From Bradyrhizobium sp. G127 (lineage in GTDB: Bacteria; Pseudomonadota; Alphaproteobacteria; Rhizobiales; Xanthobacteraceae): DNA of 64,000 nucleotides. Below the pieces are notes generated by a model. The model had not been told where the DNA came from and did not search any database. It worked only from the letters and a program-made list of their open reading frames with translations. The DNA is taken from contig NZ_JAKFGN010000002.1 of the NCBI RefSeq assembly GCF_021502575.1, positions 868,001 through 932,000 of the forward strand. Direction: 5' to 3'. Below are positions 1 to 64,000 of this stretch, one piece after another. The number at the start of each line of letters is the position of its first letter. The stretch's first letter is position 1. Made by a program: the position numbers and the translations under genes.

Positions 1-261
1 CAGCTGACGCTCGACCTGACGCGCCATCTTTGCGCCGACCCCGCGATCACGATGGCCGATTCCAACGCGATGCCCGGCCACCCGATGATCGATCCGATCT
101 GGCGCGGACGGCTTGCCGTCGGCGACGTTCTGATTCCGCTCAGCCGCCGCGATCCTCTGATACCGGCCATCCGGCTCGGCCTCACCCTGCGCAGACTCGC
201 CCGCGAGCCCGCGCGCCACTTAGTTCATTTCATCAGGAAACTCCGGGAGACACGCTCATGA
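1..261 (+). CDS. C-terminal part of an unidentified protein (5' end outside window)
   Basis: An open frame runs from the first base of the window to a TGA at 259-261, so only the last 86 residues are visible. They are Arg/Leu-rich and end in a basic tail. I do not recognise a family. The stop overlaps the ATG of the next gene (ATGA at 258-261), which suggests translational coupling and membership of the same operon. An in-frame ATG at 52 exists, but the frame is open upstream of it, so a truncated longer protein is the simpler reading. The frame is real by context rather than by homology. Confidence 0.55.
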   Translation, partial: QLTLDLTRHLCADPAITMADSNAMPGHPMIDPIWRGRLAVGDVLIPLSRRDPLIPAIRLGLTLRRLAREPARHLVHFIRKLRETRS

Positions 262-1202
262 ACGCACCCTCCGGCATTGCGCCCGTCATCACCGCCGACA
301 ATGAATCGCTGAAGCGGGATTTTCCGCTGAAGCCGTTCGCGATCCGTCACAAGCTCGCGGGGCATCCGCTGCTGACGCTGCCGCGCATCGCGCAACTCGC
401 CTCGGAATTGCCGCGCGACCTGATCGAATACTGGTCCGGCGACGCCGACATCAGCCAGGACCCGGACACGGTGAAGAGCGTCGATCTCGATCCGGTCGAC
501 GTCGTCAACCGCATCCAGACCGCGAGCGCCTGGATGGTGCTGAAGCGGGTCGAGAAATCGCCGGAGTATCGCCAGCTGCTGGAAGACGCGCTGACTTCGG
601 TGGCGCGTGCGCGCGGCTTCAGGACCGTCAAGGACGCAGGCTTCGAGCAGATCGAAGGCTTCATGTTCGTGTCGTCGCCGAATTCGACCACGCCATTCCA
701 CATGGACGCCGAGGACAATTTCTTCGTGCAGATCCACGGCGAGAAGACGTTTGCGATCTACGACAACCGCGACGGCGCCATCGCCGACGACGCACAGGTG
801 GAATATTCCACCGTCAAGCACCGCAACGTGCCCTACAATGACAGCTTCAAGCCGCGCGGCATTGAATTCCATCTGTTCGACGGCGACGGCTGCTATGTGC
901 CGTACCAGTGGCCGCACTGGGTGAAGACCGCGGGCACCTATTCGATCTCGATGGCGATCACCTGGAAGACCAAGGAAGTGCGCCGGATGAACGATCTGCA
1001 TCGTTTCAATTCGATGCTGCGCAGCCTCGGCCTGCCGCAGGCGGCGCCCGGCAAGAACCCCACGCTCGACACCGTGAAGCTCGCGATCTACCGCACCGCC
1101 GCGGCCATCGTCGAGCCGCTGCGCGCATCGGAGACCATGCGCCGCATCATCCGCCGCATCGCGCTCGGCAAGAATGCAAACTACTATCTGAAGAAGGCGT
1201 GA
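258..1202 (+). CDS. Cupin-like / JmjC-type domain protein
   Basis: A 314-residue soluble protein. The middle of the protein carries a His-x-Asp pair (FHMDAEDN, near residue 150) followed by QIHGEKTF, and further on WPHWVKT. This is the layout of cupin_8/JmjC-like proteins, where HxD and a distal His bind Fe(II) for 2-oxoglutarate-dependent hydroxylation. The substrate cannot be read from the sequence. The start at 258 is chosen because it forms an ATGA overlap with the upstream gene and has GGGAGA a few bases before it; the frame is open further upstream but that part has no Met-led protein-like sequence. It is probably co-transcribed with the truncated upstream gene. Catalytic activity is inferred from the motifs only. 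Confidence 0.75.
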   Translation: MNAPSGIAPVITADNESLKRDFPLKPFAIRHKLAGHPLLTLPRIAQLASELPRDLIEYWSGDADISQDPDTVKSVDLDPVDVVNRIQTASAWMVLKRVEKSPEYRQLLEDALTSVARARGFRTVKDAGFEQIEGFMFVSSPNSTTPFHMDAEDNFFVQIHGEKTFAIYDNRDGAIADDAQVEYSTVKHRNVPYNDSFKPRGIEFHLFDGDGCYVPYQWPHWVKTAGTYSISMAITWKTKEVRRMNDLHRFNSMLRSLGLPQAAPGKNPTLDTVKLAIYRTAAAIVEPLRASETMRRIIRRIALGKNANYYLKKA

Positions 1203-1214
1203 GGGCCTAGGCCC

Positions 1215-2012
1215 TCACCCCACTCCCGCCTCCCGCAGCGAACTCGGCGCGTGCCCCATCGCCTTGCGGAACGCTGCCGAGAACGCGCTCGAACTGCGAT
1301 AGCCGTTGCGTTCGGCGACGCGCGCTATCGGCTCGCCGGCGACGATGGCTTCCAAGGCGTTGTGAAATCGCACGCGCTGCCGCCACGCGGCAAAGCTCAG
1401 GCCAAGCTCCGCCTCGAACAAGCGCGCCAGCGTGCGGGATGACGCACCCGCGGTCTCGACCCAGTGCTCCAGCGTAAGGCGGCTCGACGGATCGGCCAGC
1501 AATGCGTTGCACAGCCGCAAGAGCCGCGGATCGCGTGGCATCGGAATCACCAGCGACAGCCTTTGCGCACGCGCGATCTCACTCAGGATGAGAAGCGCCA
1601 TCGCGCCGCCGCGTCCGTCCTCGTCATAGATCACCGGCTCGTCGATCAACGCCAGCACCAGTTCGCGCAGCAGCGGCGAGACCTCCAGCACCGTCGGCGC
1701 GTCGGGCAGATCGTCACTCGCGCGGCGCGCGATATAAAGCGTGCGCATCTCCACTCGGCCGCGAATGCCGATCGAATGCTCAGTCTGCGCCGGCAGATAA
1801 ACGGCGCGATCCGGCGGCACGATCCACGCCTCGCCTTCGGTGCGCACGCGCATAACGCCGCTGACCGCATAGACAAGCTGATCGCGGGCATGATGATGAG
1901 GGACGATCTCATGGCCGTCGGGAAAACTCTTCGACATCGCCGCCAACGGACGCGGCACGAACTGATAGTCGCGGGCGTCGGTGCTGCGCTTGGAGTTGTA
2001 AAATTTCGACAT
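1215..2012 (-). CDS. AraC family transcriptional regulator with N-terminal cupin domain
   Basis: A 265-residue regulator. Residues about 25-110 form a cupin sensor (PHHHARDQLVYAVSG, then VYLPAQTEHSI). The last 100 residues hold the two helix-turn-helix motifs of the AraC/XylS family, ending in GYRSSSAFSAAFRKAMGHAPSSLR. This arrangement is typical of regulators that sense a small aromatic or metabolite ligand. The ATG at 2012 is preferred; an in-frame GTG at 2036 would add eight residues but lies inside a palindromic repeat. It faces the MFS gene at 2299 divergently, so that transporter is a possible target, though the repeat between them makes this uncertain. It ends 12 bases from the stop of the convergent cupin-like gene. 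Confidence 0.85.
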   Translation of the reverse strand: MSKFYNSKRSTDARDYQFVPRPLAAMSKSFPDGHEIVPHHHARDQLVYAVSGVMRVRTEGEAWIVPPDRAVYLPAQTEHSIGIRGRVEMRTLYIARRASDDLPDAPTVLEVSPLLRELVLALIDEPVIYDEDGRGGAMALLILSEIARAQRLSLVIPMPRDPRLLRLCNALLADPSSRLTLEHWVETAGASSRTLARLFEAELGLSFAAWRQRVRFHNALEAIVAGEPIARVAERNGYRSSSAFSAAFRKAMGHAPSSLREAGVG

Positions 2013-2035
2013 GGGACGACTCGTTGTGCAGTTCA

Positions 2036-2156
2036 CCTCTCCCCGTCCTCACGGGGAGAGGTCGCGAGCGAAGCGAGCGGGTGAGGGCAGATCACGCATT
2101 CGCACAGAAGCCCCTCACCCCAACCCTCTCCCCGCAAGGGCGGGGCGAGGGAGAAG
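2036..2156. repeat. Palindromic GC-rich intergenic repeat
   Basis: The segment opens with a perfect 11-bp hairpin (CCTCTCCCCGT / ACGGGGAGAGG, 2036-2046 and 2051-2061). It continues with GGTGAGGG and its partner CCCTCACC, then a second CCCTCTCCCCGC block. The whole is an imperfect palindrome. Similar elements are common in Bradyrhizobiaceae (recollection, not checked). A decayed relative begins near 17771. No coding capacity is evident. Confidence 0.7.
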
Positions 2157-2298
2157 CGGCAGATTTTCGATGATTTCTGGCATGACAGCGTCGTTCCGCC
2201 AAGGCTAGTCTGGCCCCAAGAATCGCAATCACGACGTCCGGCTGGCTGCGTCGCGCAGCATCGGCTGGCGATCGCGAGCAAGGAAACGCCGAGGCCCC

Positions 2299-3558
2299 AT
2301 GACCGCCGACATCAACCGCGACCGCGTCCATTTCCTGTTTCTGAACATCGGCCATTTTCTCGATCATCTGCTGACGCTGGTGTTCGCGACGGTGGCGGCG
2401 CTGGCGCTGTCGCGCGAATGGGGGCTGGGCTACGGCGAACTTCTGAAATACGCGACGCCGGGCTTCTTCGCCTTCGGCCTGTTCTCGTGGCCCGCCGGAT
2501 GGCTTGCCGACAAATGGAGCCGCGAGGGCATGATCGCGGTGTTCTTCGTCGGCATTGGTGCTGCGTCGATCGCCACCGCCTTCGCGCAGACGCCGCTGCA
2601 GGTCGGCATCGGCCTGTTCATCGTCGGCATCTTCGCCGCGATCTATCATCCTGTGGGTCTCGCCATCGTCACGCAGCGTTGGAAGAACACCGGGATGCGC
2701 CTCGCCACCAACGGCATCTGGGGCAATCTCGGCGTCGCGAGCGCCGCGCTCATCACCGGCTACTTCATCGACCACGGCGGCTGGCGCACGGCCTTCGTGG
2801 TGCCGGGCCTCTTCTCCATCATGGTCGGTGTGCTTTACGCCGTCCATCAGTGGAGCGAGGTCTCCACCGCGCACCGGAAGCCGCCCGCACCCGTCGCCGT
2901 CGAGGCCACCCAGACCGCGGACATGAAGGCGCTGGTGCTGCGCGTGACGGCAATCGTGTTTCTTACCACGGCGGTGTCGAGTCTTGTGTTCCAGTCGACC
3001 ACCTTCGCGCTGCCGAAAATCTTCGACGAGCGCTTGCAAGGCATCGCCACCGACATGACACAGTGGCTGAGTGCAAGCGGCGTGGCGGCGGCGAAAGGCG
3101 ATATCGCCACTATGCTCGGCGCCCTGACCTTCGTCGTGTTCGCAGTAGCGTCGATCGCGCAACTGGTGGTCGGCAGCCTGCTCGACAGGCTCGGGCCGCG
3201 TAAGGTCTTCATGATTGTCGCCGCCATCCAGGTGGTGTTCTTCGCCGCAATGCCGGGCCTGCGCGATGCCTGGGCGCTGGCGGCGGCACTCGGCTTCATG
3301 CTCGGCGCGTTCGGCCAGATTCCGATCAACGACTTCATGATCGGAAAAATGGCGAGCGGCGAGGCCCGCGCCCGCATCTACGGCGTGCGCTATGTCGTCA
3401 GCTTCACGGTGTTCGCGCTGGCGCTGCCGATGATCTCGTTCGTCTACGGCAATTACGGCTTCGATACGCTGTTCCGACTGATGGCGAGTTCAGCAGCGAT
3501 CATCTTCATCGCGGTGGCGTGTTTGCCTGCACGGCTGCCGACGCCGGCGACGGCGTAG
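2299..3558 (+). CDS. Major facilitator superfamily (MFS) transporter
   Basis: A 419-residue integral membrane protein with about twelve hydrophobic segments. The loop after TM2 carries the MFS signature form GWLADKWSREGM. The N-terminal half includes IYHPVGLAIVTQRW, a pattern seen in the fosmidomycin-resistance-like / YNFM branch. There is a long Pro/Ala-containing cytoplasmic loop in the middle (SEVSTAHRKPPAPVAVEATQ) and an unusually long extramembrane loop before TM8-9. The ATG at 2299 follows AGGAAACGCCGAGG. The substrate is unknown. It is divergent from the AraC regulator. Confidence 0.85.
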   Translation: MTADINRDRVHFLFLNIGHFLDHLLTLVFATVAALALSREWGLGYGELLKYATPGFFAFGLFSWPAGWLADKWSREGMIAVFFVGIGAASIATAFAQTPLQVGIGLFIVGIFAAIYHPVGLAIVTQRWKNTGMRLATNGIWGNLGVASAALITGYFIDHGGWRTAFVVPGLFSIMVGVLYAVHQWSEVSTAHRKPPAPVAVEATQTADMKALVLRVTAIVFLTTAVSSLVFQSTTFALPKIFDERLQGIATDMTQWLSASGVAAAKGDIATMLGALTFVVFAVASIAQLVVGSLLDRLGPRKVFMIVAAIQVVFFAAMPGLRDAWALAAALGFMLGAFGQIPINDFMIGKMASGEARARIYGVRYVVSFTVFALALPMISFVYGNYGFDTLFRLMASSAAIIFIAVACLPARLPTPATA

Positions 3559-3590
3559 TCAGAGCCCGTCGTCTGCTCCAAAATGGAGTC

Positions 3591-3680
3591 ATCATACGCG
3601 GGCTTGACCCGCGTATCCATCGCTCCTGATAAATGTATTTGCGAAAAAGATGGATTGCCGGGTCAAGCCCGGCAATGACG
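3591..3680. repeat. Paired-hairpin intergenic repeat (family A, copy 1)
   Basis: Two hairpins are separated by about 35 bases. The first is CGCGGGCTTGACCCGCG and the second is TTGCCGGGTCAAGCCCGGCAA. The outer ends read TCAT and ATGA. The copy at 11949-12036 has the same two-hairpin plan with partly different stems. The element sits between the convergent MFS and DsbA-family genes and could also end transcription from both sides. Confidence 0.75.
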
Positions 3681-3703
3681 CTTCGGAGTTACGCTGCGCA
3701 AAT

Positions 3704-4360
3704 TCACGCCGCCTGATTGATCTCCGCCGAGATCTGCCGGATCGCACGCGCGAGCTGATCCGCGGGCTGCGCGCCGGAAACGGCATATTTCTGCGCGAAC
3801 ACGAATGTCGGCACCCCGGAGATGCCCTTCTCCGACGCATCCTGCGCCAGCGCCGAGATCAGGCCGACATCCTCATCAGTGGCGAGGCGCTGGCGCACGC
3901 TGTCCGCGTCCATGCCAACATCGGCGGCCGCCTGTACCAGCACATCGGTGCTGGTGAGATCGCCGCCGTCGCGGAAATAGAGCTCCATCAGCCGCTGCTT
4001 CATCGGCGCGGCCTTGCCCTCCGCCTCGGCCCAGTGGATCAGGCGATGGCTGTCGATGGTGTTGGGCTGGCGCTTGACGCGGTCCGAATTGTATTCGAGC
4101 CCCTCGTCCGCCGCAGCCGCGACCACGCGGCCGGCAATGTTCTTGTACGCTTCCGGCGAGCCGAACTTCTGGGTGAGATATTCGTCGCGCGAAATCCCTT
4201 CGCGCGGCACCCACGGATTGAGGAAGAACGGCCGCCAGTGAACCTCGACCGGCACGTCGCTCGCGAGCGCCAGCGCATCCTCGATGCGCTTCTTGCCGAT
4301 ATAGCACCACGGGCACACCACGTCGGAAACGATATCGATCTGCAGCGGCTTCAGGGCCAT
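3704..4360 (-). CDS. DsbA family oxidoreductase (FrnE-like)
   Basis: A 218-residue cytoplasmic thioredoxin-fold protein with no signal peptide. The active-site CPWC is at residues 16-19 in the context SDVVCPWCYIGKKR. This is characteristic of the FrnE / 2-hydroxychromene-2-carboxylate isomerase-like branch of the DsbA superfamily. The GVPTFVFAQKYAVSGAQP segment near residue 185 supplies the cis-Pro loop (VPT) of the fold. The length fits the family. It probably catalyses dithiol-disulfide exchange in the cytoplasm; the partner is unknown. It lies 61 bases downstream of, and on the same strand as, the XRE regulator gene, so the two may be co-transcribed. Confidence 0.88.
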   Translation of the reverse strand: MALKPLQIDIVSDVVCPWCYIGKKRIEDALALASDVPVEVHWRPFFLNPWVPREGISRDEYLTQKFGSPEAYKNIAGRVVAAAADEGLEYNSDRVKRQPNTIDSHRLIHWAEAEGKAAPMKQRLMELYFRDGGDLTSTDVLVQAAADVGMDADSVRQRLATDEDVGLISALAQDASEKGISGVPTFVFAQKYAVSGAQPADQLARAIRQISAEINQAA

Positions 4361-4421
4361 GGCGTATCCTCACAGGAAATGAACCCGGAAGATAAGCCGC
4401 AGCGGGAACAAGGCAACCCGT

Positions 4422-5273
4422 TCAGGCCAACGATTTCGCCAGCGCCCGCATCTTTTCGGCGGTCCTGTCGTCCGCCGGAAAGAACGTCTCCAGCGCCAGT
4501 TCGGACAGCGTGACGTCGAGCGGCGTGCCGAACACCATCGTGGTGGAAATGAAGCTGAGCACGTCGTCGCCCATCCGCATCCGGAACGGGACCGCAAGGC
4601 TGTCCGCGCCAACGCTGTGCGGCGTCTTCCGGGCCGGGACCGGGTAGGTTTTCAATTCCTCATAAAGAGCGATCAGCGCCGGATCGGCCGTCGCTTCGCA
4701 CTGCCGGTGCAGGCGCTCGAGCAGATGGCCGCACCACTCGGCGAGATTGACCGTCAGCGGCGCGAGGCCCTGTGGATGGAAACCGAGACGCATCACATTG
4801 ATCGGCGGCGCGAGCAGCGACGGCGCAACGCCTGCCAGAAACGGCGCGATCATCGCGTTGGCCGACACCAGATTCCAGTGCCGGTCCACCGCGAGCGCCG
4901 GATATGGTTCGTGGGCTTTCAGCACTCGTTCCATCGCCTGACGCGCCGCCGCCAGCGCCGGATCGTCGAGCGAGCGATTGGGAAAAGCCGGCGCGAAGCC
5001 CGCCGCCACCAGCAGCATGTTGCGCTCGCGCAGCGGCACATCTAGGCGCTCTGCCAGCCGCAGCACCATGTCACGCGAGGGCGCGGCTCGTCCTGTCTCC
5101 ACGAAGCTCAAATGCCGCGCGGAAATCTGCGCGTCGCCCGCAAGATCCAGCTGACTGAGATGACGGCGCTGCCGCCATTCGCGCAATTGATCGCCGAAGT
5201 GCGGTGCCTTTGCAGGCGATGCGCTGGCCGATGATTTGACGGCGCGGCGCGCCGAAGACTGTCCGTTGCTCAT
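4422..5273 (-). CDS. XRE family regulator with MmyB-like ligand-binding domain
   Basis: A 283-residue protein. After a Ser/Lys-rich lead, residues about 25-85 form an HTH_XRE domain (LREWRQRRHLSQLDLAGDAQ). Residues about 105-275 match the MmyB-like (MLTR) ligand-binding domain seen in many actinobacterial and proteobacterial regulators that sit next to a single target gene. The ATG at 5273 is preferred over the in-frame TTG at 5279. The gene is divergent from a small membrane-protein gene, with a perfect 7+7 inverted repeat (5308-5324) between them. Repression of both genes from that site is the likely mode, but this is inference. Confidence 0.85.
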   Translation of the reverse strand: MSNGQSSARRAVKSSASASPAKAPHFGDQLREWRQRRHLSQLDLAGDAQISARHLSFVETGRAAPSRDMVLRLAERLDVPLRERNMLLVAAGFAPAFPNRSLDDPALAAARQAMERVLKAHEPYPALAVDRHWNLVSANAMIAPFLAGVAPSLLAPPINVMRLGFHPQGLAPLTVNLAEWCGHLLERLHRQCEATADPALIALYEELKTYPVPARKTPHSVGADSLAVPFRMRMGDDVLSFISTTMVFGTPLDVTLSELALETFFPADDRTAEKMRALAKSLA

Positions 5274-5307
5274 GACCAAAACCTATCACGCAGATTTCGT
5301 GCATTCC

Positions 5308-5324
5308 ATTACCTGGCAGGTAAT
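5308..5324. promoter_or_regulatory. Palindromic operator candidate for the XRE/MmyB regulator
   Basis: ATTACCTGGCAGGTAAT is a perfect inverted repeat with 7-bp arms and a 3-bp centre. It is located 35 bases upstream of the regulator start and 76 bases upstream of the divergent gene at 5401. Its symmetry and position fit a dimeric HTH protein. Confidence 0.6.
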
Positions 5325-5400
5325 CGATTTGGGCGCGCGGCGGGATCATCTTCGCCATCACTGAATGAGGATGCCTCGCCCACCACACCAGGAGACTGCT

Positions 5401-5802
5401 ATGATTCATCCATCCCTGTTTCTTCGCCGCGCCCTGCAGGCTGACGCGATCTTCAGCGGCGTCGCCGCACTGATGTTCGTGATCGGCGCAAGCCTGTTTG
5501 CTTCGCTGACCAATCTTCCCGAGGCGTTCCTGCGCAACACCGGATTCGTGCTGGTGATCTATGCCGCGCTGGTGGGTTATCTCGGCACACGCCCCACAAT
5601 GGCGAAGGCCGCCGTGTGGGCCGTGATCGCCATCAACGCGGTCTGGGCCATCGACAGCATTGCGCTGCTCGCCAGCGGCTGGATGTCGCCGAATCTGTTC
5701 GGGCAGGCCTTGATCGTGATGCAGGCCATCGCGGTGGGCGTGTTCGCCGAACTGCAATTCATCGGGCTGCGCAGGAGTGCGGGCGAAGCCGCGGCGCACT
5801 GA
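5401..5802 (+). CDS. Small four-TM membrane protein, unknown function
   Basis: A 133-residue protein with four predicted hydrophobic helices (about 18-38, 45-65, 75-98 and 103-122) and short loops. I do not recognise a named family. AGGAGA lies 5 bases before the ATG at 5401, which fixes the start. It is divergent from the XRE/MmyB regulator and shares the palindrome at 5308-5324, so it is the probable regulated target. A strong hairpin follows the stop. Confidence 0.7.
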   Translation: MIHPSLFLRRALQADAIFSGVAALMFVIGASLFASLTNLPEAFLRNTGFVLVIYAALVGYLGTRPTMAKAAVWAVIAINAVWAIDSIALLASGWMSPNLFGQALIVMQAIAVGVFAELQFIGLRRSAGEAAAH

Positions 5803-5821
5803 CGCCGGGCCCGAAAAGCAA

Positions 5822-5854
5822 AATGCCGGGCGAGCGTAATGTCCGCCCGGCATT
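5822..5854 (+). terminator. Hairpin terminator after the 5401 gene
   Basis: An 11-bp perfect stem (AATGCCGGGCG / CGCCCGGCATT) with an 11-base loop starts 19 bases after the stop at 5802. It is preceded by AAAGCAAA on the + strand and has no long T-run, so it may act with Rho or in both directions. Confidence 0.55.
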
Positions 5855-5947
5855 CATCCACAGTGATCGGCTGAGCCGGCCTTGCAACATGTTGCGCGCA
5901 CAGGCTTGAATCCCTTGGCAACCCGATGGATTCACAAAGGACCGATC

Positions 5948-6124
5948 ATGCATCTCAGCGCGCCGACTTTTCCGATTTTCCTGCTTTCCCTCATTCTCGC
6001 CATTCTGGCCGCACTGTCGGTCTATGCGGGTGTGAAAATCCCCTACATCAGCGGCCACGGCTTCGCCACGCTCGGCATCAGCTATCTGCTGCTGCTCGCC
6101 GGAAACCTGTTCAAGGGACTCTAG
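5948..6124 (+). CDS. Small membrane protein, two TM helices
   Basis: A 58-residue hydrophobic protein that begins MHLSAPTFPIFLLSLILAIL. Two transmembrane helices (about 8-28 and 38-56) are joined by a short loop (KIPYISGHGF). AAAGGACCG precedes the ATG, supporting the start. The family is not recognised with certainty, but short proteins of this kind are common in Bradyrhizobiaceae. It is flanked by hairpins on both sides, so it is probably transcribed alone. Confidence 0.6.
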   Translation: MHLSAPTFPIFLLSLILAILAALSVYAGVKIPYISGHGFATLGISYLLLLAGNLFKGL

Positions 6125-6134
6125 GGCTTTCTCA

Positions 6135-6166
6135 CGCCGCCTTTGTCGTTTCGCACAAAGGCGGCG
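6135..6166. terminator. Hairpin between a small membrane gene and the SET gene
   Basis: A perfect 12-bp stem (CGCCGCCTTTGT / ACAAAGGCGGCG) with an 8-base loop. It starts 11 bases after the stop of the 58-residue membrane protein and is also 133 bases downstream of the SET-domain gene end, so it could act bidirectionally. Confidence 0.55.
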
Positions 6167-6298
6167 CGAACGGCGATATCCGTTAGACGTCGATGCGAGA
6201 GGCCAACGCAAGAAGGAATCGGCGCAGGTTTCCTGATCGCCGGCGTGGTGCTGATCCGGCGCTGACGCAATGCGTCCTTCAGGTCGCCGGCGAAGATG

Positions 6299-7012
6299 TC
6301 AGGTCGATGATGCCCGGTTCGCAATGGCTGAATTCGCCGCACGGCGCCGCGACAATGGCGACGTCCGCGATGCCTTGGTCCTGGTCGGCTTGCCGGTGCC
6401 GCGGGCGTGCGGACCAGCCTTGGCGCTGCCAAGCCCGGCCTTGCGCTTTGATGCGGCTTTGGACTTCGACGCCTTGACGACGGCTTTCGAGGCCTTCTTG
6501 CCGGACTTCGGAGCCTGCTTCTCCGCCTGTTTGGCGGCTTTCTTCTCGGCCTTCAGTTTCAGCCGCAGCTTTTCAGCGCGCGCCTCCGCGCGTTTCTTTG
6601 CCCGCTTCTTCTCGCAGTGATCGCACTTGCAGCCGATCGGCTTCAGGAAAATCTTGAAGTAGTCGGTGCCGTAATCGTAGTTGATTTCCTCGCCCGGCTG
6701 GATGGTCTTGATGGCGCGGATCACGACCTTGCGCTTGCGCGAGTTAACGTCGGACTCGGCGTTCGGGCGGCAGGCGTGATTGATATAGCGGGCGATGTTC
6801 TTGCGGACCGAGCCGTCGATGGTCCAGCGATTGTTGATCTCGAACAGATACTTGTTGTCGATATCGTCGTGCTTCTTGTTCTTCGAATCGAGCATCGGCC
6901 CGAAATAGCGGATGATCTTCGTGCCCTTCTTGATCTTCTGGGTGGCGAAGAGACCGAGGCCGGTCTTGGAACGGCCGATGCGGTAGGGCTTGCTGGACGA
7001 TATGGCGGGCAT
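6299..7012 (-). CDS. SET-domain protein with Lys/Ala-rich tail
   Basis: A 237-residue protein. Residues about 8-120 form a SET domain, the lysine-methyltransferase fold: GLGLFATQKIKKGTKI near 18-33, the NH-x-C-x-PN block at residues 78-84, and GEEINYDYG at 107-115. A post-SET-like cysteine cluster (C128, C130, C133) follows. Residues 140-237 are Lys/Ala/Arg-rich with KKASK and KAASK repeats, resembling the tail of histone H1 or bacterial H1-like proteins. It probably methylates lysine on a DNA- or ribosome-associated protein; the substrate is unknown. Bacterial SET proteins with a basic nucleic-acid-binding tail are uncommon enough to be worth noting. The ATG at 7012 fits the domain start. 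Confidence 0.85.
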   Translation of the reverse strand: MPAISSSKPYRIGRSKTGLGLFATQKIKKGTKIIRYFGPMLDSKNKKHDDIDNKYLFEINNRWTIDGSVRKNIARYINHACRPNAESDVNSRKRKVVIRAIKTIQPGEEINYDYGTDYFKIFLKPIGCKCDHCEKKRAKKRAEARAEKLRLKLKAEKKAAKQAEKQAPKSGKKASKAVVKASKSKAASKRKAGLGSAKAGPHARGTGKPTRTKASRTSPLSRRRAANSAIANRASST

Positions 7013-7183
7013 GGCTCACTAGGCGACTGAACGAGGGCACAAAAGGCTTGCTGGCACTGCTTCTAATGCGATTCCGCGTATGATGACATGCTTTTCGCAG
7101 TCCGCAGGTGAACGATCCACACGCCTGATACGACAAACAGCGAACGATCTGACAACACAGCCCTGCAAAATCGGTTCCAATTT

Positions 7184-7813
7184 ATGCCCCTCACACCCAG
7201 CAACATTTTCAGCACAACGCTGGTGTTGGCTTGCGCCGGTGTGGGTGTGATCGGCACCGCGTCGGGGCAGACGGCTCAAAATATCAGCATCTATACCTCA
7301 ACCGCAGAGAAGGATTGCCGGATCGTCGAGGCGGGCACGGCCGATGACGGCGGCGGCACGCGGGTGTGCCGCGGACCTTCGGGCCTTGTGGTGGTGGTGA
7401 GTGAAGGCGATCTGCGCGAAACGGTGTCGGTCGGGCGCAATCGCAAGGCTGCCGCAAACGAACCCGCCGCGCAGGAACGATTCGGCCCGTTCAATTCGAC
7501 CACGCCGACCATCGAATGGCGCTTGCCCGGCAAGGACAAGCCCCCCTATGCGCTGATCCAGCGCTGGCATCTCGCGGACATCGAGGACGAAGGCAAGGAC
7601 GGCCGGCCCATCGCCAAGCAGCTTCTCGTAGTCACGCGGTTGTCACCCGGCCCGGTCTGCCGCGTCGCCTATGTCGATGTGAAGGCCAATTCCAACGCCA
7701 ACGATCTGGCCCGCGAGGCGGCGGACACCATTGCCCGGGATTTCAGGTGCGGGACCGACAAGGTGAAGGTGATCGGTAACAGCGGCCGGGCAACCGAACT
7801 GGCGCGGCCGTAA
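7184..7813 (+). CDS. Exported protein of unknown function
   Basis: A 209-residue protein whose first 28 residues form a signal peptide (hydrophobic STTLVLACAGVGVIGTASG). The mature part is mixed alpha/beta with three or four Cys residues (about 45, 62, 157 and 188) and no motif I recognise. The most common comparable annotation in relatives would be 'hypothetical protein'. It converges with the TetR gene, with a gap of only 6 bases between stops. No obvious ribosome-binding site is seen, so the exact start is uncertain. Confidence 0.65.
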   Translation: MPLTPSNIFSTTLVLACAGVGVIGTASGQTAQNISIYTSTAEKDCRIVEAGTADDGGGTRVCRGPSGLVVVVSEGDLRETVSVGRNRKAAANEPAAQERFGPFNSTTPTIEWRLPGKDKPPYALIQRWHLADIEDEGKDGRPIAKQLLVVTRLSPGPVCRVAYVDVKANSNANDLAREAADTIARDFRCGTDKVKVIGNSGRATELARP

Positions 7814-7819
7814 CCGGCT

Positions 7820-8569
7820 CTACTTCGCCGGACTATCGGGCTTCAACATCGCCGCCAGCAGCATTTCCTCGGTAATGCCGGGAGCGGCATCGAGGATGTG
7901 CTGCAGGCGTCCGTCGAGATGCAGCATGGCGAAGCCGTGCACCAGCGACCATATCCGCGCGATGCCGGCGGCCTGCGGCAGCGTCAGATGATCCAGCGCG
8001 ACTTCTTCGTGACGCTGGGCAGCGACGATGCCGGCGAGTTTGGCGAATGCCGTCTTGGCGGCGTCATGCAATATCGGCCGGTTGTGATCGAGCCGCTCGG
8101 CGCGGAACATCAACTGAAACAGACAGGGATTGTCACGGGCAAAGGTAATGTACGCGTTGGCCCTGCCCTGCACAGCGGCTTCCTCGGAGCCGGCAGCGCA
8201 CGCCGCCTCACCCAAAGCTGCGGAAAACTTCTGGAAACCGATCGCTGCGAGTTCGCTGAGCAAGCCAGTGACGTCGCCGAAATGATGTGCAGGCGCGGCA
8301 TGGGACACGCCCGCCTCCCGTGCCACTGCCCGCAGCGTCAGGCCGTTAATCCCCTCGCGGTCGGCTACCCGCTTGGCGGCCTTGAGCAAGGCCTCGTGCA
8401 AATCACCGTGATGATAGGGCGTTTCGCGGTCAGATTTATGTGCGGTCTTGACAGCAGCTGGCGGCTTTTTCGGCGCAGAAACGCCCTTCTTGCCCGTTAC
8501 AACGGGTTTCTTCACCTCCAGAGAGGCTCTGGAGCGGTTCGCCGGCTTGGTTGCGCCCGGATTGGCCAT
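7820..8569 (-). CDS. TetR family regulator with basic N-terminal extension
   Basis: A 249-residue protein. Residues 1-50 are a Lys/Ala/Pro-rich extension (KKPVVTGKKG, KSDRETPYHHGD). Residues about 52-100 are the TetR helix-turn-helix (LTLRAVAREAGVSHAAPAHHFGD). The remainder is the ligand-binding/dimerisation domain, including WSLVHGFAMLHLDG, the WHG-type C-terminal domain. It is divergent from the membrane-protein and septation-protein genes starting at 8682. Two similar 21-bp sites lie in the shared promoter region and are the likely operators. Confidence 0.88.
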   Translation of the reverse strand: MANPGATKPANRSRASLEVKKPVVTGKKGVSAPKKPPAAVKTAHKSDRETPYHHGDLHEALLKAAKRVADREGINGLTLRAVAREAGVSHAAPAHHFGDVTGLLSELAAIGFQKFSAALGEAACAAGSEEAAVQGRANAYITFARDNPCLFQLMFRAERLDHNRPILHDAAKTAFAKLAGIVAAQRHEEVALDHLTLPQAAGIARIWSLVHGFAMLHLDGRLQHILDAAPGITEEMLLAAMLKPDSPAK

Positions 8570-8584
8570 AAACGCAATTTAGGT

Positions 8585-8659
8585 ATGCATGTTGACGCTG
8601 TCAAGATTTTGCTTGACGGCCGGGCCCGGGCCCCCTAAATGCATCTTTACAACGTCAAG
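8585..8659. promoter_or_regulatory. Two direct copies of a TTGAC-N3-GTCAA-type operator
   Basis: Copies at 8585-8605 and 8639-8659 agree at 16 of 21 positions. Both begin ATGCAT and end GTCAAG. Copy 1 contains the perfect inverted repeat TTGAC-GCT-GTCAA; copy 2 has TTTAC-AAC-GTCAA. They flank a GC-rich core between the divergent TetR gene (start 8569) and the gene starting at 8682, as expected for autoregulation plus target control. Confidence 0.6.
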
Positions 8660-8681
8660 ATATTTACCGCGAGATACTCGC

Positions 8682-9251
8682 ATGACCATGTTCCTCATCC
8701 TGGCGCCATTCGCCGCCTTCGCCACGCTGACGATGCTGACCACGGTCAAGCTGAGCCTCGCGGTGGCGGCGGCCATCGGTTTTGGGCTGGTCGGCTGGGA
8801 TCTGGTCAAGGGCCGTTCGCTGAAAATGCTCTCCACCGGCGCGATGATCCTGTTCGCCACGCTCTGCGGTTATCATCTGCTGGCGAAGAATGAACTCAGC
8901 CCGACCAGCATTCGTCTCATCGTCGATACCGGCGTGCTGCTTATCGCGCTCGGCTCCATCGCAATCCGCCAGCCTTTCACCATTCAATACGCCCGCGAAG
9001 TGACGGATGCCGAGTTGCACAGCCAGCCCAGCTTTATCCGGACCAACTACATCCTGACCTGGGTGTGGAGCGCCGCCTTCGTCCTGATGCTGGTCGCCGA
9101 CATCGTCTCCATCTACCTCCCGAGCATGCCGCTGTGGGTCTGCGCCGCCATCGCCTTCGCGGCCCGCAACAGCGCCACCTACTTCACTCAATGGTATCCG
9201 AAGCACGTTCGCGCCGCGATCACGGCAAGCGCCAATACGGCCGCCGCCTGA
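8682..9251 (+). CDS. Integral membrane protein, unknown function
   Basis: A 189-residue protein with five or six hydrophobic helices. It starts MTMFLILAPFAAFATLTMLT, has a cytoplasmic-type loop around residues 95-120 (QPFTIQYAREVTDAELHSQP), and ends in a short Ala-rich tail. The QP-F-QYARE-V segment resembles one seen in YciB-like and other small polytopic proteins, but I cannot assign a family. It is the first gene after the TetR operators and is followed by two septation-protein-like genes on the same strand (gaps 43 and 10 bases), so the three are probably one TetR-controlled operon. Confidence 0.7.
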   Translation: MTMFLILAPFAAFATLTMLTTVKLSLAVAAAIGFGLVGWDLVKGRSLKMLSTGAMILFATLCGYHLLAKNELSPTSIRLIVDTGVLLIALGSIAIRQPFTIQYAREVTDAELHSQPSFIRTNYILTWVWSAAFVLMLVADIVSIYLPSMPLWVCAAIAFAARNSATYFTQWYPKHVRAAITASANTAAA

Positions 9252-9294
9252 CCGTCTCTACGACCAACGGACACCGACACTCAAGGAGCCGCCA

Positions 9295-9672
9295 ATGGCC
9301 CGCGCACTTCCCAAAGCCCTTCTGGGCTTCCTCTCCACCGCCGTGTTTTTCGCGGCGTTCTTTCTGGTCGGCGACATCCTGATCGCGGCATTCGCCGCCT
9401 TCCTTGTCGCGGTCGCGCAATTCGTCCTCAGCCGCAGCGCGAAGGTCAATCCCGGCCTGTCGATCTGGGCCAGCCTTGCCGTTGTCATCGCTCTCACCGG
9501 CCTGAGCCTGCAGGGTGAAAACATGTCCGCCACAGTCGACGCCACGCAGGCCAGCACGACGCAACCGAATTGCCATTGCAGCGCGCTGAAGCCCGCAGAC
9601 CGTGCGCGCGCCATGCACGTCCCGTTCCGCGAAGCACCGAAGGCTCTTGCCCCCGCCGGGAACCGCGTGTGA
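9295..9672 (+). CDS. Truncated YciB/IspZ-like membrane protein
   Basis: A 125-residue protein. The first ~75 residues are two or three membrane helices that align with the N-terminus of the next gene: both carry GDILIA near residue 26 and WASLA-VI-L near residue 60, with roughly 29 identities over 79 positions by eye. After residue ~76 the similarity stops and a hydrophilic Ala/Pro/Cys-containing tail follows (NCHCSALKPADRA). The YciB family is normally about 180 residues, so this looks like a tandem duplicate that has lost its C-terminal half. The ATG at 9295 follows AAGGAGCCGCC. Confidence 0.65.
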   Translation: MARALPKALLGFLSTAVFFAAFFLVGDILIAAFAAFLVAVAQFVLSRSAKVNPGLSIWASLAVVIALTGLSLQGENMSATVDATQASTTQPNCHCSALKPADRARAMHVPFREAPKALAPAGNRV

Positions 9673-9682
9673 CAGTTGCCGC

Positions 9683-10237
9683 ATGGCAATTGTCTTTCAG
9701 AAACTCCTTGTCGATTTTTTCTCCACCATCCTCTTCCTCGCGGTCTACGCCGCGAGCGGCGACATCCTGATCGCGACCGGCGTCGCCATCGCAGGCGGAA
9801 TCGGACAGTTCCTCCTCGCCCGTATCAAGCGGCAGACGCTGGACGTGATGACGTGGGCCAGCCTCGCGCTGGTCATCGTGCTCGGCAGCGCAACGCTGCT
9901 GACGAAAGACCCGCGCTTCGTTCTCATCAAGCCCTGCATCGCGCATTTTGCCATCGGCGCCATCATGCTGCGCAAGAACTGGATGCTGCGCTACTCGCCG
10001 GAGATCGTGCGCGACAACATTCCTCACCTTGTCACTGCCGCCGGTTACGCCTGGGCGGCGCTGATGTTCGTGCTCGGCTTCGGCGTCATAGCTTTTGCCA
10101 TGACAGGCGACGTCAAATTGTGGGCGTTTTACGTGACGGTGATCGCCATCGGCGCCAAGATTCTCGCCTTCGCGATCCAGTACGTCATCTTCCGCGTCGC
10201 CATCACCCGGAAGCTGCGCGCCGCGGCCTCCGCCTGA
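9683..10237 (+). CDS. yciB: Septation protein A / inner-membrane-spanning protein YciB family
   Basis: A 184-residue polytopic inner-membrane protein of the length expected for YciB/IspZ. Family features include GDILIATGVAIAGG in the first third, a TWASLALVIVLG helix, the DPRFVLIKPCI segment after it, and a central loop with LRKNWML. YciB-type proteins interact with cell-elongation and division machinery and affect envelope integrity; the biochemical activity is not established. The ATG at 9683 follows GACAGTTGCCGC and lies 10 bases after the truncated paralog. It belongs to the probable operon under the TetR regulator at 7820-8569. Confidence 0.8.
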   Translation: MAIVFQKLLVDFFSTILFLAVYAASGDILIATGVAIAGGIGQFLLARIKRQTLDVMTWASLALVIVLGSATLLTKDPRFVLIKPCIAHFAIGAIMLRKNWMLRYSPEIVRDNIPHLVTAAGYAWAALMFVLGFGVIAFAMTGDVKLWAFYVTVIAIGAKILAFAIQYVIFRVAITRKLRAAASA

Positions 10238-10391
10238 GCGCCGCTGCTTGTCGAACCGGGCGGCGAACCGTATGACTCCGCGCATGATGCGGTTTGCTTT
10301 TTGTCCTGATTGCTTTTCCTGCGCGGCTGGTGGCGGCGGCTGTGCTCGAGCCAGGTGACAAACTGCAGCTAGCAGAATGGCAAGCTCCGCC

Positions 10392-10697
10392 TCACCGCTT
10401 CACGAAAGACGATTTCTTCGGCTTCGCATCATTCCTGATGAAATTCGCGCCGAGACGGTCTCCGTCGATCCATGCGAGCGCGCAACGCCGGTGCGCCGTC
10501 CCCACCGACGACAGGACCAGAAAGAATTCCTTGAGTTCCAGTCCGGCGATGCTGTCTGCGACACGCAACAGCGCCCCGCTTTCCGACACGTCCAGCATTT
10601 CGCATTCGCGATGCCAGGCTCCGTCAATGGCCAAGATGCGGACCTGCACTCCGCGCTCGAAATTGACCCGGGCTGCGCTGCGTTTGTCTTTGATCAT
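10392..10697 (-). CDS. PilZ domain protein
   Basis: A 101-residue single-domain protein. The c-di-GMP-binding signature is complete: RSAAR at residues 6-10, then D36-x-S38-x-x-G41, followed by the beta-barrel strands (LAWIDGDRLGANFI). It should bind c-di-GMP and act through protein contacts, because no effector domain is attached. The ATG at 10697 is chosen because the domain starts there; an upstream in-frame start at 10736 would add 13 residues without domain content. It is a lone gene. A diguanylate cyclase (43471) is also in the window but far away. Confidence 0.82.
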   Translation of the reverse strand: MIKDKRSAARVNFERGVQVRILAIDGAWHRECEMLDVSESGALLRVADSIAGLELKEFFLVLSSVGTAHRRCALAWIDGDRLGANFIRNDAKPKKSSFVKR

Positions 10698-10808
10698 AAC
10701 GGTGGCGGGGAATGAAGCGGCATGGGTGCAGCGCAACCGTAAGAAGCAGACACTTAAAATTTCGTAAAATGCGTTCGACGATCTCCGTCCGGAGACAGCG
10801 ATGCAACC

Positions 10809-11411
10809 TCAGGTTCTCCATCGTTCGATAATGGCTTCCGTCCCGGCAATCTCGATCTGAATATCGAAGCGCCGCCGATAAAGACCGATCAGCGCATCGT
10901 GACTTTCGTCGGACGAACTGCAAACGGCGTCGGCGGCGAGGATCACGCGGTATCCGAGATCGACCGCGGCGAGAACCGATGACAGTACGCAAACATCAGT
11001 TTCCGATCCGCTGACGATCAGGGCGTCGCATTGCCGCGCGCGCAGATCTGCATGCAGGCGGCCGTTCGCGAAGGCCGAATAGACCATCTTGTCGAGCACG
11101 CGGGCGGGCGGAACGAAACTCTGCAACTCCGGCATCAGATCCAGCAGGCGCAGATCGAGCCTCTCGCGCGTGACCTCCCGCCACTTCTCGTAATAGCGCG
11201 CCCATGCGCCCGGCAGATCAGACGCGCGGTGCGGCGGAATGAAGCGGGTGAAAATGGTTTGGGCCGGCGCATAGCCTGCGAGCGCGGCCACGTTGGGAAG
11301 CACCCGCTCCATCCACGGCGTTGGCCACGGCCCCTCGCGGGAAAATATCCGTTGCATGTCGATGCAAAGGTGGACGGCCTGCGACGGCACCCCTCGCGTC
11401 AATTCTCCCAT
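10809..11411 (-). CDS. Isochorismatase-like cysteine hydrolase
   Basis: A 200-residue alpha/beta hydrolase of the isochorismatase superfamily. The catalytic triad is visible: Asp18 (CIDMQ), Lys108 (LDKMVYSAF) and Cys141 (SGSETDVCVLSS), with the non-prolyl cis-peptide region just before the Cys. Members hydrolyse amides such as nicotinamide, N-carbamoyl compounds or ureido groups, or isochorismate; the substrate cannot be inferred here. The start at 11411 gives a normal N-terminus. It lies 111 bases upstream of, and on the same strand as, the PilZ gene, but no functional link is evident. Confidence 0.87.
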   Translation of the reverse strand: MGELTRGVPSQAVHLCIDMQRIFSREGPWPTPWMERVLPNVAALAGYAPAQTIFTRFIPPHRASDLPGAWARYYEKWREVTRERLDLRLLDLMPELQSFVPPARVLDKMVYSAFANGRLHADLRARQCDALIVSGSETDVCVLSSVLAAVDLGYRVILAADAVCSSSDESHDALIGLYRRRFDIQIEIAGTEAIIERWRT

Positions 11412-11599
11412 TCCGTTTCTCCGGCGATATCCGAGGCAAACAGTCTTCGAGCCAGGGTGTTCCGGCGCAGAATATTTCCGCCACGTGACAATTGGCAGCC
11501 GACAAAATTAGCCCGGGTAACGCAAAATGCGCTATATCGGCGCCGGCGCGTCGCTTCAGAACCAATTCAGGCTTTGCGACACGCGGAGAGAGGGAACAC

Positions 11600-11896
11600 A
11601 TGGCAGTCGATGGCAACTGGAATATCACCTTGAGCACGCCGCTTGGCGATCGCGACGCGACCCTGTCGCTGAAGTCGGACGGCGGCACGCTGACCGGCAA
11701 GCAGGCAGCCGACGGCACCGAAGCAGACATCGTCGACGGCACGGTCAGCGGCAACGACGTGGCCTGGAAGGCGTCGATCACCAATCCGATGCCGCTCACG
11801 CTGGCCTTCTCCGGCAAGGTCGACGGCGATTCCATTTCCGGCGACGTCAGCATCGGCCCGATGGGCAGCTTCCCGTTCAAGGGAACAAGGGCGTAA
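11600..11896 (+). CDS. Small beta-rich protein of unknown function
   Basis: A 98-residue acidic protein with alternating short hydrophobic strands and Gly/Asp turns (GNWNITLSTPLGDRDATL, SGKVDGDSISGDVSIGPMG). This suggests a small beta-barrel or lipocalin-like fold. There is no signal peptide. GGAGAGAGGG precedes the ATG at 11600 and fixes the start. I know of similar hypothetical proteins in Bradyrhizobiaceae but no experimentally defined function. It stands alone: a divergent hydrolase is upstream, and a paired-hairpin repeat is downstream. Confidence 0.65.
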   Translation: MAVDGNWNITLSTPLGDRDATLSLKSDGGTLTGKQAADGTEADIVDGTVSGNDVAWKASITNPMPLTLAFSGKVDGDSISGDVSIGPMGSFPFKGTRA

Positions 11897-11948
11897 CTAT
11901 CTGTTCAGTGGTGCGATCAAGACCGCTGATCGATCAACACACTCCGTC

Positions 11949-12036
11949 GTCATCACCGGGCTTGCCCCGGTGATCCACGCCTTCAATTGCGAAACGGAAG
12001 AAAGATGGATGGCCGGGTCAAGCCCGGCCATGACGG
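11949..12036. repeat. Paired-hairpin intergenic repeat (family A, copy 2)
   Basis: It has the same layout as 3591-3680. The first hairpin is CACCGGGCTTGCCCCGGTG and the second is GGCCGGGTCAAGCCCGGCC, with outer GTCAT and ATGAC ends. The GATGGAT element before the second hairpin is shared by both copies. It lies between the convergent 98-residue-protein gene and the carotenoid oxygenase gene. Confidence 0.75.
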
Positions 12037-12085
12037 TCGTATATGTTGAAGTGCCCCGTCCCCCGTTTGTGAGGCGCAGCACAAA

Positions 12086-13423
12086 TCACACCCCCGGCAT
12101 CCAGTTGCCGTGAAAGCCCTGGGGCACGCGCGCCGGCAAACCGATCCGCGCCACCGGCTTTGACTCAATGTTCTGCGCATCGAGGATCAAGAGATCGCTG
12201 GCGTTGCGCGCGCGATCATAGACAAAGCCGATCAGCCAGCCGTCATCCTCGCCGCCCGCGCCTTCCGGCTGGATATGCACGAACTCGCTGGACACCCCGT
12301 TCCGGAAAACGTGTTCGGCGCTCTTCCCCGTTTTCAGATCGTACTTGCGCAGCGAGCTTGCCTGGTCGCTGGCAAGGGAACCCTGACCGGAATCGACCGC
12401 GTAGACGATGTCGTGACGCAGTCCGGCGCGGTCGTCATTGACGCGCGGAAACTCGATCGACCGGTCGTCGAGCTGCTGCTCCTGCGCGCGCGTCGCACCG
12501 GGAGGAATCCGCCAGCGCTTCAGAAGCGCCTTGTCGAAACTGGTCGCGGACGGACCGCCACGCCACAACTCCTTGTACCAGGCGACATCGATCACGATAG
12601 TGCCGTCCGCCTCCTCGAACGCGTTGGCAACGTGGAAGACGTAACACGGCTCGACCTCCACCCAGCGCAGCGACTCGATGCCCGCGCCGCGCTTGAGAAT
12701 GCCGAGCCGCGCGCCATAGCTGTCGCTCCACGCAAACGGCATAGTGCCGCGCTGCGCCGCCGGCATGTCGAACACCACCGGCAGATCCATGAACACGATG
12801 TGTCCCGATGTCATGGCGAAGTCATGCATCATGGTCGACGCCCGGGTCGGAACCGGAATGCTGCGCATCAGTTCGCCGCTCGCGTCCACCGCGTGATAGG
12901 TCAGGAACGGCGGCACGAAGCCATAACCGAAAAAGTGAAGCTCGCCGGTGTCGGGACAAATTTTCGGATGCGCCGTGAACGGCGTGTCGAGTTTGCCGCC
13001 GTAGTCTTGGAAGCCGACGGTGTCGAGTTCACGGGTCATCGTCATCGGCAATGCGTTTTCCACCAGCGCCATGATCTTTCCGGCATGGGCGATCACATTG
13101 GTATTGGCGACGCTGCTGCGGATGTCAGGCACGCCCGGCCGCCGCGGTGCGCCGTTGAAGCGCGGCGTGCGCACCCAGCGGTTGCGATACCACTCGGCGC
13201 GGCCGTTCTTCAGCGAGACGCCGTGCAGCATGCCGTCGCCGATAAACCAGTGGCCGGAATGGCCCTCGCGCGGATTGGCGCCGTTGCGCGCATAGAGCCC
13301 GTTCAGTTCGGGCGGAATCGCGCCCTCCACCGGCAGGTCGAATGCAGTGACTTCCTCATGGACCGGAGCGAGATTGCCGCGCTCCCAGAACGGCGTCTCG
13401 GCCGTCGCCTCTACCTGGCTCAT
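12086..13423 (-). CDS. Carotenoid (apocarotenoid) oxygenase family protein
   Basis: A 445-residue beta-propeller protein of the RPE65 / carotenoid cleavage dioxygenase family. The four Fe(II)-ligand histidines are expected in the segments TAHPKICPDTG, HDFAMTSGHIVFMD, HVANAFEEADG and the C-terminal HGNWMPG, all of which are present. Such enzymes cleave a C=C bond of carotenoids, apocarotenoids, or stilbenes/lignin-derived phenylpropanoids with O2. The substrate here is unknown. GGGAGACC precedes the ATG at 13423. It is divergent from a TetR gene with an inverted repeat in between, suggesting substrate-inducible expression. Confidence 0.88.
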   Translation of the reverse strand: MSQVEATAETPFWERGNLAPVHEEVTAFDLPVEGAIPPELNGLYARNGANPREGHSGHWFIGDGMLHGVSLKNGRAEWYRNRWVRTPRFNGAPRRPGVPDIRSSVANTNVIAHAGKIMALVENALPMTMTRELDTVGFQDYGGKLDTPFTAHPKICPDTGELHFFGYGFVPPFLTYHAVDASGELMRSIPVPTRASTMMHDFAMTSGHIVFMDLPVVFDMPAAQRGTMPFAWSDSYGARLGILKRGAGIESLRWVEVEPCYVFHVANAFEEADGTIVIDVAWYKELWRGGPSATSFDKALLKRWRIPPGATRAQEQQLDDRSIEFPRVNDDRAGLRHDIVYAVDSGQGSLASDQASSLRKYDLKTGKSAEHVFRNGVSSEFVHIQPEGAGGEDDGWLIGFVYDRARNASDLLILDAQNIESKPVARIGLPARVPQGFHGNWMPGV

Positions 13424-13496
13424 CGTTGGTCTCCCTCGGTATGATTGCTTCTGCTTCTTAAGTGAGCGGTGCATACTTTACGGCGGGTCGGCGGCA

Positions 13497-13515
13497 ATGT
13501 AAACATCAGTTACAT
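13497..13515. promoter_or_regulatory. Inverted-repeat operator overlapping the TetR start codon
   Basis: ATGTAA-N7-TTACAT has 6-bp arms. Its right arm ends at the first two bases of the TetR start codon. It lies 74 bases upstream of the carotenoid oxygenase start. The position suggests the TetR protein represses itself by blocking initiation, and possibly also the divergent gene. Confidence 0.5.
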
Positions 13516-14095
13516 GCCTGCGGCGAAAAAACAGACGTATCATCACGGCGACCTGCGCAGCGCGCTGGTCGGACTAGCTCTCGATCGCGTACGCAAAGGC
13601 GGTGCGGAGAGCTTCAGCCTGCGCGAGGCCGCGCGTGACGCCGGCGTGACATCGGGCGCGGCCTACAAGCATTTCGCGGACAAGGATGAGTTGCTGGCGG
13701 CGGTCGCTGCCGAAGCGTTGACGCTGCTCGCGCAGCGCTCGCTAAAGGCGACGTCGGGACTGAAGGGCAAGGCCCGCCTGCACGCATCGGCGATGGCCTA
13801 TATCGATTTCGCCGCAGCCGAACCGCGGCTTTTTCGTCTCGCCTTCAGCCGCTTCGGCTCGGACGGCACCACGGAAAAAGACGGTGTGCCCGCCGCGTTC
13901 ACGCAACTGCGCCACGCGGTCGCGGAACTGCAGGACGATACGGCCAAACCGGTCGATCCCGATGCGCTGGCGCTGGCATGGGCCGTCGCGCACGGCATCG
14001 CGTCGCTCATCAGCGACGGCATGTGGAAGAAGAACGATCCGCGCGTCGCGGCTGCGCTGCGACTGTCGTTCAAGGGCATCGCGCCGGCGAAGTAG
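13514..14095 (+). CDS. TetR family transcriptional regulator
   Basis: A 193-residue protein. The N-terminal HTH spans residues about 8-55 (YHHGDLRSALVGLALDRV, then LREAARDAGVTSGAAYKHFADKDE). A helical C-terminal ligand-binding domain with the WHG-type pattern (WAVAHGIASLISDGMW) follows. It is similar in plan to the TetR at 7820-8569, without the basic extension. It is divergent from the carotenoid oxygenase gene, which is its likely target. The ATG at 13514 is preferred; an in-frame upstream start at 13469 would add 15 residues lacking domain content and would run over the operator. Confidence 0.87.
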   Translation: MPAAKKQTYHHGDLRSALVGLALDRVRKGGAESFSLREAARDAGVTSGAAYKHFADKDELLAAVAAEALTLLAQRSLKATSGLKGKARLHASAMAYIDFAAAEPRLFRLAFSRFGSDGTTEKDGVPAAFTQLRHAVAELQDDTAKPVDPDALALAWAVAHGIASLISDGMWKKNDPRVAAALRLSFKGIAPAK

Positions 14096-14349
14096 CGGCG
14101 CCGCGCCACACGAATTCCCCGCCGCGAGGCCGCAACATGCGCTGCATCCTGCTGAAATAATGATTTCCCTGCATGCGCTTCGTTCGCGTGCAATGTTGCC
14201 TACGCCCGCGTGATTATTCGTAATTCCATTTCATTGACGCGCTCTGCCGCACTGGCCGATCATTCACCAGCCGTCGACGCGCATGTCCGGCGGATTCAGC
14301 ATCCCTCGATGCCGTCCTTCAACCACCGAACACAAAGATACAGCATCAC

Positions 14350-15174
14350 ATGAAAGCACTTTCGCGTTTCCGTTTCCTGTCCCTCGCCGCCTCGGGACTG
14401 CTGCTGGCCTCGCTCGGCACAGCCGCTCTGGCGCAATCCGCCGCCGACAAGCCGCTGAAGGTCGGCGTGTCCGCCGGTCCTTACGGCGATATCCTGCGCG
14501 AAGCCGCAAAGCTGTCGGAGAAGCAGGGCCTCAAGGCGGAGATCATCGAGTTCACCGACTGGAACCAGCCGAACGCCGCGCTGGATGCAGGCGACATCGA
14601 CCTCAACAATTTCCAGCATAAGTTCTATCTCGCCAACCAGTCGAAGGCCCGCAACTACAAGCTGGTCGCGCTCGACGACTCGATTCTGGTGCCCGGCGGC
14701 ATCCACTCGAAGAAGTACACCAAGGCTTCGGACATCCCGAACGGCGCAAAGATCGCAATCCCGAACGATCCAACCAATGCCGGACGCGCGCTGCTGCTGT
14801 TCGAGAAGGCGGGCCTGATCAAGCTGAAGCCCGACGTCGGCATCAAGGCGACCGTGCAGGACGTGGCGGAGAATCCGAAGAAACTGCAGATCGTGGAAAT
14901 CGACGCCGCGCAGCTTGCGCGTTCGCTGGACGACGTGGCCGCGGCCTTCGTGTCCTCGAACTACGCCTATCTCGCAGGGCTCGATCTGAACAAGGCGTTG
15001 ATCCCGGAGACGTCCAGCCCCGAGGCGAAGCCTTACTACACGCTGCTGTTCGCCGCGCGCGAAGACCGCAAGGACGATCCGCGGATCAAGAAGTTCATCG
15101 CGATCTACCGCTCGCAGCCGGTGAAGGACTTCATCGACAACAAGTTCAAGGGCTCGATCCAGGCGGCGTGGTAA
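14350..15174 (+). CDS. MetQ/NlpA family substrate-binding protein (unlinked to an ABC transporter)
   Basis: A 274-residue periplasmic binding protein. The signal peptide spans residues 1-28 (ending TAALAQS) and has no lipobox Cys, so unlike E. coli MetQ it is probably soluble in the periplasm. The mature part carries family hallmarks: KVGVSAGPYGDILREAAK, EFTDWNQPNAALDAGDIDLNNFQH, ALDDSILVPGGIHSKK and IPNDPTNAGRALLLFEKAGLI. These bind methionine or a related small ligand. No ATPase or permease gene is adjacent, so the transporter must be encoded elsewhere. A hairpin terminator follows. Confidence 0.87.
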   Translation: MKALSRFRFLSLAASGLLLASLGTAALAQSAADKPLKVGVSAGPYGDILREAAKLSEKQGLKAEIIEFTDWNQPNAALDAGDIDLNNFQHKFYLANQSKARNYKLVALDDSILVPGGIHSKKYTKASDIPNGAKIAIPNDPTNAGRALLLFEKAGLIKLKPDVGIKATVQDVAENPKKLQIVEIDAAQLARSLDDVAAAFVSSNYAYLAGLDLNKALIPETSSPEAKPYYTLLFAAREDRKDDPRIKKFIAIYRSQPVKDFIDNKFKGSIQAAW

Positions 15175-15201
15175 GGATCGTCTCACGCGAATGACAAAGG
15201 A

Positions 15202-15245
15202 AAGGGCCTCCCCGGTGATTCCGGGTCGGCCCTTATTCTTTTTCG
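15202..15245 (+). terminator. Rho-independent terminator after the MetQ-like gene
   Basis: A stem AAGGGCC / GGCCCTT encloses an inner CCCGG / CCGGG stem, and is followed by ATTCTTTTTC. It starts 27 bases after the stop codon. Confidence 0.75.
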
Positions 15246-15279
15246 GGATGCAAGAACAGGCGTAAAGACAACGCACTCG

Positions 15280-15365
15280 TCATTGCGAGCGCAGCGAAGC
15301 AATCCAGTCTGACTTCATCTATCAGCAAGGATTGGATTGCTTCGTCGCTGCGCTCCTCGCAATGA
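15280..15365. repeat. Large palindromic intergenic repeat (family B)
   Basis: A long imperfect inverted repeat. The left arm 15280-15307 carries CATTGCGAGCGCAGCGAAGC and AATCCAG; the right arm carries GGATTGCTTCG, CTGCGCT and CTCGCAATGA. It lies between the convergent MetQ-like and fumarase genes, and can fold into one long hairpin that would also stop transcription of the fumarase gene. This repeat type is widespread in Bradyrhizobiaceae (recollection). Confidence 0.75.
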
Positions 15366-15371
15366 CGATCC

Positions 15372-17024
15372 CTAGCCGAGATTCAATTCCTTGAAAAAGT
15401 CGTTGCCCTTGTCGTCCATGATGATGAAGGCCGGGAAGTTCTCGACCTCGATGCGCCAGATCGCTTCCATGCCGAGCTCGGGATATTCCACCACCTCGAC
15501 CTTCCTGATGCAGTGCTCGGCGAGGTTCGCCGCCGAGCCGCCGATCGAGCCGAGATAGAAGCCACCGTACTTCTTGCAGGCGTCGCGCACCGCCGCCGAG
15601 CGGTTGCCCTTCGCCAGCATCACCATCGAGCCGCCGGCCGCCTGAAATTGATCCACAAAACTATCCATGCGCCCTGCCGTGGTCGGGCCGAATGAGCCGG
15701 ACGCATAGCCTTCCGGCGTCTTGGCTGGCCCTGCGTAATAGACCGGATGGTTCTTGAAATAATCCGGCAGCGGCTCGCCCTTCTCCAGCCGCTCGCGCAA
15801 CTTCGCATGCGCGGAGTCGCGCGCCACGATCATGGTGCCGGTGAGCGACAGCCGCGTCTTGGTCGGATACTGCGAGAGCGTGGCGAGAATCTCCTTCATC
15901 GGCTTGTTGAGGTCGATCTGCACCACCTCGCCGCCGAGCTTGGCTTCCACCTCCGGCAGATACTTCGCCGGATTGTGCTCCAGTTCCTCCAGATACACGC
16001 CGTCCCTGGTGATCTTGCCGAGCACCTGACGATCCGCCGAGCACGACACGCCCAAACCGATGGGAAGCGACGCGCCGTGGCGCGGCAGCCGGATCACGCG
16101 CACGTCGTGGCAGAAATATTTCCCGCCGAACTGCGCGCCGACACCCAGCGACTGCGTCATCTTCAAGACTTCCTGCTCCATCTCCAAATCGCGGAAGGCG
16201 TTGCCGTCCGCTGATCCCTGAGTCGGCAGTTCATCGAGATAGCGCGCCGAGGCGAGCTTCACCGTCTTCATGCAGAGTTCGGCGGAGGTGCCGCCGATGA
16301 CGATGGCCAGATGATACGGCGGGCATGCGGCGGTGCCGAGCGTCAGCACCTTCTCCTTCAGGAACGCGTGGAGACGATCCTTGGTCAGCAGCGACGGCGT
16401 GCCCTGAAACAGGAAGCTCTTGTTGGCGCTTCCGCCGCCCTTGGCCATGAACATGAACTTGTAGGCGTCGTCGCCTTCGGCATAGATCTCGCACTGCGCC
16501 GGCATGTTGTTGGCGGTGTTCTTCTCCTCGAACATGGAGAGCGGCGCCACCTGCGAATAACGCAGGTTGCGGCGCAGATACGCGTCGCGCGCGCCCTCGC
16601 TCAATGCGGCCTCGTCATCGCCTTCGGTGATGACGCGAAAACCCTTCTTGCCCATGATGATCGCGGTGCCGGTGTCCTGGCACATCGGCAGGATGCCGCC
16701 GGCGGCGATGTTGGCGTTCTTGAGAAAATCGAACGCGACGAACTTGTCGTTGTCGCTGGCATCGGGGTCGTCGAGAATTTTGCGGAGCTGCGCCAGATGC
16801 CCCGGCCGCAGGTAATGATTGATGTCGCCGAAGGCGGCTTCCGACAGCGCGCGCAGCGCCTCCCGCGACACCACCAGCATGTCCTTGCCCATGACCTTCT
16901 CGACCCGCACGCCATCGGTGGTGATCTTGCGATACGGCGTCTTGTCCGCGCCCAGCGGAAACAGCGGGGTGTGCTTGTAGGGCGGAACGGCTTTGGGCGC
17001 AGGCACGGGAATCGGGGCGTTCAT
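15372..17024 (-). CDS. fumA: Class I fumarate hydratase (iron-sulfur)
   Basis: A 550-residue enzyme of the oxygen-sensitive [4Fe-4S] class I fumarase family (FumA/FumB type), which interconverts fumarate and L-malate in the TCA cycle. Conserved segments include [20 protein letters not shown] with the first cluster Cys, [16 protein letters not shown] with the second, [14 protein letters not shown], and [17 protein letters not shown]. The N-terminal alpha-type and C-terminal beta-type domains are fused, as in E. coli FumA, and the length matches. Translation starts at the ATG at 17024. It is transcribed alone; a palindromic repeat lies just beyond its stop. Confidence 0.93.
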
Positions 17025-17234
17025 GGATCAGCTCACGGGTTGGAAGGCGAAAAGCGCCGGAATTTCAACGGTCCGGCGCTGGCCGGCATCGTGTTTGAAC
17101 CGTTCTAATCGCTTTTCCGACAAAGGGAAGATGGCCAAAAGCCTTGCAGCGCCCTTGCAAGGCGGCTGTGCGCGGCCCGGCTGCCGCGCTAGCGTTCCGC
17201 CTTTCAGGATGAATTTCGATCAGGAATTTCGGAC

Positions 17235-17765
17235 ATGATCCCCGCCACCCCGGCGACCGCCGACACCACCGCACCGGCCCCCGCCCCGCGCCTGATCGGC
17301 CTGCGCGGCGCGCTCGTTATTCTGGCCGCCATCGAGGCGTGGATCGGGTTTTCCGACATGCCGACGCTGTTCGGCGACATGTCGCATATCGGCTCCGGCC
17401 TCGGCGGCGGCCTCGTCAAGGCGCACCTCGCGGCGCATCCTGTCCTGGCCATAGCGGCGCTGGTGTTTGCGGCGATGGGCCGTGTGCGCCATGCCATTAT
17501 CGCGCTCGGCACGATCATCATCATGGCATGGCTGAACGACATGCCCTCGGTGGTCTCGCACGGGCTTGAGTTCAAGGGCGCGTTCGGCGCGGTGGAAACC
17601 ACGGCGCGGATCATCGCCTTTCCGCTGATCGCCGCCTGCGCCATTGCATATGCGGCGCACGACGAACATCTCGGCCGCGCCACCTTGCTGGTCGCGGTGC
17701 CGACGCTGTTCAACATCGTCATGGTGGTCGGGTTCGCCGTCGGCGTCATGATCTACGGGTTTTGA
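17235..17765 (+). CDS. Polytopic membrane protein, unknown function
   Basis: A 176-residue protein with a Pro/Ala/Thr-rich first 20 residues and four or five hydrophobic helices. Loop motifs are EAWIGFSDMPTLFGDMSHIG and MPSVVSHGLEFKG. No family is recognised. The ATG at 17235 has weak Shine-Dalgarno support (CAGGAATTTCGGAC). It is upstream of, and on the same strand as, the exported-protein gene at 17876, separated by a decayed GC-rich repeat. A second small hairpin, CCCCGCG / CGCGGGG near 17845-17870, precedes that next gene. Confidence 0.7.
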   Translation: MIPATPATADTTAPAPAPRLIGLRGALVILAAIEAWIGFSDMPTLFGDMSHIGSGLGGGLVKAHLAAHPVLAIAALVFAAMGRVRHAIIALGTIIIMAWLNDMPSVVSHGLEFKGAFGAVETTARIIAFPLIAACAIAYAAHDEHLGRATLLVAVPTLFNIVMVVGFAVGVMIYGF

Positions 17766-17875
17766 TCTTGCTTCACCTCTCCCCGCCCGCGGGAGGAGGT
17801 AAAGGCACCTCCCGCACGCCTTCCCCACCTTGCGCAAACAAGCCCCGCGCGCTTCAATGGGACGCGGGGGAAACC

Positions 17876-18358
17876 ATGACAAAACGCATCGCATTTTTCC
17901 GATTTCCGGCATTCGCCGCCGCGCTCGTGCTGGCCGTGGCCGCGCTCGGCGCGAACCCTGCCCGCGCCGACCGCTGCGACGATCTGGCCAAGGACCTTGC
18001 GGCGCAGATCCCGGGCCTCAAGATCGGAAAGACGGTCGCCGGCGTGATCTATCTCGAACACCCTGCGGTGACGCAGGCCTCGCTCGGCTGCCAGAGCCGC
18101 AACCGCAGCAACGACGTGTTCGCCTCCACCGACAAGCGAAAACCCGCCCCGGAATTTTACGACTTCATCGGCACCGCGGCGGCGCTGGTGTTCACCATCC
18201 CGAAGAAAGATGCCCAGCGCGGCGCGGAACGCTGCGTCCAGCGCACCAACATCGTGCGCGGGTACAATCTGGATTCACGCTACCGCCGCCTCGACATCCA
18301 CTGCACGGTCGCCAAGACCGGCGTGCGGATCACGATGTCGCGGGAAAAGGGTGTGTGA
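17876..18358 (+). CDS. Small exported protein with four cysteines, unknown function
   Basis: A 160-residue protein. Its first 31 residues form a signal peptide (FAAALVLAVAALGANPARA, cleavage before DRC). The mature part has four Cys residues (DRCDD, LGCQSRN, ERCVQ, IHCTV), which suggests two disulfides in the periplasm. No named family is recognised. The ATG at 17876 follows GGGGGAAACC and places the signal peptide at the N-terminus; longer in-frame starts run through repeat sequence. It ends 23 bases before the A+T-rich pYEATS-like gene, which differs strongly in base use. Confidence 0.7.
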   Translation: MTKRIAFFRFPAFAAALVLAVAALGANPARADRCDDLAKDLAAQIPGLKIGKTVAGVIYLEHPAVTQASLGCQSRNRSNDVFASTDKRKPAPEFYDFIGTAAALVFTIPKKDAQRGAERCVQRTNIVRGYNLDSRYRRLDIHCTVAKTGVRITMSREKGV

Positions 18359-18381
18359 GGAGTGAGCTTTAGGATTTCGAT

Positions 18382-19059
18382 ATGACTGAATTTAACAATT
18401 TTTTGACGGCTCTTTCCGGATTTGCTTGGCCAGGACTGATTTTCTCATTCGGTTTTTATTTCCGTAGCGAGATAAGATCACTTTATCTTCAATTCCAACG
18501 TCAACTCGCCTCGGGCGCCGCGTTGAAATGGAAAGATTTTGAATTTCGAGCAATCCAGATTGACCCTTTAGATTTACGAGATGGGACCGAATACGTTCAG
18601 GAGCCCGCTGACAAAGAATTCCTTGATAAGCGCCATAAGAGCTATCAAGCAAACAAGAATTTGTTTCTAGTGCATCGCGTACGACCTTCCGGCCAAGTTC
18701 ATCCATTCAACGATCTGCCAACCTATGACATTACCGTTTATATTCTTTCTCACAAAAATTTTGGACACCTAAACGATGTAAAGGAAGTTCACTACTATTT
18801 CGGCCAACATTTTGGTCTGAGAAAAAATGAATACGGGACGAAATTCATAGTAAAGAATGGCACGAACAACTTTGCTGTCCGCACCAACGCTTACGGTCCT
18901 ACATTGTGCGAGGCACGGATTATCTTCCACGATGGCGGCGAAACAAATGTTAGTCGGTACTTAGATTTCGAGGGAACGGGCTACCGATTTAGTTCTGCAA
19001 CCAACAATAGCGATATAGAAAAAATAAGAACTCGAAGTGAAAATATCAGCGATTTCTAA
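18382..19059 (+). CDS. Membrane-anchored pYEATS-like domain protein
   Basis: A 225-residue protein. A single hydrophobic helix (about residues 8-28, GFAWPGLIFSFGFYF) is followed by a basic stretch and a cytoplasmic domain. Residues about 92-195 show the prokaryotic YEATS (pYEATS) pattern: FLVHRVRP, YDITVYILSHK, DVKEVHYYFGQHFG, AYGPTLCEARIIF and RYLDFE. Prokaryotic YEATS domains are predicted immunity/conflict-system sensor modules, but a biochemical role is not established. The gene is visibly richer in A+T than all neighbours and uses many AT-ending codons, suggesting transfer. It is followed after 14 bases by a HigA-type gene, probably in one operon. The domain assignment is from memory of the family pattern. 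Confidence 0.7.
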   Translation: MTEFNNFLTALSGFAWPGLIFSFGFYFRSEIRSLYLQFQRQLASGAALKWKDFEFRAIQIDPLDLRDGTEYVQEPADKEFLDKRHKSYQANKNLFLVHRVRPSGQVHPFNDLPTYDITVYILSHKNFGHLNDVKEVHYYFGQHFGLRKNEYGTKFIVKNGTNNFAVRTNAYGPTLCEARIIFHDGGETNVSRYLDFEGTGYRFSSATNNSDIEKIRTRSENISDF

Positions 19060-19073
19060 CTTGAGTTTGCGAC

Positions 19074-19382
19074 ATGACAAAAAACCTGCCGCCGATGCAT
19101 CCGGGCGAGGTTCTTCGTGAGGAATTCCTGATTCCGCTCGGCATGTCCGCGGGTAAACTCGCGAAGGCCTGCGGCCTGCCCCGCACACGCATCGAGCGGC
19201 TCGTCAACGAGCAGACCGGCATTACCGCCGATACGGCCTTGCGGCTGGGTCGCGCATTGAAAACCACCGCCGACTTCTGGATGAATCTTCAGAATCGCTG
19301 TGACATACGGGTAGCCGCGCGCGAGATCGGACCGGAACTCAAAAAGATCAAGCCTGTGATCGAAGAAGATGAAGCAGCCTGA
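19074..19382 (+). CDS. higA: HigA family antitoxin / HTH protein without adjacent toxin
   Basis: A 102-residue HTH_XRE protein of the HigA (VapI-like) group: MHPGEVLREEFLIPLGMSAG at the start, the HTH at about 24-55, and ALRLGRALKTTADFWMNLQN after it. In classical modules higB (a RelE-like RNase of about 90 residues) lies directly upstream. Here the upstream gene is the pYEATS-like membrane protein, and nothing RelE-like is seen on either strand nearby. So it is an orphan antitoxin, or the partner of the preceding gene. The base composition returns to the genomic norm here. A long structured repeat follows. Confidence 0.85.
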   Translation: MTKNLPPMHPGEVLREEFLIPLGMSAGKLAKACGLPRTRIERLVNEQTGITADTALRLGRALKTTADFWMNLQNRCDIRVAAREIGPELKKIKPVIEEDEAA

Positions 19383-19460
19383 CCGGTGCCTGCTACTATC
19401 GCTGTTCATCAACATTAAATCTTGAGGGATACAAATCCCCGCCCTCCAAACCTCTCTTAT

Positions 19461-19930
19461 GTTCGGCATGTCCCGCCCCACATTGAGGGGCGTTCGCGAT
19501 CGTCACGATACGCGGGGCGGGATGCGGTGGCCGCTTGCGGCGTCCGATCCGGCACATGAAAAGTGCGCCGGATGACGACAGCGCAGCTCGCGGACGGCTG
19601 AAGTCGCGTGGTCCTGGCGCCGCGATGCTGGCGTCGAAAGGAAATAGCGAGTCGTCGCTTCGTTCGCGAAGGTGGCGAAAGATCGTAGTTTCCAGAGCGG
19701 TGGCGAAAGAGCCCGTCCACCGGGGAGAGCGCGAAACAGGCCGTTCCAACCATTGCGTGCGGAACGCCGGATGCAACCGGCGTGACCGTGGCGACTATGC
19801 TCGTGTGCTTTTTACTTTTGCACACGGGGCTGCGGATGCGCACGCGCATCCGGCGTTCCGCGCGCCCTCATCGGGTGCAAGGCGCATGAGAAGACCGGGC
19901 GCCCCCGCGCCGTCACAACAACAGGGGCGA
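19461..19930. repeat. Long structured intergenic repeat
   Basis: A ~470-bp non-coding segment in a 734-bp gap between genes. It contains a perfect 16-bp inverted repeat (GCGGAACGCCGGATGC at 19759-19774, complement at 19846-19861). Inside this is a smaller hairpin, GTGTGC / GCACAC (19803-19808, 19820-19825), with a T-rich loop. The leading part has GTCACGATACGCGGGG. I recall this pattern as a dispersed repeat in Bradyrhizobium-type genomes. Short open frames cross it but none looks protein-like. The rest of the gap, 19383-19460 and 19931-20116, shows nothing I can assign. Confidence 0.6.
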
Positions 19931-20116
19931 TGACGTGTGGCTGTTTGAAATTTGAATCGGGAGCGACGCAGCCGAGAGTTCCCTCCCCGCGCTCACACCC
20001 GCTTAACCATGCGAACGGGCCGCAAAAACCGTCACAATCGCGCATGAACCAAGTGGTAACGTCCCGCGACTAAGAGACGGCTCTAACAAGAGACGTTCAG
20101 GTCGCGCGAGGCGGAC

Positions 20117-20293
20117 ATGCTGAGGGATATTCTGGTGACATCGGACGAGGAAGCGCAGCGCCTGCTCGCCGCGTTCAAGGCCATTCCCAACATGCAGGGA
20201 CGGCTGAAGATCGTCGAACTCGCCGAACGGCTGGCGCGGGAAAAGCGCGCCGCGCGGCTGAGCGTGCAGATGTCGGCCCAGATGGGCGACTGA
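20117..20293 (+). CDS. Small helical protein, unknown function
   Basis: A 58-residue protein starting MLRDILVTSDEEAQRLL. Nearly all of it is predicted amphipathic helix, with the pattern AERLAREKRAARL typical of a short coiled coil. It lacks a signal peptide or motif. The reading frame uses normal high-G+C codons, and GAGGCGGAC precedes the ATG. It sits between the long repeat and a palindromic repeat, so it is probably transcribed alone. Moderate confidence: the length is short, but codon bias and composition are protein-like. Confidence 0.55.
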   Translation: MLRDILVTSDEEAQRLLAAFKAIPNMQGRLKIVELAERLAREKRAARLSVQMSAQMGD

Positions 20294-20307
20294 CGACCGC
20301 GAGATTC

Positions 20308-20423
20308 CGTCATCCTGAGGCGCGAGGGGCAAAGCCCGAGCCTCGAAGAAGGACGGGAAACTAAAGTCAAATGGCGCATCCTTCGAGGCTCGCCGCATGA
20401 GCGGCTCGCACCTCAGGATGACG
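20308..20423. repeat. Palindromic intergenic repeat (family C)
   Basis: Outer arms CGTCATCCTGAGG and CCTCAGGATGACG are perfect complements. Inner arms GAGCCTCGAAG(A)AGGA and TCCTTCGAGGCTC pair as well, giving a cruciform-like element of 116 bp. It lies between the convergent small-protein gene (20293) and the exported-protein gene (20431). It can serve as a terminator for both. Confidence 0.78.
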
Positions 20424-20430
20424 CAAGCGG

Positions 20431-20778
20431 CTACGCCGCGACGCAGCTCTTCACATAAACCCGGCGCGCCGAGCCGCGCAGCTTCTGGTCGATAGCCTGC
20501 TTGAGGCATTCCACCCTCGCCTGCGCCACGCACAGCTGCATCTGGTCGCGCGCCTGATGGCGGCCGAGGTGTTTGGTCGCAACGGTCTGGCGGCAGCTCT
20601 CGCGCTTGCCGACCCGCGTGGCGGGCTGCGACTTGCCGTCGGCGGGCACGGCATACGCGATCTTCGCGCCTTCCGGCGGCGCGGACGCGATCGCGTTCGG
20701 CAGCGGGTTCTGCGCAATGGCGATGTAGATGGCGCCGCCAAGCAGTGCGGCGTAGATCGCGGGGGTGACGATGCGCAT
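20431..20778 (-). CDS. Small exported / membrane-anchored protein, unknown function
   Basis: A 115-residue protein. Residues 1-21 (MRIVTPAIYAALLGGAIYIA) form a signal anchor or signal peptide. The mature part has four Cys (ESCRQ, QLCVA, VECLK, KSCVA), suggesting disulfide bonding in the periplasm. GCAGGAGGACCG precedes the ATG at 20778 and fixes the start. No known family is recognised. Confidence 0.7.
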   Translation of the reverse strand: MRIVTPAIYAALLGGAIYIAIAQNPLPNAIASAPPEGAKIAYAVPADGKSQPATRVGKRESCRQTVATKHLGRHQARDQMQLCVAQARVECLKQAIDQKLRGSARRVYVKSCVAA

Positions 20779-20902
20779 CGGTCCTCCTGCTGCGTGTGGG
20801 TGATGACGGACCAGACAGTCCGAATGCGACAGCAATGCGGCAGGCCGGGCGATTCGGGAACCCGCCGCACGCGCACGGCGGCATCACAAAACGCGGAGAC
20901 GA

Positions 20903-21313
20903 TTATCCGGCGCTGACCGGCACCGCGTATTGCGCGTCGGTGACGTATTCGAGCCAGGTCGCGGCGCTGCCGTTCTCGGCCTCCTGCATCGCCAGATGAA
21001 CCATCATCGTCGTGGGTGCCGCGCCGTGCCAGTGCTTCTCGCCGGGCGGAATCCACACCACGTCGCCGGCGCGGATCTCGCGCACCGGCCCGCCCTCGGT
21101 CTGGACGCGGCCGCAGCCCGTCAGCACATAGAGCGTCTGGCCGAGCGGATGGGTGTGCCACGCCGTGCGCGCGCCGGGTTCGAAGGTCACGCGCGTCGCA
21201 GTGATCCGCGCGGGCGCCGGCGCTTCGATCACCGGGTCCTGATACACCGTGCCGGTGAAATAGCTTGCGGGCGCGCGCTTGGTCGGCACCGAGCCGGACG
21301 GCGTGATTTTCAT
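20903..21313 (-). CDS. Single-domain cupin protein
   Basis: A 136-residue small beta-barrel cupin. Motif 1 is WHTHPLGQTLYVLTGCGRVQ and motif 2 is WIPPGEKHWHGAAP, supplying the His/Glu/Gln metal ligands. The pattern resembles the cupin family annotated as carboxymuconolactone-associated or (R)-mandelonitrile-lyase-like proteins. The reaction is unknown. The start at 21313 gives a regular N-terminus. It is 81 bases downstream of the 98-residue gene on the same strand. Confidence 0.85.
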   Translation of the reverse strand: MKITPSGSVPTKRAPASYFTGTVYQDPVIEAPAPARITATRVTFEPGARTAWHTHPLGQTLYVLTGCGRVQTEGGPVREIRAGDVVWIPPGEKHWHGAAPTTMMVHLAMQEAENGSAATWLEYVTDAQYAVPVSAG

Positions 21314-21394
21314 GGCAAACTCCGGTGAATGGGCCGCGCTGGCGGCTTGGAAAGACGCAGCCAGTCTACGCGCAATCCATCGCCGGGGGAGCGG

Positions 21395-21691
21395 TTATTT
21401 CGGCGCGCGCTGCGAGGCTGCGTCATCGTTGCGTTGCGCGTAGCGTATGCCGCGCAGTTGCAGTTCGCGCTGGATGCGGCGGGTCTTGGACCGTTCCAGC
21501 GCCGCGATCAGCCGGTGCAGGACAGCATCGACGCCCTGCACCGCGCGCCGCAGATGGACGCGCAGCCGTTTCAGGCGGACGGCGCCGGAATGATACACGA
21601 TCGGCGGCGGATTGCGGCTGATCAGATAAGCGCGATAATCGTCCTCGGCGTAGAAATTGCGATGATCCTCGCCGGAAAACAATGCGGCCAT
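21395..21691 (-). CDS. Small basic protein, unknown function
   Basis: A 98-residue protein beginning MAALFSGEDHRNFYAEDDYR. Its second half is strongly basic and helical (LKRLRVHLRRAVQG, ERSKTRRIQRELQLRGIRY), which could bind nucleic acid or acidic partners. GGGAGGTGGCC directly before the ATG at 21691 fixes the start. The frame stays open upstream antisense-free, but that part overlaps the GST gene in another frame and is not coding. It lies 119 bases downstream of the GST gene on the same strand. Confidence 0.6.
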   Translation of the reverse strand: MAALFSGEDHRNFYAEDDYRAYLISRNPPPIVYHSGAVRLKRLRVHLRRAVQGVDAVLHRLIAALERSKTRRIQRELQLRGIRYAQRNDDAASQRAPK

Positions 21692-21810
21692 GGCCACCTC
21701 CCGAATACGTCGCGGCGCAGATGCGGCGTGACGGCAGGAAGATGATCGCCGGGCGATAGGAATGCGAGACGGACGCGCCGCCTGCGATATAGCCGCGGTA
21801 TAAAGACGCC

Positions 21811-22518
21811 TTAGGCGTCCAGCGCCTTGTAGTGCCGGAAGATGCCGTCCTCGTTGAACGGGATCCGACGCTCGCTGGCAAGATACGCCTTGACGTTGGG
21901 CCGCGCCGCGACACGGTCTCGCAATTCGATCACGCGAGGCACGTTGCGCTCGAAGCGCTTCATGTTGTTCGGGAACGCGTAGCGCAATCCCTCGACGATC
22001 TGGAACAGCGACAGATCGGCGTAGCAAATCCTGCGGCCGTTGAGATGAGGTCCGCTGCTGCCGTCGATCAGGCGCTCGAAATAGCCGAGGAATTTCGGCA
22101 CGCGCTCGCTCCAGAATTCGGATGTGCGCTTCTTCGCGGCGGGGCGCTGGTCTTCGTAATAGAGCGTCGGCCCGAGCGGATGATGGGTGTCGTGAATCTC
22201 GACCACGAAATCGGCAATAGTCAGTTGAAGCTGATGCACCCACAGCCGTTGTGCTTCCGCCTTCGGCGCGAGGCCGTGGCGCGGCCCGAGATAGAGCAGG
22301 ATGTTCGCGGTCTGCCCGATCACCAGCTTGCCGGCCTTCAGAAACGGAGGTGCGAAGGGCGGCGTGCCTTTGGCGGCGTCCATCATCGCCATCATCTTGC
22401 TCTCGCCGCTGCCGCGCCGGGCGACATCGGCATAGTCCGCCCCCGCATCTTCCAGCGCCAGGCGGACGTATTCGCCCCGGCCCTGAATGGTCGGCCAGTA
22501 ATAAAGTTCGTAGCGCAT
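21811..22518 (-). CDS. Glutathione S-transferase family protein
   Basis: A 235-residue protein. Residues 1-85 show the thioredoxin-like GST N-domain: YELYYWPTIQGRGEYVRLAL, then a GTPPFAPPFL segment (cis-Pro loop) and GQTANILLYLG with the Gln/Thr/Ala positions that contact glutathione. The helical C-domain follows (FFxxYFERLI-type pattern and YADLSLFQIVEGLRYAFP). The substrate is unknown. The ATG at 22518 starts directly at the first strand. Similar proteins are common detoxification enzymes. Confidence 0.87.
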   Translation of the reverse strand: MRYELYYWPTIQGRGEYVRLALEDAGADYADVARRGSGESKMMAMMDAAKGTPPFAPPFLKAGKLVIGQTANILLYLGPRHGLAPKAEAQRLWVHQLQLTIADFVVEIHDTHHPLGPTLYYEDQRPAAKKRTSEFWSERVPKFLGYFERLIDGSSGPHLNGRRICYADLSLFQIVEGLRYAFPNNMKRFERNVPRVIELRDRVAARPNVKAYLASERRIPFNEDGIFRHYKALDA

Positions 22519-22585
22519 AGGGACCTCGCAAAACGGTTCGGCGCGGAGATGCTCCGCGCCGCCACGTTAACCCGGCTGGCGTTCG

Positions 22586-23245
22586 TCAGTTCGATGCAAA
22601 ACAGTACAGCAGGCCGTCGCCGCCGGTGCTGCGCAGATCGGCCTGCGAGCAGCCGCCGTCCGGCCCGCGCGAACCATGCGAGGAATTCCAGGATTTCGAC
22701 GGCTCGTCATCGCGCAGCCCGAGCCGGTCGGAGTGACCGACCACCGCGGACCCTTGCGTGCTGCTCGTCCAGTTCCTGCAGGTCTTGTCGTCACCGGCGG
22801 CAAAAGCGGTGCCGTCCGGCTGCGAGCCGGTCAGAATGTCATGACGGTTCGGCTGGTCGCCGCGGCCATTGACGACCTCGCCCTTCTCGTTGAGCGCCGA
22901 CTGCTTGGTCAGCGCGTTGGCGCCGTGAAGGTCGGCGACGTCCTTCGCGACCACGACGCCCTTGGCGTTGGTCCAAGGCCCCTTGCCGATTCGGTCGCGC
23001 GCATTGATCGCGGGCTTGCCGTCGGCGGCCTGCGTCGAAAGATACGCGCGCCATGTCTTCGCCCCTGCGCCCGCGGCTTGCGCCAGCGTCTGGCACTGGT
23101 TGTCGGCGCCGGCCAGACCGCCCAGATTTCCGCCGTTGCCGATCGGCGTACTGGAGATGAAGAACGTCATGTTGGCCTGCTGGGCGACAACGGGAGCGGC
23201 TGCGAGGCAACAAAGCGATACGGCAATTATCGAAACCCGGATCAT
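22586..23245 (-). CDS. Exported lectin-like protein (collagenase NC10/endostatin-like fold)
   Basis: A 219-residue protein with a signal peptide (residues 1-22, ending VVAQQ). The mature part has MTFFISSTPIGNGGNLGGLAGADNQCQTLA and WRAYLSTQ at the start, plus GGCSQADLRSTGGDGLLYCFA at the end. This layout is shared by rhizobial exported proteins often annotated 'lectin', with an endostatin-like C-type-lectin-related fold. Four Cys could form two disulfides. Ligand binding is not shown by the sequence. It is downstream of, and on the same strand as, nothing functionally linked. Confidence 0.72.
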   Translation of the reverse strand: MIRVSIIAVSLCCLAAAPVVAQQANMTFFISSTPIGNGGNLGGLAGADNQCQTLAQAAGAGAKTWRAYLSTQAADGKPAINARDRIGKGPWTNAKGVVVAKDVADLHGANALTKQSALNEKGEVVNGRGDQPNRHDILTGSQPDGTAFAAGDDKTCRNWTSSTQGSAVVGHSDRLGLRDDEPSKSWNSSHGSRGPDGGCSQADLRSTGGDGLLYCFASN

Positions 23246-23353
23246 TCGTCTCTCCCTGTGAGTTTTTTGAACTGTCAGACCTTCATGATCATGCGATCAC
23301 AGTTCAACACACAACGCCGCGACTTATTCCTGCAGAACCACCGGACAAACGAA

Positions 23354-23379
23354 AAGGCGCCGCGCAAGCGCGACGCCTT
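23354..23379 (-). terminator. Hairpin after the Tim44-like gene
   Basis: AAGGCG-C-CGCGC / GCGCG-A-CGCCTT forms a near-perfect stem 30 bases beyond the stop of the 23409-24389 gene, read on the minus strand. It is followed there by TTTTCGTTTG. Confidence 0.65.
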
Positions 23380-23408
23380 CAATCTTGTCGGACCGGAACC
23401 GGAACGCC

Positions 23409-24389
23409 TCAGGCGTACTGGATGGCCGAGAGTTCCCATCCGCTGCCGGGACGCCGGGTGAATGTCCAGACGTCGGTGACCTCGGTCGGTGTGTCGCTGC
23501 CTTCGACGATCTTGCCGGTGGCCTGCTCGACCGTCTTGTCGACCAGCGCATAACGCAGCGCCACTGTCGCATAGTCGGTCGGACCTTCGCGCCAGGCTTC
23601 GGCAAGATCGCCCTGCAACAACTTGACGCCGGATACGGTGTTGACCACGCCGCGCTCCTTGTTCGCGTTCAGGTCTTCGGTGAAGTAGGACACCATCTCG
23701 GGCGTCGCCAGCGTGTGGAGCTTGGCGATGTCCTGGTTGGACCACGCCGTGTTGACCTCGCCGAGCAAGCGCTCGAACGCATCGTAGTCGTCCGGCTTGA
23801 TTTCGAGCGGTGCGTCGTTCGAGCCACCACCCAGACCGAAGCCAAAGCCCGAGCGCGCATTGGCGAGCGGGCCCTGATCCTGTGAAGGCGTCGGGCCGGG
23901 AACCGCCGAAGCGTTGGCATAGGCCGGTGCGTTAGCCGACGCATTGCGGCGCTGCCACCACGACATGGCAAACCGCACCACCAGATAGATCAAGCCGAGC
24001 TGGATGATCAGACCGAAGATCGACGACAGGCTGCCAAGACCGCTGAACAAACCTCCGCCGAACAGCATGCCGAGCAGGCCGGCGCCGAGGAAGCCGGCGG
24101 CCAGACCACCGAGCATGCCCATGCCGGGACGGTTGAAGAAGCCACCGCCTGCAGGAGCCGCGGCAGGCGCTTTCGTCCCGGGCTGGGTCATGGAGCGCTC
24201 GATCGGCTGCGCCGCATTCGGCGCGGTCCGTGTGGTCGGCGGCGCGGAGAATGTGCGCGTGCCGCGGCTACCGCCGCTGCTCGGCCGAGCGTCCACGGAT
24301 GACGAGACAGCAATCGCCAGCGGCATCGCCACCGCCGTGACGACGGCCAGCGTCTTGACGATCGCGCTCAGGCGCTTTGGAAAAATCAT
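23409..24389 (-). CDS. Tim44-like domain membrane protein
   Basis: A 326-residue protein. A signal/anchor is at the start, then a Ser/Pro/Thr-rich linker, a glycine-rich hydrophobic region (GMGMLGGLAAGFLGAGLLGMLFGGGLF is the core of it, about residues 90-117), a TM helix (about 128-145, LIIQLGLIYLVVRFAM), a second Ala/Pro linker, and a C-terminal Tim44-like domain from residue ~195 (DDYDAFERLLGEVNTAWSNQD, EVTDVWTFTRRPGSGW). Related alphaproteobacterial proteins are called Tim44-like or TimA and may associate with membrane insertion. The function is not established. A terminator hairpin follows. Confidence 0.82.
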   Translation of the reverse strand: MIFPKRLSAIVKTLAVVTAVAMPLAIAVSSSVDARPSSGGSRGTRTFSAPPTTRTAPNAAQPIERSMTQPGTKAPAAAPAGGGFFNRPGMGMLGGLAAGFLGAGLLGMLFGGGLFSGLGSLSSIFGLIIQLGLIYLVVRFAMSWWQRRNASANAPAYANASAVPGPTPSQDQGPLANARSGFGFGLGGGSNDAPLEIKPDDYDAFERLLGEVNTAWSNQDIAKLHTLATPEMVSYFTEDLNANKERGVVNTVSGVKLLQGDLAEAWREGPTDYATVALRYALVDKTVEQATGKIVEGSDTPTEVTDVWTFTRRPGSGWELSAIQYA

Positions 24390-24567
24390 GTTCGTTCCCT
24401 CTTAGCCCTCATTGGGGCGATGATCCCCCGGCAGGGGATGCGCCTCTAACATGGGCACGGGCAGGCGAAAGGGAAGCGCACAGATGCCGCACCGGCTGCG
24501 GCGCTCGGTCGCGGGCCGGCAACAGGTGCGCTTGGGCGCCCGTTACCGCTGGTTTATGACGGATTTT

Positions 24568-27129
24568 TCACGATCCCGCCGACATGGTTTCCTTCACCGC
24601 CGCGACGAGCTGGCTCAGCGTGAAGGGTTTGGGCAGGAAGTTGAACTGCTGATTCTCCGGCAGGCTCTTCTCGAAGGCGTCCTCCGCGTAACCGGAAACG
24701 AAGATGATCCGCAGGTCCGGATTGCGCTTGCGCATTTCGGTCAGCATCGTGGGACCGTCCATTTCGGGCATCACCACGTCGGAAACCACGAGATCGACCG
24801 CGCCCTCTTCGCGCTCCAGCGCCTCAAGAGCTTCGACTCCGTTGCCGGCCTCGATCACCGTATAGCCGCGCGAGCGAAGGCCGCGCGCGTTGAGCGAACG
24901 CAATCCGTCTTCATCCTCGACCAGCAGGATGGTGCCGTGGCCGGTGAGGTCCGGGGCTTTCGGCTTTGCGGCGGCAGGGGCTGCGGCCTCGCTGGCGGCG
25001 GTGACTTCCGGAACCGCTTCCGCTTCGGGATAGTGACGCGGCAGGAAAATCCGGAATGTGGTGCCGCGATCCGGCACGGAATCGACATAGATGAAGCCGC
25101 CGGTCTGCTTGACGATGCCATAGACCGTGGAGAGGCCGAGTCCCGTTCCCTTGCCGACTTCCTTGGTCGAGAAGAACGGCTCGAAAATCTTGTCGACGAT
25201 ATCAGCCGGAATGCCACTGCCGGTATCGGTGACTTCGATCGAGACATAGTCGGCCGCAGGCATGCCCTTGTACTCGGCGCGCTCGACGTCCTTCGCAGAA
25301 ACGTTGGCGGTGCGGATCGTCAGCTTGCCGCCGTCGGGCATCGCGTCGCGTGCGTTGACCGCAAGATTGACGATGACCTGTTCGAACTGGGACAGGTCGG
25401 CTTTCACCGGCCACAGATCGCGGCCATAGACGAACTCGGGCTTCACCTTTTCGCCGACCAGCCGCTTCAACAATACGTTGACGTCGGAGAGCACGTCGCC
25501 AATGTCGAGCACCTGCGGCCGCAGCGTCTGCTTTCGCGAGAACGCCAGCAGTTGCCGCACCAGCGCCGCCGCGCGGTTGGCGTTCTGCTTGATCTGCATG
25601 ATGTCCTGGAACGACGGATCGGTCGGCTTGTGCGCGTTCAGCAGGAAATCGTTCGCCATCATGATGGCGGAGAGCACATTGTTGAAGTCGTGGGCAATGC
25701 CGCCGGCGAGCTGGCCGACCGCCTGCATCTTCTGCGACTGCGCGAAGCTGTTCTCCAGCGTGCGCTTTTCGGTGGTTTCGAGCAGATAGACGATGGCAGC
25801 TTCCGCATCGCCCGCATTCTGTTCGACGGACGTGACGAAGAACTGGCCCCAGCGCTCCCTGGTGCTGTCCAGCATCGCCTCGACCGGCGGAATGTCGCCC
25901 TGCCCGTCCGCAGCCCTGGTGATCGCCGCGACCAGTTCGCCGCGTTCGCGCTCGTTGACTACTGCGAAGATCGATTTGCTGGCGCTGCTCGCGGGCGACA
26001 GCGACTGGGTCAGTTTCGCGAAACGGGCATTGGCGCGCACCACGTTGCCCGACTTGTCGACGGTGGCGATCGCCATCGGCGTGTGGTCGAAGAAGCGCAT
26101 GAAGCGCACCTCGGCCGCGCGTTGCGGATCGCTGTGGTCGTCGCGGGCGCGATTGATGACCAGAGTTCGCGATGCGCCGGGCGCACCGTCCGCGCCGAAT
26201 GCCAGCTTGTGATAGAGCCGCACCGGCATGGTCTTGCCGTTGCGGATCCGCAGGTCGAGATCGAACACCTCGGTCTTGACCTCGCCCGGCTCGGGCACGA
26301 TCGACGTCAGGAGCGCGGCCCCGTCGCCCGACATGATGTCCGCGACTTTCAGCCCACCGGAGCCGATTTCCGCGAGATCGTAGTCCAGCCAGTTCGCCAG
26401 TGTTGCGTTGACGTAGACCAGTTCGCCGGCCGCGTTGACGGAGAAAAAGCCGCATGGCGCGTGATCGAGATATTCGATCGCGTGCTGCAATTCCTGAAAG
26501 ACGTCTTCCTGCCGCTCGCGGTCGCGGGTGATGTCCGCGACCGACCACACCGCGAATTTCGACTGGCGCTTCTCGGCGCCGAGCGGACGCACGCGCATGC
26601 GCAGCCAGCGGCCATGGGCGTTATCCGCGCCCGCAACCCGGACCTCCTCCTGCTGTCGCTTGCCCTCGCGCGCAGCCTTGAGCAGGCGAAACACCGCCTC
26701 GGATACGTCCGGATTGCCGATGAAAACCCGCTCGACCGGACGCACGTCATTGGGACCGGATGCGCCGGTGAGCGCCAGATAGGCCGTGTTGGCATAGACG
26801 ATGTGACCGCGCGAATCGGTCACCGCGAGGCCGTCGAAGGCATGATCGGCGATCGGGCGCGTGATCGGGTCTTCGGCGAGACGGTCAGCGAACGTGACAA
26901 TTCCGGCGGCGAAGGCGAACAGCGTGAACAAGCCCACCATCGCCAGCAACGCCAGCAGCACCAGGATGTAGGGCTGGGCCTGACTGCGGCCCAGCGTCAT
27001 AAAGGCGACCGCCGCGGCGATGATCGCACCGGCCACCAGCAGGACGAGCAGGATGCTGCCGCTGCGCCGGGTCGGCTCATGGGCCGCGGCAAAGGTGGAA
27101 CGCAGATCGCCGTCCGTGTCGGTTATCAT
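24568..27129 (-). CDS. cckA: Hybrid histidine kinase CckA (cell-cycle regulator)
   Basis: An 853-residue membrane sensor. Two TM helices (about 25-45 and 55-80) are followed by tandem PAS-like domains (about 90-440), then HisKA with phospho-acceptor His480 in GGIAHDFNN, HATPase_c ([40 protein letters not shown]), and a receiver with Asp784 in [13 protein letters not shown]. This order is that of CckA, which feeds phosphate through ChpT to CtrA, controlling cell cycle and flagellar genes. The start at 27129 (ATG) is preferred over an in-frame TTG at 27192. The stop of flhB lies 114 bases upstream. Exact CtrA-type boxes are visible in the same locus. Confidence 0.92.
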
Positions 27130-27243
27130 CGCAGCCTGTTGGAAATCGGCTTCATGAGCCTCTGAGTGCCTGAATCGGGCGTCCCGACGCAAGATACATT
27201 ACGTCCGCGCCGGTAGCTGCGCTAGTGGAGCGGAATTGACACA

Positions 27244-28317
27244 TCAGCCATGGCCCGTAATCCCGCGCCGCAGGCGCATGACGTAACCGATCACCTCGGC
27301 GACCGCATGATAGTGCTCCACCGGAATTTCGTCGTCGATCTCGACGCTCGCGTGCAGGGCGCGGGCCAGCGGAACATTCTCGACGATGGGCACGTTACTC
27401 GCGGTCGCGATTTCCCTGATCTTGAGCGCCATCAGATCCACGCCCTTGGCGACGCAGATCGGCGCGGGCATGCCGCGCTCATATTTCAGTGCGACCGCAT
27501 AGTGAGTCGGGTTGGTGATGATGACCGAGGCGGTGGGAACCGCCGCCATCATGCGCTTCTTCATGCGCGCGTGCCGGATCTGCCGGATGCGGCCCTTGAT
27601 ATGTGGATCGCCTTCGGACTGCTTGTATTCCTCCTTGATCTCGTGAAGCGACATCTTCTGCCGCTCGAACCACTGCCGGTACTGGAACAGGTAATCGAGC
27701 GTGGCAACCACGGCCAGCATCGCGACCACCGTCCCCATCAATTGCACCGAGATCGTCTTGGTCGCCGCCAGCAGCGACATCGGATCGAACCGGATCATCG
27801 CATCCAGACGATGCCGTTCGGGCCACAGCACCAGCACCATGACGGTGCCGAGCGCGATCACCTTGAACAGTCCTTTCAGGAAGTTTGCGCCCGCCTGCTT
27901 GCCGAACAGCCGCGCGAAGCCGGCCGCGGGGGAAATCTTGCTGAATTTCGGGCTTAAGGGCTCGGTCGAAAACACCAGCCGGTGCTGGATCAGGTTGCTG
28001 CCGACGCCGGCGATCAGCAGCAGCAGCAGCGGAACGCCGAGAACCCCGACCAGCATCAGTTCAAGCTGCACCGTCAGCGACAGCAGGCCCGGTCCGTCGA
28101 CGCGAATCTGATGCATATTCATCAGCAGGTTGCGCATCGGCGTCTCGATGCCGGCGCTGATCGATCCTGAGAACGACGACAGCAGCAGTGTTGAAGCCGC
28201 GATCACAAACCAGGTGCTGACCTCCTGGCTCTTGACGACGTCGCCCTTCTCCAGCGCGTCGTCGAGACGTTTTTGCGTTGGGTCTTGTGTTTTGGACTCT
28301 TTATCCTCGTCGGACAT
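27244..28317 (-). CDS. flhB: Flagellar type III export switch protein FlhB
   Basis: A 357-residue protein of the flagellar export gate. Four TM helices lie in residues about 30-220. The cytoplasmic domain has the autocleavage motif NPTH at residues 269-272, in VIITNPTHYAVALKYE. Self-cleavage between N and P switches export from rod/hook to filament substrates. The N-terminus MSDEDKESKTQDPTQKRLDDALEKG is typical. It is the last gene of the minus-strand run flgB-flgC-fliE-fliQ-fliR-flhB, 9 bases after fliR. cckA follows 114 bases further on the same strand. Confidence 0.96.
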   Translation of the reverse strand: MSDEDKESKTQDPTQKRLDDALEKGDVVKSQEVSTWFVIAASTLLLSSFSGSISAGIETPMRNLLMNMHQIRVDGPGLLSLTVQLELMLVGVLGVPLLLLLIAGVGSNLIQHRLVFSTEPLSPKFSKISPAAGFARLFGKQAGANFLKGLFKVIALGTVMVLVLWPERHRLDAMIRFDPMSLLAATKTISVQLMGTVVAMLAVVATLDYLFQYRQWFERQKMSLHEIKEEYKQSEGDPHIKGRIRQIRHARMKKRMMAAVPTASVIITNPTHYAVALKYERGMPAPICVAKGVDLMALKIREIATASNVPIVENVPLARALHASVEIDDEIPVEHYHAVAEVIGYVMRLRRGITGHG

Positions 28318-28326
28318 GCGCCGCCC

Positions 28327-29097
28327 TCAGCTCCGTGGTGCGAGCTGGTGCATGACACCGCCGAAGTAGTCGAGATAGGTGCCCATCATGGTGGCGATGA
28401 CGAGGGCGAGAATCAGGAAGCCGCCGAGGATCGAGAGCGGCACGCCAACGAAATAAACCTGCATCTGCGGCATCAGCCGTGCCAGCACGCCGAGTCCCAG
28501 GTTGAACACCAGACCGAACACGATGAACGGCGCAGACAGCTGGACGCCGATCTTGAACGCGGTGCTGAATGCGCGGGTTGCCAGCGCCGCGACGTCGCCA
28601 CTCGACATCAGTTCACCCGGCGAGAAGGCCTTATAACTCTCGTTCAGCGCCGCGATCACCAGATGATGCATGTCGGTAGCGAACAGCAGCGCCAGCCCGA
28701 GCATGGTCAGAAAGTTGCCGATCAGCGCGCCTTGCTGACCCTGCGTGGGGTCGATCGTTGTGACGAAACCCAGGCCGAGTTGCTGGGCGATCACCGATCC
28801 CGCGACTGCCAGCGCCGAGAGCGTCACGCGGGCGGTGGCGCCGAGCACCACGCCTATGATGATCTCGTGAATCATCAGAACCAGCAGCGGCGCAATCGAC
28901 GTCATGCTGACCTGATAGTCGTTGCGGTGCAGCGGCAGGATGATGAGCGTCAGCGCCAGCGCGATCGCAAGCCGGACCCGGACCGGGATATTGGCTTCGC
29001 CGAATCCGGGGAGCAGCATCACCATCGCACCAATGCGGGCAAATACCAGCATGAACGTCGCGGCCAGCGCCGGGAGCAGCGAGATATCGACACGCAT
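28327..29097 (-). CDS. fliR: Flagellar export apparatus protein FliR
   Basis: A 256-residue protein with six or more hydrophobic helices, of the expected FliR length. Landmarks are the N-terminal FARIGAMVMLLPGFGEANIPVRVR, LGLGFVTTIDPTQGQQGALIG in the middle, and ALNESYKAFSPGE. FliR with FliP and FliQ forms the export gate of the basal body. The start at 29097 leaves 59 bases to the fliQ stop. It is in the flgB-to-flhB operon. Confidence 0.96.
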   Translation of the reverse strand: MRVDISLLPALAATFMLVFARIGAMVMLLPGFGEANIPVRVRLAIALALTLIILPLHRNDYQVSMTSIAPLLVLMIHEIIIGVVLGATARVTLSALAVAGSVIAQQLGLGFVTTIDPTQGQQGALIGNFLTMLGLALLFATDMHHLVIAALNESYKAFSPGELMSSGDVAALATRAFSTAFKIGVQLSAPFIVFGLVFNLGLGVLARLMPQMQVYFVGVPLSILGGFLILALVIATMMGTYLDYFGGVMHQLAPRS

Positions 29098-29156
29098 GAA
29101 AGACTTGCCTCTGGAAGACCTGTGCCGCTCCGGACCATCAAGCCTTCGATCATGCG

Positions 29157-29420
29157 CTAGCCGCCGATGATTCGCGACGAGATCCGCAGCATCTGGCTGT
29201 TCAGCGCATCAGCCATATAAGGCAGCGCAAGCACCAGCGTGACGAAAATCGCGAGGATTTTCGGCACGAATACCAGCGTCTGCTCCTGGATCTGCGTGAG
29301 CGCCTGAATCAGCGAGATCACGACGCCGACCACCAGGCCGACCACGAGCAGCGGCGACGACACCTTGACGATGGTCCAGATCGCATCGCGCGAGACGTCG
29401 AGAACTTCAGCACCAGTCAT
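29157..29420 (-). CDS. fliQ: Flagellar export apparatus protein FliQ
   Basis: An 87-residue protein with two TM helices (about 15-40 and 50-75). Family landmarks are GAEVLDVSRDAIWTIVKVSSP, LVVGLVVGVVISLIQALTQIQEQTL and FVPKILAIF. It is a core subunit of the FliPQR gate. The ATG at 29420 is preferred to an in-frame start ten codons earlier because it begins at the conserved N-terminus. It lies 41 bases after fliE. Confidence 0.96.
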   Translation of the reverse strand: MTGAEVLDVSRDAIWTIVKVSSPLLVVGLVVGVVISLIQALTQIQEQTLVFVPKILAIFVTLVLALPYMADALNSQMLRISSRIIGG

Positions 29421-29461
29421 ATTTACCCCCGCCCGCAGGCCTGTCGTCACAATTCGGAAAA

Positions 29462-29782
29462 TCAGATCGGCATCCGCATGATGTCTTCGTAGGACTGGAT
29501 CACGCGATCGCGCACCGACACCAGCGTCGAGACCGCGACGTCGGTCTCGGCCACGGCAGTGACAACGTCCATGACGTTGGCCTTGCCCTGCGCCATCGCG
29601 ACGGTCTGCGCGTCGGACTTGCGGCCCGCGTCCATCACGCTGCCCAGTGTCTCCTTGAGCACCTCGCCGAAAGACGGTCCATTTGCGTCTCCCGGCTTTC
29701 CAAGTCCGGCTCCACCTCCCGCGGATTCCATGATTTTCGCAAGGCTTGCATAGGCGTTGGCGGCGACAGTCGGCGAAGCCAT
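29462..29782 (-). CDS. fliE: Flagellar hook-basal body protein FliE
   Basis: A 106-residue protein that links the MS ring and the rod. The central segment PSFGEVLKETLGSVMDAGRKSDAQTV and the C-terminal VMDVVTAVAETDVAVSTLVSVRDRVIQSYEDIMRMPI are diagnostic of FliE. It lies 16 bases after flgC. The product is exported through the FliPQR gate encoded beside it. Confidence 0.96.
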   Translation of the reverse strand: MASPTVAANAYASLAKIMESAGGGAGLGKPGDANGPSFGEVLKETLGSVMDAGRKSDAQTVAMAQGKANVMDVVTAVAETDVAVSTLVSVRDRVIQSYEDIMRMPI

Positions 29783-29798
29783 TGTTCAGGTCTCCTTG

Positions 29799-30221
29799 TC
29801 AGGCCTTGAGAATGTCGAGGGTGCGCTGGATCATGCGGCGCGTGGCGGAAATGATGTTGAGGTTGGCTTCGTAGGACCGCTGCGCCTCGCGCATGTCGGT
29901 CATTTCGACCAGCGAATTCACGTTGGGATATTTGACGTTGCCGTTGGCGTCGGCCACCGGATTGCCCGGGTCGTGCTTGACGCGGAAATCCGAATTGTCC
30001 GGCTTGATCTTGCCGAGGCTCACCACCCGCGCATCGAGGGTGCGATCCAGTTCCGAGGAAAACGTCGGCACCTTGCGGCGATAGGGATCTCCGCCCGCGG
30101 TCTTCGCCGTGGAATCCGCGTTGGCGATGTTTTCCGAAATCACCCGCATCCGGCCTGCCTGCGCGCGCAGGCCGGACGTTGCGATGCTCATCGAACGGAG
30201 AAAATCGTTGCCGTCACTCAT
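29799..30221 (-). CDS. flgC: Flagellar proximal rod protein FlgC
   Basis: A 140-residue rod protein. It has the rod/hook N-terminal signature GLRAQAGRMRVISENIANADS and the C-terminal coiled-coil segment EMTDMREAQRSYEANLNIISATRRMIQRTLDIL, shared by FlgB/C/F/G/E/K. It follows flgB after 30 bases and precedes fliE in the same operon. Confidence 0.96.
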   Translation of the reverse strand: MSDGNDFLRSMSIATSGLRAQAGRMRVISENIANADSTAKTAGGDPYRRKVPTFSSELDRTLDARVVSLGKIKPDNSDFRVKHDPGNPVADANGNVKYPNVNSLVEMTDMREAQRSYEANLNIISATRRMIQRTLDILKA

Positions 30222-30251
30222 GAGTTAGTTCCTTGTTCCGCTCATGCGTTC

Positions 30252-30662
30252 TCAGCGCTTCCCGATCGCGGTTTTCAGCAGCCCAAGGCTCCGACTGTAG
30301 AGCGAGGTCGCCGCCGCGTAGTCCATCTGGTTGGCCGATACTTTCAGCATCTCATCCTCGAGATTGACCGCATTGCCCGCTGGTCGCGTCTCGTAGCCGC
30401 CACGATTGCTTGAGTTGAAGGTTTCGCTGACGCCGGCCCCCTGGATATGCCCGGTGCTGGTGCGCATCATTGCGAGAGACGGCATGGCGCCGGTGACCGG
30501 CCGGTTCCCGCTGGTATCAAACTTGGGTTCCACCAGATCACGCGGTTTGAAGTTCGGAGTGTCCGAATGCGAAATGTTCTCCGCAAGAACGCGCTGGCGC
30601 TCCTGATGCCACTGCATCTTGGTGCGAAGCGCGGACAACATAGGAAGATCAGTGATCGCCAT
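30252..30662 (-). CDS. flgB: Flagellar proximal rod protein FlgB
   Basis: A 136-residue rod protein with the FlgB pattern HQERQRVLAENISHSDTPNFKPRDL and a C-terminal KVSANQMDYAAATSLYSRSLGLLKTAIGK. It is the first gene of the flgB-flgC-fliE-fliQ-fliR-flhB operon. An exact TTAA-N7-TTAA (CtrA consensus) begins 65 bases upstream. The gene is divergent from fliO across a 327-bp region. Confidence 0.95.
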   Translation of the reverse strand: MAITDLPMLSALRTKMQWHQERQRVLAENISHSDTPNFKPRDLVEPKFDTSGNRPVTGAMPSLAMMRTSTGHIQGAGVSETFNSSNRGGYETRPAGNAVNLEDEMLKVSANQMDYAAATSLYSRSLGLLKTAIGKR

Positions 30663-30989
30663 CGGCCTGCTCCGCCCTGAGACCCGAAGCGACGCCTCAG
30701 GTAGGCAGAATTTGCCGTGCGTATGGTTAATAAGTGGTTAAGAAACCGCCCGGCCTATTTTCGCCACGAATGGCCTTCAACCGGGCAAGTCATTGAAGTC
30801 CCGGCACAAGAACTATTTTTGGCCCCGGTACTTTATAATAAGATGGAAGCCCTCCGGCGGCAGCAATTGCCGTCAGGAATTAACACATAGCACGCGCTTC
30901 ACGCTCCAATCGTCCCGGGTTGCTTGTTTCGCGGCGGGTAGCCAGCGAATCTGGCATAGACTAAGAGTGTGGTTTGACGGGGACAGCAC
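30663..30989. other. Divergent promoter region flgB / fliO
   Basis: A 327-bp region without a credible gene. It holds the CtrA-type box at 30727-30741. The right half is A+T-richer (GGAATTAACACATAGC near 30876). No sigma-54 -24/-12 element was found on either strand. Confidence 0.6.
30727..30741. promoter_or_regulatory. CtrA-type box upstream of flgB
   Basis: TTAA-TAAGTGG-TTAA matches the CtrA full-site consensus TTAA-N7-TTAA exactly. It lies 65 bases upstream of the flgB start codon, so it would sit around the -35 region of a promoter with a short leader. Confidence 0.7.
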
Positions 30990-31952
30990 ATGCCGCAAAC
31001 GCTTTGGTTTTTCATCGCTTTCGTAATTGTTCTGGCGTTGATCGGACTGGCGACATGGCTGGTCCGCCGGTTCGGCGGAAGCGCTCTGGGCAACAGTTCC
31101 GGCCGGGGGCGGATGCCCCGGCTCGCCGTGATCGATGCCGCGGCGGTCGATGGCCGTCGCAGGCTGGTGCTGGTTCGGCGCGACAATGTTGAACATCTGT
31201 TGATGATCGGCGGCCCCACCGACGTGGTGGTGGAGCCCAACATCGTGCGCAGCGTTCCCCAGCGCGACCAACTTCAGCGCTCGCCAGCCGGAACCGAATT
31301 GCCGCCACGGCTGGCACCGGATGCGGGATGGTCCGACGCCGATACACCGCAGATCGACCCGTTTGAGCATCGGGAGCCCCCGGCACCGGAACTACCGCGC
31401 CCGGCGCGCGCGCCTTATTCCGAGGACGGACGCCGTCCCGTTCCTCCGCTGCCTGACCGGCACGCCGCCGACTCGATGGCGAGTTTTACGCCGGAGCCGA
31501 TGATACGGCCGCAGACACCGGCACGGTCTGATGCGGGTCTGCGTTCCGATCCACCGCGCGCCATCCCGCGCAGCGAACGAGCCGAACCGACGCCTCCCCG
31601 GATGCCCCGTCCGAGCGACATCGCCTCCAAGGCGCCGCCTCTGCCGCCCCGCCCCCCGGCTCGTCCGCCCGAACCCAGCTTGTCATCGGCGGATCAAAAC
31701 CTCGCGGATATGGCCCAGCGGCTCGAAGCCGCCCTGCGCCGGCCCGCCGGCGAGACCCCGGAAACGCGCGCACCTTCGATCGGCCCCGTTGAACGCCCCG
31801 GCGCGCCCCCCGTCGTTCCCGAACCGCCGGCGCGGCCAGCGCCGCGGGCCGCAACCCCGCCGGCTCCGCCGCCGCCCGCCTCGACCACCGCGTTCGAGAA
31901 TCTCGAAGACGAGATGGCCAACCTGCTCGGCCGTCCGAAGCCTCCCGCGTGA
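30990..31952 (+). CDS. fliO: Flagellar biosynthesis protein FliO
   Basis: A 320-residue protein. A single TM helix (about 5-26) is followed by a FliO core (residues 30-85: LAVIDAAAVDGRRRLVLVRRDNVEHLLMIGGPTDVVVEPNIV). A very long Pro/Arg/Ala-rich tail (about 95-320) is unusual, since FliO is ordinarily ~120-150 residues. FliO helps assemble the FliP ring. It overlaps fliP by GTGA (31949-31952), showing translational coupling. The start at 30990 gives the TM helix at the N-terminus. Confidence 0.85.
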   Translation: MPQTLWFFIAFVIVLALIGLATWLVRRFGGSALGNSSGRGRMPRLAVIDAAAVDGRRRLVLVRRDNVEHLLMIGGPTDVVVEPNIVRSVPQRDQLQRSPAGTELPPRLAPDAGWSDADTPQIDPFEHREPPAPELPRPARAPYSEDGRRPVPPLPDRHAADSMASFTPEPMIRPQTPARSDAGLRSDPPRAIPRSERAEPTPPRMPRPSDIASKAPPLPPRPPARPPEPSLSSADQNLADMAQRLEAALRRPAGETPETRAPSIGPVERPGAPPVVPEPPARPAPRAATPPAPPPPASTTAFENLEDEMANLLGRPKPPA

Positions 31953-32707
31953 GCCCGCTAAAACGCCCGCGTAGAGTTTTATTTTTTGCCAGCCTTGTCG
32001 CCGCCGCCGGATTTCTGATCGATCCGGCGAGCGCGCAGGATATCAGCATCAATCTTGGCGCCGGCAACGGCGGCGTCACCGAGCGCGCGATCCAGTTGAT
32101 CGCACTGCTCACGGTGCTGTCGATCGCACCGTCGATCCTGATCATGATGACGTCGTTCACACGCATCGTCGTCGTGCTGTCGCTGCTGCGCACAGCGCTC
32201 GGCACCGCCACCGCGCCGCCGAACTCGGTCATCATCGCACTGGCGCTGTTCCTGACCGGCTTCGTGATGGGGCCGGTGCTGCAGAAGGCCTATGACGACG
32301 GCATCAAGCCGCTGGTCGCCAATCAGATCACAGTCGAGCAGGCCTTCGAGCGCGGCGTCGTGCCGCTGCGCGGCTTCATGCAGAAGAACGTCCGCGAGAA
32401 AGATCTGAAGCTGTTCATGGACCTCTCCGGCGAGCCGCCTGCGGCATCGCCCGAACAGATGTCGCTGCGCATCCTGGTGCCGGCCTTCATGATCTCGGAA
32501 CTGAAGCGCGCATTCGAGATTGGCTTCCTGCTGTTTCTGCCATTCCTCATCATCGACCTCGTGGTGGCGTCAGTCCTGATGTCGATGGGCATGATGATGC
32601 TGCCGCCGGTGGTGGTCTCGCTGCCGTTCAAGCTGATCTTTTTCGTGCTGGTGGACGGCTGGTCGCTGGTGGCGGGCAGTCTGGTGCAAAGCTACGGCGG
32701 CGGATAA
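31949..32707 (+). CDS. fliP: Flagellar export apparatus protein FliP
   Basis: A 252-residue protein with a signal peptide (ending DPASAQD) and four TM helices. The diagnostic region is SFTRIVVVLSLLRTALGTATAPPNSVIIALALFLTGFVM (around residues 70-110, key residues T-R-I, P-P-N), followed by ILVPAFMISELKRAFEIGFLLFLPFLIID. It is the core of the flagellar export gate. The GTG start at 31949 overlaps the fliO stop by four bases. It ends five bases before the convergent TPR gene. Confidence 0.95.
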   Translation: MSPLKRPRRVLFFASLVAAAGFLIDPASAQDISINLGAGNGGVTERAIQLIALLTVLSIAPSILIMMTSFTRIVVVLSLLRTALGTATAPPNSVIIALALFLTGFVMGPVLQKAYDDGIKPLVANQITVEQAFERGVVPLRGFMQKNVREKDLKLFMDLSGEPPAASPEQMSLRILVPAFMISELKRAFEIGFLLFLPFLIIDLVVASVLMSMGMMMLPPVVVSLPFKLIFFVLVDGWSLVAGSLVQSYGGG

Positions 32708-32712
32708 CCGCG

Positions 32713-35700
32713 CTAGCGTTTCGCAGTCACCGGCCGCAATCCCTTGATCGCGGGCAATGCGCCCGTCGGATTCGGATCGGTCTTGATTTCCGGCGGCAAC
32801 TTGGCGCGGGCCATCGCATCGGGGAACCGCGTCTTCATTTCACGCAGGAAGCCGTCGAGCGTATCGATGGTCGCCGCCATCTTCGCGATCATGGCAAGAT
32901 CGGCGCTGTTCGCCGCCGCTGGCTTCGATGCCAGATCAAAGGCGGCACGGTCTGGGCCGCCGTCCATCTTCGCATCGTATTTCTCCCGGAAACGCGCAAG
33001 GCCGATGGCATCCTCGGCCAGCGCATATCCAATCGCGGCGCGAATGACATCACTCTTTTCGGCGGCCGACAGCGGCTGGAAATCGCGCCAGCGATCGCCG
33101 TAGAGGAGTTCGAGCTGCTCAGCAGATTCGCGCCAGCGCCGCGACGCCCAGTAAATATCCGAGCGCAGCCGGATCGCCTCACGGCCTGCAACATTCGATA
33201 CGATATCGAGCGCGAGATCGTGGCGGCCGATGTCGCTCTGCGCCCGCGCTTCGAGCAGCAGACGCTGCTGGCGAATCTCGCCGGCCAGATCCGCAATGCG
33301 GGTGCTGCGCAGCGCCGCGATGGCGCGCTCGGGTTTGCGGTTCATCAGATAGACCATCGCAAGCCTTGAGGCGACTTGGGCACGCGCCGAACCGTCGATC
33401 CGGTGATCAATCTGGTATTGTAGCAGCTCGCCCGCCTGATCGAGCAGATCGACCGCGACCAGACGATCCGCCAGACGCCGGATCATTTCATCGCCGCGGC
33501 GGCCGATCGGCGTGAGGTCGCGAAACTCGTAGAACATCGCGAGCGCCTCAACGGGCGGAAGATCGTCGCCCTTCGAGCCGTTGAAGATCTGTTCGAACAG
33601 CGCCGATGCGTCGTCCTGCATCCTGCGGGACGCCTCCGAGTTCGGCTGCAGGCCGGTGGCAACACGCGCCGCCGCGAACGCTTCCTGATAGCGCCCTCTC
33701 GCCGCGTAAATCCGGCTCAGCATGTCCAGCGTCCGCACCTCGATGCCGTCGCCCCGCCACATCACTGAGAGGGTTTCGAGGTCGCGCAGGGCGTCGTCCT
33801 CGGTGATCTCGTCACGCTTCTGGCGCAACGCGATCTCGCGAAGCTGCGCTTCGACAGCCGCAGGACGATCCTCGGAAGCCGCGGCCGCACGATAAGCGGC
33901 CAGCGCATCCAGTTCGCGGCCCAGCGCTTCGGCCATTCGCCCGCGCAGCAAGGCAATCGACCCCACCTGGTCAGGCCCTACGCCCACCATGTCGAGGTCG
34001 TTGCTCCGCATCGCCGCGCCCGGATAATCCCTCACCTCCAGCGAGGCGCGAAACGCATCCGCAATCACGATCCGCTGCAAATCGAGCGGCAAGGCAGTGA
34101 TGGCAAATTCGACGTTCTTGAACTTCTCGCGTGCATCCGTCCATTTCTGCTGCCGCGCGTAGGCCAGTGCCTTCCAGAGTTGCGAATCGATGTTGGCCGT
34201 GACGACAGGGTTGGCGAGATCGGTGACGGCAACTTCCGGACGTCCCGCCAGTGTGCTGGCGACTGCATGCAGGATGAGGGACGACGATTCCTCCTCGCCC
34301 GGCTTCAACTCCGAGAAAAGGAGGTCCAGGATGCCCTTCGCCTCGGGATACAGTCCCCGCGCGAGATAGAAGCGCGCAAGGTTCACATGGGCGGGCTGCC
34401 GGGACAGGCCGGTTGCGAGCGCCGCCGCCGTCATCAGCTTGTTGCGCGTGGCCATGAAGTCCGACGTCTGGAATCCACGCCAGTCGGTGACATCGAAAAT
34501 CGGACGGATCGCAGCGGAAGCGCGCTCCGGCGCGGTCATGGCTGTGGACAATGTCAGGCCGCCGGGGCGAGTGACTGTCAGGGTTTCCAACACGATACCG
34601 GCGGTCACATCATCCGATTTCGGCTGGATGACGACGCCGTGGATCGATTCAAGCAGCGAGAACTCCACGAAATCCTGCCGCTTGATGAATCCCCGCACCG
34701 GACCGCCGGCTGTCGCCACCAGCAAAGAATCGCCCGCGTCGGGATCGGTTAGGCGGTGAAGTTGTCCTGGCTTCACAAGGGTAACGCTGACACTGGCGCG
34801 GCCGGGGTCGGCCATGTCTCGCGTGGCGGCCAGCGGCTGCGATGGCGACAGCGCCTTGTCGGCAAGAACGAGAGTCCACCCAAGCTCGCTGCCGGTCAGC
34901 GTGGCGAGTTGCGGACGGTTCAAGCGTATGCGAAGCGCGCGGCCCTGCGGCAGATCGACCGCCACGGTGTCGGCGACGATCCGGCCGCCTTCGCGCCGGA
35001 TGGCGCCGGCGTCAATCGCCTGATCGGTGTCGAACACCAGCCAGATCGAGTCGGAGCGCCGAAATACGGCGGCAGGCGTCGGCCCGGTGAATGGAAAGGC
35101 CAGGCGAAAATCGTCGCTGGTGAGTCTCGCCTCGACGACGATCCCCGGTGCAGGGCTAGCCGGAGGAGCGTTGGGTGGCGTCGCTTTCGTCGGTGTTGGA
35201 GGCGATGGCGGCGGAGCCGGAGTTGCAGGTGGCGGGACTCCCGCGACGGCAGCCGGTTTCGGGGCCGGCACAGCAACGGCTGCAACCTCCGGCTTGGCGC
35301 TCGCGGCATCGGCTTTCTCGTCCGGAACCGTGGCGGGCGTCTTCACGTCGGCCTGGATGTCGGGCTTGACCACCAGCGCGGCCTCCCGCGCGATCTGTTC
35401 GGAGGTCGGCGGCGAGATCTCACTGGCCTTGTCGCCGGGCGTTGTGCCGGCCTGCGGCGCTTTTGCAGGCGCCGGATTGCCGGTTTGCGGCGCCTGTGGC
35501 TGATCGAACACGATGTCGACGATGTAGTTCTTTTCCTCGCGGAATGCGCGGACGTCCACTTCGCCGATCAGCGCAATATCGACACGTGACGTATCGCCCT
35601 CCAGCTTCTGGTTGATCGACTGGATGTTCGCGGGCATCGCGATCTTCGCGTCGGCGAGATCGAAGGTCAGCCCCGAGGTGAACGACAGCGCAAACTTTTC

Positions 35701-36369
35701 CCCGTTGAGCGACGACGAGACATTCACGCCATCCGGCATTTCAAAAACGAACCGGACGAAAGTGGGCTGCGTCAATGCCCGCACCCGGACCGGCGGCCGC
35801 TTGGCTGCCTCGGCCGTCATCCGCTGAACACGCAGGGCGCGCTCTGCCGCAAGCGCGCGCTCGGATAGCTCCTTCACCACCTCGGCGGGCAATGCCGGAG
35901 GAAGCCCGACCCATTTGTCAGGGAGCAGATCGATGAAGACGCGCTCGCCGGCCGTCATCATGTTGACGCGAACTTTTTGCGCCAGCGCCATGCGGATCGC
36001 CGTGCCGTCGGGGTCGCGGCGCACCGGCCCGACATAGGCCGGGACCGAATCCGCCAGCAGGTCGGTCGGTACATCGACCGGCTTCTTGAACTGGATCACC
36101 AGGATAGCTCCAGCGACCGTTACCTCGGTCGGGACGTCTTCCTGGAATCTCAGAACCAGGCGGGCGTAGCCGGATTGCGCCGTCAGGGTGGCTTCGCCCT
36201 TGACCGGATCGGCATGGGCAGATCCCGCGACCATGGAAAAACAGAACAGGACACTCGCAAGCGCGCGCACCGACGGCCACAGACCATGACCAAGCCAGCC
36301 CGCGAAAGAGCGGGCCATTAACCCGGACGTCCGGGTGGCCTTGAACATGCGGGAGGCCTTGCAGAACAT
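32713..36369 (-). CDS. Large exported AMIN-like / TPR protein of the flagellar locus
   Basis: A 1218-residue protein. A signal peptide is at about residues 17-54 (ending GSAHA). Two beta-rich AMIN-like segments follow, near 55-140 (ARLVLRFQEDVPTEV, VFIDLLPDKW) and 190-290. A Pro/Ala/Lys-rich linker spans about 300-420, with further beta segments to about 640. A helical C-terminal half has TPR-like repeats (HVNLARFYLARGLYPEAKGIL, RYQEAFAAARVATGLQP). Such proteins are conserved beside flagellar genes in Bradyrhizobiaceae, but the role is unknown to me. An ATG at 36369 is used; an in-frame TTG at 36468 is less likely. A CtrA-type box lies 140 bases upstream. It follows motE on the same strand. 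Confidence 0.75.
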   Translation of the reverse strand: MFCKASRMFKATRTSGLMARSFAGWLGHGLWPSVRALASVLFCFSMVAGSAHADPVKGEATLTAQSGYARLVLRFQEDVPTEVTVAGAILVIQFKKPVDVPTDLLADSVPAYVGPVRRDPDGTAIRMALAQKVRVNMMTAGERVFIDLLPDKWVGLPPALPAEVVKELSERALAAERALRVQRMTAEAAKRPPVRVRALTQPTFVRFVFEMPDGVNVSSSLNGEKFALSFTSGLTFDLADAKIAMPANIQSINQKLEGDTSRVDIALIGEVDVRAFREEKNYIVDIVFDQPQAPQTGNPAPAKAPQAGTTPGDKASEISPPTSEQIAREAALVVKPDIQADVKTPATVPDEKADAASAKPEVAAVAVPAPKPAAVAGVPPPATPAPPPSPPTPTKATPPNAPPASPAPGIVVEARLTSDDFRLAFPFTGPTPAAVFRRSDSIWLVFDTDQAIDAGAIRREGGRIVADTVAVDLPQGRALRIRLNRPQLATLTGSELGWTLVLADKALSPSQPLAATRDMADPGRASVSVTLVKPGQLHRLTDPDAGDSLLVATAGGPVRGFIKRQDFVEFSLLESIHGVVIQPKSDDVTAGIVLETLTVTRPGGLTLSTAMTAPERASAAIRPIFDVTDWRGFQTSDFMATRNKLMTAAALATGLSRQPAHVNLARFYLARGLYPEAKGILDLLFSELKPGEEESSSLILHAVASTLAGRPEVAVTDLANPVVTANIDSQLWKALAYARQQKWTDAREKFKNVEFAITALPLDLQRIVIADAFRASLEVRDYPGAAMRSNDLDMVGVGPDQVGSIALLRGRMAEALGRELDALAAYRAAAASEDRPAAVEAQLREIALRQKRDEITEDDALRDLETLSVMWRGDGIEVRTLDMLSRIYAARGRYQEAFAAARVATGLQPNSEASRRMQDDASALFEQIFNGSKGDDLPPVEALAMFYEFRDLTPIGRRGDEMIRRLADRLVAVDLLDQAGELLQYQIDHRIDGSARAQVASRLAMVYLMNRKPERAIAALRSTRIADLAGEIRQQRLLLEARAQSDIGRHDLALDIVSNVAGREAIRLRSDIYWASRRWRESAEQLELLYGDRWRDFQPLSAAEKSDVIRAAIGYALAEDAIGLARFREKYDAKMDGGPDRAAFDLASKPAAANSADLAMIAKMAATIDTLDGFLREMKTRFPDAMARAKLPPEIKTDPNPTGALPAIKGLRPVTAKR

Positions 36370-36384
36370 TCCCAAAATCTCTCT

Positions 36385-36414
36385 CGAAAGCGTCTTTCTC
36401 GAAGGCGTCTTTCT
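36385..36414. repeat. 15-bp tandem duplication upstream of the TPR gene
   Basis: CGAAAGCGTCTTTCT (36385-36399) is followed directly by CGAAGGCGTCTTTCT (36400-36414), with 14 of 15 identical. It lies in the leader between the CtrA-type box and the start codon. It may simply be slippage. Confidence 0.6.
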
Positions 36415-36508
36415 TGCCGGGTCTCTCGCTTGCGACGAATTTCGCAGGTTCGTTTCCGGATCGGCCAAAGTGGTTCTGATGCGCGATTTCGAATCTAGAA
36501 TTCGCCTG

Positions 36509-36523
36509 TTAAGGAGCTGTTAA
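36509..36523. promoter_or_regulatory. CtrA-type box upstream of the TPR gene
   Basis: TTAA-GGAGCTG-TTAA is an exact match to TTAA-N7-TTAA. It lies 140 bases upstream of the TPR gene start and immediately beyond the motE stop, in the only gap of the minus-strand run. This suggests the TPR gene has its own promoter. Confidence 0.65.
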
Positions 36524-36532
36524 TCACATGCC

Positions 36533-37294
36533 TCAGTTACGGATCGGCGCCTGCGCCCTGCCCTCGATCTTGGGCAGATCGCTCGCGGATGACGATTTAT
36601 CGCCGCCGGCGCGACGCGCCATCTCGACCGTCAACCGTTCAGCGGCTTCCGGCTGCATCTGTCCCATGATGTCGGACATCTTGCGTGGCGCGATCTGCGA
36701 GGCGATCTCGAACAGCACCGACAATTCGAGCCGGTCGAAGACCTTGGCGGCATCCTTCGGCTTCATGGCCTCATACATCGTAACCAGCCCCTTGAAGCGC
36801 GCCGCCTCCACCTCATTCTTCTGCTGACTGGCGACGGAGATGCGCGCCTCCGTCGCCTTCATTTCCTCGATCCGGCCCTCGATCCGCTTCTCTGCGGATT
36901 TCATCAGGCTTTCGCGGATGTCGATTTCGCGCGCGCGGGTTTCGATTTCCTGCCGCCGCGACTGCAGGCGCTCGAGCACCGCGCGTTCCGATGCCGTGAT
37001 GGGACGGCTGGGATCGGGATAGACTACCGTTCCGTCGGGAATCGGCGCGACTTCGGGAGCCGCGACAACCGGCTCCTTCTTGGCCTCCACCGAGCCCGTG
37101 ACGTCCGTATCGAGCATCTTGCCGGGAGCGGGAAAGTTGAACGTCTCCTGCGCCCATGACTTCGGCGGAGGAGGACCATCGTTGAGGATGTATCCCCCCT
37201 CAAGAAGCAGCCCCGATACTTTGAGTACGACCAGACAGCAGATCGCAATCAGAAGGATCGGGACAATCCGAATGTCACGCAGAATGGCTTTCAT
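36533..37294 (-). CDS. motE: MotE family flagellar protein (MgtE N-domain-like)
   Basis: A 253-residue protein. An N-terminal TM helix (about 10-28), a Pro-rich linker, a long coiled coil (about 95-165, rich in Arg/Glu, with RRQEIETRAREIDIRESLMK), and a C-terminal MgtE-N-like helical domain follow (YEAMKPKDAAKVFDRLELSVL, APRKMSDIMGQMQPEAAERLT). This order is that of rhizobial MotE, a periplasmic chaperone for the motility protein MotC. It overlaps the DUF6468 gene by ATGA (37291-37294). No motA, motB or motC is in the window. Confidence 0.82.
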   Translation of the reverse strand: MKAILRDIRIVPILLIAICCLVVLKVSGLLLEGGYILNDGPPPPKSWAQETFNFPAPGKMLDTDVTGSVEAKKEPVVAAPEVAPIPDGTVVYPDPSRPITASERAVLERLQSRRQEIETRAREIDIRESLMKSAEKRIEGRIEEMKATEARISVASQQKNEVEAARFKGLVTMYEAMKPKDAAKVFDRLELSVLFEIASQIAPRKMSDIMGQMQPEAAERLTVEMARRAGGDKSSSASDLPKIEGRAQAPIRN

Positions 37295-37779
37295 GCAGCG
37301 AGACCAGTGGCCTTTCGCCGTTCCGAGAAGGCCTGCGCGGCGGCAAGCAAGGCCTTCGCGCTTGTTTTCGGCGCCGCGGCGGCGGCAGGCGGCTCTGCTT
37401 CAGCGGCAGCAGGAGCCGCTTCAGGATTGGCCGCAGGCGAAGAATTGGATGGGCGCGCGGCAAGCGCGATCTGCGACAGCCGATTCAGGACTTGTTCGCC
37501 TGCCGTCACCTGTTTGGACAGCTTGGCGGACAATGCCGCTCCCATGGTGAGCTGGGAGCCGAGATTTTCGTCGCACTCCCGCACCGTGACCTTCAATCCG
37601 CCGATGGCGCGTTCGGCGATTTCCGTGGCCGAGATCAGTTCGGCAATGATGCCGCGCATCGACTGCTCGTCGGCCTTGAGCCGCTTCAGGCGCTTGTTCA
37701 ACAGCGCGCAGTATCCGATCGTCAGCAGCAGCAGAACAGCAACCAGGCTCTCGATCACAAGTCCGAATAGATGACTCAT
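37291..37779 (-). CDS. DUF6468 domain protein
   Basis: A 162-residue protein. One TM helix (about 8-27) is followed by a coiled-coil-like DUF6468 domain (KRLKRLKADEQSMRGIIAELISATEIAERAIGGLK), then an Ala/Pro-rich linker and a basic tail. It is conserved between fliM and motE in alphaproteobacterial flagellar loci. The function is unknown. It overlaps both neighbours by four bases (ATGA at 37291-37294 and at 37776-37779), so it is translationally coupled to fliM and motE. Confidence 0.8.
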   Translation of the reverse strand: MSHLFGLVIESLVAVLLLLTIGYCALLNKRLKRLKADEQSMRGIIAELISATEIAERAIGGLKVTVRECDENLGSQLTMGAALSAKLSKQVTAGEQVLNRLSQIALAARPSNSSPAANPEAAPAAAEAEPPAAAAAPKTSAKALLAAAQAFSERRKATGLAA

Positions 37780-38981
37780 TGTGCCTCCATCAGTTTGGTT
37801 TGCTCATCTTGCTTCTCGAACATCGCGTAAGATGTATGCGGCTTGCGCAGCGGTTTGGTGACGCGGATGGCGACACGGTCACCGACGCGCCCCATCCGTC
37901 CCTCGCTCAGGGGAACGTCGCCGCAGCGCACCGTGACCAGCGCATCGGGACGCACATTCAGCGGCAGGGTGTCGCCGACCTTCAGGCTCATCAGTTGCTT
38001 GAGCGGGATATGGGCCTCGTAGAGCACCGCATCGACGGCGATCTCGGCCTGCGCGATCTCGGTTGCCAGATGGCCTTCCCAGATAGGATCGCGGCCGAAC
38101 TTTTCACCCATGAACATCTGCAACAGCACGTTGCGGATCGGCTCAATGGTGGCGTAAGGCAGCAGAAGTTCGATATTGCCGCCGCGATCTTCCATATCGA
38201 TGCGCAGGCGCACGAGGATGGCGGCGTTGGCCGGGCGGCTGATGGCGGCAAAGCGCGGATTGGTTTCCAGCCGGTCGATGCTGAACGTCACCGGCGAGAG
38301 CGGCCGGAACGCCTGCTCGGCATCCGCCAGCACAACCTCGACGAGGCGTTTCACCAGATTCGTTTCGATGGTCGTGTAGGGCCGGCCTTCGATCCGCAGC
38401 GCAGGCTGGCCGCGGCGGCCCCCGAGCAGCACGTCGATGATCGAATAGATCAGGCTCGAATCGACCGTGAACAGGCCGAAGTTCTCCCACTCCTCCGCTT
38501 TGAACACCGACAGCACGCAAGGCAGCGGGATCGAATTGAGATAGTCGCCGAACCGCACCGACGTGATCCGATCGAGCGAGACTTCGACGTTGTCCGAGGT
38601 AAAGTTGCGTAGGCTTGTCGTCATCAGCCGCACCAGGCGATCGAAGACGATTTCGAGCATCGGCAGACGTTCATACGACACCATCGCCGAATCGATGATG
38701 GCGCGGATGCCGGAATTCTCGTCGATGTTCAGTTCGCCGTCGCTGAAACCGAGCAGATTGTCGATTTCTTCCTGCGACAAGACGCGTTCGCCGCCGCCCT
38801 TGCTGATGTCGATGTTACGGCTGCCGTCGTCGACCATCGCGGCCCACTGTTCGGCCATCGTTTCGGTCAGCGTATTGGCTTCCGCTTCTGCCGCGGCGGC
38901 TTCAGGATCTTCGGAGTCCAGCGCGCCTTCCCATTCGGCGGCTAGCGCATCCTGATCGACATCATTATCGCCCGGCGACAT
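37776..38981 (-). CDS. fliM: Flagellar motor switch protein FliM
   Basis: A 401-residue protein. An acidic N-terminal extension (about 1-70) is followed by VLSQEEIDNLLGFSDG, the CheY-P-binding-type N-peptide. The middle domain (RMMTTSLRNFTSDNVEVSL, PLPCVLSVFKAEEWENFGLFTVDSSLIYSIID) and a C-terminal SpoA domain (LMSLKVGDTLPLNVRPDALVTVRCGDVPL) complete the family pattern. The long acidic lead before the EIDNLL motif is larger than in E. coli. It follows fliL after 18 bases. fliN and fliG are not in the window. Confidence 0.95.
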   Translation of the reverse strand: MSPGDNDVDQDALAAEWEGALDSEDPEAAAAEAEANTLTETMAEQWAAMVDDGSRNIDISKGGGERVLSQEEIDNLLGFSDGELNIDENSGIRAIIDSAMVSYERLPMLEIVFDRLVRLMTTSLRNFTSDNVEVSLDRITSVRFGDYLNSIPLPCVLSVFKAEEWENFGLFTVDSSLIYSIIDVLLGGRRGQPALRIEGRPYTTIETNLVKRLVEVVLADAEQAFRPLSPVTFSIDRLETNPRFAAISRPANAAILVRLRIDMEDRGGNIELLLPYATIEPIRNVLLQMFMGEKFGRDPIWEGHLATEIAQAEIAVDAVLYEAHIPLKQLMSLKVGDTLPLNVRPDALVTVRCGDVPLSEGRMGRVGDRVAIRVTKPLRKPHTSYAMFEKQDEQTKLMEAQ

Positions 38982-38999
38982 GCTTCCAACTTCCGTCCA

Positions 39000-39488
39000 T
39001 CACTGGATGATGATTTCCTTGAACAGCACCGCGTTCACCTGATTGGGCGAGATCGCGGCGTTGACGCGGCGCGTCAGTTCCTCCTTCAGACGGAACAGAC
39101 CGATCGATCCGTTGAGATCGCCGGGACGCAGTTCGCGCATGTAGGTCTGGAACAGATCCATCACGCGCGGCATGGTCGGCTGGATCTGCGCCACCAGCGG
39201 CTGATCCTTCACCTCCAGCACGATTCTGACCTTGAGATACTGGACCCGCTCGCCGGGCGTATTCGCGAGGTTGACCAGCACCTCGGGTACATCGAGGAAC
39301 ACCGGCGGCTTCGGCGGCGGCGCAACAGCCTGCTTTTCCTCGCCATGACCGCGCATGAAGAAGAACCAGCCGCCTCCGCCCAGTGTGAGAACCAGCACAA
39401 GCGCGCCGCCGATTATAACGAGTTTACGCTTGCCTTTCGGGGCCGCCGCTTCCGCCGCGCCCTCCTCGACCTGATCCTCGTCTGCCAT
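39000..39488 (-). CDS. fliL: Flagellar basal body-associated protein FliL
   Basis: A 162-residue protein. A charged cytoplasmic start, a Lys-rich stretch and one TM helix (about 25-46) are followed by a periplasmic SPFH/stomatin-like FliL domain: EVLVNLANTPGERVQYLKVRIVLEV and a C-terminal LFRLKEELTRRVNAAISPNQVNAVLFKEIIIQ. FliL stabilises the stator. It is the first gene of the minus-strand run fliL-fliM-DUF6468-motE and is divergent from flgF across 366 bp. Confidence 0.93.
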   Translation of the reverse strand: MADEDQVEEGAAEAAAPKGKRKLVIIGGALVLVLTLGGGGWFFFMRGHGEEKQAVAPPPKPPVFLDVPEVLVNLANTPGERVQYLKVRIVLEVKDQPLVAQIQPTMPRVMDLFQTYMRELRPGDLNGSIGLFRLKEELTRRVNAAISPNQVNAVLFKEIIIQ

Positions 39489-39735
39489 AGCCCCCGCCCG
39501 CGTTCTGGGATGGGCTCGATGCTGCCGAACTGGCTTTAAATGACGCGATACAAAGGCCGCCGGCGCGTGAGCGCCCTCTGTTCCGACCGTAGGTGCGCAA
39601 TGGTTAACGAAATCTTTCTTTTGGCCTCCGGCTAGGAAAATTTTGCCGGGGCAACATGGTCAACAAGAGGTTATTGCCGCCCTCCCGCGCCGCGTAAAAA
39701 ACAACAACATTTTGAAATTGCTTAAATTTTCTGTT

Positions 39736-39751
39736 TGGCACGCCCCTCGCA
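39736..39751 (+). promoter_or_regulatory. Sigma-54 promoter of flgF
   Basis: TGGCACG-CCCC-TCGCA matches the -24/-12 consensus TGGCACG-N4-TTGCW at all positions but one. The flgF start codon is 104 bases downstream. The rest of the fliL/flgF intergenic region (39489-39854) has a TTAA half-site in GGTTAACG near 39602 and no gene. Confidence 0.82.
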
Positions 39752-39854
39752 TTGTGAAGGGCGAGCCGCAGCTTGGGAGAGCTTCCACGGTTCGCACGAT
39801 CCGCGTCAGGCTTTGGGAGAGGCAGGCCGCGGTTCAACAAGGGGAGACTGGCCG

Positions 39855-40622
39855 ATGGAGAATACGCTTCTCGTCGCATTATCGCGGCAGATGTCGCTTG
39901 AGCGGCAGATCGACGTCATTGCCAACAACGTCGCCAACACCAACACCACCGGTTTCAAGGCCAACAAGTCGCTGTTCGAGGAATACCTGAACACGGGCGC
40001 ACGCGAAGACAATTTCGCGATGAGCGACCGCCGCGTCAGCTTCGTCCAGGACCGCACCGCCTATCACGACTTCTCACAGGGGCCCCTGGAGAAGACCGGC
40101 AATCCGCTCGACGTTTCGGTAGAGGGCAAGGCCTTCTTCGCAGTGCAGACGCCGAACGGCGAACGCTACACCCGCGACGGTTCGTTCCAGATCAATGCCC
40201 AGGGTCAACTCGTGACCAACGGCGGCAACATCGTTCAGGGCACCAACGGCCCAATCACGTTTCAGCCCACCGACCGCGAGATCAAGATCTCGGCCGAGGG
40301 CACCATCACCGTCCGCGAAGGCATCGTCACCCAGTTCGACTCCATTCGCGGCAAGCTGAAGCTCGTAAAGTTCGGCGATCCGCAGCGGCTGACCAAGGAA
40401 GGCGCGAACCTGTATGCGGCGCCGGGCGGCGTCACGGCCCAGCCCGACGTCGCCGCACGGGTCAATCAGGGCTTCGTCGAGAAATCCAACGTCAGCGCGG
40501 TCAGTGAGATGACCCGCATGATGGAGGTCATGCGCACCTACCAGTCGGTCGCCTCGCTCATGCAGCAGCAGAGCGACCTTCGCAAAACTGCACTTCAAAT
40601 GCTCTCCGACGTCCCGGCATAA
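39855..40622 (+). CDS. flgF: Flagellar rod protein FlgF
   Basis: A 255-residue rod protein. The N-terminal ALSRQMSLERQIDVIANNVANTNTTGFKAN and the C-terminal VNQGFVEKSNVSAVSEMTRMMEVMRTYQSVASLMQQQSDL are the rod/hook N- and C-terminal heptad regions. The ATG at 39855, after GGGGAGACTGGCCG, is preferred; an upstream in-frame start at 39735 lies within the sigma-54 promoter. It is the first gene of flgF-flgG-flgA-flgH. Confidence 0.95.
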   Translation: MENTLLVALSRQMSLERQIDVIANNVANTNTTGFKANKSLFEEYLNTGAREDNFAMSDRRVSFVQDRTAYHDFSQGPLEKTGNPLDVSVEGKAFFAVQTPNGERYTRDGSFQINAQGQLVTNGGNIVQGTNGPITFQPTDREIKISAEGTITVREGIVTQFDSIRGKLKLVKFGDPQRLTKEGANLYAAPGGVTAQPDVAARVNQGFVEKSNVSAVSEMTRMMEVMRTYQSVASLMQQQSDLRKTALQMLSDVPA

Positions 40623-40634
40623 GGAAACCGATCC

Positions 40635-41423
40635 ATGCGCGCACTCTACACGGCAGCGACCGGAATGGCGGCTCAGGAGCTCAACGTCCAGGTCATATCC
40701 AACAACATCGCGAACCTGCGCACCACCGGATACAAGAAGCAGCGCGCGCAGTTCCAGGATCTCATTTACGAACACGTCCAGCGCGTCGGCGCACAGGCAT
40801 CGGATCAAGGCACCGTTCTTCCGGTCGGCATCGACATCGGCGGCGGCGTCAAGACCGTCGGCACGCCGCGTCTGATGACGCAGGGCACGCTCAATCCAAC
40901 CGGCGGCGATCTCGACATCGCCATCCGCGGCGAGGGCTATTTCAAGATTCAGATGACCGACGGCACCTACACCTATACTCGCGACGGCTCCTTCACGACC
41001 GACGGCACGGGGCGCGTGGTGACGGCGCAGGGCAATCCGGTGCAGCCGACCATCACGATCCCCCAGAATTCGTCGGGCCTCACCGTCAACCCGCAGGGAC
41101 AGGTGTCGGTCACCCTGCCCGGCTCGACCACACCGACCGTTGTCGGCCAGATCGGCCTGACGCGCTTCATCAACAAGTCGGGCCTGCAATCGATCGGCGA
41201 CAACCTGTTCACGGACACGCCGGCATCCGGACCGCCGCAGGACGGTCTCGCCAACGCCGACGGCTTCGGCGACATGCAGCAGCGCAATCTCGAACAGGCC
41301 AACGTCGAAGTGGTTTCGGAAATTTCCGACCTGATCGCCGCCCAGCGCGCCTACGAAATGAACGCAAAGGTCGTCAGCGCCGCCGACCAGATGATGCAAT
41401 CCACCACCGGCATGTTCCGTTGA
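40635..41423 (+). CDS. flgG: Flagellar distal rod protein FlgG
   Basis: A 262-residue distal-rod protein. It starts MRALYTAATGMAAQELNVQVISNNIANLRTTGYKK and ends with NVEVVSEISDLIAAQRAYEMNAKVVSAADQMM, both diagnostic for FlgG. The central segments LNPTGGDLDIAIRGEGYFKIQM are conserved. It follows flgF after 12 bases and precedes flgA. Confidence 0.97.
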   Translation: MRALYTAATGMAAQELNVQVISNNIANLRTTGYKKQRAQFQDLIYEHVQRVGAQASDQGTVLPVGIDIGGGVKTVGTPRLMTQGTLNPTGGDLDIAIRGEGYFKIQMTDGTYTYTRDGSFTTDGTGRVVTAQGNPVQPTITIPQNSSGLTVNPQGQVSVTLPGSTTPTVVGQIGLTRFINKSGLQSIGDNLFTDTPASGPPQDGLANADGFGDMQQRNLEQANVEVVSEISDLIAAQRAYEMNAKVVSAADQMMQSTTGMFR

Positions 41424-41434
41424 GGGAGGGAATA

Positions 41435-42466
41435 ATGGTGCGCTCAATCCTCATCGCCGCAACCCTTGCTGCCGGAATGCATGGCGCGGCGTTTGCGCAG
41501 TCGGCGCAGGACGAACTGTCCAGCCCCGTACTGCGCGCCAGCGTCACCGTCAGCAGCGATGTCGTGCGGATCGGCGACCTTATCGACAATGCAGGCACCG
41601 CCGCGCAGATCGCCGTCTTCCGCGCGCCGGATCTCGGCACGACGGGTTCGCTCCCCGTGTCTCAACTGCTCTCCGCGCTGCGCGCGCACCAGGTGATCGG
41701 CGTCGACACTCGCGATCTCCGCGAAGTATCCGTCACACGCTCGTCGCGGCTGCTGGTGTCGAAAGACATCGAACTTCAGGTCGCCCGCGTGCTGGAGCGT
41801 CGCAACGGTCTGGGCGATGCCGCCAACATCTCGGTCACATTCGAGCGCGATCTGCGTGAACTGCAACTCGACTCCGCCCATACCGGCGACATGCGCGCCG
41901 CCGTCGTGCGTTACGATCCGCGCAACGGCCGCTTCGACATCACGTTCGAGATCGCCAACGACGTCACCTATTCGCCCACCAAGCTGCGCTTCACCGGAAC
42001 AGCGGTGGAAACGGTGGAAGCCGCAGTGCTCGTCCGCAGCGTCGAACGCAATGAAATCCTGAAAGCATCCGACGTTATCGTTGAACGCCGGCCAAAGGCC
42101 GAAGTTGGCAACGAGGTGGTGCTTCGTGAGCGCACGGTCGGCATGCAGGTTCGCAAGCAGATGCGCGCCGGGCAGGCGCTGAAGGCCGCCGATCTCGGCA
42201 AGCCGGATCTCGTGTCGCGCGACCAGGCCGTCACGCTGATCTACGAGGTGCCCGGCCTCTATCTCACCGGCCGCGGCAAGGCCGTCGACAGCGGCACCGA
42301 GGGCGATGTGGTCAACGTCGTCAACCTGCAATCGAAACGCACCGTGCAAGGCATCGTCGTTGGTCCCGGCCAGGTATCGATCATGGCCCCGATCTCCCGC
42401 CTCACCACCGCCGCTCTCGCTCCCGCCGCAACGCCAGCCGCCCCCGAATCCAGAAAAGCCGAGTAA
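41435..42466 (+). CDS. flgA: Flagellar P-ring assembly chaperone FlgA
   Basis: A 343-residue periplasmic protein with a signal peptide (residues 1-20, ending GAAFA). The C-terminal SAF-type domain (VERNEILKASDVIVERRP, MQVRKQMRAGQALKAADLGKPDLVSRDQAV, TVQGIVVGPGQVSI) is that of FlgA, which helps assemble the P ring built from FlgI. It is longer than E. coli FlgA (219) by an N-terminal module. The ATG at 41435 follows GAGGGAGGG and is 11 bases after flgG. Confidence 0.92.
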   Translation: MVRSILIAATLAAGMHGAAFAQSAQDELSSPVLRASVTVSSDVVRIGDLIDNAGTAAQIAVFRAPDLGTTGSLPVSQLLSALRAHQVIGVDTRDLREVSVTRSSRLLVSKDIELQVARVLERRNGLGDAANISVTFERDLRELQLDSAHTGDMRAAVVRYDPRNGRFDITFEIANDVTYSPTKLRFTGTAVETVEAAVLVRSVERNEILKASDVIVERRPKAEVGNEVVLRERTVGMQVRKQMRAGQALKAADLGKPDLVSRDQAVTLIYEVPGLYLTGRGKAVDSGTEGDVVNVVNLQSKRTVQGIVVGPGQVSIMAPISRLTTAALAPAATPAAPESRKAE

Positions 42467-42471
42467 CAGTC

Positions 42472-43230
42472 ATGTCGAAGTCTATCGTGTTCAATCGCAT
42501 CGTGATCGTCGGCAGTCTGCTGGCGCTCGGCAGCCTGGCCAGCGGATGTTCGTCGCTCGATCGCCTCGCGGCTATCGGCGAAAAGCCCAAGCTGTCGGCG
42601 ATCGACAATCCGACGACGCAGGCTGGCTACAAGCCCGTCTCGATGCCGATGCCCGCGCCGCAACCGGCTTCATTCAATCCGAACTCGCTGTGGCGGAACG
42701 GCTCGCGCGCCTTCTTCAAGGACCAGCGCGCACACCAGATCGGCGACATTCTCACGGTCACCGTCAACATCACCGACAAAGCCAACATCGCCAACGAGAC
42801 CCAGCGCAGCCGCGCGAACAAGGAAGATTCCAGCATCACCAATTTCTTCGGCATCACCAAGGTGCCGCTCACCAATGCCGCGATCCCTCCCGGCAAGCTG
42901 CTGACGACGGATTCCACCTCGTCCAGCGACGGCAAGGGTTCGGTCAACCGGCAGGAAGCCTTGCAAACCAACGTCGCCGCCGTGGTCACGCAATTGCTGC
43001 CTAACGGCAATCTCGTGGTCGAGGGCAAGCAGGAGGTCCGCGTCAACTTCGAAGTCCGCGAACTGATCGTCGCGGGCATCGTGCGGCCGGAAGACATCCA
43101 GAGCGACAACACCATCGACTCCAGCAAGATCGCGCAGGCGCGTATCGCTTATGGCGGACGCGGCCAGATCACCGACGTACAGCAGGCCCGTTACGGTCAG
43201 CAGGCTTTCGACATCCTGCTTCCATTCTGA
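42472..43230 (+). CDS. flgH: Flagellar L-ring lipoprotein FlgH
   Basis: A 252-residue outer-membrane lipoprotein. The lipobox is LASGCSSLD with Cys at residue ~24. Landmarks are SLWRNGSRAFFKDQRAHQIGDILTVTVNITDKANIANET (key residues W, DILTV) and the C-terminal RPEDIQSDNTIDSSKIAQARIAYGGRG. It forms the L ring around the rod. It follows flgA after 5 bases and ends the flgF-G-A-H run; two hairpins follow. Confidence 0.96.
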   Translation: MSKSIVFNRIVIVGSLLALGSLASGCSSLDRLAAIGEKPKLSAIDNPTTQAGYKPVSMPMPAPQPASFNPNSLWRNGSRAFFKDQRAHQIGDILTVTVNITDKANIANETQRSRANKEDSSITNFFGITKVPLTNAAIPPGKLLTTDSTSSSDGKGSVNRQEALQTNVAAVVTQLLPNGNLVVEGKQEVRVNFEVRELIVAGIVRPEDIQSDNTIDSSKIAQARIAYGGRGQITDVQQARYGQQAFDILLPF

Positions 43231-43243
43231 TCACACCCGCAAG

Positions 43244-43265
43244 AGACGGTTCCAACCGTCTTTCT
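43244..43265 (+). terminator. Terminator after flgH
   Basis: AGACGGTT-CC-AACCGTCT is a perfect 8-bp hairpin followed by TTCTC, 13 bases after the flgH stop. Confidence 0.75.
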
Positions 43266-43316
43266 CCCAGCTCCCACATCGGGCCGCGAACCTAGGCGCA
43301 GCTTGATGTTCCAAGG

Positions 43317-43353
43317 ACACGGCCTCCGTCAGCTCCCCTGACCGAGGCCGTGT
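43317..43353. terminator. Second hairpin between flgH and the GGDEF gene
   Basis: ACACGGCCTC and GAGGCCGTGT are perfect 10-bp arms with a 17-base loop. It follows the first terminator by about 50 bases and could be a second stop or insulator. Confidence 0.55.
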
Positions 43354-43470
43354 TCGTTCCCGGATGATAAAATTCGAGATTGTTCATCCGGAATTCGACC
43401 CAGTAACCATTTGATCACCCTGGGAAGCGAATGACGGTGCTGTCGTTGGTTAGGTAACCGTCGTTGACGT

Positions 43471-44652
43471 ATGAAGACGCCGAACCCTTCCGGTGCCCGC
43501 AGCATGCTTTTCGATCAGTTATCCTTTCTGGTGGCCATCGGATTTTCCGGCGCTTCGCTCGGCATTACCTTGTTCGTGATGTGGTCGGTCGGTCGATCCG
43601 AAACCCATCTGCTGAACTGGTCAGCCGGACTTGCGCTTCTGGTGGCCGGCGTTGCTTTTTTCAGCACCGTCGTCGAGCGCTACGATGCAGGCTTTCTGCT
43701 CGCCTCCTTCCTGCTTTTGATCGCAGGTTTCGGCCTGGTCAATGCGGGTTGCGCGAAGTTTTGCACTGGCCGGACCGACTGGACCTTGACCGCTGCATCC
43801 GTCGCGATCGGCATTTTCATGACGTCCGGAGCTTTCGCGCTGGGTTATTCCGGCATTGGAACCATGATCGGAAATCTGGCGATTGGGGCTCTTCTCCTTC
43901 TCAGCGCGCGTTATTACTGGTTCGCGCGCGCCGAATCTCCGACCCTGATGACAGTGAATGCGTCGCTTTTCGCCCTCACGGCGGTGTCCTTCATCGCATG
44001 CGGCTACGCGCTTGCTCATCAGGGGCAGATCATTCTGACCTCGCGCCCGGCAAACTGGGCCGAGGAAATCAATTCCATCATGGTAATCGCCGCGCTGACC
44101 GGTATCGGCACGCTCTCCCTCACTCTCAATCAGATCCGGATCGCGAACCGCCACAAGTCGGACGCGATGAAAGATGCCCTGACCGGTCTTCTCAACCGGC
44201 GCGCCCTGTTCGACAGCGATATGGATATTGCGCCGATGGGCACGGCGGTCGTGATGATGGATCTGGACTACTTCAAGAAGATCAACGATCGCTTCGGGCA
44301 CGATTCGGGCGACCAGATATTGAAGGCCTTCGCCGAGCTGATACGCGCGAACATTCGCTCGAACGATCTTGCCGCGCGGATGGGAGGCGAGGAGTTCTGC
44401 ATTATCATGCCGGACTCGAGCCCGAAATCCGCAGCCGCTGTCGCGGATCGCATCAGATCGCAGATCGAGGTGACGATCGTGCAGACGGCGAACGGACCTA
44501 TTCGCGCAACGGTCAGCGCGGGAATCGCCGTTCGCTCTGCGGAGCCGGAAACACTCCGGTCGCTGCTTAACAGAGCGGACGCCGCTCTTTATGAAGCGAA
44601 AGCGTCCGGCCGCAACCGCGTTCAGATCTCCGGTTTCAGCCTTGCGGCCTAA
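43471..44652 (+). CDS. Membrane diguanylate cyclase (GGDEF domain)
   Basis: A 393-residue protein. Six or seven TM helices lie in about 12-230 (a sensory membrane module), followed by a GGDEF domain from about residue 235. The catalytic signature is GGEEF at 305-309. The product-inhibition I-site RSND (RxxD) ends five residues before it. So the enzyme should make c-di-GMP and be feedback-inhibited. It lies between flgH and dksA in the flagellar locus. The ATG at 43471 is used; an alternative ATG at 43504 is possible. No EAL domain is present. A hairpin follows the stop. Confidence 0.9.
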   Translation: MKTPNPSGARSMLFDQLSFLVAIGFSGASLGITLFVMWSVGRSETHLLNWSAGLALLVAGVAFFSTVVERYDAGFLLASFLLLIAGFGLVNAGCAKFCTGRTDWTLTAASVAIGIFMTSGAFALGYSGIGTMIGNLAIGALLLLSARYYWFARAESPTLMTVNASLFALTAVSFIACGYALAHQGQIILTSRPANWAEEINSIMVIAALTGIGTLSLTLNQIRIANRHKSDAMKDALTGLLNRRALFDSDMDIAPMGTAVVMMDLDYFKKINDRFGHDSGDQILKAFAELIRANIRSNDLAARMGGEEFCIIMPDSSPKSAAAVADRIRSQIEVTIVQTANGPIRATVSAGIAVRSAEPETLRSLLNRADAALYEAKASGRNRVQISGFSLAA

Positions 44653-44663
44653 CTTAAAGCTCC

Positions 44664-44684
44664 CGCGAAACCAGTGGTTTCGCG
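44664..44684 (+). terminator. Hairpin after the diguanylate cyclase
   Basis: CGCGAAACC / GGTTTCGCG is a 9-bp perfect stem with a 3-base loop, 12 bases after the stop. It has no T-run. Confidence 0.5.
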
Positions 44685-44788
44685 CAAGCGGATCAAGCTG
44701 AACACCCGTTCATAAAAATGTCCGCATCATGCGCGGAACGTTTGTTACCCGCTTCTGTTCTATCCCCGCTTATCAAAGGAGAGAATGG

Positions 44789-45016
44789 ATGAAAAAGTTT
44801 GGTTTTATTGCCGCGGCTGTTGCCGCCCTTGCTTTCGCGGCGCCGATGGCAGCGAGCGCGCAGACAGTTGTTATCAAGTCCGGTGAACGCGGAATGCACC
44901 GTCACCACAGCGATTATCGCAACGCGCGCGCCTACATGCATCGCGATCGCGGCTGGCACCGCGGACACCACAAGAAAGTCATCGTGATCAAGCGCGGCCA
45001 CGGCCATCATCACTAG
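44789..45016 (+). CDS. Small exported His-rich peptide
   Basis: A 75-residue peptide. Its first 24 residues form a signal peptide (MKKFGFIAAAVAALAFAAPMAASA). The mature part is very rich in His, Arg and Lys (HRHHSDYRNAR, MHRDRGWHRGHHKKV, RGHGHHH), which suggests binding of metals such as Ni, Cu or Zn, or of acidic surfaces. AAAGGAGAG precedes the overlapping ATGs at 44785 and 44789; the second is used because it gives the signal peptide. A strong terminator follows. Confidence 0.7.
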   Translation: MKKFGFIAAAVAALAFAAPMAASAQTVVIKSGERGMHRHHSDYRNARAYMHRDRGWHRGHHKKVIVIKRGHGHHH

Positions 45017-45033
45017 CGCTGATCAATACGAGA

Positions 45034-45064
45034 AACGGCCCCGCTGTCGGGGCCGTTTTTTTTG
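45034..45064 (+). terminator. Rho-independent terminator after the His-rich peptide gene
   Basis: AACGGCCCC / GGGGCCGTT stem with a 6-base loop, followed by a run of eight or more T residues. Confidence 0.9.
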
Positions 45065-45087
45065 CAGATGTGATTTGAAACCGGCGC

Positions 45088-45291
45088 CTAACGCCGCGGA
45101 CCGTAGTTGCGGACGCAAGTTGCCACCGTTCCTGATGCTGCAGCCTGGCACTGCCGATAGCTGCTGTATTTGCAATCGCCGGGACCCGGCGAATTCTTCA
45201 GGCAGTATTTTCCGCTCCGCGCCTCCGCGCCACCCGACGCCGCGATGAGAGCGATCGAAAGAGAGGCCGCTGCAATAACAAATTTTTTCAT
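45088..45291 (-). CDS. DUF3551 family exported peptide
   Basis: A 67-residue peptide. The signal peptide spans 1-24 (ending GGAEA). The mature part has four Cys (YCLKN, GDCKY, QCQAA, TCVRN) in the spacing of DUF3551, a family expanded in Bradyrhizobiaceae. The role is unknown. GGAGGGAAACC precedes the ATG at 45291. It is transcribed in the opposite direction to the His-rich peptide gene, sharing the terminator region. Confidence 0.8.
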   Translation of the reverse strand: MKKFVIAAASLSIALIAASGGAEARSGKYCLKNSPGPGDCKYSSYRQCQAAASGTVATCVRNYGPRR

Positions 45292-45355
45292 GGTTTCCCT
45301 CCGGCTGTTTTGTTTTTGCTAATTCGCGAAAAACGAGCAGGTTCCGAAGCGAAAA

Positions 45356-45387
45356 TAAAAAGCCCGGCGACCTTTCGGTCCCGGGCT
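45356..45387 (-). terminator. Terminator of dksA
   Basis: On the minus strand AGCCCGG / CCGGGCT is followed by TTTTTATTTTC, 48 bases beyond the dksA stop. Confidence 0.8.
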
Positions 45388-45434
45388 CCACTCGATTGAC
45401 AATTGCGAAAGGGATTTCGCCTAGGCCGTCCGGC

Positions 45435-45845
45435 CTACTCGTCGCGATAGACCTTCTCACGCTTCTCGTGGCGCTCCTGCGCCTCGACCGACAGCGTAGC
45501 GATGGGACGCGCTTCGAGGCGCTTCAGCGAAATCGGCTCGCCGGTTTCCTCGCAATAGCCGTAGGTATTGTCCTCGATCCGCTGCAAGGCAGCATCGATC
45601 TTGGAAATGAGCTTGCGTTGACGGTCGCGCGCACGAAGTTCGATGGCGCGATCGGTCTCTGATGACGCACGGTCGGCGAGATCGGGATGATTGACGTTCT
45701 CTTCCTGAAGTTGCTGAAGCGTGGTCTTCGATTCCCGAAGGATCTCTTCCTTCCAGTCGAGGAGCTTCCGGCGGAAATACTCCCGCTGGCGCTCGTTCAT
45801 GAAAGGCTCTTTTTCCGAGGGCCTGTAGTTCTTCAACTTTTCCAA
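45435..45845 (-). CDS. dksA: RNA polymerase-binding transcription factor DksA
   Basis: A 136-residue protein. The alphaproteobacterial DksA pattern is complete: NYRPSEKEPFMNERQREYFRRKLLDWKEE, LADRASSETDRAIELRARDRQRKLISKI with the coiled coil, and YGYCEETGEPISLKRLEARPIATLSVEAQERHE. A single Cys remains in the zinc-finger region, as in other Cys-poor alphaproteobacterial DksA. It binds the RNA polymerase secondary channel and works with ppGpp. The conserved YRPSEKEPF segment lies upstream of the first ATG, so the TTG at 45845 is used. It lies between the flagellar fliX gene and the small peptide genes. Confidence 0.9.
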   Translation of the reverse strand: MEKLKNYRPSEKEPFMNERQREYFRRKLLDWKEEILRESKTTLQQLQEENVNHPDLADRASSETDRAIELRARDRQRKLISKIDAALQRIEDNTYGYCEETGEPISLKRLEARPIATLSVEAQERHEKREKVYRDE

Positions 45846-46078
45846 GTGCGGTCCATGTTGACGTGCAAGGCGGGACAGAAACGGCCGCCCGCGCCGCAGC
45901 TTATATAGCGGCGGCTTGTGACAAACAATATCGCCTAGCGGCCGGAAATCACCTGCCGGAAGACCCGGAGGAACCGTCCAAATGGACGGGGGACGAGGCC
46001 TTTACACAGGAAATTCAGTCATTTCGGGCCTGCCGGCCCGGATTGCCGGTGCGGCGGCGGGATAAATCGGGGGCTGGC

Positions 46079-46486
46079 TTATTGACCGGCCTTGGCCAGT
46101 TCGACTTCCACACGCAGCTCGATTTCGGACAGCACCTGGTCCAGGCCCGGATCGCCCGAGGTCATTTTCAGATCGGCCGCGGCGGTGCGCAGGCGGGCGA
46201 CGGTGGTCGAATCGAACGATCCGGCCAGCAGCCCGATCTTGAGATCGTCGAGAACATCGAGCGCGGTCCGGCCCCGGGCGACGGATCGCTTGCGGCGCTC
46301 GGTAGAATCCTCGACACCCTGCATCGTCAGCAACGCGTCGATACCGCTGGCCGCTCGCGGCGGCGCAGCGGATCGCATCTCGGCCGGTGTGCCGACATCG
46401 CCCAGGGAAAAAGAGGTCGAGCCCGACCGCCGCGTGGTGCTCGCCGGCGATGCCAGACTGGTTCCGTTGGGTCCGTAGATTCGCAT
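46079..46486 (-). CDS. fliX: Flagellar assembly regulator FliX
   Basis: A 135-residue protein matching alphaproteobacterial FliX: MRIYGPNGTSLASPAS at the start and GIDALLTMQGVEDSTERRKRSVARGRTALDVLDDLKIGLLAG in the centre. In Caulobacter FliX couples early flagellar assembly to the sigma-54 activator FlbD. flbD is not in the window. It is divergent from flgI across 307 bp that hold a near-CtrA site (46580-46594) and a sigma-54 promoter. Confidence 0.92.
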   Translation of the reverse strand: MRIYGPNGTSLASPASTTRRSGSTSFSLGDVGTPAEMRSAAPPRAASGIDALLTMQGVEDSTERRKRSVARGRTALDVLDDLKIGLLAGSFDSTTVARLRTAAADLKMTSGDPGLDQVLSEIELRVEVELAKAGQ

Positions 46487-46579
46487 CGTGCCTATCTCGC
46501 GAGACAGCCGGTCGAGGAACCGCTGGCTTCATCTCTCCATCGCCGGAGCGCCCTCACAACCCAAAGTGGCCATTTATGG

Positions 46580-46594
46580 TTAACGGAAGGTAAA
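46580..46594. promoter_or_regulatory. Near-match CtrA site between fliX and flgI
   Basis: TTAA-CGGAAGG-TAAA differs from TTAA-N7-TTAA at one position. It lies 94 bases upstream of fliX. Part of the word ATGGTTAAC that recurs upstream of several flagellar units here. Confidence 0.4.
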
Positions 46595-46708
46595 CGACCC
46601 GGCAATTTATGCCGGATACGGCAACTTCGCCGCCGCGGCCGCTGTCCCCAAGTCAGCATCAATTTTAGATAATTAAACAAATTCAATAATTTACACCATT
46701 CATGGCTC

Positions 46709-46724
46709 TGGCACAGCCCTCGCA
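46709..46724 (+). promoter_or_regulatory. Sigma-54 promoter of flgI
   Basis: TGGCACA-GCCC-TCGCA agrees with the -24/-12 consensus except for one base of TTGC. The flgI ATG is 70 bases downstream. The same form (TGGCAC-N5-TCGCA) occurs upstream of flgF. No other element was identified in the fliX/flgI gap besides the near-CtrA site. Confidence 0.8.
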
Positions 46725-46793
46725 TAGTCGATCATGGTCCAGCCTCATGGGGAGCATGGGGCGCGGCCGCGAGACCTCAGCGGGGAGCAGAGG

Positions 46794-47915
46794 ATGTTTC
46801 GGATTTTTCAGGCAGCCTGCACGGCCATCGCCCTGCTGACCGCCCTCATGGGCGCCTCGGGCGCACCAGCCCATGCGACGTCGCGGATCAAGGATCTCGC
46901 GAACATCGAGGGCGTGCGCCAGAACCAGTTGATCGGCTACGGCCTTGTTGTCGGCCTCAACGGCACCGGCGATACGCTGAACAACATCCCCTTCACCAAG
47001 CAGTCGCTGCAGGCGATGCTTGAACGCATGGGCGTCAATATCCGGGGCTCCACGATTCGCACCGGCAACGTCGCCGCTGTGATGGTGACGGGCAACCTGC
47101 CCGCCTTCGCTACCCAGGGCACCCGCATGGACATCACCGTGTCGGCGCTCGGCGATGCCAAAAGCCTTCAAGGTGGCACTCTTCTGGTTACCCCCCTGCT
47201 CGGCGCCGACGGCAACGTCTATGCGGTTGGGCAGGGTTCGCTGACGATCGGTGGCTTCTCCGCGGAAGGCGCTGCCGCAAGCGTCACCAAGGGTGTGCCG
47301 ACCAACGGCCGCATCGCGAATGGCGCGCTGGTCGAGCGCGAAATCGAATTCGCGCTGAACCGGATGCCCAATGTCCGCCTCGCCCTGCGCAACGGCGACT
47401 TCACCACCGCCAAGCGCATCGCCGCCGCGGTCAACGATTTCCTCGGCACCAAGACCGCCGAGCCGATCGACCCGTCCACCGTGCAGCTCAGCATACCGGC
47501 CGAGTTCAAAGGCAACGTCGTCGCATTGCTCACCGAGATCGAGCAATTGCAGGTCGAGCCTGATCTGGGCGCCAAGATCATCATCGACGAACGCTCCGGC
47601 ATCATCGTGATGGGCCGCGATGTGCGGGTTGCAACCGTCGCGGTGGCGCAAGGCAACCTCACCGTGTCGATCTCCGAAAGCCCGCAGGTCAGCCAGCCGG
47701 CTCCGTTCTCGAACGGACGCACGGTTGTCACACCCAATACCCGCGTCGGCGTCCAGGAAGACGGCAAGAAACTTGCCGTGGTCAAGGACGGCGTCTCGTT
47801 GCAGCAACTGGTCGACGGCCTCAACGGCCTCGGCATCGGACCGCGCGACCTGATCGGCATCCTGCAAGCCATCAAGGCTTCGGGCGCCATTCAGGCCGAC
47901 ATCGAGGTGATGTGA
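46794..47915 (+). CDS. flgI: Flagellar P-ring protein FlgI
   Basis: A 373-residue periplasmic protein. The signal peptide ends near residue 27 (GAPAHA), and the mature part begins with RIKDLANIEGVRQNQLIGYGLVVGLNGTGD. Other landmarks are GRIANGALVEREIEF and the C-terminal GVSLQQLVDGLNGLGIGPRDLIGILQAIKASGAIQADIEVM. It forms the P ring. The ATG at 46794 follows CAGAGG and is preferred to an in-frame start at 46734 near the promoter. It overlaps the next start by one base. Confidence 0.97.
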   Translation: MFRIFQAACTAIALLTALMGASGAPAHATSRIKDLANIEGVRQNQLIGYGLVVGLNGTGDTLNNIPFTKQSLQAMLERMGVNIRGSTIRTGNVAAVMVTGNLPAFATQGTRMDITVSALGDAKSLQGGTLLVTPLLGADGNVYAVGQGSLTIGGFSAEGAAASVTKGVPTNGRIANGALVEREIEFALNRMPNVRLALRNGDFTTAKRIAAAVNDFLGTKTAEPIDPSTVQLSIPAEFKGNVVALLTEIEQLQVEPDLGAKIIIDERSGIIVMGRDVRVATVAVAQGNLTVSISESPQVSQPAPFSNGRTVVTPNTRVGVQEDGKKLAVVKDGVSLQQLVDGLNGLGIGPRDLIGILQAIKASGAIQADIEVM

Positions 47916-48256
47916 TGAGCACCATTCCATCGTCCCCGCAGGCGACCACGACATTCGTCAACGGCCGTCCCGACCTTCTGATGCAGGAGGCACTGACGAA
48001 AGTCTCGCCGCAGGCGCAGGCGAAAGCCAAGAGCCAGGCGCAGGATTTCGAGGCGGTGTTCCTGAACTCGATGTTTTCGCAGATGACCAGCGGCATCAAG
48101 GAAGACGGGCCGTTCGGCAATACCAAGAGCACCGGAATCTGGCGCTCGATGATGACCGAGCAGTATTCGAAATCGTTTGCGCAGGCCGGCGGCGTTGGAA
48201 TTTCCAATGACGTCTATCGCACCCTCATTCTCCAGCAGGCCAACGCAGCCCGCTAA
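47915..48256 (+). CDS. flgJ: Rod-binding protein (FlgJ N-domain-like)
   Basis: A 113-residue protein matching the N-terminal rod-binding domain of FlgJ, without a muramidase domain, as is usual in alphaproteobacteria (CheL-like): AQDFEAVFLNSMFSQMTSGIKEDGPFGN, GIWRSMMTEQYSKSFAQAGGVGISNDVYRTLI. It assists rod assembly. The ATG at 47915 overlaps the flgI stop (TGATG). It is followed after 21 bases by a FlgN-like gene. Confidence 0.9.
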   Translation: MSTIPSSPQATTTFVNGRPDLLMQEALTKVSPQAQAKAKSQAQDFEAVFLNSMFSQMTSGIKEDGPFGNTKSTGIWRSMMTEQYSKSFAQAGGVGISNDVYRTLILQQANAAR

Positions 48257-48277
48257 GCGCACCGGAAGGGACGCCGC

Positions 48278-48769
48278 ATGATACCTCAGCAGCCAACCGC
48301 CAACACATCCTCCCCCGCTCCCGCGGCGGCTTCGCCGGCAGAGGCCCGCAAACTGGCCGAAGGCATGATGCAGATCATGAGCGCGCTGCTCGCCGTCGTG
48401 GAGCGCGAGACCGAACTGGTCCGCGCCGGAAATGTCCGCGAGGCCATGGCGCTCGAAACCCAGAAAGGCGAGATCTCGCGACAGTATGTCGACGCCGTCG
48501 GCAAGCTCACGCGCAGCCGCGACTATCTCAAGCAGTCAACGCCGGAACTGCTGACGGCTCTGCACCGTCATCACGACACTTTCCGCGCGATGCTGCAAAT
48601 CAACCTCACCGTGCTTGCGACCGCCCATGCCGTCTCCGAAGGCATCGTGCGCGGCGTCAATGGCGAGATGCAGCGGCGCAGTCTTCCGAACGGCTACACT
48701 GCCGGCGGCCAGCGCGCGATGCCGGGGCCGCGCCATGTCACGCCCCTGTCCGTGAGCCGTTCGCTCTAG
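48278..48769 (+). CDS. FlgN-like flagellar export chaperone
   Basis: A 163-residue protein with a Pro/Ala-rich start and three long helices (about 22-55, 62-95 and 100-130). The pattern AEGMMQIMSALLAVVERETELVRAGNVREAMALE and KGEISRQYVDAVGKLTRSRDYL is that of FlgN-type chaperones, which escort hook-filament junction proteins such as FlgK and FlgL. Similarity to E. coli FlgN is weak, so the assignment rests on position and helical pattern. It lies in the flgI run. Confidence 0.65.
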   Translation: MIPQQPTANTSSPAPAAASPAEARKLAEGMMQIMSALLAVVERETELVRAGNVREAMALETQKGEISRQYVDAVGKLTRSRDYLKQSTPELLTALHRHHDTFRAMLQINLTVLATAHAVSEGIVRGVNGEMQRRSLPNGYTAGGQRAMPGPRHVTPLSVSRSL

Positions 48770-48970
48770 CGAAATCCGTCCAAACTGAATCGAAAGGCAC
48801 AAGCGAAGCGGCTAACAGCCACTTCGCGCCTTCACGCGTGCATGATACGCCGCGCAACAGATACAATTCGATTCAAATCATCGTCCCGTCATAAGGACGG
48901 GATTCAGACGGTCCGAGCATATTTCATTCTGGAGGGTTGGATTTGACTCAAGATGGAGCCGGAGGCTGCC

Positions 48971-49333
48971 ATGAGTGCGGATTTCAACATCAAACCGGTG
49001 GGGGCATCGGTTGCGGCGACCTACATTGAACCTGCATCCGATGCAGCGAAGACGGCTGTCCCGACGCAACTGCCGCCCGACAAGGCGGTAACGGCGCCGG
49101 ACGCGTCGCTCCAGTCGCGCTTCAATCCGCAAGCAGAAACCGACAGAGTGTCCCGCCAGGTCGTGATCGATCGCGCCGCGGCCGAAATCGTCTATCGCAC
49201 GGTGGACAAGAGAACCAGCATTGTCGTCACGCAATACCCGGACGAGGCGCGCTTGCGCGCCCGCGCCTATTTGCGCGCGCTCGACATGGCCCGCCAGGAC
49301 AATGCGCTTCAGAAAACCGATTTGAGCATCTGA
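48971..49333 (+). CDS. FlaG-like small flagellar protein
   Basis: A 120-residue protein. A disordered Pro/Ala-rich N-half is followed by a C-half with VVIDRAAAEIVYRTVDKRTSIVVTQYPDEARLRARAYLRALD. This is similar in plan to FlaG (a conserved strand pair followed by a P-x-E-x-L-type helix). GGAGGCTGCC precedes the ATG at 48971; an ATG at 48953 is also in frame. It lies between the FlgN-like gene and the flagellin cluster. The similarity is weak, so FlaG is a tentative name. Confidence 0.5.
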   Translation: MSADFNIKPVGASVAATYIEPASDAAKTAVPTQLPPDKAVTAPDASLQSRFNPQAETDRVSRQVVIDRAAAEIVYRTVDKRTSIVVTQYPDEARLRARAYLRALDMARQDNALQKTDLSI

Positions 49334-49365
49334 GCCAGCCGCCGTAATACGCGGCGGGCCGGACT

Positions 49366-49731
49366 CTAGCTTTGCTTTGCGTAGGCCGTCTCGAGCGACT
49401 GGGCGCCGGTGGCGGGGTTCGTCATCACGGTCTTGATCTGCGCCGTGCCCTGCTTGGTCAGGGTGAATTTCGAATCGCCGATCCTGAAGGCGTTGTCGCG
49501 GATCAGAACGTCCTGGTACTTCGTCGTGCTGCCGCTCTGGTATCGCACCTTGGCGCGAAATCCGACGACGTTTGAAACCTGGATACTGAACGAGTCGTTG
49601 TTGGCATACTTGCCGGTCCAGTTGCCCTCATAGCTAGCGGCATCGACGGGAACGTAAGGGCCCTTCGAATAATTGACGTTCGATCCGACCGTCACATAGT
49701 TCGCCGATATGATGCCCAGAAGATCAGCCAC
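49366..49731 (-). CDS. Small protein of the flagellin cluster, unknown function
   Basis: A 121-residue protein predicted to be beta-rich, without a signal peptide. Segments are YEGNWTGKYANNDSFSIQVSNVVGFRAKVRYQSGSTTKYQD and DSKFTLTKQGTAQIKTVMTNPATGAQSLETAY. The start is a GTG at 49731, 20 bases after the flaF stop, so it is probably the last gene of the flagellin-flbT-flaF unit. I do not recognise a family. Its product might be an exported or filament-associated component, but this is a guess from position. Confidence 0.6.
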   Translation of the reverse strand: MADLLGIISANYVTVGSNVNYSKGPYVPVDAASYEGNWTGKYANNDSFSIQVSNVVGFRAKVRYQSGSTTKYQDVLIRDNAFRIGDSKFTLTKQGTAQIKTVMTNPATGAQSLETAYAKQS

Positions 49732-49751
49732 GGTCCGGCCTCAAGTATTCA

Positions 49752-50117
49752 TCAGGCGCGGCCGGACAGCCCCGCCGCAAGATTGCAGTTGATGTCGATC
49801 AGTGGCTTCAGCTTCTCGCGCTGCGGATTGAGCTGCAATTCCATCGTCTGCGTCATAACGAAGGTGCCGATATTGACGATGTTCTGACGGACCTCGATGG
49901 TCTGTGGATTCTCGTCGCTGGTGACCGCGCTCAGCAGGATTGCCCAGAGCTTGCGATTGAACAGCAGCGCCGCGGCGAAATCGTCGTCGGTGCGGCCGAG
50001 GTTGTTCATGACGTCCATCAGCTTGTTGGCAGCTTTCAGAAGCGCCTGCGCTTCGATCTCCCGGGGAGACGCCGTCGTTTGAGCAGTACGTGCATAAGCC
50101 TGAGCGGCGTTCGACAT
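49752..50117 (-). CDS. flaF: Flagellin synthesis facilitator FlaF
   Basis: A 121-residue protein matching FlaF: AQAYARTAQTTASPREIEAQALLKAANKLMDV, LFNRKLWAILLSAVTSDENPQTIEVRQNIVNIGTFVM. In Caulobacter FlaF is needed for flagellin translation/secretion and acts together with FlbT. It follows flbT after 3 bases. Confidence 0.93.
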   Translation of the reverse strand: MSNAAQAYARTAQTTASPREIEAQALLKAANKLMDVMNNLGRTDDDFAAALLFNRKLWAILLSAVTSDENPQTIEVRQNIVNIGTFVMTQTMELQLNPQREKLKPLIDINCNLAAGLSGRA

Positions 50118-50120
50118 TCA

Positions 50121-50501
50121 TTACCTCGACAGGAGTTCGTCTTCGCGACTTATCAGTTTCCTGATTTCTCTTAGAGCTTTGTAAAGATCACCGCTTAAAA
50201 TAAGATTACTTGCCGTTTCCAGAGGCACACGAAAGCTCGGCACCGCTTCGAGCATATCCTTGACGAAGCCGAGATACAGCTCCTGATATTTCGGAATGTC
50301 GTTCTCGAGATACATCTGCTGAACGCAAAGATAGATTCGCTTGACCGGCGTGTTGGCGGTCTCCGCCGTCAGAATATCCTTTTCACGCAGGATCGGCGTT
50401 TCGCCATCGATCAGAAACGTTGCGCGCGTTTCCGAATTGGTGATGACGCTCTGGCCAATCACGATGCGTTCAAAAGGCTTGAGTTCGACTCTGAGGGCCA
50501 C
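50121..50501 (-). CDS. flbT: Flagellin mRNA regulator FlbT (copy 1)
   Basis: A 126-residue protein. It begins VALRVELKPFERIVIGQSVITNSE and has FLIDGETPILREKDILTAETANTPVKRIYLCVQQMYL, typical of FlbT, which binds flagellin mRNA leaders and represses translation or destabilises the message. A GTG start at 50501, after GGAGACAGAAC, is used because it aligns with the family N-terminus; an upstream TTG adds unrelated residues. A second flbT lies at 56071. Confidence 0.92.
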   Translation of the reverse strand: MALRVELKPFERIVIGQSVITNSETRATFLIDGETPILREKDILTAETANTPVKRIYLCVQQMYLENDIPKYQELYLGFVKDMLEAVPSFRVPLETASNLILSGDLYKALREIRKLISREDELLSR

Positions 50502-50604
50502 GTTCTGTCTCCATAACAATCGTCGGCGTCTCCAGACGACCTCCCGGTCAATTCAATTTTCGTAAAATAAATCCATTTCTTCTTGGATGGACTGATCCTC
50601 GCCA

Positions 50605-50637
50605 TAAAAAAAGCAGCGGGGTTTTATCCCCGCTGCT
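50605..50637 (-). terminator. Terminator of flagellin gene 1
   Basis: On the minus strand AGCAGCGGGG / CCCCGCTGCT is a 10-bp stem with a 6-base loop, followed by seven T residues, 23 bases after the stop. It separates the flagellin from flbT. Confidence 0.9.
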
Positions 50638-50659
50638 GTATTGCGATCGGGTTAATCGA

Positions 50660-53101
50660 TTACTGCCGCAGGAGCTGGAGCACGCTCTGCTGCGACTGGT
50701 TGGCCAGAGCCAGCGCGGACACCGCGATCGACTGGCGGGTCGCCAGGGCCTGGCTGTTCGCCGCTTCCTCGTTGGTATCGGCGACCGTCAGATTTGCCGA
50801 ACCGGTCTGCAGCACGTTGATCAGGTTCTTCGAGAAATCCTGTCGGATCTGCACGATCGACAGGTTCGAGCCGAGCGTCGATGCCTGCGAACGCAGGAAG
50901 CTGCCGGCGCTGTTGAGTGCGGACAGGATCTTGTTGGTCGAGGCGTTGTCGATAAAGTCAGTGCCCTTGACCAGCATGCCGAGTCCGAGACCAGCTGGAT
51001 CGAGCGCAGTGCCAGCGATGTTCAGCGTGGACTTGCCGGTTTCATTGAATACCAGCTTGAGCTGATCGCCAGCGAGCAGGTTGACGCCGTTGAACGATGC
51101 GTCCTGCGATGTCGTCCGGATCTGGTCGATGATGTTGTTGTACTGCGCCACCAGGCCCGCGCGCGTGGCCTGCGAGGTCGCATCGGCCGATGTGCCGACG
51201 ACGGTCACGCCCGCAAAGGCGTTGCCGGGATCGGTGGCCGTTCCGCCGATCACCGCAATGTTAGACGATGCGGCATCGTTGGTCGTGGTCAGATTGATCT
51301 GGCCCGTGGTGCTGACGCTGGCCTGCAGGTTGTTGGCCGACAGCGCGGCATTAAGCTGATCGAGAGTCGAGACCTGGTTTGCGCCCGTACCGAAGGTGAT
51401 GTTGGTTGGCGTACCGCCACCGGTCGAGCCGATGGTCAATGTCAGGCCGTTGAGGCCGGTCGTGGCTGCCGTGCTTGCCGGCGTGGTGCCGGCCACGAGG
51501 CCGATCTTTGCCAGACCGGAGCCGCTGATGACGAGGTTTGCAGCGGTGCTGGCCACCAGCGTGGCCCTGCCGCTGACGACGGCCGATCCACTACCACCGC
51601 TGTAAGCGTCGATAGCACCGAGCACATCGGCCACCGTTGAGGTCGTGATGTCGATCGACAGGTTGCCGGCCGCCGCCGTACCCGTGTTGCCGGCGCCGGA
51701 GTTGAAGGAGATGGTCTTGCCGTTGACGACGATGGTATCGCCGGTGTTGAAAGCCGTGGTCAGGGAATTGGTGCCGACGCCGCCCGTCAGGGTGGTGGTG
51801 TTGTCGATCGGGGCACCCGTCACGGGAGTCGCTGTGCGAGGGGTAGTGCCGGCGATAAGGCCAAGCTTGGCCAGACCCGAACCGCTGGTGATCAGATCAG
51901 CAGTGGTGCCGGTGCTAAGCGTGATAGCGCCGGTGGTCGGATCGATCGCCGACGTGCCCCCGCTATAGGCGTTGATGGCGGTCAAAACCTGCTGAACAGT
52001 CCCCGACGTGATGTCGATCGAGAGGTTGCCGGCACCCGCCGTACCGGTATTGCCGCCACCCGAATGGAATGAAAGGGTCTGGCCATTGACTACGATGGTG
52101 TCAGCGGTGGTGAAGGCTGTCGGCAGCGCGTCCGAGCTTGGGGTCGCGACGCCGGCAATTTGAGTCGTTGCGGTAATCGCAGCCGGGGTCGGAGCCGCGT
52201 TGGTGCGCGGGGTGGTCGCCGCGGACAGACCGAGCTTGGCCAGAGCTGTACCAGCGAGCGTCAGATCGGAGGTCGTGCCGGTGTTCAGCGTGATCGCGCC
52301 GGCGTTGAACGTCGCCGCCGCGCCGCCGCTGATGGCGTCGATCGCGTCGATCACATCCTGCACGTCGCCGGTGGTGATGTCGATCGACAGCGTGCCTGCC
52401 GTCGCCGAACCCGTGGTGCCCGAGCCGGAGTTGAACGCAATGCTGGTGCCGTTGACGGTCAGGGTATCGAGCGCGGTGAAGTTGGTCGACAGGTTGTCCG
52501 AGGCGGCACCCGCGACGCCGGCCAGCTTGGTCGCGCCGGTGATGCCGACGGCGGTGGTCGTGTTGTCGTTCAGCACCACTGAACCCGGGACCGCAACGCT
52601 CTGATAGGCGCCGAGGTGGTTGTTGTTGAGCGGAGTGCCGGGAGCGGCGGCAGCCGCTGTGTACGAAATAGTATTGTTGTTGGTCTGTGTGGTACCGGCC
52701 ACGGTACTGGCGGATCCGCCGGCCGTCGCCAGCAGATTCGCGGCCGTAACGTTGGGCAGAGCCGCCGACACTGCCGTCGACTTGGTGTAGCCGACGTTGG
52801 TCTGAAGCGCCTGATTGGCGACCGACTTTGCACTGTCGATGAGCTTCTGGAGCGAGGTGATGCCGGTGTTGGCAGCCTGCAGAACCTGCACGCCGTTGCC
52901 GATGCCGTCGAGGAGGTTATTGATGTCGCTGGCGCGGCTGTCGAGGTTGGCCGCCGTGAAGTAGTTGGTCGGATTGTCGAGCGCCGAATTGACCTTCTTG
53001 CCCGTTGCCAGCCGGTTCTGGGTGGTGGCCAGCAAATCCGCCGTTGCCTGAAGCGACAGCAGGTTCTGGCGAACTGACGCTGAAAGAACGATGTCGGACA
53101 T
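50660..53101 (-). CDS. fliC: Very large flagellin (copy 1)
   Basis: An 813-residue flagellin. Residues 1-120 carry the N-terminal D0/D1 domain (MSDIVLSASVRQNLLSLQATADLLATTQNRLATGKKVNSALDNPTNYFTAANLDSRASDINNLLDGI begins with it). The last 120 residues carry the C-terminal D0/D1 domain ending QQSVLQLLRQ. Between about 195 and 590 lie three copies of a ~115-residue module with the pattern DTLTVNG / LSIDIT / AIDAxSGG / LAKLGL. Most flagellins are 270-550 residues, so the insert is large. A second flagellin follows upstream with related modules. The leader has an overlapping pair of CtrA-type sites and an inverted repeat. It has its own terminator. Confidence 0.95.
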   Translation of the reverse strand: MSDIVLSASVRQNLLSLQATADLLATTQNRLATGKKVNSALDNPTNYFTAANLDSRASDINNLLDGIGNGVQVLQAANTGITSLQKLIDSAKSVANQALQTNVGYTKSTAVSAALPNVTAANLLATAGGSASTVAGTTQTNNNTISYTAAAAAPGTPLNNNHLGAYQSVAVPGSVVLNDNTTTAVGITGATKLAGVAGAASDNLSTNFTALDTLTVNGTSIAFNSGSGTTGSATAGTLSIDITTGDVQDVIDAIDAISGGAAATFNAGAITLNTGTTSDLTLAGTALAKLGLSAATTPRTNAAPTPAAITATTQIAGVATPSSDALPTAFTTADTIVVNGQTLSFHSGGGNTGTAGAGNLSIDITSGTVQQVLTAINAYSGGTSAIDPTTGAITLSTGTTADLITSGSGLAKLGLIAGTTPRTATPVTGAPIDNTTTLTGGVGTNSLTTAFNTGDTIVVNGKTISFNSGAGNTGTAAAGNLSIDITTSTVADVLGAIDAYSGGSGSAVVSGRATLVASTAANLVISGSGLAKIGLVAGTTPASTAATTGLNGLTLTIGSTGGGTPTNITFGTGANQVSTLDQLNAALSANNLQASVSTTGQINLTTTNDAASSNIAVIGGTATDPGNAFAGVTVVGTSADATSQATRAGLVAQYNNIIDQIRTTSQDASFNGVNLLAGDQLKLVFNETGKSTLNIAGTALDPAGLGLGMLVKGTDFIDNASTNKILSALNSAGSFLRSQASTLGSNLSIVQIRQDFSKNLINVLQTGSANLTVADTNEEAANSQALATRQSIAVSALALANQSQQSVLQLLRQ

Positions 53102-53128
53102 GGAAAGTACCTTCCTAAGATATGCGAA

Positions 53129-53150
53129 ATGCCGACAATCCGACCGGCAT
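53129..53150 (-). promoter_or_regulatory. Inverted repeat in the flagellin 1 leader
   Basis: ATGCCG / CGGCAT flank a 10-base loop, 28 bases upstream of the flagellin start codon, with TATGC/GCATA extensions outside. In Caulobacter FlbT acts on flagellin leaders, so this could be its target. Confidence 0.4.
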
Positions 53151-53198
53151 ATGCAGCAGGGAGAACGGCGTCTTTCCCCAATTCTTAAGAGGTACGGC

Positions 53199-53224
53199 TT
53201 AAATTATGGTTAACAGCTCTTTAA
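53199..53224. promoter_or_regulatory. Overlapping double CtrA-type box upstream of flagellin 1
   Basis: TTAA-ATTATGG-TTAA-CAGCTCT-TTAA gives two exact TTAA-N7-TTAA sites sharing the middle TTAA. It lies about 100 bases upstream of the flagellin 1 start. It ends 85 bases after the terminator-proximal edge of the flagellin 2 gene on the same strand. Confidence 0.65.
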
Positions 53225-53304
53225 ATGGCATCCTTTACAAAGTCTTGACGGCGGAACAGCCCTCCCCGCCCGGCCCGGCGACCCGAGAAGGTTATGACAG
53301 ACAA

Positions 53305-53332
53305 CAAAAAGACGGCGGGGTTTCCCCCGCCG
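53305..53332 (-). terminator. Terminator of flagellin gene 2
   Basis: GGCGGGG / CCCCGCC stem with a 4-base loop, followed on the minus strand by six or more T residues, 28 bases after the stop. Confidence 0.88.
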
Positions 53333-53359
53333 CCTGATTTTGTGTCGGTATCGTCGGTA

Positions 53360-55774
53360 TCAGCGCAGGAGCTGAAGCACGCTCTGCTGCGACTGGTTGG
53401 CCAGAGCCAGCGCGGACACCGCGATCGACTGACGGGTCGCCAGAGCCTGGCTGTTCGCAGCTTCCTCGTTGGTGTCGGCCAGCGTCAGGTTGGACGAGCC
53501 GGTCTGCAGCACGTTGATCAGGTTCTTCGAGAAGTCCTGACGAACCTGCACGACCGAAAGGTTCGAACCCAAAGCCGAAGCCTGCGACCGCAGCGTGCTG
53601 CTGGCATCGTTGAGGGCCGACAGCACCTTGTTGGTCGCTGCGTTGTCAATGAAGTCCGTGCCCTTGTTGAGGGCGCCGAGGCCGAGACCAGCCGGGTCGA
53701 ACAGAACGCCGGTGATGTTCAGGGTCGAGGTGCCGGTTTCATTGAACACCAGCTTGAGCTGGTCGCCGTTGAGCAGGTTGACACCGTTGAACGACGAGTC
53801 CTGCGCGGTGGTGCGGATCTGGTCGATCACGTTGTTGTACTGCGAAACGAGGCTGGCGCGAGTGGCCTGCGAAGCCGCATCCTGCGACGCGGTCTGGACC
53901 GTGATGCCGGCGAAGATATTGCCGGGATCCGTGATCGTGCCACCGAGTGCGCCGATGTTCGCGGACGCCGCATCGTTGGTCGTGGTCAGGGTGATCCGGC
54001 CCGTGGTGCTGACGCTGGCCTGCAGATTGTTCGCAGACAGGGCAGCATTGAGCTGATCGAGGGTCGAGACCTGGTTGGCGCCAGTGCCGAAGGTGATGCT
54101 GGTCGCCGTGCCGCCGCCGGTCGCGCCGATGGTCAGGGTCTGGCCGCTCAGGCCGGCATTCGCCGGAGTGCTGCGCGCGGTCGTCCCGGCCGCGAGGCCG
54201 AGCTTGGCGAGAGCACCCGTCGAACCGCTGATCACGAGATCGGCGGCCGTGCCGGCATTCAACGTCACCTTGCCGGCGGTAACCGCCGAACCCGTGCCGC
54301 CGCTGATCGCATCAACCTTGGCAAGCAAGGCATTGATGTTGTCATCGATCCGGACGTGGGTGGCGTCCTGCAGGCCGGAGCCGGCAGCCGTGAAGTTGAT
54401 CGTCGTGCCGTTCACGGTGATCGTATCGGCCGTCGTGAAGGCCGAGGTCAGCGAGTCGGTGCCGGTGGCGCCGCTCAGAACCGTCGCGCCGGAGATCTGC
54501 GGAGCAGTCGCCGGGGTCGAGGTGCGGGTGATGGTCTCGGCGATGAGGCCGAGCTTGGCAAGACCCGAACCGCTGGTGGTGATGTCAGCACCCGTACCGG
54601 TGCTCAGGGTGATGGCGCCGGTGGTTGCATTGATCGCCGACGTGCCGCCCGAGATCGCGTTGATCTTGCCGAGCAGCGCGGTTACGTCGTCGTCGATACG
54701 AACGTGGGTGGCATCCTGCAGGCCGGAGCCGGCAGCCGTGAAGTTGATCGTCGTGCCGTTGACCACGATGGTGTCGGCGGTGGTGAACGCGGTCGACAGC
54801 GCATCCGAAGTCGGAGTCGCGGTGCCGGACAGCTTGGTTGCGCCAGTAATCGCAGCCGGAGTCGGAGCCGCGTTGGTGCGCGGGGTGACCGCGGCGGAGA
54901 GGCCGAGCTTGGCCAGAGCCGTACCGGTGATGTTAAGGTCGGCAGTGGTGCCGGTGTTCAGCGTGATCGCGCCGGCGTTGAACGTCGCCGCCGCGCCGCC
55001 GCTGATGGCATCGATCGCGTCGACCACGTCCTGCACGTCGCCGGTGGTGATGTCGATCGACAGCGTGCCCGCCGTCGCCGAACCCGTCGTGCCGGAGCCC
55101 GAGTTGAACGTGATGGTGGTGCCGTTGACGGTCAGGGTATCGAGCGCGGTGAAGTTGGTCGACAGGTTGTCCGAAGCGGCACCCGCGACGCCGGCCAGCT
55201 TGGTCGCGCCGGTGATACCGACGGCGGTGGTCGTGTTGTCGTTCAGCACCACTGAACCCGGGACCGCAACGCTCTGATAGGCGCCGAGGTGGTTGTTGTT
55301 CTGTGCCGAACCAGCCGTACCAGCCGTCACAGCGTAGGTTGCAGTGGCGTTGTTGGTCAGGGTCGAACCGGCAACGCTGCTGGTGACGGCAGCCGTCGTG
55401 CCGAGCAGGTTGGCAGCGCTCACACCGGCGTTGGCGCCGCTGGTCGCCGTCGACTTGGTGTAACCGACGGGGGTCTGGAGAGCCTGGTTCGCGATCGACT
55501 TCGCGGTATCGACCAGCTTCTGGAGCGAGGTGATGCCGGTGTTGGCAGCCTGCAGAACCTGCACGCCGTTGCCGATGCCGTCGAGGAGGTTGTTGATGTC
55601 GCTGGCGCGCGCATCGAGCGACGAAGCGGTGAAGAAGTTGGTCGGGTTGTCGAGAGCGGTGTTGACCTTCTTGCCGGTGGCAAGGCGGGTCTGCGTGGTC
55701 GCGAGAAGATCAGCGGTCGACTGGAGCGACAGCAGGTTCTGACGTACCGACGACGAGAGAACGATGTCAGACAT
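53360..55774 (-). CDS. fliC: Very large flagellin (copy 2)
   Basis: An 804-residue flagellin. The terminal D0/D1 domains are very similar to copy 1, and there are three central modules of ~115 residues. Module 1 and its leader (from NNNHLGAYQSVAVPGS to NGTT) are almost identical to copy 1. Modules 2 and 3 are a second subtype with DATHVRIDDxxxALLxKxxAISGG. Both subtypes share the LAKLGL repeat end. The start is ATG 55774, 9 bases after GAAAGGTAGT. It is followed on the same strand by flagellin 1. Confidence 0.95.
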   Translation of the reverse strand: MSDIVLSSSVRQNLLSLQSTADLLATTQTRLATGKKVNTALDNPTNFFTASSLDARASDINNLLDGIGNGVQVLQAANTGITSLQKLVDTAKSIANQALQTPVGYTKSTATSGANAGVSAANLLGTTAAVTSSVAGSTLTNNATATYAVTAGTAGSAQNNNHLGAYQSVAVPGSVVLNDNTTTAVGITGATKLAGVAGAASDNLSTNFTALDTLTVNGTTITFNSGSGTTGSATAGTLSIDITTGDVQDVVDAIDAISGGAAATFNAGAITLNTGTTADLNITGTALAKLGLSAAVTPRTNAAPTPAAITGATKLSGTATPTSDALSTAFTTADTIVVNGTTINFTAAGSGLQDATHVRIDDDVTALLGKINAISGGTSAINATTGAITLSTGTGADITTSGSGLAKLGLIAETITRTSTPATAPQISGATVLSGATGTDSLTSAFTTADTITVNGTTINFTAAGSGLQDATHVRIDDNINALLAKVDAISGGTGSAVTAGKVTLNAGTAADLVISGSTGALAKLGLAAGTTARSTPANAGLSGQTLTIGATGGGTATSITFGTGANQVSTLDQLNAALSANNLQASVSTTGRITLTTTNDAASANIGALGGTITDPGNIFAGITVQTASQDAASQATRASLVSQYNNVIDQIRTTAQDSSFNGVNLLNGDQLKLVFNETGTSTLNITGVLFDPAGLGLGALNKGTDFIDNAATNKVLSALNDASSTLRSQASALGSNLSVVQVRQDFSKNLINVLQTGSSNLTLADTNEEAANSQALATRQSIAVSALALANQSQQSVLQLLR

Positions 55775-55989
55775 GGAACTACCTTTCTGGTGTGACGCAA
55801 CGTGTACAAGCGTGCCGCCGATTTCGATCGACGAGCCGATGCACCTTGGAACCAACAATCTAAAAAGGTGTGAACCGGATTTGCTCAACTGTCCGGAAAA
55901 CCGCGGTGTGCGGGCCGCCCGCAAAACGCGACGGCGTTGATTTGACAGGGGTATTTCTTAAACCCCATCGCTGTAGGGTCGCCTGGCCG

Positions 55990-56004
55990 TTTACCTCGCG
56001 TTAA
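55990..56004. promoter_or_regulatory. Near-match CtrA site upstream of flbT copy 2
   Basis: TTTA-CCTCGCG-TTAA differs from TTAA-N7-TTAA at one position. It lies 67 bases upstream of the flbT copy 2 start and 216 bases upstream of flagellin 2. The rest of the gap 55775-56070 holds no gene. Confidence 0.4.
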
Positions 56005-56070
56005 CCATAAAGCGAAAGGATCGCGTCAGTTGCCGGTATGACTGCAACCGGCCCGCACGGGAGAACCGCC

Positions 56071-56505
56071 ATGGCTTTGAAGGTTGAACTCAAGCCGCAC
56101 GAGAAGATCATTGTCGGTTCGTGCGTCATTACAAATACCGATCAGCGCGCGAAGTTCCTGATCGAAGGAGAGAGGCTGCCCATCTTGCGAGAGAAAGACA
56201 TCCTGACGCCGGACACGGCGGACACGCCGGCCAAGCTGATCTATCTGGCGGTCCAGCTCATGTACATCTCGCACGATCCGCAGGAGCACCATGCGGTGTA
56301 CTTCGACGTGATGCGCGATTTTCTGACCGCGGTGCCCAGCGCCGCCGGCATGATCGAGGAAATCAATAACCACATCTTAAGCGGCGACTACTATAGAGCG
56401 CTGAAGGAATCGAAGAAGCTGATCGCTTACGAAAAGCAGCTTCTGGACAGCGCCAGAGGCGAGCAGGCTGGAGCGCGCGAAGCCGGACTTAGCACTGCCG
56501 CTTGA
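56071..56505 (+). CDS. flbT: Flagellin mRNA regulator FlbT (copy 2)
   Basis: A 144-residue FlbT: MALKVELKPHEKIIVGSCVITNTDQRAKFLIEGERLPILREKDILTPDTADTPAKLIYLAVQLMYI is the family signature (key blocks ALKVELKP, ILREKDIL, TPAKLIYL). It is oriented opposite to the flagellins and to flbT copy 1, and has a longer C-terminal tail. GGGAGAACCGCC precedes the ATG at 56071. Two FlbT proteins beside two flagellins suggest division of labour. A terminator follows. Confidence 0.92.
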   Translation: MALKVELKPHEKIIVGSCVITNTDQRAKFLIEGERLPILREKDILTPDTADTPAKLIYLAVQLMYISHDPQEHHAVYFDVMRDFLTAVPSAAGMIEEINNHILSGDYYRALKESKKLIAYEKQLLDSARGEQAGAREAGLSTAA

Positions 56506-56531
56506 TACCACGCAGATTGAAATGCGAACGG

Positions 56532-56553
56532 GCTCCCAGAAGGGAGCCTTTTC
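56532..56553 (+). terminator. Terminator after flbT copy 2
   Basis: GGCTCCC / GGGAGCC stem followed by TTTTCG, 27 bases after the stop. Confidence 0.8.
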
Positions 56554-56583
56554 GTTTGCGCTCAGGGAAAGAGTTGCGAAACG

Positions 56584-58104
56584 CTAGGGCGACGGCAAGA
56601 ATTTCAGCAGGCTTAGCTGATAGAGCGATGCCGTGGTCTGATACGACGCCTGCAGACTGGTTTGAAGGGCCATGATCTTGGTGGCGACTTCGTTGTCGTT
56701 GATGCCCTCGATCGAATCCAGCATCGACTGTGCGATCGCTCCCGTCTGGGTCTGCCGGTCTTTCGCTGTTCCGATCGCAGCCTGGGCACCCGCGAAATCA
56801 GCCTGAATGTCCTGAATCGATTGCGTCCCCGGATGCACCGCCAGATTATCGACGATGCGCGAGTTGAGCGCGGTGAGCTGCCCGTTTGCATTCGGATTGC
56901 TGGCGTCGGTCGTGACCGCGGCATAGACCGCGATACTCTTCAACTGCGCGACAAACGCATACTCGTTGGCGCGCGCGCCATATTGCACGCTGATCGCCTG
57001 ATCGACCCCGGCCACTGCTGTTCCGCGGGCAGGATCGGCGCCGTCTTCTCCCGTGTACCACGAAACCGTATTGGCCGAGGTGCCGTTCACGAGTTGTGTG
57101 GCAGTGTTGAACGGAGGACCGTCGACGCGCTGCGGCGGCGACGAACTGAAGAAATTGTCGGAGGCAGTAACGGCCGAGGCGGCGACCAGCGCCGTATTGG
57201 CCAGCGTACCGACCGCCGTGTTGAGAGCGGCGTTGAGATTCGTTGCTGTCGCGGTTGAATCCGCGCCAATGAGAAAACTTCCGGCGGGAGGCGGCGTTGT
57301 CGTCGTTGCCGTGAGTTCGATGGTTTCCGATGTTCCGTCCGGAAGGCTGAATGTGAATCGGACCTTGTCGCCATTGTTCGGATTGGTCGCGCCAAGGGCG
57401 ACGGACATTTCCGAAGGCGCGCCGGGAGGTGCCGCCGGAGGCGCGGGACCGGTCACGGTCGAACCCGTCAGCGTCGAGGTAATGGCGCTGAGCTTGAAAC
57501 CGAACGGAGATCCAGCGACGTCTTCACCGATCGTGACCGATGTCGGCGTGGGCGATGTAATCACCAGTCGGCCAAGGCTGCTTGTGCCATCGGCCTGGCC
57601 GCGTTCATCGATGATCTGATTCAGCCCGGCCTGCGTGCCGGTACCGTTCAGGATGACATCGGCCGGCTGCGTCGCGGGCGTGTCGGTCGCGCGGCCGGAA
57701 AACATATAGCGGCCGCCGACCGACGTATTCAGAAGCGAGATCACCTGCGTGAACGACGCCATCGCGGTTTTCTGCCCGGCGGTTTTCCCGGCGCTGTCGA
57801 GCGTCAGCGTGGCACCGGCGGCCGCGCCCTTGACCTGGCTGCCGGCGTCGCTGATGCCTTGCAGCGACAGGTTCGCGACATTGAGCCGCGTGTTGATGAC
57901 CGTTCCGGTATTGGTGTTGGCGGCAATGGCGAAAATTTGCGCCCGTAGATTGGTTGCCGTGCCCGAGTCGACACCAAGGCCGGCATAGGTGGTCGACTTC
58001 TTTCCCGAAGCGAGCTGTTCCGTCAGGGAGTCGAGTTGACTCTTGATGTTGAGAATTGACGAACCGAGATATGATGTCCGGCCGCTAACGCCATCGATGG
58101 CCAT
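56584..58104 (-). CDS. flgL: Flagellar hook-filament junction protein FlgL
   Basis: A 506-residue flagellin-like protein. The N-terminal SILNIKSQLDSLTEQLASGKKSTTYAGLGVDSGTATNLRAQI is of the flagellin/FlgL D0-D1 type. The C-terminal QSMLDSIEGINDNEVATKIMALQTSLQASYQTTASLYQLSLLKFLP matches FlgL. The middle (about 150-390) carries TFSLPDGTSETIEL and ADSTATATNLNAALNTAVG, an insert typical of alphaproteobacterial FlgL. It joins hook to filament together with FlgK. It follows flgK after 7 bases. Confidence 0.9.
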   Translation of the reverse strand: MAIDGVSGRTSYLGSSILNIKSQLDSLTEQLASGKKSTTYAGLGVDSGTATNLRAQIFAIAANTNTGTVINTRLNVANLSLQGISDAGSQVKGAAAGATLTLDSAGKTAGQKTAMASFTQVISLLNTSVGGRYMFSGRATDTPATQPADVILNGTGTQAGLNQIIDERGQADGTSSLGRLVITSPTPTSVTIGEDVAGSPFGFKLSAITSTLTGSTVTGPAPPAAPPGAPSEMSVALGATNPNNGDKVRFTFSLPDGTSETIELTATTTTPPPAGSFLIGADSTATATNLNAALNTAVGTLANTALVAASAVTASDNFFSSSPPQRVDGPPFNTATQLVNGTSANTVSWYTGEDGADPARGTAVAGVDQAISVQYGARANEYAFVAQLKSIAVYAAVTTDASNPNANGQLTALNSRIVDNLAVHPGTQSIQDIQADFAGAQAAIGTAKDRQTQTGAIAQSMLDSIEGINDNEVATKIMALQTSLQASYQTTASLYQLSLLKFLPSP

Positions 58105-58111
58105 GAACCCC

Positions 58112-60007
58112 TCACATAATCTGCATCAATGACTGAAACATCGAATTGATGGTGGACATCACGCGGGCATTGGCCGCGTAGGCATTCTGCAGCGCCAGCA
58201 GACTCGCCATTTCCGTGTCGATGTCCACGCCCGAGCTCGCGTCCATCTTTTTCTGCAACGTGTTGAGCACGACGTCCTGACCATCCGAAAGCTGCTGTGC
58301 CGCACTCGCCGAGTTCGCCTGCAAGCTGGTGAATTGCTGGGTGAAGCCGAGCAGCGTTCCCTTGTACGGTGTCGCGTTCGAACCGACGCCCGTCGTGGCC
58401 GAATAGCTGTAGGTGCCCGACGTCAGTTGCGACAGAATGAAATCCGAGCGCGTGGTGTCGCCGGCGGGCGTCGTGGGGCTCGTGCTGTAAACGATCAGAC
58501 GCGACGAGTCCGCCAGCAGCCCGGCATTGACCTTAATGCGCCCCGCCAGTCCGGTTTGCTGCGAACCCGCGTCCGTGATCGCTCCGGTATAAAGATTACC
58601 GCCATCGGTGAACAAGGCGAGCTGCGGGCCACCACCGGTCAGCGACGATGCTGTCTTGGTGACCGACGCTGCGTTGACATCCGACAAACCACCGGCGCCG
58701 TCGTCCAGCACGCGCAGGGTCGATCCCGACGGATTCGAGAACTGAATGCTCGCGCCGCCGAGCGCCGCGTTGAGCTGCGACACAACCGACGACATGCCGC
58801 CCGAGAAGTCGACGCCGATGACCTTGTCGTTCGGATCGACCGTCGTGGAGTCCTTCAGCGGCAGCACGCTTGGATCATCGACACGGACGATCGAAATGCT
58901 CTGCTGGGTACCGGTGACAGTGTCGGTATAGGTGAGATGAACGACATTGCCGGTCTGAAGACCGGACAGATCGAGATCGAATCCGGCTGGTGTGCCGGGC
59001 GGCGGCGCCGGCGTGGCTGGCGGATACGGCACGCCGCCGGTCGTCGTATCAGACAATGCGCTTGCCATTGCCGACGCCAGCTGATCAACCTGTTCCTGCG
59101 CCTGCACCAGCGTCTTGTCGCGCAATTCGAGGTAGGCCGCGATAGCTCCGGAGCGGATCGCGCCGCTGGCCACGAGATCGATGCTTCCACCGTTCGGATA
59201 GGAAATGGAGATCGTCCCAAGCGTGCTTTTCGCCGGATCGGCATTCCATTTCGAATCCGGCGTGACCGTGCCCTGTGTGTCGAAGGACAACAGGGCGGCA
59301 TCGGCACCGCCAACGAGTTGCACACCCGAGGTCGTATAAACGGAAAGCTGATTGCCATCGCCAGTGACGACACGCACGTCCATCAGTTGCGACAGTTGCG
59401 TGATGTACTGATCGCGCTGATCCAGCAACGCGGCCGTCGACGCATCCTGGCCCGGGTAACTCTGCAATTGCCGGTTGATCTTCGCGATCTGGGTCAATGC
59501 GCTGTTGGCCGTCGATACGGCGTTCGATATTCCGGTTTCGGCGCTGTTGCGCAGACCCTGAATTCCCTGCGAAGTATAATTGAGTTGCGACGCCAGCGTT
59601 TGCGCTGCATTGAGTACACCGGTGCGCGCCGACTGGGAGTCCGGGCTCGTGGAGAGAGCCTGCAGCGCGGTGGTGAGCGAATTGAATGCAGATTCGATCG
59701 TCGCCGACGAATTCGGATCGCCGTAGATGCTTTGCAGATTGTTGAGGAAATTCGCCCGCACGCTTGCGTAAGACGCGCCGGAGGTTTCCGTCCGCAACTG
59801 GCTCTGAATATAGGCATCCAGGACGCGATTGACGCCGATGGTTTCGACGCCCGCGCCGGCACCGGCTGCGGTCTGGACCTGACTGACGGTCTTGCGGATG
59901 TAGCCCGGCGTTTCCGCATTCGCGACGTTGGACGACACCAGCGACAGCGCCGCCTGGTTCGCCCGCAATCCGGACATCGCGGTTGAAAGAGCTTGGCTCA
60001 GACCCAT
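58112..60007 (-). CDS. flgK: Flagellar hook-filament junction protein FlgK
   Basis: A 631-residue protein. The N-terminal GLSQALSTAMSGLRANQAALSLVSSNVANAETPGYIRKTVS (key blocks SGLRANQ, NVANAETPGY) and C-terminal SSGVDIDTEMASLLALQNAYAANARVMSTINSMFQSLMQIM are diagnostic for FlgK. It sits between flgE and flgL, 40 bases after flgE, in a flgE-flgK-flgL unit. Confidence 0.95.
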   Translation of the reverse strand: MGLSQALSTAMSGLRANQAALSLVSSNVANAETPGYIRKTVSQVQTAAGAGAGVETIGVNRVLDAYIQSQLRTETSGASYASVRANFLNNLQSIYGDPNSSATIESAFNSLTTALQALSTSPDSQSARTGVLNAAQTLASQLNYTSQGIQGLRNSAETGISNAVSTANSALTQIAKINRQLQSYPGQDASTAALLDQRDQYITQLSQLMDVRVVTGDGNQLSVYTTSGVQLVGGADAALLSFDTQGTVTPDSKWNADPAKSTLGTISISYPNGGSIDLVASGAIRSGAIAAYLELRDKTLVQAQEQVDQLASAMASALSDTTTGGVPYPPATPAPPPGTPAGFDLDLSGLQTGNVVHLTYTDTVTGTQQSISIVRVDDPSVLPLKDSTTVDPNDKVIGVDFSGGMSSVVSQLNAALGGASIQFSNPSGSTLRVLDDGAGGLSDVNAASVTKTASSLTGGGPQLALFTDGGNLYTGAITDAGSQQTGLAGRIKVNAGLLADSSRLIVYSTSPTTPAGDTTRSDFILSQLTSGTYSYSATTGVGSNATPYKGTLLGFTQQFTSLQANSASAAQQLSDGQDVVLNTLQKKMDASSGVDIDTEMASLLALQNAYAANARVMSTINSMFQSLMQIM

Positions 60008-60047
60008 GACATACTGTCCATCTCAGGATCGCGCGATGACACGCCGA

Positions 60048-61868
60048 TTATCGCAGCACGTTAAGCAGATCCTGCGCCATCTGGTTTGCAGTCGTGATGA
60101 CCTTGGTGTTCGCCGAATAGGCCTGCTGCGTGACGATCAGCTTGGTGAACTCGTCCGCGATATCGCTGTTGGAGCCCTCGAGCGCAGAGCCGGTGATGGA
60201 ACCGCCCTTGCCGTAGACGGCCGCGCCGGACTGATCGGTCTCCTCGAACGCGCCGCCGTCAATGCGCTTGAGGAAGTTCGCGCCGTTGAACGTCGCCAGC
60301 ACGATCTGCGCGAGATCGATGTTGCGACCGTTGGAATAGTTGCCGACCACGCGGCCGTTGTCGCCGATAGAAACCGTCTGCAGCGAACCCGCCGGGAAGC
60401 CGTCCTGGTGAATGTCGTTGACCTGCGCGTTGCCGTTGGCGTCGGCAAACGATGTCAAGCCGCTCACACCGAAGTTCACGGTGACATTGTTCAGCGTGAT
60501 GCCGCTGATCGTCGGATTGTTGAGAATGACCGAAGCCACCGCCGGCGTGAGCTGACCGTTCGCGCTGAAGGTGAAGTCGGTGCCGATGTTCTGCCACGCC
60601 GTCATCGTACCCGTCGCATTCGGATCGACCTGGTAGAACATATTCCATTTGTCGACGTGACCGGGACCGAGCGTCGAACTGTCCATCTTCGCCCAGCGGA
60701 ACTGGATGCTCACCGGCGAACCGGAAATGTCATAACCGGTCGTGGCGCCGCCGCCGATCGATTGGGAAATGAATGTCGCAGCGTCGGAGCCGATCACCGT
60801 GCCGGAACCTGGCAGGCCACCACCCAGCCGGTTCACCGCCACCGGACCCGAGAAGCCGAGAGCCGCAAAGGCGGTCGCATTGCTCGAGCTGACAGCCAGA
60901 TTGCTCGTGAGACCTGTGTGAAGAACAACGGATCCGTTGTTGACGGTCGAGGACAGCGAGGCGTTACCGCTCAATCCATCGATCTTGTCCAGGAGCTGAT
61001 CGACGGTGCTGCCGACCGGGATATGAGTCGCGTCGTCCTGGTTCGGCGGAACGCTCGTCGCGTCGGTGAACGTGATGGTGAAGCCGTTCACCGTGATGGT
61101 GTCGTTGACAACGAAACCTGCCGCCAGCGAGTTGACGTTGGTGCCGCCCACCAACGTGGTCGAGCCATTGATCTTGGTCGGCGTGGTCAGGGCGCTATTG
61201 ACCGACGAGCCACTGGTTGCGTTGTCGAGGTAAGGCAGCGGCGGCGTGCCGACGGTGCTGGGGTTCACGCTGAAGTCGCCGACGTTGATCAGTTCCGAAC
61301 CCGGAACGGAGGTGTCGTGCTTCGAGGTCAGCGGATACGAGGCCAGATTCGCGCGATAGGTCACGACAGTGGTCGGCTGGGCCGGCAGGAAGTCGCTACC
61401 GAATTTCAGAACCTGCGGGTTGCTGCCGGTGACGTTGCCGGTCGAGGGATCGATCGGAAGGCCTTCGAGATAGTAACCGGCGCCGTTCACGAGGTAGCCG
61501 TTCTTGTCGAGCGTGAAGTCGCCGCGGCGGGTGAAGTTGTCCACGCCGTTGAAGATCGGATTGTTGTCGGTGAAGCTGCCGGGCTTCTGCACCACAAAGA
61601 AGCCGTCGCCGCTGATGGCCATGTAGGTGGCAACGGCCGCCTTCTGGACGTCGCCCTGCACCGTGTTGGTCTCGCGCGACGCGGTCGCCACGCTGCCGGC
61701 GAGCTGATTCGTGTTGCCGGTCTCGGGAATGAGATCGAGGAAGCTCGTGTCGATGCGCTTGAACGCCGTCGTCTGCGAGTTCGCGATGTTACCGGAGATG
61801 TTTTCCAGCGCGTAGGACTGAGCACGAAGGCCCGCGACGGACGTGGTGAGAGCGCCAAAGAGACCCAT
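60048..61868 (-). CDS. flgE: Flagellar hook protein FlgE
   Basis: A 606-residue hook protein. The start GLFGALTTSVAGLRAQSYALENISGNIANSQTTAFKR (key blocks GLRAQ, NIANSQT) and the end AVYGKGGSITGSALEGSNSDIADEFTKLIVTQQAYSANTKVITTANQMAQDLLNVLR are diagnostic. Residues about 220-335 carry a ~115-residue insert similar to the flagellin modules (DTITVNG, DATHIPVG, KIDGLSGN, FAALGF), explaining its length above the ~400 residues of E. coli FlgE. A sigma-54 promoter lies 73 bases upstream. flgD and fliK are absent from the window. Confidence 0.95.
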   Translation of the reverse strand: MGLFGALTTSVAGLRAQSYALENISGNIANSQTTAFKRIDTSFLDLIPETGNTNQLAGSVATASRETNTVQGDVQKAAVATYMAISGDGFFVVQKPGSFTDNNPIFNGVDNFTRRGDFTLDKNGYLVNGAGYYLEGLPIDPSTGNVTGSNPQVLKFGSDFLPAQPTTVVTYRANLASYPLTSKHDTSVPGSELINVGDFSVNPSTVGTPPLPYLDNATSGSSVNSALTTPTKINGSTTLVGGTNVNSLAAGFVVNDTITVNGFTITFTDATSVPPNQDDATHIPVGSTVDQLLDKIDGLSGNASLSSTVNNGSVVLHTGLTSNLAVSSSNATAFAALGFSGPVAVNRLGGGLPGSGTVIGSDAATFISQSIGGGATTGYDISGSPVSIQFRWAKMDSSTLGPGHVDKWNMFYQVDPNATGTMTAWQNIGTDFTFSANGQLTPAVASVILNNPTISGITLNNVTVNFGVSGLTSFADANGNAQVNDIHQDGFPAGSLQTVSIGDNGRVVGNYSNGRNIDLAQIVLATFNGANFLKRIDGGAFEETDQSGAAVYGKGGSITGSALEGSNSDIADEFTKLIVTQQAYSANTKVITTANQMAQDLLNVLR

Positions 61869-61940
61869 TACATTTTCTCCAACTTCGATCCGGGCGGCCC
61901 GCCCGTGTCCATCGTCATGGCCGTGTTCGAAGGAAGAGAT

Positions 61941-61956
61941 CGCAAGCCCTATGCCA
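61941..61956 (-). promoter_or_regulatory. Sigma-54 promoter of flgE
   Basis: On the minus strand TGGCATA-GGGC-TTGCG matches TGGCACR-N4-TTGCW at all but two positions, with exact -24 GG and -12 GC spacing. The flgE start codon is 73 bases downstream. The promoter probably serves flgE-flgK-flgL. Confidence 0.75.
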
Positions 61957-61990
61957 ATAAATTATTCTAACAAAATCAATACATTAACAA

Positions 61991-62019
61991 AAATGCCCCG
62001 GTGGAATAACCGGGGCACA
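61991..62019 (-). terminator. Terminator of msrB
   Basis: On the minus strand TGCCCCGG / CCGGGGCA with an 8-base loop is followed by TTTTTG, 31 bases beyond the msrB stop. It isolates msrB from flgE. Confidence 0.88.
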
Positions 62020-62049
62020 ATTGCCTAGCGGGCAAGAATTGCCGCTCGT

Positions 62050-62568
62050 TCAGGTCGTGGAACCGTCCGCGGGTTTGAACGAGAGGGCGAGCCCGTTCAT
62101 GCAGTAGCGCAGCCCCGTTGGCTTCGGGCCGTCGTCGAACACATGGCCGAGATGACCGCCGCAACGGCGGCAAAGCGTCTCGGTCCGCACCATCATAAAA
62201 GTGGTGTCCTTCTTCTCGAGAATGGAGTTCGGAAGCGCCTGATAGAAACTCGGCCAGCCGGTGCCGCTCTCGAATTTCGTATCCGACGAGAACAGCGGCA
62301 AATCGCAGCCTGCGCAAGTGAAGGTTCCCTTGCGCTTCTCCTTGTTCAGCGGGCTGGAAAACGGGCGCTCGGTGCCCGCTTCGCGCAGCACATTATACTG
62401 GGCGGGCGAGAGCTGTTTCTTCCACTCCTCCGGCGTCTTCTCGATCTCGAACTTTTCCGCTCCCGATCTCTCGGCGGCATTGGCACCGCCACCCATCCCG
62501 AGCCAGCGGAAGGCCGAGAATGCGGCGAGGGACGTTGCGGATGCAAGCAGAATGCGGCGATCGATCAT
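62050..62568 (-). CDS. msrB: Exported peptide-methionine (R)-S-oxide reductase MsrB
   Basis: A 172-residue protein. The N-terminus [20 protein letters not shown] resembles a Tat-type (RR) signal followed by a hydrophobic core, so the enzyme is probably periplasmic. The MsrB domain has zinc Cys pairs C85/C88 and C133/C136 and the catalytic Cys156 in RYCMNGLAL, plus GTGWPSF and [12 protein letters not shown]. It reduces methionine-R-sulfoxide in proteins. The ATG at 62568 is preferred to an in-frame start at 62610. A terminator separates it from the flagellar genes. Confidence 0.92.
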
Positions 62569-62738
62569 GGTCAAAGCTCCGTGCAGATCGGGAAACAGGC
62601 TGTCCATCACGATCTACGGTCCAGTCCGCGAAACGTTACAGCAAGGTTGTGGCCCACGGCTCACTTTCCCGCGAGGCCACGAACTTCCCGGCCATAGCAG
62701 CCCCCGATGTTCCAATAACCCCGCCGCCGGCGCGTTAT

Positions 62739-64000
62739 TCAAGCACCGCCAGCCGAACCGCCGCTGCCTTCGCGAGGCGGCATGGCACTGCGACGCCCCA
62801 CTGCCCTGGCCTGCGCCTCGGCCATGCGCGCCGCGCGAGCCCGCTCCCGCGCCTGCTCGCGTCCTCGGGCGCGCTCGCGAAAACGCGACAAGGCTCCCGC
62901 CGCTGCGGAATGTCCGCGCGACCACACGCCGAACACCTGCCCGGCCATGCGCCCTGCCGCGCCACCGGCCCAGACCAGTTCGAACGGAGAGAACAACCGC
63001 CAGCGGTCGTCGCCTTGCTGAATCGCCCGCGCCACAAGCTGGCCGCCCATCGCAGTCGTATTCAGCCCCTGACGTCCGAAACCGCTGAGAACCCAGAGAC
63101 CGGGTTGCAGTTCGCCGATCTGCGGCATGCCATGCACCGTCTGCCCGAACATGCCGCTCCATGCGTCGGCGATCTTGACCGGGCCAAGTTTCGGGAAAAT
63201 CGATGCGATGCGGCTCTGAATACGTTTCGCATAACGCCGCGGATCGCCCTGCCATGTGGTCTCGTGGCTCGACCACAACAGCCGGTCGCCATCGACAATG
63301 CGGAAATGATCGATGTCGTGGGTATCGGCCACCGCCCCCCGAAAGGTGATCGCGCCGGCAAGACGCTCGCCGAGCGGTTCGGTCAAGGCAACGTAGCGCC
63401 AGGTCGGCAGCAGCGTCGCCGTGAGACGCCGGCCGGGCGCACCGAGATGCGCATTGCCCGCGAATACGATGTGGGAGCAGCGCAGCTTCGCCGACGGCGT
63501 TGCAACGCGCTTGCGGATGCCGGCCGGATCGATGCTGACGACCGGCGTGTCTTCGAAAATCCGTACCCCGGCGTCTTCCGCCAGTTCAGCGAGGCGGTGC
63601 ACATATCGCCGCCCGTCGATCTGAAAGGCTTTCGGAAAATGGATCGCATGGAAATAACGATCCGTTTTCAGCGTTTCGCGCACACGATCGATCTGCCAGC
63701 CTTCCACTTCGGTACCGAAATCTTCTCCAAGAGTTTGCAACCGGCTGATGAGCTCATCGCCGGCGTCGACTTTGGAGACTTCCAACGCCCCCTCGCTCAT
63801 GACAGCGCCGGGCGTACCACTCGCAGTCGCGCGAACGTAGTCGGCGCCTTCCTGCGCGAGCGACCAGAGCGCGCGGGCATCGTCGAAGCCGACACGTTCG
63901 ATCAGATCCGAAACCGCAACGCCGTAACCGGGCATGACGGTTCCGAGATTATGGCCCGATGCATTCCAGCCGATGTTGCGGCCTTCGAGCAGCGCGACGC
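62739..64000 (-). CDS. FAD-dependent oxidoreductase (DadA/PuuB-like), 5' end outside window
   Basis: The C-terminal ~420 residues of a FAD-dependent amine/amino-acid oxidoreductase (DAO family). At the edge it shows EGRNIGWNASGHNLGTVMPGYG, the DAO-type region after the FAD-binding strand. Downstream are HRLAELAEDAGVRIFEDTPVV, CSHIVFAGNAHLG and WSGMFGQTVHGMPQIGELQPGLWVLSGFGRQGLNTTAMGG, the family C-terminal pattern (key residues G-x-G-G-x-G, G-M-P). The tail is Arg-rich. The gene continues past 64000, and the start is not visible. Substrate unknown (amine or D-amino acid likely). Confidence 0.88.
   Translation of the reverse strand, partial: VALLEGRNIGWNASGHNLGTVMPGYGVAVSDLIERVGFDDARALWSLAQEGADYVRATASGTPGAVMSEGALEVSKVDAGDELISRLQTLGEDFGTEVEGWQIDRVRETLKTDRYFHAIHFPKAFQIDGRRYVHRLAELAEDAGVRIFEDTPVVSIDPAGIRKRVATPSAKLRCSHIVFAGNAHLGAPGRRLTATLLPTWRYVALTEPLGERLAGAITFRGAVADTHDIDHFRIVDGDRLLWSSHETTWQGDPRRYAKRIQSRIASIFPKLGPVKIADAWSGMFGQTVHGMPQIGELQPGLWVLSGFGRQGLNTTAMGGQLVARAIQQGDDRWRLFSPFELVWAGGAAGRMAGQVFGVWSRGHSAAAGALSRFRERARGREQARERARAARMAEAQARAVGRRSAMPPREGSGGSAGGA

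Follow-up and report, generated by a model that had tools for sequence, protein, structure and literature searches.

A putatively membrane-anchored, stand-alone pYEATS gene beside an orphan HigA gene at a compact replacement hotspot of Bradyrhizobium sp. G127

The DNA analysed here, hereafter the window, is a stretch of 64,000 nucleotides from Bradyrhizobium sp. G127. It contains two neighbouring genes on the forward strand, separated by 14 bases, which an earlier sequence-only reading had delimited as we find them (Table 1). That reading proposed that a pYEATS-like membrane gene and a HigA-type antitoxin gene either form a two-gene module, in which the pYEATS protein replaces the toxin, or are two accessory pieces that lie together. 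Here we examine the pYEATS family, the genomic site and the HigA gene in order to identify which of these arrangements explains the locus.

Table 1. Features of the window and occupants of the corresponding interval in related genomes
Feature	Positions	Strand	Basis or remark
Conserved 160-aa gene, left border of hotspot	17876..18358	+	In 28/29 genus genomes; N-terminal signal-like stretch (by eye)
pYEATS and HigA block missing from G019	18357..19403	.	blastn homology stops at 18356, resumes at 19404
pYEATS gene	18382..19059	+	225 aa, 42% GC; PF20305 match and composition
N-terminal hydrophobic helix, residues 7-25	18400..18456	+	Hydropathy, window copy and 30 homologs
Conserved juxtamembrane stretch, residues 41-54 (QLASGAALKWKDFE)	18502..18543	+	Alignment A1
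pYEATS domain, residues 115-195	18724..18966	+	Pfam match
Near-invariant aromatic F144 of pYEATS domain	18811..18813	+	Alignment
Near-invariant aromatic Y171 of pYEATS domain	18892..18894	+	Alignment
Orphan HigA-type antitoxin gene	19074..19382	+	102 aa; TIGR02607 E 2.1e-31; no PF05015 HigB in genome
Conserved gene, right border of hotspot	20434..20835	-	In 27/29 genus genomes
Window occupant			pYEATS
G005 occupant			200-aa protein, weak phage-endonuclease match (PHROG E 2e-4)
G013 occupant			SIR2_2-like, E 3.2e-4, below cut-off
G001 occupant			Weak UDG-like protein, E 0.017, below cut-off
G014 occupant			121-aa protein without family assignment
G015 occupant			DUF3644 (2e-40) / PDC-S19 (PADLOC 3.5e-57)
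G018 occupant			TIR (Pfam TIR_2 7.5e-15; PADLOC PDC-S66 2.1e-39, ThsB 9.1e-27)
G026 occupant			117-aa gene near contig end, without family assignment
G017, G016 intervals			16 and 74 bp between flanks
G028, G027, G020 intervals			GC-richer DNA; G020 with Y1 transposase
G023 occupant (outside clade, more distant)			DUF2971 (8.9e-6) / PDC-S31 (3.7e-25)

The pYEATS-like domain suggested from sequence alone is borne out by a Pfam profile search, in which the protein matches PF20305 with an E-value of 4.8e-12 and 46 bits, above the curated cut-off of 26.9. A single hydrophobic stretch is present in the window copy. Its 19-residue Kyte-Doolittle mean of 1.45 is weak by itself; N-terminal hydropathy is at least 1.6 in 23 of the 30 aligned homologs, so that the single membrane helix also stands. 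Conservation was evaluated in an alignment of 113 rows, consisting of 111 long proteins (own copy included), the G1283 protein and a piece of the G149 protein. The domain retains F144 as F in 110 rows and Y171 as Y in 111, whereas the juxtamembrane stretch retains G45 in 111, K49 in 108 and E54 in 109. The ORF is a genuine gene rather than a chance ORF, since a protein search finds 116 homologs, pN/pS against the G399 copy is 0.17 (with synonymous sites saturated) and 31 columns are invariant among the 31 sequences of alignment A1.

The sharp contrast in base use claimed earlier holds for the pYEATS gene, with 42% GC against 59-65% GC in its neighbours. Its GC and GC3 are 0.419 and 0.416, against 0.652 and 0.832 for the gene upstream and 0.589 and 0.689 for HigA. 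The pYEATS gene is sharply foreign-looking; the HigA gene has an intermediate composition, closer to the local style. Elsewhere in the window a second GC dip, to about 0.54, spans positions 49500-51000.

In YEATS readers the acyl-lysine is sandwiched by a pair of aromatic residues, F62/W81 in Taf14 and F59/Y78 in AF9 (PMC6212594). A sequence search of solved structures gave no pYEATS relative (best E-value 0.52, unrelated chains). A second pYEATS protein, from G149, touches the eukaryotic YEATS model at an E-value of 0.0096, below the cut-off of that model. F144 and Y171 align with YEATS-like residues of this G149 protein in one MAFFT run, and the register of F144 differs in another. By motif, F144 and Y171 may correspond to the cage positions of Taf14 and AF9. 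Their conservation would fit, without proving, an acyl-lysine cage like either of these two, because many other columns are equally conserved.

The G149 gene (L087:8772-9551, minus strand) adjoins a long ORF with parts that by eye resemble a trypsin-like protease and an endonuclease/phosphatase, and its surroundings are perhaps a multi-gene conflict locus. Another match, in G088 (L034, E-value 6.4e-6, residues 4-65), was dropped from the pYEATS counts for want of a Pfam match at an E-value of 0.01. This 249-aa protein (L034:958-1707, minus strand) shares only the layout of the N-terminal membrane segment (AWP...FR) with the family, which may point to one kind of anchor fused to different domains.

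A profile search yielded 145 pYEATS homologs; 120 of these and the protein search together gave 126 proteins, 111 of them at least 185 aa long. Among genomes the family is rare. Among the 61 nearest relatives the only carrier is the own genome, as it is in the samples of the order (1/397) and the class (1/385). Three of the 391 genomes of the family sample matched, the weak G088 case and two with full matches, own genome included; the Bradyrhizobium-like genus has three carriers in 223, one of them with a truncated copy. The family, order, class and genus samples overlap. A looser PF20305 search returned 2/198. In a scan of named genomes the single protein query led to no confirmed pYEATS locus and alignment A1 as query led to three. 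The pYEATS protein matches neither PADLOC nor PHROGs, and a phage or plasmid origin was considered and set aside, the protein having no match in the phage, plasmid or viral-contig collections.

The two genes lie between conserved borders. In G019, the nearest relative, with a right-flank gene 97% identical, 371 bp of unrelated DNA replace them; tblastn finds neither pYEATS nor HigA in this interval, and where both lie it has no other long ORF. Besides the own genome, 25 relatives were compared across the interval, with G025 left out and with G002 and G006 lacking one or both flanks. In four of the 25 (G009, G015, G018 and G026) the flanks are on different contigs, and the interval is open-ended there. 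With an identity of at least 77% in the upstream protein as the limit, 14 genomes remain, own included, and 8 of these have A+T-rich occupants (GC 0.42-0.48); in G018 the A+T-rich DNA reaches the end of its contig and is at least 4.8 kb long. Most other, distant genomes have GC-typical DNA in the interval. By tblastn no occupant is a remnant of another, and the sole gene to recur is a GIY-YIG gene of G001, in G014. With conserved flanks, variable occupants, some of them of defence families, and some empty sites, the interval is a replacement hotspot.

Two further observations concern its structure. Positions 19471-19960 of the window form a GC-rich intergenic stretch with very conserved blocks. 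In many relatives pieces of it recur near the right border of the hotspot, and it may belong to a family of repeats or serve gene exchange as a substrate for recombination. The hotspot of G027 (L053) contains a partial second copy of the 3' end of the upstream gene, which could mark exchange by flank duplication.

Ten hotspot proteins, a set that excluded the 247-aa gene of G009 and a 128-aa gene of G027, were compared with PADLOC. Three of them fall below an E-value of 1e-20 (PDC-S66, PDC-S19 and PDC-S31) and seven do not; the occupants without a defence match include the Y1 transposase and the 121-aa and 117-aa genes. Among 20 control genes of the window none is below 1e-15; a helix-turn-helix protein comes closest, at 7e-11. 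Fisher's one-sided test gives p = 0.03, which rises to 0.037 if pYEATS is added as a further non-match. This enrichment lends modest support to a defence content of the hotspot, as the cut-off was chosen after the results were seen and the controls are few and consist mostly of resident genes.

The HigA protein scores 107.6 bits with TIGR02607 (cut-off 47.7) and also matches HTH_3. A search with PF05015 found no HigB in the own genome (0/1), whereas the same query was positive in 4 of 14 control genomes; RelE (PF05016) was outside this search. Remnants of HigB were likewise not found in the window interval by tblastn with the HigB of G009. Within the reach of PF05015, HigA is as solitary as it had been described, and the pYEATS gene occupies the toxin position.

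Two relatives bear on the history of this gene. In G009 the upstream gene is followed by the GC-typical gene of 247 aa, then by HigB (PF05015, 7.6e-20) and by a HigA 81% identical to that of the window; the right border of G009 is on a separate contig. G005 has a HigA that is 78% identical to the window's and whose frame is disturbed near the start, behind the unrelated A+T-rich gene of 200 aa. A tree of 20 rows, built from 20 of the 27 HigA matches after seven weaker or broken rows were left out, unites the three hotspot HigAs in one group (94/85). Other HigAs of the genus sit elsewhere, several behind HigB-like ORFs as judged by eye. Since HigAs of this group recur downstream of that conserved gene, in G009 behind HigB and in G005 behind an unrelated gene, HigA is most likely older at the site than pYEATS, and HigB was most likely lost when the slot was refilled. 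The lack of both genes in G019 counts against this order, and a single two-gene cassette would leave the same pattern.

Such a cassette could be a toxin-antitoxin-like pair, with a membrane pYEATS protein in the place of HigB that is neutralised or repressed by HigA. The toxin-then-antitoxin order is that of higBA, the gap is short, both genes are missing from G019 and HigA is intact, with pN/pS of 0.18 against the G009 HigA (and an omega of 0.10 that includes the time spent with HigB). The G005 HigA, behind another A+T-rich gene, is placed as a partner-swapping antitoxin might be. We nevertheless judge this pair improbable. That same G005 HigA has a damaged frame, and the unlike base use of pYEATS and HigA argues against a recent joint arrival. 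Furthermore, the pair does not recur at five other pYEATS loci, in G399 (L082), Bradyrhizobium sp. WSM3983 (L029, with L090 of G1218 counted as the same locus), an Acetobacteraceae MAG (L030), Rhizobium alarense (L031) and G1283 (L091). In 10-19 kb per locus blastp detected no HigA- or HigB-like ORF of at least 60 aa at any of the five, and neither this search nor inspection by eye revealed a recurring second gene beside pYEATS.

The two-gene module of the sequence-only reading is thus not supported. The HigA of the site follows the same upstream gene elsewhere with other partners, and the absence of HigA from all five loci, few as they are, approaches the situation that reading had named as telling against the module, homologs never adjacent elsewhere. 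Its alternative, two accessory pieces lying together, gains support and becomes more precise, in that the site exchanges A+T-rich genes, several of them of defence-candidate families.

HigA could still be active in another way. Being intact and 14 bp from pYEATS, it is likely cotranscribed with it, and, although not an antitoxin for pYEATS, it might keep its predicted DNA binding and autoregulate the cotranscribed pair or regulate another locus. Its HTH_3 and TIGR02607 matches and the missing HigB agree with such a role, but five other pYEATS genes manage without HigA, and we consider it unlikely.

The five loci also bear on a metabolic reading. At L031 (6658-9286) and L091 (4554-6766) distant pYEATS homologs lie directly behind pdhC, the pyruvate dehydrogenase E2 gene. 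At L031 the pYEATS gene overlaps the start and stop codons of its neighbours on both sides and the preceding gene has E2 domains; at L091 lpdA lies behind the pYEATS gene. In the Bradyrhizobium-like genus (31 genomes searched) the pdhC-lpdA gap is shorter than 460 bp, and hence too short for a pYEATS gene, in 28 of 30 loci. Only two gaps exceed 700 bp, and that of G1283, which holds the pYEATS gene, is among them; the idea that this gap is another busy hotspot was dropped. The co-location with pdhC may be coincidental, may stem from a preferred site of insertion, or may mean that the genes are functionally linked. In the last case pYEATS would be associated with pyruvate dehydrogenase and not with defence, as an accessory gene that regulates acyl metabolism or the state of the membrane, and the rarity of a gap wide enough for the gene speaks in its favour. 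We hold this to be quite doubtful, however, as three of the five loci and the window copy are located elsewhere and a sporadic, partly decayed distribution fits a metabolic role poorly. Two of the five loci are broken, WSM3983 matching from residue 70 only and L030 lacking a single open frame, a pattern of gain and loss as in accessory genes.

The pYEATS domain (PF20305) was reportedly named by Burroughs and Aravind (2020, J Bacteriol), who saw in it the sensor of immune systems predicted in prokaryotes, so the prediction of an immune sensor is itself not new. The window protein agrees with it in a match above the curated cut-off, in near-invariant aromatics and in the predicted sensor role. 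The present gene differs in carrying this domain by itself behind an N-terminal hydrophobic helix, and no second gene recurs beside pYEATS at the five other loci. From the HigBA type II toxin-antitoxin systems the locus has the TIGR02607 HigA, whose same-group counterpart in G009 has HigB in front of it at the same site; it differs in having the pYEATS gene there, in a genome without PF05015. The fixed flanks, the variable occupants, some of them of defence families, and the empty sites in some genomes resemble defence hotspots between core genes, such as those of E. coli (PMC10121019, 2023). The E. coli islands are there defined as having at least ten genes, whereas the A+T-rich part of the present site usually comprises no more than one or two genes in about 1.3 kb, G018 being the exception. 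PDC-S19, PDC-S66 and PDC-S31 relatives in the same slot of other genus genomes link the site to the PADLOC PDC-S families, PDC standing for phage defence candidate (PMC11514479), although pYEATS itself matches no PADLOC model. Literature searches on pYEATS or prokaryotic YEATS found nothing, and as far as such searches reach the compact hotspot with a stand-alone membrane pYEATS gene among its occupants is new.

Taken together, pYEATS is probably a horizontally acquired, single-gene, membrane-anchored conflict module at a hotspot, beside a leftover HigA. The domain, the conserved plan, the composition, the sporadic spread, the hotspot, the defence-like co-occupants and the HigA group at the site are observed; the order of events, the defence role, the ligand and the effect on the membrane are what we infer rather than see directly. 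The pYEATS gene would have arrived horizontally and landed just downstream of the conserved left-border gene, where HigA would be an earlier resident that remained after the loss of HigB and not the cognate antitoxin of pYEATS. The N-terminal helix would anchor the protein at the inner membrane, and the domain may sense a ligand, either an acyl-lysine as in YEATS readers or some other small modified molecule; activation would then damage the membrane or signal through it. A conflict role of pYEATS itself is likely, and we lean slightly towards phage defence as that role, although the failure of pYEATS to match PADLOC, PHROGs or the phage and plasmid collections and the occupants free of defence matches weigh against it. 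A bolder version, to which we give very little credence, makes it a one-gene immune sensor that is anchored in the membrane and reads acylated lysines, or lipoyl- or acetyl-lysine on pyruvate dehydrogenase E2, reports a phage-induced change in central metabolism and then attacks the inner membrane.

The locus cautions that adjacency alone is insufficient for naming a toxin-antitoxin pair. What had appeared as an odd gene pair becomes a testable prediction, that of a compact hotspot which swaps mostly single A+T-rich genes. The stand-alone pYEATS protein, of about 220 residues, is a candidate anti-phage gene product whose cloning and assay would be simple. Binding of acylated lysine by pYEATS at the membrane, should it occur, would connect YEATS readers with bacterial immunity, and a one-gene acylation-reading immune sensor, if true, would be a bacterial counterpart in immunity of the eukaryotic YEATS chromatin readers.
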